From assembly GCA_905370255.1 (NCBI GenBank), contig CAJPKC010000005.1, forward strand, positions 1 through 13,914: a DNA stretch of 13,914 nt, written 5' to 3'. Below are positions 1-13,914 of this stretch, piece after piece. How positions within the stretch are numbered: the first letter of the stretch is position 1; each line of letters begins with the position of its first letter. A program made the position numbers and the translations under genes. A model generated the notes under the pieces. That model saw nothing but the letters and a program-made list of their open reading frames with translations, had not been told where the DNA came from and did not search any database. Source of the DNA: Streptococcus oralis. GTDB taxonomy: Bacteria; Bacillota; Bacilli; Lactobacillales; Streptococcaceae.

Positions 1-68
1 GAATAGCCAATATGAATAGAAACGACAGTAGTCAATACTAGGGCTACTGTTCCGTTCCACAGTATCAT
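1..68 (-). CDS. possible N-terminal part of an unidentified membrane protein, cut by the left edge
   Basis: A minus-strand frame opens with ATG at 66-68 and stays open to the window edge (22 codons). The translation begins MILWNGTVALVLTTVV, which looks like a hydrophobic signal or membrane segment. It lies just downstream, on the same strand, of the gene remnant ending at 99, so it could be the next gene of an old operon. There is no well-placed Shine-Dalgarno sequence, only GGGTG about 17 nt upstream, and the frame is too short to prove coding. It may be chance. Confidence 0.25.
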   Translation of the reverse strand, partial: MILWNGTVALVLTTVVSIHIGY

Positions 69-98
69 TTAAAAATCATTTTCACACCCTTTCGTCTA

Positions 99-332
99 TT
101 AGTATAGAAGAAAGCTCTCAGCACATGAGGAGAAATCATGAGGGATATTCTCAGTTGAATAAGTAAGAGTATAATCTACATCTCCAAAGTAGGAGTGGCC
201 AGTTCCAGCAGAAAGACCTTCATAGGTTTTATAACTGAATAGATCGACTACTTTGTTGTCGAATTTTTCCTGTTCTTCAAGTAATCCTGAGGAATAGACG
301 ACAACTTTAAAATCAAATAAGCTAAAAACGCT
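99..332 (-). pseudogene. 3' remnant of an unidentified host gene
   Basis: A 77-codon open frame on the minus strand ends with TAA at 99-101. Its composition is protein-like, with segments such as EEQEKFDNKVVDLFSYKTYE and GTGHSYFGDVDYTLTYS, but I do not recognise the family. No ATG, GTG or TTG start with a ribosome site exists in this frame, and an in-frame TAG stands at 333-335. A +1 reading from ATG at 340-342 (MILERF) would join this frame if one T were removed from the T run near 325-329, so a frameshift is one explanation. Truncation by insertion or decay at this end is another. It lies immediately left of the proposed element boundary and is probably host DNA. Confidence 0.5.
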
Positions 333-392
333 CTAAAATCATTAAATTGATATAAAAATGTTTTTTATTGTCAAAATATACAATTAAAAAAA

Positions 393-401
393 TTTCCAGT
401 T
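393..401 (+). repeat. candidate left attachment core (attL)
   Basis: TTTCCAGTT is repeated in the same orientation at 8299-8307, beside difSL. The left side here (AAAAAAATTTCCAGTT) resembles the left side of the right copy (AAAAATTTTTTCCAGTT). The right side differs, as expected if crossover occurred within the repeat. Nine bases in AT-rich DNA can recur by chance, so this is a proposal. Confidence 0.4.
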
Positions 402-422
402 TTTTTAAAATCACTATCTCAG

Positions 423-451
423 ATGACAATTTAATCAAAATATGATATAAT
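423..451 (+). promoter_or_regulatory. sigma-A promoter of the recombinase operon or leader RNA
   Basis: A -35 box ATGACA (423-428) and a perfect -10 box TATAAT (446-451) are separated by 17 bp. A TG at 443-444 gives the extended -10 element common in streptococci. The predicted start is near 458, leaving about 325 nt of leader before the first recombinase gene. Confidence 0.8.
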
Positions 452-457
452 ACAGAA

Positions 458-506
458 AAAGTAAAAATAACAAAAGTAACTTACAAAAGTAAAAGAAAAA
501 AAGTAA
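458..506 (+). repeat. four AAAGTAA iterations at the transcript start
   Basis: AAAGTAA occurs at 458-464, 473-479, 486-492 and 500-506, spaced 15, 13 and 14 bp. This regular spacing right at the predicted transcription start would suit binding by a repressor or by the recombinases. The second copy is also part of the long-range stem 466-482/604-620. The tract is A-rich, so the repeats may have no function. Confidence 0.4.
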
Positions 507-509
507 ATA

Positions 510-563
510 GATAGCCACGGCGGATATTCCTTTCATCGTTTAGAAGGAGTTGCTGTGGTTATC
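510..563 (+). promoter_or_regulatory. hairpin I of the leader, 13 + 7 bp
   Basis: Outer stem 510-522 with 551-563, bulge GAT at 523-525, inner stem ATTCCTT (526-532) with AAGGAGT (544-550), loop TCATCGTTTAG (533-543). The inner stem hides AAGGAG, a strong ribosome-binding sequence placed 5 nt before GTG at 555. Loop bases ATCGTT (535-540) could pair with AACGAT (641-646), the first bases of the terminator hairpin, giving a possible pseudoknot that would compete with termination. Confidence 0.6.
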
Positions 564-632
564 GTTGTTGCTGAGCTAATTAATTGCTCTTATTACTTAG
601 ATGAAGTTACTTTTATTATTGAATTAATTTAA
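555..632 (+). CDS. possible 25-codon leader peptide
   Basis: GTG at 555-557 follows AAGGAG (544-549) by 5 nt and opens 25 codons to TAA at 630-632. The peptide is hydrophobic (starts MVIVVAELINCSYY). It sits between hairpin I and the terminator-like hairpin starting at 641, which is where an attenuation peptide would be. Its ribosome site is inside the hairpin I stem, and its codons overlap the 604-620 pairing arm, so ribosome position could change the folding. The same frame is open upstream to 507 without a start, so chance cannot be excluded. Confidence 0.35.
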   Translation: MVIVVAELINCSYYLDEVTFIIELI

Positions 633-640
633 ATAATAAT

Positions 641-724
641 AACGATCAATGAAAGTACTCATCGATATTCCCTTTATGCAGTTTAGAGCACAAAGGAAAA
701 TGGTACTGATTTGATCGTTTTTTT
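641..724 (+). terminator. terminator or attenuator hairpin before the first recombinase gene
   Basis: AACGATCAA (641-649) pairs with TTGATCGTT (711-719), AGTAC (654-658) with GTACT (703-707), CAT (660-662) with ATG (700-702), and CCTTTATGC (671-679) with GCACAAAGG (688-696) with one mismatch, loop 680-687. Seven Ts (718-724) follow. The stem is long and interrupted, unlike compact terminators, but the base stem followed by a T run is typical of one. It would stop most transcripts before the gene at 784. Confidence 0.6.
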
Positions 725-783
725 GTGTATTGACATCATAAAACACAGTCAGAACCTTCAGTCATATTAAACAAGGAGATAAC

Positions 784-2052
784 ATGAGATTTGTTGTATA
801 TAAACATTCACTAGTTTTAGGTGATAACAACATCGTGACAAAGCAATTTATCGTTCTGAAGCACGATGACGGCAACTTACAATTTACTGATTTTCATCGT
901 TATGTTAAATCTACTTCAAGAATCAAGTCTATTTCAGATGATGGGAATAAACGCTTTTCTTACGTTGTTAAGTTTCTAAATTTTATATTTGGTACTTCTG
1001 GACTTAAAAGTATAGATCAACTTACACTTGAAATGGTTAGAGAATTTTTTACGCTTTATGGATTATCTCAGTTACCAGGAGATAGAGAAAAAAGAAAGAA
1101 AAGCACCGTTGAAAAATGCGTAAATGCAGTTCTTGACTTCTTAACTCTTTATTTAAGTGAGCGAGAGGGAAAGGCTAAGTTAAAAGCAGAAGAATTGTAT
1201 TCTACGACAACTTTTACGAATAGTAGAGGACGGGTTATAAAGCGTAAAGAACCAAATTTTGAAATATACGTAAATGATAGCAACACTGAGAAAGCTATTT
1301 TTCGTGATATGCCAAATAGTGCTTTTGAGATGTTATTTTCTCACATAGCACACTATCATAAAGATCTACTCATGGTTGTGGCCTTGGGAGCCTTTGTTGG
1401 CTTAAGACCATCAGAAGCATGTAATGTAAGACGTGAAGATAGTCCTCTAGGGCCAGGTATTTTGTTTCACCAAAGTGATGGGCAAGTATTTAAGATTGAG
1501 ATCGATCTACGAAAAGAAATACCTCTCCGAAGCGATTTAAAGCCAACTGGACGAATTAAAAAGGAAAGACTTCAAGCAGTACCTTATATCTTCTTGGAGG
1601 TCTTTTTAGACACTTATAATGACTATATGAGTTATCTGGAAGGTAAGAAGTATGAGAAGGATTATGGACCTTTAAATCTTAACAGACGAGGAAAAGCATT
1701 ATCATACGATGTGTACTATCAACGATTTCGTAAGATTATTCGCGACGAAATGATCCCAATCTTCTTAAAATCTGATGATGCAGAGGTTGTCTTTTTTGGG
1801 CAGCTTTTGCAGGAGCATAATATTTCCCCACATATTTTCAGACACTGGTACACGACACAGTTAGTATTATCTGGGGTTTCTGAAATAAGTGAGCTTATGT
1901 CAGCAAGAGGTGATAAATCGCCTGAGAGTGCTTGGGTTTATCTACAAAACAAAGGAGAAATCGCAAAACAATATGGTCAAGTTAATAATGGTGTTTTTGA
2001 CTATATGAATTGGCGAGCAAATGAACTTTTTGGTGATAAGTTAGAAAGGTAA
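784..2052 (+). CDS. tyrosine recombinase, first of the trio (Tn554 TnpA-like position)
   Basis: Probably cuts and joins element ends during excision and integration. The 422-aa protein has an N-terminal DNA-binding (SAM-like) region over about residues 50-140 and a C-terminal catalytic domain. Box I arginine is R208 (GLRPSE), a likely beta-hairpin lysine is K259 or K260 (GRIKKER), box II is H350-x2-R353 followed by H354, and the tyrosine is Y386 (ESAWVYL). The residue normally His or Trp before the tyrosine is D377 (RGDKSPES), which is unusual for an active enzyme. AAGGAG at 773-778 lies 5 nt before ATG. It is the first gene of the operon, behind the structured leader, and 3 nt separate it from the next gene. 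The family assignment is firm; its activity without partners is uncertain. Confidence 0.85.
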   Translation: MRFVVYKHSLVLGDNNIVTKQFIVLKHDDGNLQFTDFHRYVKSTSRIKSISDDGNKRFSYVVKFLNFIFGTSGLKSIDQLTLEMVREFFTLYGLSQLPGDREKRKKSTVEKCVNAVLDFLTLYLSEREGKAKLKAEELYSTTTFTNSRGRVIKRKEPNFEIYVNDSNTEKAIFRDMPNSAFEMLFSHIAHYHKDLLMVVALGAFVGLRPSEACNVRREDSPLGPGILFHQSDGQVFKIEIDLRKEIPLRSDLKPTGRIKKERLQAVPYIFLEVFLDTYNDYMSYLEGKKYEKDYGPLNLNRRGKALSYDVYYQRFRKIIRDEMIPIFLKSDDAEVVFFGQLLQEHNISPHIFRHWYTTQLVLSGVSEISELMSARGDKSPESAWVYLQNKGEIAKQYGQVNNGVFDYMNWRANELFGDKLER

Positions 2053-2055
2053 TGT

Positions 2056-3906
2056 ATGACTTATTCAATTAAATCTTTGATCGAAAATCTGTTAAGTGAA
2101 CTCGGAAAAAACGATATACAGTATAAAGGCAAAATTAGTAAGTTTTTAGTTGATAACAATTGGTTTAATATTGAGATTGATTTGGATAACTATTCTATCT
2201 CAGATAAAGATGCTCAATTATTAATAGAAAAAATAACCAATTATCTTCTTGGACCAACTGGTTTAGCAGGAATTCAGCCTATATTTAAACAAAAATTCCC
2301 ATTAACTTACAAATATTTTCAGCAATACTCAGAAGATAGCAACTTATCTAAGGAAAACATGTTTTATGTTCAAGATTTTCTTGCTTTTTATCTTAAAAGA
2401 GATTTATTTCTCTGTAATGATAATGAGATTGAATTGTTGGTTGAAGAAGCAGTATATGCACTTGAAAAGCAAAAAGGCGAAGTTTTTATTGATTTTTTAA
2501 AGTGGTTAATGAATAAAATGAGATGTAACTATCACAAAAGATATGAATTTACACCTCGATACACATTAGAACAGGAGACTAACGCTTATGAGTTAGACGA
2601 ATATTTAGAATTACTGTATTTTCTTTTTAATGACAATTACATTAGAAAAGAAGATATGCTTTATAAAGCAGCAATCTCAAAAGACTACGCAGATACCTGG
2701 CTATTTCTAGCACTTCATTTTATATGTGCGCTACGTGGAACAGATTTAGAACAACTTGGACATCCACAACTTCCTAGAACACCGAAAGAAGTTCTAAAAT
2801 CAGTTAGAAGTGGTAATTGGAGTAGCAGTGAGGCAAGAAGAACTCTTTTAAGTATTACAACTCGTTTAACTTATTTAAATATTACTCCAAACAAAACAAA
2901 GCGAACTAAAAATATTAGTCAGATTAAATTTCAGGTCCCTGAGAGTTGTCAGGTATTGATTGGAACGTTGTTGGCTATCTGTGAAGCTCATTATCAGTTG
3001 AATAAAGATAATAATGATGAACCTTTAATTCGACAAATAAAAGAATATAAACGAATTAATCGATATATGGGGAAAGAAATTGGAGACTTATTTCTTGAAA
3101 GGAATTTTAGTTCTAGATCTGCAAATAAATCCTATCTTCAAACTGTTGCCATGTTAGCAGATGATGTTTTGCAAGAAAAATCTGAGTTAAATATTAAAGG
3201 CTATTTTTTAGCCGCATTAGCCCGTAGCCATAAAGGTTCATTCGATGAATTTGCACAAACTACAACAACGTACCTAAAAGATGCCCAACTAAGCCAGCTT
3301 AAACCAGAAATGGTTGCGAGAGAACTATTTGAACGAGGTGTTTTATCTATGATTCCATCAATGATCCTGACGATTGTAACTAGAGGAAAGTATAAAGAAT
3401 TAAGTCCTAGTCAACAGACTCAGATGATTAAACAGTTAGATTTGACACCAAATGAGATTGAAAAAACATTGGCTTTAAGCATTCAGGCAGAAGTGAAATC
3501 GCAAAAGGCATTAAAGATTTTGGTAGAAGAAGAAGCAGAGCCTAATCAACTTCTTACTATTTGTCATCGTATAGGAAACGGTGAAGCCTTCTCAAAACAA
3601 GGTGAAAGCATGTGTCTTTTATCTGCGCTTGGAAAGATTTGTCCATATGACGATAGGCAACATTGCATCGGTTGTCATTATGAATTACAAACGAAATCTA
3701 CTTTATTGTTATTAGTAGGAGAATTCAATCGTTTGAACAAACAATACTCTAGAGTTCGAACTGATTTAGAAAAAGGTAAAATTCGGAGTATTTTAGAAGA
3801 ACAAATAAAACCTTGTTTAACTGAAATGTTGCAAGCTTTATGCGAGCAATATGGAGATGACGTGTTACATGATTACGAAGAAATAATAAAGGAGTTAATA
3901 AATTGA
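2056..3906 (+). CDS. divergent tyrosine-recombinase-like protein, second of the trio
   Basis: A 616-aa protein whose size and place suit a Tn554 TnpB-like partner, but whose catalytic signature is eroded. An ALRGTDL segment (R227) resembles box I. R354 (SRSANKSY), H392 (ARSHKG) and Y406 (TTTTYLKD) could correspond to box II Arg, His and the nucleophile, but the spacing is irregular and no HxxR is present. The last 115 residues hold cysteines C503, C520, C529, C537 and C540 (ICPYDDRQHCIGC), a probable zinc site. The start follows the previous stop by 3 nt with AGAAAGG (2043-2049) upstream, and its stop overlaps the next start. It may be structural or accessory in a recombinase complex. Assignment to the recombinase fold rests partly on context. 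Confidence 0.65.
   Translation: MTYSIKSLIENLLSELGKNDIQYKGKISKFLVDNNWFNIEIDLDNYSISDKDAQLLIEKITNYLLGPTGLAGIQPIFKQKFPLTYKYFQQYSEDSNLSKENMFYVQDFLAFYLKRDLFLCNDNEIELLVEEAVYALEKQKGEVFIDFLKWLMNKMRCNYHKRYEFTPRYTLEQETNAYELDEYLELLYFLFNDNYIRKEDMLYKAAISKDYADTWLFLALHFICALRGTDLEQLGHPQLPRTPKEVLKSVRSGNWSSSEARRTLLSITTRLTYLNITPNKTKRTKNISQIKFQVPESCQVLIGTLLAICEAHYQLNKDNNDEPLIRQIKEYKRINRYMGKEIGDLFLERNFSSRSANKSYLQTVAMLADDVLQEKSELNIKGYFLAALARSHKGSFDEFAQTTTTYLKDAQLSQLKPEMVARELFERGVLSMIPSMILTIVTRGKYKELSPSQQTQMIKQLDLTPNEIEKTLALSIQAEVKSQKALKILVEEEAEPNQLLTICHRIGNGEAFSKQGESMCLLSALGKICPYDDRQHCIGCHYELQTKSTLLLLVGEFNRLNKQYSRVRTDLEKGKIRSILEEQIKPCLTEMLQALCEQYGDDVLHDYEEIIKELIN
3888..3905 (+). promoter_or_regulatory. ribosome site for a TTG start overlapping the upstream stop
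   Basis: AAAGGAG (3888-3894) is 8 nt before TTG (3903-3905). The upstream TGA is 3904-3906, so start and stop share TTGA. No better in-frame ATG lies nearby, and the strong ribosome site supports the TTG start and translational coupling. Confidence 0.7.
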
Positions 3907-5573
3907 ACAATCAAGCTAAACTTTTTAAAATTGAAAATTATTTTGAAACTTTTGACCGTGATTGTGTTCTGCGAGCAAAAGAAGTTTTCGATGACTATTT
4001 TGATAAAGGAATTATTCTAAGTTACGATTTTGATCATAAGAAATGGGAAACTACAAATGAATATGCCAATATTAGCCTGTTTTTTAACATTTATGAATTT
4101 CAATATAGGAGATTTTATCAATCATTTTTTCAGTTGTCTTATAAGGAATTTATCAATTACTTAAAAAGTTTTATTGTTTTCTCAATGAAACAACATGTTT
4201 TAAAAACTTTACAGCTATTTCTAATGGATATTAAACAAATTATTAAAAATACAACCAAAGATACGTTTTTAGATTTAGAAAATATTTCTGTAAAATTTCC
4301 TGGTTTATGTATTGACTTTTTCTCAAATCTTCCCTGTTCAGATGATAGTCAACTAAATCAACTATTGGAGCAATTAGATAATAAATTAACTATCAACCTT
4401 CAAAAAAAGCAGAGGTCAAAACAGCAAAGACAATTAGCGCAATTTCAATCCTATTTTACTTTTAATGACATTTTAAATGATTATTGGTCTCAAACATTAT
4501 CTAAAAAAGAGCGTCTATTTTATTATCCATTGTATCTCTGGTGGCAGATTACAGCGATTTTACCTTTAAGGCCAAGAGAATTTCTTTTAATACAAAGAAA
4601 CTGTTTGACCGAGAAAGATGGAAAATATTTTCTTACATTAAGGAGAAATATAATCAAAGGAAGGGATCGACTTGTTGCACATAAAATTTCTGAAGATTAT
4701 ACTTTGAATACTTATGAAATTACTAATTCATTAGCTTCTGAAATAAAGACTTACCTCAAACTTACGGAAAATAATAATTCTACTAAATTAGATACATTAT
4801 TTGTGACTGATCCTCATTATAACCGTTGGGGTCGTCGAACAGGTGTTAATAACCGATTTTTAACTTACACTAATCTCAATACTATTTTGAGGTATTTTTT
4901 TAATGAGATTATTTCTCAAAAATACGGTTATCAAGTTAATTATTTTAGTTTTCCAGCTAGATTAGATGAAAACGAGATTAATTTGATTCATATTGGGGAT
5001 ACGAGACACATTGCAATGATCAATTTAATTGCAGAAGGGGCTAGTCCTGTTACAGCTATGCTTTTAGCTGGTCATGAAGATGTGACAACTTCATCTCACT
5101 ATTTTTCAAATTTAAGCCAATTTATTGAATGTCGTAGTTATCAAATGTATCGTAAACTAACGAGTAAGAATACGAATTACACCATAAGTAAGAGACAGCC
5201 ATTTTATACAGCACAAGGACAATACATCACTTTAGAAAATAAAGGACGGTGTTACTCACCCCGCTTTGCGAAAGGTGATTATTCAGATTGTCTGAAAGTT
5301 ATTAGTGAGCATGCAGAACTAGGTGCTTGTACGAGCTGCCCTTTTTACCGTAAAGCAGGTAAAGATTATTTTTCAATGGATAAAACATTTAAAAAGTCAG
5401 TTGATGAAAAAGCTATGGTTGTAGATGAAGCGATTAGAAAAGTTAGGCAAGGGAAAGGTCATATTGAAGATATTGGAGAAGCTTTGTTGAAATTAAAAAC
5501 AGTTAGCAATACCTATCAAGATTACTTAAATGCTAAACAACTATCTTTAGAGGAGAATAAGTCTAATGGCTAG
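3903..5573 (+). CDS. tyrosine recombinase, third of the trio
   Basis: A 556-aa tyrosine recombinase with the best catalytic geometry of the three. R223 (LPLRPREF) is box I, K252 (IIKGRDR) is a likely catalytic lysine, and box II has R368 (GDTRH), H391 (LAGHEDV) and Y400 (SSHYFSNL). The spacings R to H 23 and H to Y 9 are canonical. The first His of HxxR is replaced by G365. After the catalytic domain comes C450-x12-C463-x12-C476-x2-C479, a probable zinc site resembling that of the preceding protein, then a helical tail. It starts at TTG, overlapping the previous stop, and overlaps the next gene by 8 nt. It likely acts with the other two at the element ends. Which reaction each performs cannot be told from sequence. 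Confidence 0.85.
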   Translation: MNNQAKLFKIENYFETFDRDCVLRAKEVFDDYFDKGIILSYDFDHKKWETTNEYANISLFFNIYEFQYRRFYQSFFQLSYKEFINYLKSFIVFSMKQHVLKTLQLFLMDIKQIIKNTTKDTFLDLENISVKFPGLCIDFFSNLPCSDDSQLNQLLEQLDNKLTINLQKKQRSKQQRQLAQFQSYFTFNDILNDYWSQTLSKKERLFYYPLYLWWQITAILPLRPREFLLIQRNCLTEKDGKYFLTLRRNIIKGRDRLVAHKISEDYTLNTYEITNSLASEIKTYLKLTENNNSTKLDTLFVTDPHYNRWGRRTGVNNRFLTYTNLNTILRYFFNEIISQKYGYQVNYFSFPARLDENEINLIHIGDTRHIAMINLIAEGASPVTAMLLAGHEDVTTSSHYFSNLSQFIECRSYQMYRKLTSKNTNYTISKRQPFYTAQGQYITLENKGRCYSPRFAKGDYSDCLKVISEHAELGACTSCPFYRKAGKDYFSMDKTFKKSVDEKAMVVDEAIRKVRQGKGHIEDIGEALLKLKTVSNTYQDYLNAKQLSLEENKSNG

Positions 5574-6279
5574 AAAGAAATCAATTTCTGATGATGAATT
5601 GATTCATTTGTTTGAACAGTATTTAATTTCCCAGTGTTCCTGTGATTTAAGCTTGGTAAAAATCCCTCGGTTTGGTGACTATGTTAGGAATAATGGCTAT
5701 CAAAATGTTGCGGATACAACCATTAGACGTAATAAAAGATTCAGGGATTTTTTAAAAGAAAGTGAAATTAAATACCAAGATGAAAATTATGAAGCTGTAA
5801 TTACTTATAAGACCATAGATCCTGACAATTTTATGGCAAAAAATCGTGCTCCAGGTGCTATGAAAAGAGCATTGGTGGAAATTAGCCAATACTACAAGAA
5901 AATAGCAAACATTGCGGCCAGCTATAAACAAGAAGCAGATAAGTTACGTAGTTTAAATTCTGAACTACAGTCAACTAATGAAGATTTAAAACAGAAGCTA
6001 CAAAGAGAAAATGAGTTAAGTGATGAGAATCAAAAACTATTACAAATAATCAAAACAAGTGTCTATCCAGAAATTGCGAATGAGCTTTTAAAAGAAGAAG
6101 GATTGTTAAAATATTCTCAAAAGGTTATCAGTGAGGATTTCCTAGCAGACAATATCATCACCGCTGATTCAGAAATAGATTTTCATTCTGGTGGTCTTAT
6201 TGAACAAGAAAATCCTCAAAAATCAACTAAAGTGGTTTCTATTAAAAACTTACTAGACAGCAAAACTAATTATAAATGA
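5566..6279 (+). CDS. TnpC-position coiled-coil protein
   Basis: A 237-aa hydrophilic protein. Residues 1-70 are compact and basic, with a helix-turn-helix-like stretch (IPRFGDYVRNNGYQNVAD, then TTIRRNKRF) that may bind DNA. Residues about 100-165 form a heptad-like coiled coil rich in E, K, L, N and Q. The C-terminus is polar. In Tn554 the small coiled-coil TnpC follows the two recombinases and influences transposition efficiency and orientation; position and architecture suggest a similar accessory role here, though this protein is about twice as long. AGGAG (5551-5555) precedes ATG by 10 nt, and the start lies inside the end of the recombinase gene. No enzyme motif is visible. The role is inference. 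Confidence 0.65.
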   Translation: MARKKSISDDELIHLFEQYLISQCSCDLSLVKIPRFGDYVRNNGYQNVADTTIRRNKRFRDFLKESEIKYQDENYEAVITYKTIDPDNFMAKNRAPGAMKRALVEISQYYKKIANIAASYKQEADKLRSLNSELQSTNEDLKQKLQRENELSDENQKLLQIIKTSVYPEIANELLKEEGLLKYSQKVISEDFLADNIITADSEIDFHSGGLIEQENPQKSTKVVSIKNLLDSKTNYK

Positions 6280-6287
6280 GGAAAGAA

Positions 6288-8135
6288 ATGAACAAGAAAG
6301 TTAAAGATAATCCAGCTATTTACATGTACTGGGATCAAAAACGAAATGTTCTTGACCCCAAAAAATTATCGTCAAATAGTTTAAAATATGCCTATTGGTC
6401 TTGCCCTTATTGTCAACACCATTGGGAAGCGAAAATCATTGATGTGCAGCTTGACAGTTATGAATATCTTAGGTGTTGCCCCCATTGTGGATTAGGTGAA
6501 CGTTCCATTGATGAAAATGAGAGCGTCCTTCAGGTTTATCCCGATTTCAGAAATTATATAAACTACAGCATTGAGCGAGATGAAGAATTAGATGAGAAAC
6601 TTCTTACCTTGCCGTTCAATAGTAAAAGAAAATTCAATTTTAAATGTCCGACGTGTCAATTAAGTTGGAAAGATTCTGCGACAAATAAGAGGTTATTTCA
6701 ACTAACAAGTGGGGATTTATTTCATTTTGGCTGCAATGAAACTTCCTATCATTGCGATTACAAATCAATTTATCCAAATTTAGCTAAAATCTATAGCGAA
6801 CATTTAAACAAATTTAAATTTAACGAACTGAAGCTGAGTTACAATATAACAGTACCTATCCATTGGGAATGTGATAAGTGTCATTGCAAATTTGAATTAT
6901 CTATTGATAGATTATTGAACCGAATTAAAAGAAGTGGTCATTACTGTTTGGAGTGTCATTCTTCATTTGAAGAGTTATTGGATAAAGATTTTGATGTTTC
7001 TCCTCTATCTTTTTTAAATTCTTCCATGCTCAAGGAGTGGTCTAAAAGGAACAATAATACACCTAATCAAGTTGATGTATTATCTAATGTTCATGTGTTA
7101 TGGGAATGTACGAATTGTCACGGAGAGTATTCATGCTCACTATTTGAAAAAACAGATAGGTCTTGTCCATTTTGTTCAAATAGAGAAAAACTTCAGGATT
7201 TTAATACACTAAATGAAACACATCCCTATTTGAGGGAATTTTGGGACCTCAGTAATGAAAGGGATTTTTCCGAATATTGGTTTAAGTCAAATAATGTAGT
7301 TAGTTGGGTTTGTCCTTGTTGTAAAATCAACTTTCAATGTAGCCCAGCCGAAATGATCAGTCGAACCGATTTAGAAAATCAAAACTTTCAAACATGTCCC
7401 AATCAATGTGACTGGAGGACTGAGGTATTTAAAAATAATATTTTCCTTAAAGAACCAAAACTCATCAAAGAATGGAGCGATAAAAATAAAATTCCTATTC
7501 ATTTATCTCAGACAACAATAGAAACGAAAAAATATTGGTGGGATTGTTCAAAGTGTCATGGGACATATTTATGTTCTATCCCAATTCGAAGAGAAGTTTC
7601 TCAGTGTTGTCCTTTCTGTAACAACGATAAGCCTCTGAATGGGTATAATACATTTGATTATTTGTACCCTGAACTAGCAAAATTGTGGGCACCAAATAAT
7701 AAAGTCTCAATAGATAGTTTTGTTCCATTATTAACTGAAAAAAGGTTTTATTTATGGCGCTGCAAAGAATGTAACTTCGAATTTCATGAGCGCTTCAGCA
7801 TTATATTAAATAAGTATTTAAATTCCGAGACAAAAGATCTTAAAGAAATGTGTCCATTTTGTGCAGAATTAAAAGAAAGACAAGATAATATCTCATTTGA
7901 AGATTTGATGAACGAGTGGGACTATCTTAACAATCTTATTCTAGGGGATCCAGAAAGAATCCCAAATAATACGCAATTAAGATTTTGGTGGATTTGTAAG
8001 AATAATCCAGAGCATCGTTATAGAATGGCTATTGTAGATAAGATTGCAAATGTAAAACGATCTATCGAGCCATGCATATTTTGTAAAGGGCGTAGACGAA
8101 AAAGAGAACATTTTGTTCCTTATAGGAAAATTTAA
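6288..8135 (+). CDS. zinc-ribbon repeat protein (DUF4379-like), about eight repeats
   Basis: A 615-aa protein built almost entirely of repeats of the form W-x-C-x2-C ... C-P-x-C. Eight can be counted, including WSCPYC, FKCPTC, WECDKC, WECTNC, WVCPCC, WDCSKC and WRCKEC; the last is degenerate (WICKNNPEH) but keeps C-IF-C. Several are preceded by a tryptophan linker such as EWSDKN, FWDLSN, LWAPNN or EWDYLN. This matches the probable zinc-ribbon family DUF4379 (PF14311), whose function is unknown. No nuclease, helicase or recombinase domain is fused. I chose ATG 6288 because AGGA at 6279-6282 is 5 nt upstream; ATG 6276, overlapping the previous TGA as ATGA, would add four residues. It is the last gene of the operon. 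It may bind DNA or RNA in recombination, or be cargo; nothing here decides. Confidence 0.75.
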   Translation: MNKKVKDNPAIYMYWDQKRNVLDPKKLSSNSLKYAYWSCPYCQHHWEAKIIDVQLDSYEYLRCCPHCGLGERSIDENESVLQVYPDFRNYINYSIERDEELDEKLLTLPFNSKRKFNFKCPTCQLSWKDSATNKRLFQLTSGDLFHFGCNETSYHCDYKSIYPNLAKIYSEHLNKFKFNELKLSYNITVPIHWECDKCHCKFELSIDRLLNRIKRSGHYCLECHSSFEELLDKDFDVSPLSFLNSSMLKEWSKRNNNTPNQVDVLSNVHVLWECTNCHGEYSCSLFEKTDRSCPFCSNREKLQDFNTLNETHPYLREFWDLSNERDFSEYWFKSNNVVSWVCPCCKINFQCSPAEMISRTDLENQNFQTCPNQCDWRTEVFKNNIFLKEPKLIKEWSDKNKIPIHLSQTTIETKKYWWDCSKCHGTYLCSIPIRREVSQCCPFCNNDKPLNGYNTFDYLYPELAKLWAPNNKVSIDSFVPLLTEKRFYLWRCKECNFEFHERFSIILNKYLNSETKDLKEMCPFCAELKERQDNISFEDLMNEWDYLNNLILGDPERIPNNTQLRFWWICKNNPEHRYRMAIVDKIANVKRSIEPCIFCKGRRRKREHFVPYRKI

Positions 8136-8165
8136 AAAACAGGTTCAAATTTGAACTTGTTTTTT
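8134..8165 (+). terminator. operon terminator
   Basis: A 32-nt near-perfect palindrome: AAAAAACAGGTTCAA pairs with TTGAACTTGTTTTTT with one G-U pair. It overlaps the stop codon of the zinc-ribbon gene and ends in a T run. The A and T tails make it usable in both directions. It closes the element operon. Confidence 0.85.
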
Positions 8166-8178
8166 ATCATAGATTTTT

Positions 8179-8310
8179 ATAAAGTACATTATTTTAAAAG
8201 ATTGTATTTTTAGTTTTCAAGTAGATAGTGTACAGAATTTTAGTATGCGAAAGATTTAGTTTTCACGGGAATAAAGTACATTATTTCGAGAAAAATTTTT
8301 TCCAGTTAAC
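8179..8310 (+). repeat. 46-bp-period repeats at the right element end
   Basis: ATAAAGTACATTATTT is exact at 8179-8194 and 8271-8286. Exactly midway, 8225-8242 holds a 14/18 match to the same motif (ATAGTGTACAGAATTTTA). A second block, TTTAGTTTTCA, recurs at 8209-8219 and 8255-8265, also 46 bp apart, and the third unit has TCCAGTTAAC in this phase at 8301-8310. The layout of phased motifs leading to the putative crossover site suggests recombinase-binding sites. Confidence 0.6.
8299..8307 (+). repeat. candidate right attachment core (attR)
   Basis: TTTCCAGTT, repeated at 393-401 in the same orientation. It falls in the third phase of the 46-bp repeats, where the inner units carry TTTAGTTTTC, so it lies where a recombinase core would be expected. 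It is 21 bp from the left end of difSL. Confidence 0.4.
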
Positions 8311-8328
8311 CTGAATAAACCCTATAAC

Positions 8329-8359
8329 ATCTTTCCGAAAAACTATAATTTTCTTGAAA
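8329..8359 (+). other. difSL chromosome dimer resolution site
   Basis: A 31-bp sequence with arms CTTTCCGAAAA and TTTTCTTGAAA around ACTATAA matches, from memory, the difSL sites used by XerS in streptococci and lactococci, which lie just upstream of xerS. It marks the replication terminus. XerS acts here with FtsK to resolve chromosome dimers (established for this system). Confidence 0.85.
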
Positions 8360-8382
8360 AATATATCTGGCTATGCTATACT
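8354..8382 (+). promoter_or_regulatory. xerS promoter overlapping difSL
   Basis: TTGAAA (8354-8359), 17-bp spacer, TATACT (8377-8382) with extended -10 TG at 8374-8375. The -35 box is the right edge of difSL, so bound XerS could block its own transcription (inference). Confidence 0.75.
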
Positions 8383-8400
8383 ACTAGTATAGAAAGATTT

Positions 8401-8413
8401 GGAGAAAAACATG
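8401..8413 (+). promoter_or_regulatory. ribosome site fixing the xerS start
   Basis: GGAG (8401-8404) lies 6 nt before ATG (8411-8413). An in-frame TTG at 8399 overlaps this site and is not a credible start. Confidence 0.75.
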
Positions 8414-9481
8414 AAACGCGAGATCTTATTAGAACGGATTGATAAACTCAAACAAGTCATGCCCTGGTATGTATTAGAATATTATCAATCGAAACTGGCC
8501 GTTCCATACAGTTTTACGACCTTGTACGAATACTTAAAGGAATACGATCGATTTTTCACCTGGGTTTTGGAATCTGGTATATCGGATGCTGACACCATGG
8601 CCGAGATCCCTTTAGACGTTCTGGAGCACATGACCAAGAAAGACATGGAATCCTTTATTCTTTACCTACGTGAACGTCCTCTGCTCAATGCCAATACGAC
8701 AAAAAACGGGGTTTCCCAAACAACCATTAACCGTACCCTTTCGGCACTTTCTAGTCTTTATAAGTACTTGACTGAGGAGGTTGAAAATGAACAAGGTGAA
8801 CCTTATTTCTACCGTAATGTCATGAAGAAGGTTGCTACCAAGAAAAAGAAAGAAACCTTGGCGGCTCGAGCTGAAAATATCAAGCAAAAACTCTTTTTAG
8901 GGGATGAAACAGAAGGTTTCCTTAACTATATCGACCAGGAGTACCCTCAAACACTCTCAAATCGCGCCTTATCCTCTTTTAATAAGAATAAAGAGCGAGA
9001 TTTAGCCATTATCGCACTCCTTCTTGCCTCTGGTGTCCGTCTCTCTGAAGCCGTTAACCTAGACCTTCGTGACCTCAATCTTAAGATGATGGTGATTGAC
9101 GTCACTCGAAAAGGTGGAAAACGAGACTCAGTCAATGTTGCTGCCTTTGCTAAGCCTTATCTAGAACAATATCTCGCTATTCGAGACAAACGTTACAAGA
9201 CAGAAAAGACTGATACAGCTCTCTTTCTGACCTTGTATCGAGGTGTTCCAAACCGGATTGATGCTTCTAGTGTTGAAAAGATGGTGGCCAAGTATTCAGA
9301 AGACTTCAAAGTCCGCGTGACACCCCACAAGCTTCGCCATACATTAGCAACTCGTCTCTATGATGCAACCAAATCACAGGTTTTGGTCAGCCACCAGCTA
9401 GGACATGCTAGCACCCAAGTTACAGACTTATATACGCATATCGTTAATGATGAGCAGAAAAATGCCTTGGATAGTTTATAA
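8411..9481 (+). CDS. xerS: tyrosine recombinase XerS
   Basis: XerS resolves chromosome dimers at difSL in cooperation with the FtsK translocase during division, replacing the XerC/XerD pair in streptococci. The protein is 356 aa, the usual length, beginning [15 protein letters not shown]. Residues about 15-150 form the N-terminal DNA-binding domain. The catalytic domain has R210 (SGVRLSE), a lysine in TRKGGKRD, H306-x2-R309 (PHKLRHT), H332 (QLGHAS) and Y341 (DLYTHI), all intact. The gene follows its target difSL by about 50 bp and has its own promoter, so the neighbouring insertion has not removed its control signals. A bidirectional terminator follows. It is unlike the element recombinases in sequence and is a core host gene. 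Confidence 0.96.
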
Positions 9482-9483
9482 AA

Positions 9484-9505
9484 TTACATAACGTAAATTA
9501 TGTAA
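9484..9505 (+). repeat. short perfect inverted repeat after xerS
   Basis: TTACATAA (9484-9491) and TTATGTAA (9498-9505) are exact reverse complements around 6 nt, directly after the xerS stop. There is no T tail, so it is more likely an operator-like palindrome or RNA hairpin than a terminator. Confidence 0.5.
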
Positions 9506-9518
9506 TATATTAGTTTTA

Positions 9519-9557
9519 AAAAGAGCGATAGATTTTTTGAATGTCTACCGCTCTTTT
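9519..9557. terminator. bidirectional terminator between convergent genes
   Basis: AAAAGAGCG (9519-9527) pairs with CGCTCTTTT (9549-9557), and TAGA (9529-9532) with TCTA (9544-9547). A on one side and T on the other serve both xerS (plus) and the convergent gene ending at 9565 (minus). Confidence 0.85.
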
Positions 9558-9564
9558 ATACTTT

Positions 9565-10206
9565 CTATAAAAATTCGATCCAATAATTACGGTGTGGCTC
9601 AATAATGACTGGTTTTCCCCAGAATGATTTTAGATAGGCCAAGTTTGCAGGGGTGACAGGTCTTTTTTCACCATTGAACTTCTCTGCACTCTCTTCCGTT
9701 AGAAAGCATTTAACTGCTTCATATGGTGTACCATCGCTCGCTATTCGATCAATTCCTAAATAAGCAATTTCATCACCGGCTTTTGGAAAATCTGTAAATA
9801 GTTTACCAATAAAATAAACCGTCTTATCTTTCATTAATTCATAAGCCTTACTATTTTCCAGTCTGTTATTCGCTGCAGCGTACATAATACAAAAACTATC
9901 CACAATATCTTTCAAAGGCATTAATTCTTCTTTGCTGACTATAATTTCGTCGGGAGCAAGTCCACCAATGATTAAGTTTTCATAATGAGGTTGCTGGATG
10001 ATATTATCTAAAGCCATTCCTAATGGTAGTTTGACAGCTTGATAGCCTAATGGTTCGAGCTCTTGCTTTTTCTGGTCAAGGTGTTCTTGTGTAATACTGA
10101 CATTCAAATCATAAGGACTTGAAGATTGTTGCTTTCTAAAAAAAGCCACGACTATACGATCTAACTGTTCAAATAGACCAAGATTTTCCACTGGAACTCT
10201 CATCAT
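9565..10206 (-). CDS. uncharacterised 213-aa protein
   Basis: A soluble protein without signal peptide or membrane segment; I do not firmly recognise the family. The segment ENLIIGGLAPDEIIVSKEEL and the alternation of short strands and helices faintly recall the SseB N-terminal fold, but that is a weak impression. The C-terminus is rich in aromatic residues (SFWGKPVIIEPHRNYWIEFL). ATG at 10204-10206 follows GGGG by 10 nt; a second ATG immediately downstream is an alternative start. The gene has its own promoter (10244-10272) and converges on xerS, sharing its terminator. Codon and base use fit the host side of the window rather than the element. Confidence 0.75.
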   Translation of the reverse strand: MMRVPVENLGLFEQLDRIVVAFFRKQQSSSPYDLNVSITQEHLDQKKQELEPLGYQAVKLPLGMALDNIIQQPHYENLIIGGLAPDEIIVSKEELMPLKDIVDSFCIMYAAANNRLENSKAYELMKDKTVYFIGKLFTDFPKAGDEIAYLGIDRIASDGTPYEAVKCFLTEESAEKFNGEKRPVTPANLAYLKSFWGKPVIIEPHRNYWIEFL

Positions 10207-10243
10207 CGAATATAATCCCCTTTTGTGTTCAGATTTCCTCTAT

Positions 10244-10272
10244 ATTGTACACTCATAGTTTTCGAATATCAA
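10244..10272 (-). promoter_or_regulatory. promoter of the 213-aa protein gene
   Basis: On the minus strand TTGATA (10267-10272) and TACAAT (10244-10249) are separated by 17 bp. The start codon at 10206 is about 38 nt downstream of the -10 box. Confidence 0.65.
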
Positions 10273-10321
10273 GAAAAGAGACCGTGTCATGAACTAACTT
10301 ACGTTTTACGACTATATTTTC

Positions 10322-11212
10322 TCACCAGGCATAATTTTTCTCACCACACGTAGCCATTGCTGCTAACAACTCCTCTGGTGTCAGCTTCTTCAAACCTCCA
10401 TAGCTAGGATCCTGTACATGTGTATCGGGGTCTAAATAATAGATTGCTGCGATGTCCTTGCCATCTACTGTCAATTCATAGCCAACTCCAATCACATTAT
10501 GTTCCCCACTTTTTCCAGGATAGATTTGAGCTACATTAAAGGTGTAATAGAGAGGATACCCATCATCAATATCTTTGCGTACGCGTTCTTTAAAGAGACG
10601 GATATCTTCCGAATCTGGACGAGCATCTGTTACAGTAACCAGTCGATAGCCTGCCTGATTTCCACTTGGTTCCGGATAGCCAAATAGATTCTGATTCAAG
10701 ACGCGAATGGCATCTCGATTATGCGTCCCATAGGGATTATAAGTCCCCATTTCCTTAGCCAATTGATGTTGAGAGACGCTAACCCCTCGACTAGCCAGCA
10801 TCATATGGACTGTCGCAGGAGCACAGAAATACCATTCTTCTTGAAGTTTTAAAGAAATAGGCAATAGTTTTCGGATTCCTTGATTCTCTTTGGACGATGT
10901 TTCTTGTTTGACCGATTGAGAAGGTTGCGTATTCTCTTTCAATGAAGCTTGTTCCTGGGTTGAAGATGGCAAAGTTTGCTGAGTTCCGGCTTCCGTACTG
11001 CCTTCCTTAATTTTTAATCGTTCTGCTACCTCTGCTGACATTGGAGGATTAGGTTCTGTACGCTCCTTTGTTTTTACACTAACTGTTGTTGATGAAGAGG
11101 ATGTGACCTTACGAGAGCTGGAAGGACTTGTTTTACTTTCTTTTGGTGTCTCTGTGCAGCCAGATAAACCAAGCAAAGTCAGAAGTACAAGGAATAAATG
11201 AACTTTTTTCAT
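10322..11212 (-). CDS. C39-family peptidase-like lipoprotein
   Basis: A secreted, membrane-anchored protein of 296 aa. Residues 1-19 are a lipoprotein signal with lipobox LSGC (C19 lipidated by Lgt). Residues 20-110 are a Ser/Thr/Gln/Glu-rich linker, suited to spanning the cell wall. Residues about 115-296 are a papain-like C39 domain (Peptidase_C39_2 type) with candidate catalytic C130 (FCAPAT), H238 (GEHNVIGVGY) and D261 (YYLDPD). Such domains cleave peptides, but the substrate cannot be inferred, and no ABC transporter or bacteriocin gene is adjacent. CTCCTTT on the plus strand (AAAGGAG, 11220-11226) lies 7 nt before ATG. It has its own promoter and probably forms a single-gene unit. Confidence 0.88.
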   Translation of the reverse strand: MKKVHLFLVLLTLLGLSGCTETPKESKTSPSSSRKVTSSSSTTVSVKTKERTEPNPPMSAEVAERLKIKEGSTEAGTQQTLPSSTQEQASLKENTQPSQSVKQETSSKENQGIRKLLPISLKLQEEWYFCAPATVHMMLASRGVSVSQHQLAKEMGTYNPYGTHNRDAIRVLNQNLFGYPEPSGNQAGYRLVTVTDARPDSEDIRLFKERVRKDIDDGYPLYYTFNVAQIYPGKSGEHNVIGVGYELTVDGKDIAAIYYLDPDTHVQDPSYGGLKKLTPEELLAAMATCGEKNYAW

Positions 11213-11293
11213 GATTTTTCTCCTTTAAGAAAACGATCACGAGACTAAATAAAATTAGGATACAGGGATTAGCAAATACACTTTTCCACCTTT

Positions 11294-11322
11294 ACTATAC
11301 TACAAAATCCTTCGTAAAACAA
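11294..11322 (-). promoter_or_regulatory. promoter of the C39-like lipoprotein gene
   Basis: On the minus strand TTGTTT (11317-11322), 17-bp spacer, TATAGT (11294-11299). This leaves a leader of about 75 nt. Confidence 0.65.
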
Positions 11323-11348
11323 TAATTTCTATGTGAAACTAGTTTCAA

Positions 11349-11378
11349 AAAAGAGATTCGCTACTGCGAATCTCTTTT
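11349..11378. terminator. strong terminator after lplA
   Basis: AAAAGAGATTCGC (11349-11361) and GCGAATCTCTTTT (11366-11378) are perfect complements around TACT. On the minus strand the stem is followed by a T run, ending the lplA transcript 4 nt after its stop. It also isolates the lipoprotein promoter. Confidence 0.92.
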
Positions 11379-11382
11379 GACT

Positions 11383-12372
11383 TTATTCCACCACTGCCTC
11401 AGCAATTTCTTCTGCAGTGATACCTGCAAAGTAACGACCTAGATTAATGGTTTGAAGGGCTTTGAGGACGTCTTCACGTTCGTATTTAACGCCACGAAGA
11501 ACATCTTCTACTGCTGCAACATCTTCGATACCAAAGAAGTCACCGTAAATCTTGATATCTTGAATTTTTGATTCAATGACATTAGCGAAGATTTCCACCT
11601 TACCGCTTGTGAATTTTGTGCCACGACGGACATTGAATTCAGGAGACTTCCCATAGTTCCAATCCCAGGTACCGAACTTGGTTTCCTTGATCCGGTTGAT
11701 TTCAGCCAATTCTTCATCCGAGAAGACATATTCTGTCATCTCAGGGTATTCTTTCTTCATGTAGTCCAAAAGTAGGTCACGGAACTCTTCAACCGTGATT
11801 TTTTCTGGCAACTCATCGATGATATTGGTCACACGAGCGCGAACGGATTTAACCCCTTTAGACTCAAACTTGTCTTTAGATACCTTGAGAGCATTAGCAA
11901 GGACAGACAAATCCACGTCAAAGAGAAGGCAACCATGGTGCATGATACGTCCGTTGATATAGGCTTGTGCATTCCCACAGAATTTCTTGCCATCAATCTC
12001 TAAGTCGTTACGACCCGTGAATTCAGCCTTAACCCCAAGTTGAGCCAAGGTGTTGATCACAGGAGTTGAGAAGCTCTTGAAGTCAAAGGCCTTGTTTTCA
12101 TCTTCTTTTGAAATGATGGTGTAGTTGAGGTTGTTCAAATCGTGATAAACAGCTCCACCACCACTGATCCGGCGAACCACTTCAATCCCATGCTCCCGAA
12201 CATAGTCACGGTTGATTTCTTCGATGGTATTTTGGTGACGACCAACGATAATCGAAGGTTTGTTAATCCAAAGAAGGAAGATTTGATCCTCATCCAAGAG
12301 GTGCTTAAAAGCATACTCTTCTAAAGCAATATTAAAAGCAGTATCATTTGAATAATTAATAATGTATTTCAT
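11383..12372 (-). CDS. lplA: lipoate-protein ligase A
   Basis: A cytoplasmic enzyme that activates free lipoate with ATP and attaches it to lysines of lipoyl domains in 2-oxoacid dehydrogenase, acetoin dehydrogenase or glycine cleavage proteins. The 329-aa length is normal for a two-domain LplA. RRISGGGAVYHD (residues 67-78) is the lipoyl-AMP binding motif, and GRNDLEIDGKKFCGNAQ (120-136) carries the catalytic lysine K130. The C-terminal accessory domain follows from about 240. It lies downstream of lpdA on the same strand, so its products serve the same complexes. Ribosome signals are weak (TTGGAA at 12378-12383), and I see no convincing promoter in the 229-bp gap. Expression may come partly by readthrough from lpdA. 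Confidence 0.95.
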   Translation of the reverse strand: MKYIINYSNDTAFNIALEEYAFKHLLDEDQIFLLWINKPSIIVGRHQNTIEEINRDYVREHGIEVVRRISGGGAVYHDLNNLNYTIISKEDENKAFDFKSFSTPVINTLAQLGVKAEFTGRNDLEIDGKKFCGNAQAYINGRIMHHGCLLFDVDLSVLANALKVSKDKFESKGVKSVRARVTNIIDELPEKITVEEFRDLLLDYMKKEYPEMTEYVFSDEELAEINRIKETKFGTWDWNYGKSPEFNVRRGTKFTSGKVEIFANVIESKIQDIKIYGDFFGIEDVAAVEDVLRGVKYEREDVLKALQTINLGRYFAGITAEEIAEAVVE

Positions 12373-12398
12373 AGTAATTCCAAAAATTCGTTTTATAA

Positions 12399-12417
12399 AT
12401 CCTACTCAAAGTAGGAT
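12399..12417 (-). promoter_or_regulatory. short hairpin upstream of lplA
   Basis: ATCCTACT (12399-12406) pairs with AGTAGGAT (12410-12417) around CAA. It lies 27 nt before the lplA start, so it would be in the lplA leader. It has only a weak T tail on either strand. Its role is unknown: operator, mRNA stabiliser or chance. Confidence 0.45.
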
Positions 12418-12470
12418 GAGAGCTATTAAGAAATAGTTAAATTTCACTTGAATTTTCTGAAGTAGTAAAA

Positions 12471-12500
12471 AGAAATGTAACGATAACTCGTTACATTTCT
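12471..12500 (-). terminator. terminator downstream of lpdA
   Basis: AGAAATGTAACGA (12471-12483) and TCGTTACATTTCT (12488-12500) are perfect complements around TAAC. On the minus strand the stem runs into TTTTTAC, so it should end the lpdA transcript 100 nt past the stop. Confidence 0.8.
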
Positions 12501-12503
12501 CGG

Positions 12504-12531
12504 AAAAATTGAGACAAGTGGCTCAATTTTT
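12504..12531 (-). terminator. second hairpin in the lpdA-lplA gap
   Basis: AAAAATTGAG (12504-12513) pairs perfectly with CTCAATTTTT (12522-12531) around 8 nt. It is symmetric in A and T tails and abuts the terminator at 12471-12500, so together they may form a tandem terminator. Confidence 0.65.
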
Positions 12532-12601
12532 AGGCATGGAACTCTAAGAGAGGTCGCTGCCGTCCGTACTACTTTAAGAAAATTTAGTTGAAAGAATAGT
12601 A

Positions 12602-13914
12602 TTATTTCTTCTTAGGTGAGTGAACTGCCAAGCCAAGTACATCCGCAAAGGCTTCGTACATCACTTCTGAGAAAGTTGGGTGACCATGAATGGTCTTGAG
12701 CATTTCTTCCACAGTGATTTCCATCTCAATGATGGTTGAAGCTTCGTTGATCAATTCAGCTGCTGCTGGACCAATGATATGAACCCCAAGAACTTCACCG
12801 TATTTCTTGTCTGCAATGACTTTAACAAAGCCTTGAGCCGCATCTGATGCAATAGCACGACCGTTCGCCGCAAAGTTAAACTTACCAATTTGAACGTCGT
12901 ATTTCTCACGAGCTTGTTCTTCTGTCAAACCAACAGCCGCCACTTCTGGAAGTGTGTAGATGGCTGCAGGAGTCAAGTTCAATTTTGCAACAGCATGATT
13001 TCCTTTAAGGGCATTTTCAGCGGCTACTTCACCCATACGGAAGGCAGCGTGAGCCAACATCTTAGTACCGTTGATATCACCTGGTGCATAGATACCTGGA
13101 ACAGAAGTTTCCATGTATTCGTTAACCTTGATACGACCACGGTCTAATTCAAACTCGACTTCACCGATTCCTTCAAGATCTGGAACACGACCGATTGAAA
13201 GAAGAGCTTTGTTTGCGATGATATCATCTTTTCCTTCAACCTTGATACGGAGTTTGCCATCTTCTTCAATGATTTCTTGCAATTTCGTATCCGTCAAGAT
13301 GGTCATACCCTTGCGTTCAAGGATCAAGCGAAGGTTCTTAGATACTTCCGCATCCATAGCTGGAACAATGCGGTCCATCATTTCGATGACCGTTACTTTT
13401 GAACCAAAGGTCATAAAGGCTTGACCAAGTTCGATACCGACAACCCCGCCACCGATGATCACGAGACTTTCTGGAACTTCGTTCATATCCAAGATGTCAT
13501 CACTCGTCATGACAAGGGATGATTCCATACCTGGAACGTTAATCTTGCTGACTTTTGAACCACCAGCAAGGATAATTTTCTTCGTTTCAAGCAATTCAGA
13601 ACCATTTACCAAGACATTCTTATCTTTCGTAATGGTACCGATACCCTTATGAACATCCACTCCGTAGCTACGAAGAAGTCCTGCAACACCACCAACAAGT
13701 GTATTAACAACTTTAGATTTAGTTTCTAAAAGTTTGTCCATATCAACTGTGAAATTAGGATTTTCAATTACGATACCACGATTTGCTGCATGACCGATAT
13801 TCTCGATAATTTCAGCGTTGTGAAGGTAAGTCTTAGTTGGGATACATCCGCGGTTCAAACAAGTTCCACCAAGTTCAGATTTCTCAACAAGAGCAACCTT
13901 ACCACCTAATTGAG
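12602..13914 (-). CDS. lpdA: dihydrolipoamide dehydrogenase (E3), N-terminus beyond the right edge
   Basis: An FAD enzyme that reoxidises dihydrolipoamide with NAD+ in 2-oxoacid or acetoin dehydrogenase complexes. The reading frame continues past 13914: before the apparent start at 13858 (a TTG that is an internal leucine) the frame reads KVALVEKSELGGTC, joining into the redox motif GGTCLNRGCIPTK. The visible part has the NAD-binding motif GGGVVGIELGQAF, the second FAD motif with PGDINGTKMLAHAA, and the C-terminal HGHPTFSE dimer-interface His-Glu pair, so it looks intact. The missing N-terminus should contain the first FAD motif and, in many streptococci, a lipoyl domain. It is followed by a terminator and by lplA, which supplies the lipoyl groups used by its partners. 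Confidence 0.95.
   Translation of the reverse strand, partial: QLGGKVALVEKSELGGTCLNRGCIPTKTYLHNAEIIENIGHAANRGIVIENPNFTVDMDKLLETKSKVVNTLVGGVAGLLRSYGVDVHKGIGTITKDKNVLVNGSELLETKKIILAGGSKVSKINVPGMESSLVMTSDDILDMNEVPESLVIIGGGVVGIELGQAFMTFGSKVTVIEMMDRIVPAMDAEVSKNLRLILERKGMTILTDTKLQEIIEEDGKLRIKVEGKDDIIANKALLSIGRVPDLEGIGEVEFELDRGRIKVNEYMETSVPGIYAPGDINGTKMLAHAAFRMGEVAAENALKGNHAVAKLNLTPAAIYTLPEVAAVGLTEEQAREKYDVQIGKFNFAANGRAIASDAAQGFVKVIADKKYGEVLGVHIIGPAAAELINEASTIIEMEITVEEMLKTIHGHPTFSEVMYEAFADVLGLAVHSPKKK

Follow-up and report, generated by a model that had tools for sequence, protein, structure and literature searches.

What is a heavily structured RNA of about 270 nt doing in a Streptococcus mobile element, where it separates a promoter-like site from the recombinase genes? 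The window that we analysed, a stretch of 13,914 bases in all, holds five co-directional element genes (784-8135), after which comes the host gene xerS (8399-9481). Judging from sequence comparison, we suggest that the RNA is probably a brake on movement of the element. The features on which the discussion turns are collected in Table 1.

Table 1. Features of the window, with positions in the 13,914-base stretch
Feature	Position	Strand	Remarks
HTH/S24 repressor gene fragment	120..308	-	matches residues 80-142 of the L015 protein
Extended -10 promoter (candidate) of RNA and operon, ATGACA-17-TATAAT with TG before the -10	423..451	+	scan
Four AAAGTAA-type repeats, 5' part of the RNA	456..506	+	three supply the 5' strands of P1, P2 and P3
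Structured RNA, putative transcript, modelled as 452-724	458..724	+	fold, covariation, profile model
P1, closing helix, 466-482 with 604-620	466..620	+	single mismatch, C471-A615
P2, 487-492 with 593-598	487..598	+	
P3, 502-506 with 568-572	502..572	+	no double-change pair
P4 hairpin	510..563	+	13 bp plus inner 8 bp
P5 hairpin, 573-576 with 586-589	573..589	+	
P6, terminator-like 3' hairpin, base 641-649 with 711-719	641..719	+	base paired in 15/15 distinct A3 rows
Seven-T run after P6	718..724	+	
59-nt spacer with ribosome-binding site AAGGAG	725..783	+	scan: no + strand promoter-like pair
Gene 1, tyrosine recombinase, 422 aa (IntA/TnpA-like)	784..2052	+	Pfam match weak, under its cut-off
Gene 2, 616 aa, without HxxR signature (Tfp-like in position and size)	2056..3906	+	
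Gene 3, large tyrosine-recombinase-like protein, 556 aa	3903..5573	+	R, HxxR(H) and Y blocks; no Pfam match
Gene 4, 237 aa, middle looks helical (Srap/GinD/TnpC-like position)	5566..6279	+	
Gene 5, DUF4379 zinc-finger protein, 619 aa	6276..8135	+	
dif-like motif beside xerS, just beyond the right end of the element	8331..8361	+	our placement
xerS, host gene	8399..9481	+	

An earlier, sequence-only reading of this locus had described an extended -10 promoter, a 17-nt long-range pairing with one mismatch, a hairpin of 13 + 7 bp and a long 3' hairpin followed by seven Ts ahead of the first recombinase gene. All of these were found where they had been placed; the one correction is to the hairpin now called P4, whose inner helix has 8 bp and not 7. 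The promoter-like site agrees with the consensus at 11 of 12 positions with a 17-nt spacer. Since the scan reports five such sites in 1-2000 where shuffles give 7.3, the match by itself proves little; the -10 is present in 14 aligned RNA-type loci and in the members of the folding set (the sequence of L009 begins inside the promoter, leaving its -35 outside). The conserved unit begins at about 417-423, where homology to the differently flanked L012 and L014 starts, and continues through the gene. Within the RNA, the C-A mismatch of P1 is present in 8 of 14 sequences, and L011 has one additional 15-nt repeat unit in the 5' part. A simple terminator scan returned no sites, but it accepts loops of 3-8 nt only and is blind to hairpins with internal loops such as P6. 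We note that the 5' arm of the terminator could form a local 7-bp hairpin (644-665, AUC-AUGA/UCAU-GAU) before the 3' arm exists; this sequence is kept, bar loop changes, in the recombinase-linked A5 members and is not seen in L095 or L107.

The element had been described as Tn554-type, which is imprecise, since it has four recombination-type genes with the second lacking HxxR, as do the SE elements in the available sections of PMC10214605. The blocks of gene 1 are invariant over 21 aligned proteins; in all seven aligned proteins, gene 2 keeps the R block and lacks HxxR and gene 3 keeps the R, HxxR and Y blocks. No informative Pfam or NCBIfam hit was obtained for genes 2-4, and sequence searches of solved structures gave no match to genes 1 and 3. 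According to the same sections, SE elements have the gene order IntA-Tfp-IntB-Srap and are hosted by Gammaproteobacteria. The element shares with them the order and sizes of the genes, a preferred site and a core of four genes in which a non-catalytic large protein stands second, an assignment made by order, size and signature blocks; kinship to known Tfp and Srap proteins, a 6-bp footprint and C/C' terminal motifs would be the further marks of an SE element. Tn554 is similar in having two tyrosine recombinases, a small accessory protein and a target preference (PMC10214605, same sections), but its set of TnpA, TnpB and TnpC alone, with no Tfp counterpart, is not what is found here, where gene 2 lies between two recombinase-type genes. 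GInts, hosted by many diverse bacterial groups according to the portions of PMC5385486 available, have the non-catalytic protein third, whereas here it is second. By sequence features, then, the gene order resembles that of SE elements more closely than that of GInts or Tn554. The available descriptions of SE elements and GInts (PMC10214605, PMC5385486) mention no upstream RNA.

At the right end, xerS follows the element in 14 of the 15 regions with a known right flank (window, L003, L005-L008, L011-L013, L015, L044-L048). The exception is L047 (G123:C4:638000-657999), from a genome with two copies, which has no xerS alongside within the DNA examined. The streptococcal dif-like motif is named dif_SL in the accessible part of PMC2731167. 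Repeats of the type TTTAGTTTTCAC...AATAAAGTACATT (window 8179-8310) recur at the right ends of related elements, and similar ones adjoin xerS in L050, L052 and L060, from genomes outside the recombinase hits; they are possible recombinase sites or footprints.

So much pairing was held to be hard to explain by chance, and folding bears this out. The RNA has a minimum free energy of -75, against -44.8 ± 4.45 in 200 dinucleotide shuffles (z -6.79, 0/200 as stable), and lies 30 kcal/mol under a GC regression (sd 8.0; 456 overlapping same-size segments from both strands of the window); in raw energy some GC-richer segments of the window are lower than the RNA. No 273-nt segment that was folded has a lower raw energy than the region 12361-12693, between two host genes (-88 kcal/mol). 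Three other members, L032, L095 and L107, also beat their shuffles (z -3.7, -5.0 and -4.5).

Covariation in homologous elements, on which the sequence-only reading had staked its claim, was found. In a MAFFT alignment of 14 RNAs including the window (A2; near-copies such as L003, L008 and L016 were left out), both sides have changed, in one sequence or more, in 14 of 82 pairs, compared with 2.9 ± 1.3 in shuffles (0/500 as high) and 2-6 for slid structures, and 93.4% of cells are paired as against 33-56% for a slid structure; further pair types show no excess (31 vs 31.4 in shuffles). A second alignment (A3; 19 matches, 15 distinct rows, including the divergent L095) was fitted to the structure and is therefore biased towards it; it has 22 double-change pairs against 4.7 ± 1.8 in shuffles and 3-9 for slid structures, with 41 further pair types against 34.7. 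These A3 double changes fall in P1 (6), P2 (1), P4 (5), the inner helix of P4 (4), P5 (2) and the apical part of P6 (4), with none in P3 or in the base and middle of P6; the base of P6 is never broken, and one of its pairs goes from U-A to U-G. Identity to the window, compared in five members, is lowest in P4 (35-100%) and stands at 83-98% in the 5' repeats, 82-100% in the 3' arm of P1 and 74-92% in P6. The alignments thus indicate that the RNA is conserved through compensating mutations. A coding reading was rejected: when 11 members were translated in their three forward frames, the positions of stops and frame-shifting indels varied from member to member and none of the frames stayed open throughout, the one long open frame over the 3' part of L014 not being kept in other members.

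Inverted repeats could instead be DNA sites for the recombinases, with the look of an RNA incidental. The structure is close to the element's left end, by eye it has the 10-mer TAACAAAAGT in common with the upstream regions that carry a repressor gene (see below), and the opposite strand folds nearly as well (-70.3), the last being expected because inverted repeats must fold on both strands. However, the paired cells of A2 include 90 G-U against 31 A-C, which favours an RNA of the + strand, a promoter-like site and a T-run frame the structure, and this architecture is seen again in an island whose genome yielded no match to these recombinases. We therefore consider the DNA-site explanation extremely improbable.

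The distribution of the RNA bears on what it serves. A contig scan turned up the recombinase at 15 loci, with 78-100% identity and Streptococcus in every title, and by alignment the RNA lies upstream in every one except L015. In the genomes of the family the recombinase is present in 22 of 335 (27 matches), a set that overlaps with the contig loci, several genomes being the same strains. Beyond one genus, none was found among 395 order-level and 398 phylum-level genomes (E up to 1e-30); recombinase-like proteins of 52-58% identity occur among the best 120 of 639 matches. A model built from A2 (R1) and searched in the 335 genomes gave 21 matches in 19 of them, 20 of which end 29-62 nt before the recombinase gene in the same direction. 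The RNA, as hairpin and T-run, is upstream in 18 of the 22 recombinase-bearing genomes; three of the others (G071, G210, G317) are of the repressor type discussed below, and G081 has a gene without its 5' part, adjoining what we take to be an IS200-type transposase gene.

The remaining R1 match, in G209 (L095; 74 bits, E 5.5e-13), is outside the training set. The recombinase was not found in this genome; the RNA copy ends 43 nt before a 347-aa open frame, the product of which has one relative in the protein search, and the region contains two genes that presumably encode tyrosine integrases. Retraining with this match (R2, E up to 1) added five weak matches. One of them, L109 in G029, falls inside a coding gene, presumably for an oxidase-like protein, and was dropped as false. 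The other four (a third group, L107, L108, L110 and L111, from G305, G306, G312 and contig 22 of G209) show by eye the layout of the RNA: an extended -10, AGTAA-type repeats, paired arms, a AACGATCAATGA...TTGGTCGTTTTTTT hairpin and a small gene next. That gene, close behind, belongs to a 92-aa family (from the ORF lists in L107 and L111, by eye in L108 and L110). The promoter scan does not pick up the promoter of L095 or L107, where an extended -10 is read by eye; the 9-of-12 pair that it gives for L107, where the gene begins, is at chance level.

Models trained without the third group score it at 18-20 bits, against noise of 21.1 bits in the same loci, and the window shows no similarity to it in the 5' domain. 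We accept its four loci as probable members, on sequence grounds, because L107 shares neighbours with L095 and because they are matched better than in shuffles by the 5' domain of L095 and by the 3' hairpins of L095 and L032. L107 (G306) and L095 are 48% identical in the upstream gene, 43% in the downstream domain and 81% in the regulator gene that comes next. For the 3' hairpin, no shuffle in 300 scored as high when L032 was compared with L107 or L111, or the window with L107, and one in 300 did so for the window and L111; for the 5' domain of L095 against the third group it was again 0/300. A model of the 3' part was trained on the third group, so that its high scores for that group are circular. 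In 155 genomes of the genus it ranked 30 matches after the 12 known members, none scoring more than 31 bits; no fourth group with the layout was seen in the nine of these weak matches that were read. The 92-aa domain found after the RNA in islands (L098:10374-11417, L107:1802-2080) has 22 relatives, and those with species names are hypothetical proteins of S. suis.

The five copies, one secure and four probable, in genomes where the recombinase was not found speak against the suggestion that the RNA acts with the recombinases. A rival explanation is an independent small RNA acting in trans: a terminated 267-nt product would pair with host or element mRNAs or bind a protein, and the downstream gene would be fed by leakage. 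Copies that precede genes unrelated to the recombinase, the frame of a promoter and a default terminator, and the sequence similarity of the 3' hairpin across all groups speak for it. Against this, a gene in the same direction begins shortly after every one of the 21 model-found and the four probable copies, and perfect matches to the element and xerS targets are not clearly longer than in shuffles. The targets were the att/dif region, the right end, the left flank, the recombinase start, xerS and the operon (60 shuffles, 15 for the operon). The best shared words, a 9-mer at the recombinase start (reached in 13/60 shuffles) and a 12-mer in the operon (4/15), led us to reject a guide or antisense role towards these targets. 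We regard a trans-acting small RNA as possible though somewhat unlikely.

Relatives outside chromosomes were sought, and none from phages, plasmids or viral contigs is credible. Plasmids gave no match to the RNA region, the recombinase or the L095 RNA. In a phage blastn search (E up to 1) the RNA of the window matched 109 records, the 20 listed covering at most 21% of the query at E 0.3, and L095 matched one (9% of the query). Viral contigs contained no recombinase relative; a terminator pattern picked out eight stretches there and a longer-gap pattern none. We take these eight as chance, as none matches the whole-RNA model; the 3' model gives them 24-27 bits, but a pattern had selected them, and real members matched on the reverse strand score 17-29 bits. 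As the sequence-only reading had proposed, Rfam was searched: release 15 has no match at gathering score for the window, L095, L107, L111 or L032, and for 380-800 it gives six sub-threshold hits (E 1.4-3.9) far under their cut-offs. No record of the RNA was found in Rfam 15 or the open-licence literature; a microbiome survey (PMC8040213, available sections) may include it, its candidate RNAs running into the thousands and 28 of these lying near domains of integrases, sortases or phages.

A further pointer to function comes from elements without the RNA. In L015, L033/L045 and L037/L046 its place is taken by a divergent gene for a helix-turn-helix and peptidase-S24 protein. HTH_3 and Peptidase_S24 are above the Pfam cut-off in L015 and L045, and L046 is an 82% full-length match to L015. 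This pair of domains is that of the SOS-cleavable repressors (LexA/CI-like). In L015 the next gene after that for the repressor encodes a Y-family (ImpB/MucB) polymerase (7756-9162 and 9174-9857, - strand), which fits a link with SOS. R1 finds no RNA in the three repressor-type regions, all of which have a full-length S24 gene, and a complete S24 gene is absent from the examined flanks of 16 RNA-type sequences, several of them near-copies (window, L002-L008, L010-L014, L044, L047, L048). RNA and S24 repressor are thus mutually exclusive in the sequences examined. The upstream regions of the two types also look alike in their promoters, a likeness judged by eye in AT-rich DNA that we do not use as proof.

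The recombinase genes show how close the two types are. In a tree built on the initial 786 nt of the gene, with 22 rows, 18 of them distinct, the RNA-bearing L010 is sister to the repressor-bearing L037 (93% identity over 786 nt, support 96/95), and L032 (RNA) is sister to L033 (repressor; support 98/96). Well-supported branches force three changes on the repressor type. As it has only three rows, this is the maximum possible and a clustering test is empty (500/500 shuffles as low), and the direction of the swap is not fixed.

Several RNA-type elements adjoin the wreck of a repressor gene. A piece of the S24 gene lies in the immediate left flank of 10 of the 16 (window, L002, L003, L004, L007, L008, L010, L011, L047, L048) and only at a distance in L005 and L006, and four have none. 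In the window, the roughly 80 nt after the fragment (323-403) are 83% identical to the right-end region of L013 (L013:17794-17875). This flank gives the impression of an older element that was cut down.

In L045 all five element genes are open, alongside an S24 repressor gene and with no match to the RNA. This tells against a place for the RNA in the recombination machinery, and the suggestion that it works together with the recombinases or the zinc-ribbon protein is not supported. It looks like a transferable control module rather than a recombination cofactor.

From the structure, its conservation, its position, the alternation with the repressor and a spacer in which the scan finds no second promoter, we lean towards the following model. 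Transcription would start near 458 from the promoter of the operon, and the nascent RNA would fold into P1-P5. By default, the intrinsic terminator P6 would end most transcripts near 724, giving a short RNA, while a minority would read through P6 into the mRNA of the recombinase operon. Mobilisation would thus be held low and be raised by whatever alters read-through, and the RNA would do the job that the HTH/S24 (SOS-type) repressor does in some sister elements. The order of parts agrees with this: a promoter-like site stands before a terminator-like hairpin, and none is seen on the + strand of 725-783, so the operon seems to need either read-through of P6 or transcription from outside.

The sequence-only reading had offered a small RNA or an attenuator. 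A conserved, element-borne RNA with promoter and terminator features in a fitting position is supported; a self-contained switch of the riboswitch type is not. In 10/10 members, folded without pseudoknots, the terminator's 5' arm finds no partner in an alternative fold, and loss of the base of the terminator would cost 8.6-14.3 kcal/mol; no fold sequesters that arm at modest cost. On the folding models, termination is likely the default outcome and any switch must be external; it would come from a protein, another RNA or the state of the polymerase.

Could the hairpins be a passive 5' insulator that only blocks outside transcription into the recombinase genes? Comparable terminators at the 5' ends of insertion sequences are described in section 13 of PMC2965389, in the portion available, which cites work on Tn10 and IS200, and here too the hairpin directly precedes the operon. 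However, P6 is downstream of the element's own promoter-like site, and insulation accounts for P6 and not for the 5' domain, whose compensatory changes would be superfluous. A plain insulating terminator is disfavoured for this reason, and we find the insulator very unlikely. The same portion of that section terms terminators upstream of transposases 'mobile attenuators' and notes that related ones precede unrelated genes. Our RNA is similar in placing a terminator-like element, here with predicted termination, directly before a mobility gene, with related copies before unrelated genes; it differs in the 180-nt covarying multi-helix domain that precedes the terminator and in having its own promoter-like site.

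Two phage systems, in the available sections of PMC4825925, offer precedents. IsrK, of the Salmonella prophage Gifsy-1, is made from one promoter as a short RNA and a read-through mRNA, the former acting on the latter in trans. A short RNA ending at a terminator with read-through into mobile-element genes is shown for IsrK and would apply here by analogy; the likeness that we draw is one of transcript layout, and here it is recombinases that lie downstream. In the satellite phage P4, the untranslated leader (CI RNA) acts as the repressor by premature termination, a role that is shown for the phage and conjectural here, and the processing and the seqA/seqC targets are those of the phage.

An immunity RNA of the phage P4 CI type would replace the S24 repressor: the short RNA of a resident element would pair with the leader of an incoming or sister element while it is being made, and so force termination. 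The RNA does occupy the repressor's place, the two arms of P1, complementary over 17 nt, could pair in one molecule or between two, and helix P4 diverges most between elements, as a specificity region would. On the other hand, the P1 arms are nearly invariant among recombinase-linked members and no processed product is known, and we judge such immunity to be decidedly unlikely. A broader proposal, which we put forward tentatively and think unlikely, is that these RNAs of 255-290 nt are a new streptococcal family of mobile RNA immunity switches that replace an SOS-type repressor, are exchanged as a module between elements and islands, and use their complementary arms and a variable hairpin for specificity to act in trans on the leaders of sister elements. 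Mobile elements with RNA leaders are known; for a large covarying RNA that swaps with an S24 repressor we found no description in the open-licence literature.

The read-through model, which we prefer, is open to a natural experiment, because closely related operons (L010 and L037, 93% over the 786 nt compared) carry an RNA leader in one case and an SOS-type repressor gene in the other. If control by the RNA is true, mobility triggered by DNA damage would have been swapped for mobility under another trigger. In the RNA-bearing islands of streptococci, nearby genes presumably encode surface adhesins. The signal to which the RNA responds could therefore bear on when streptococcal islands move or express their genes.
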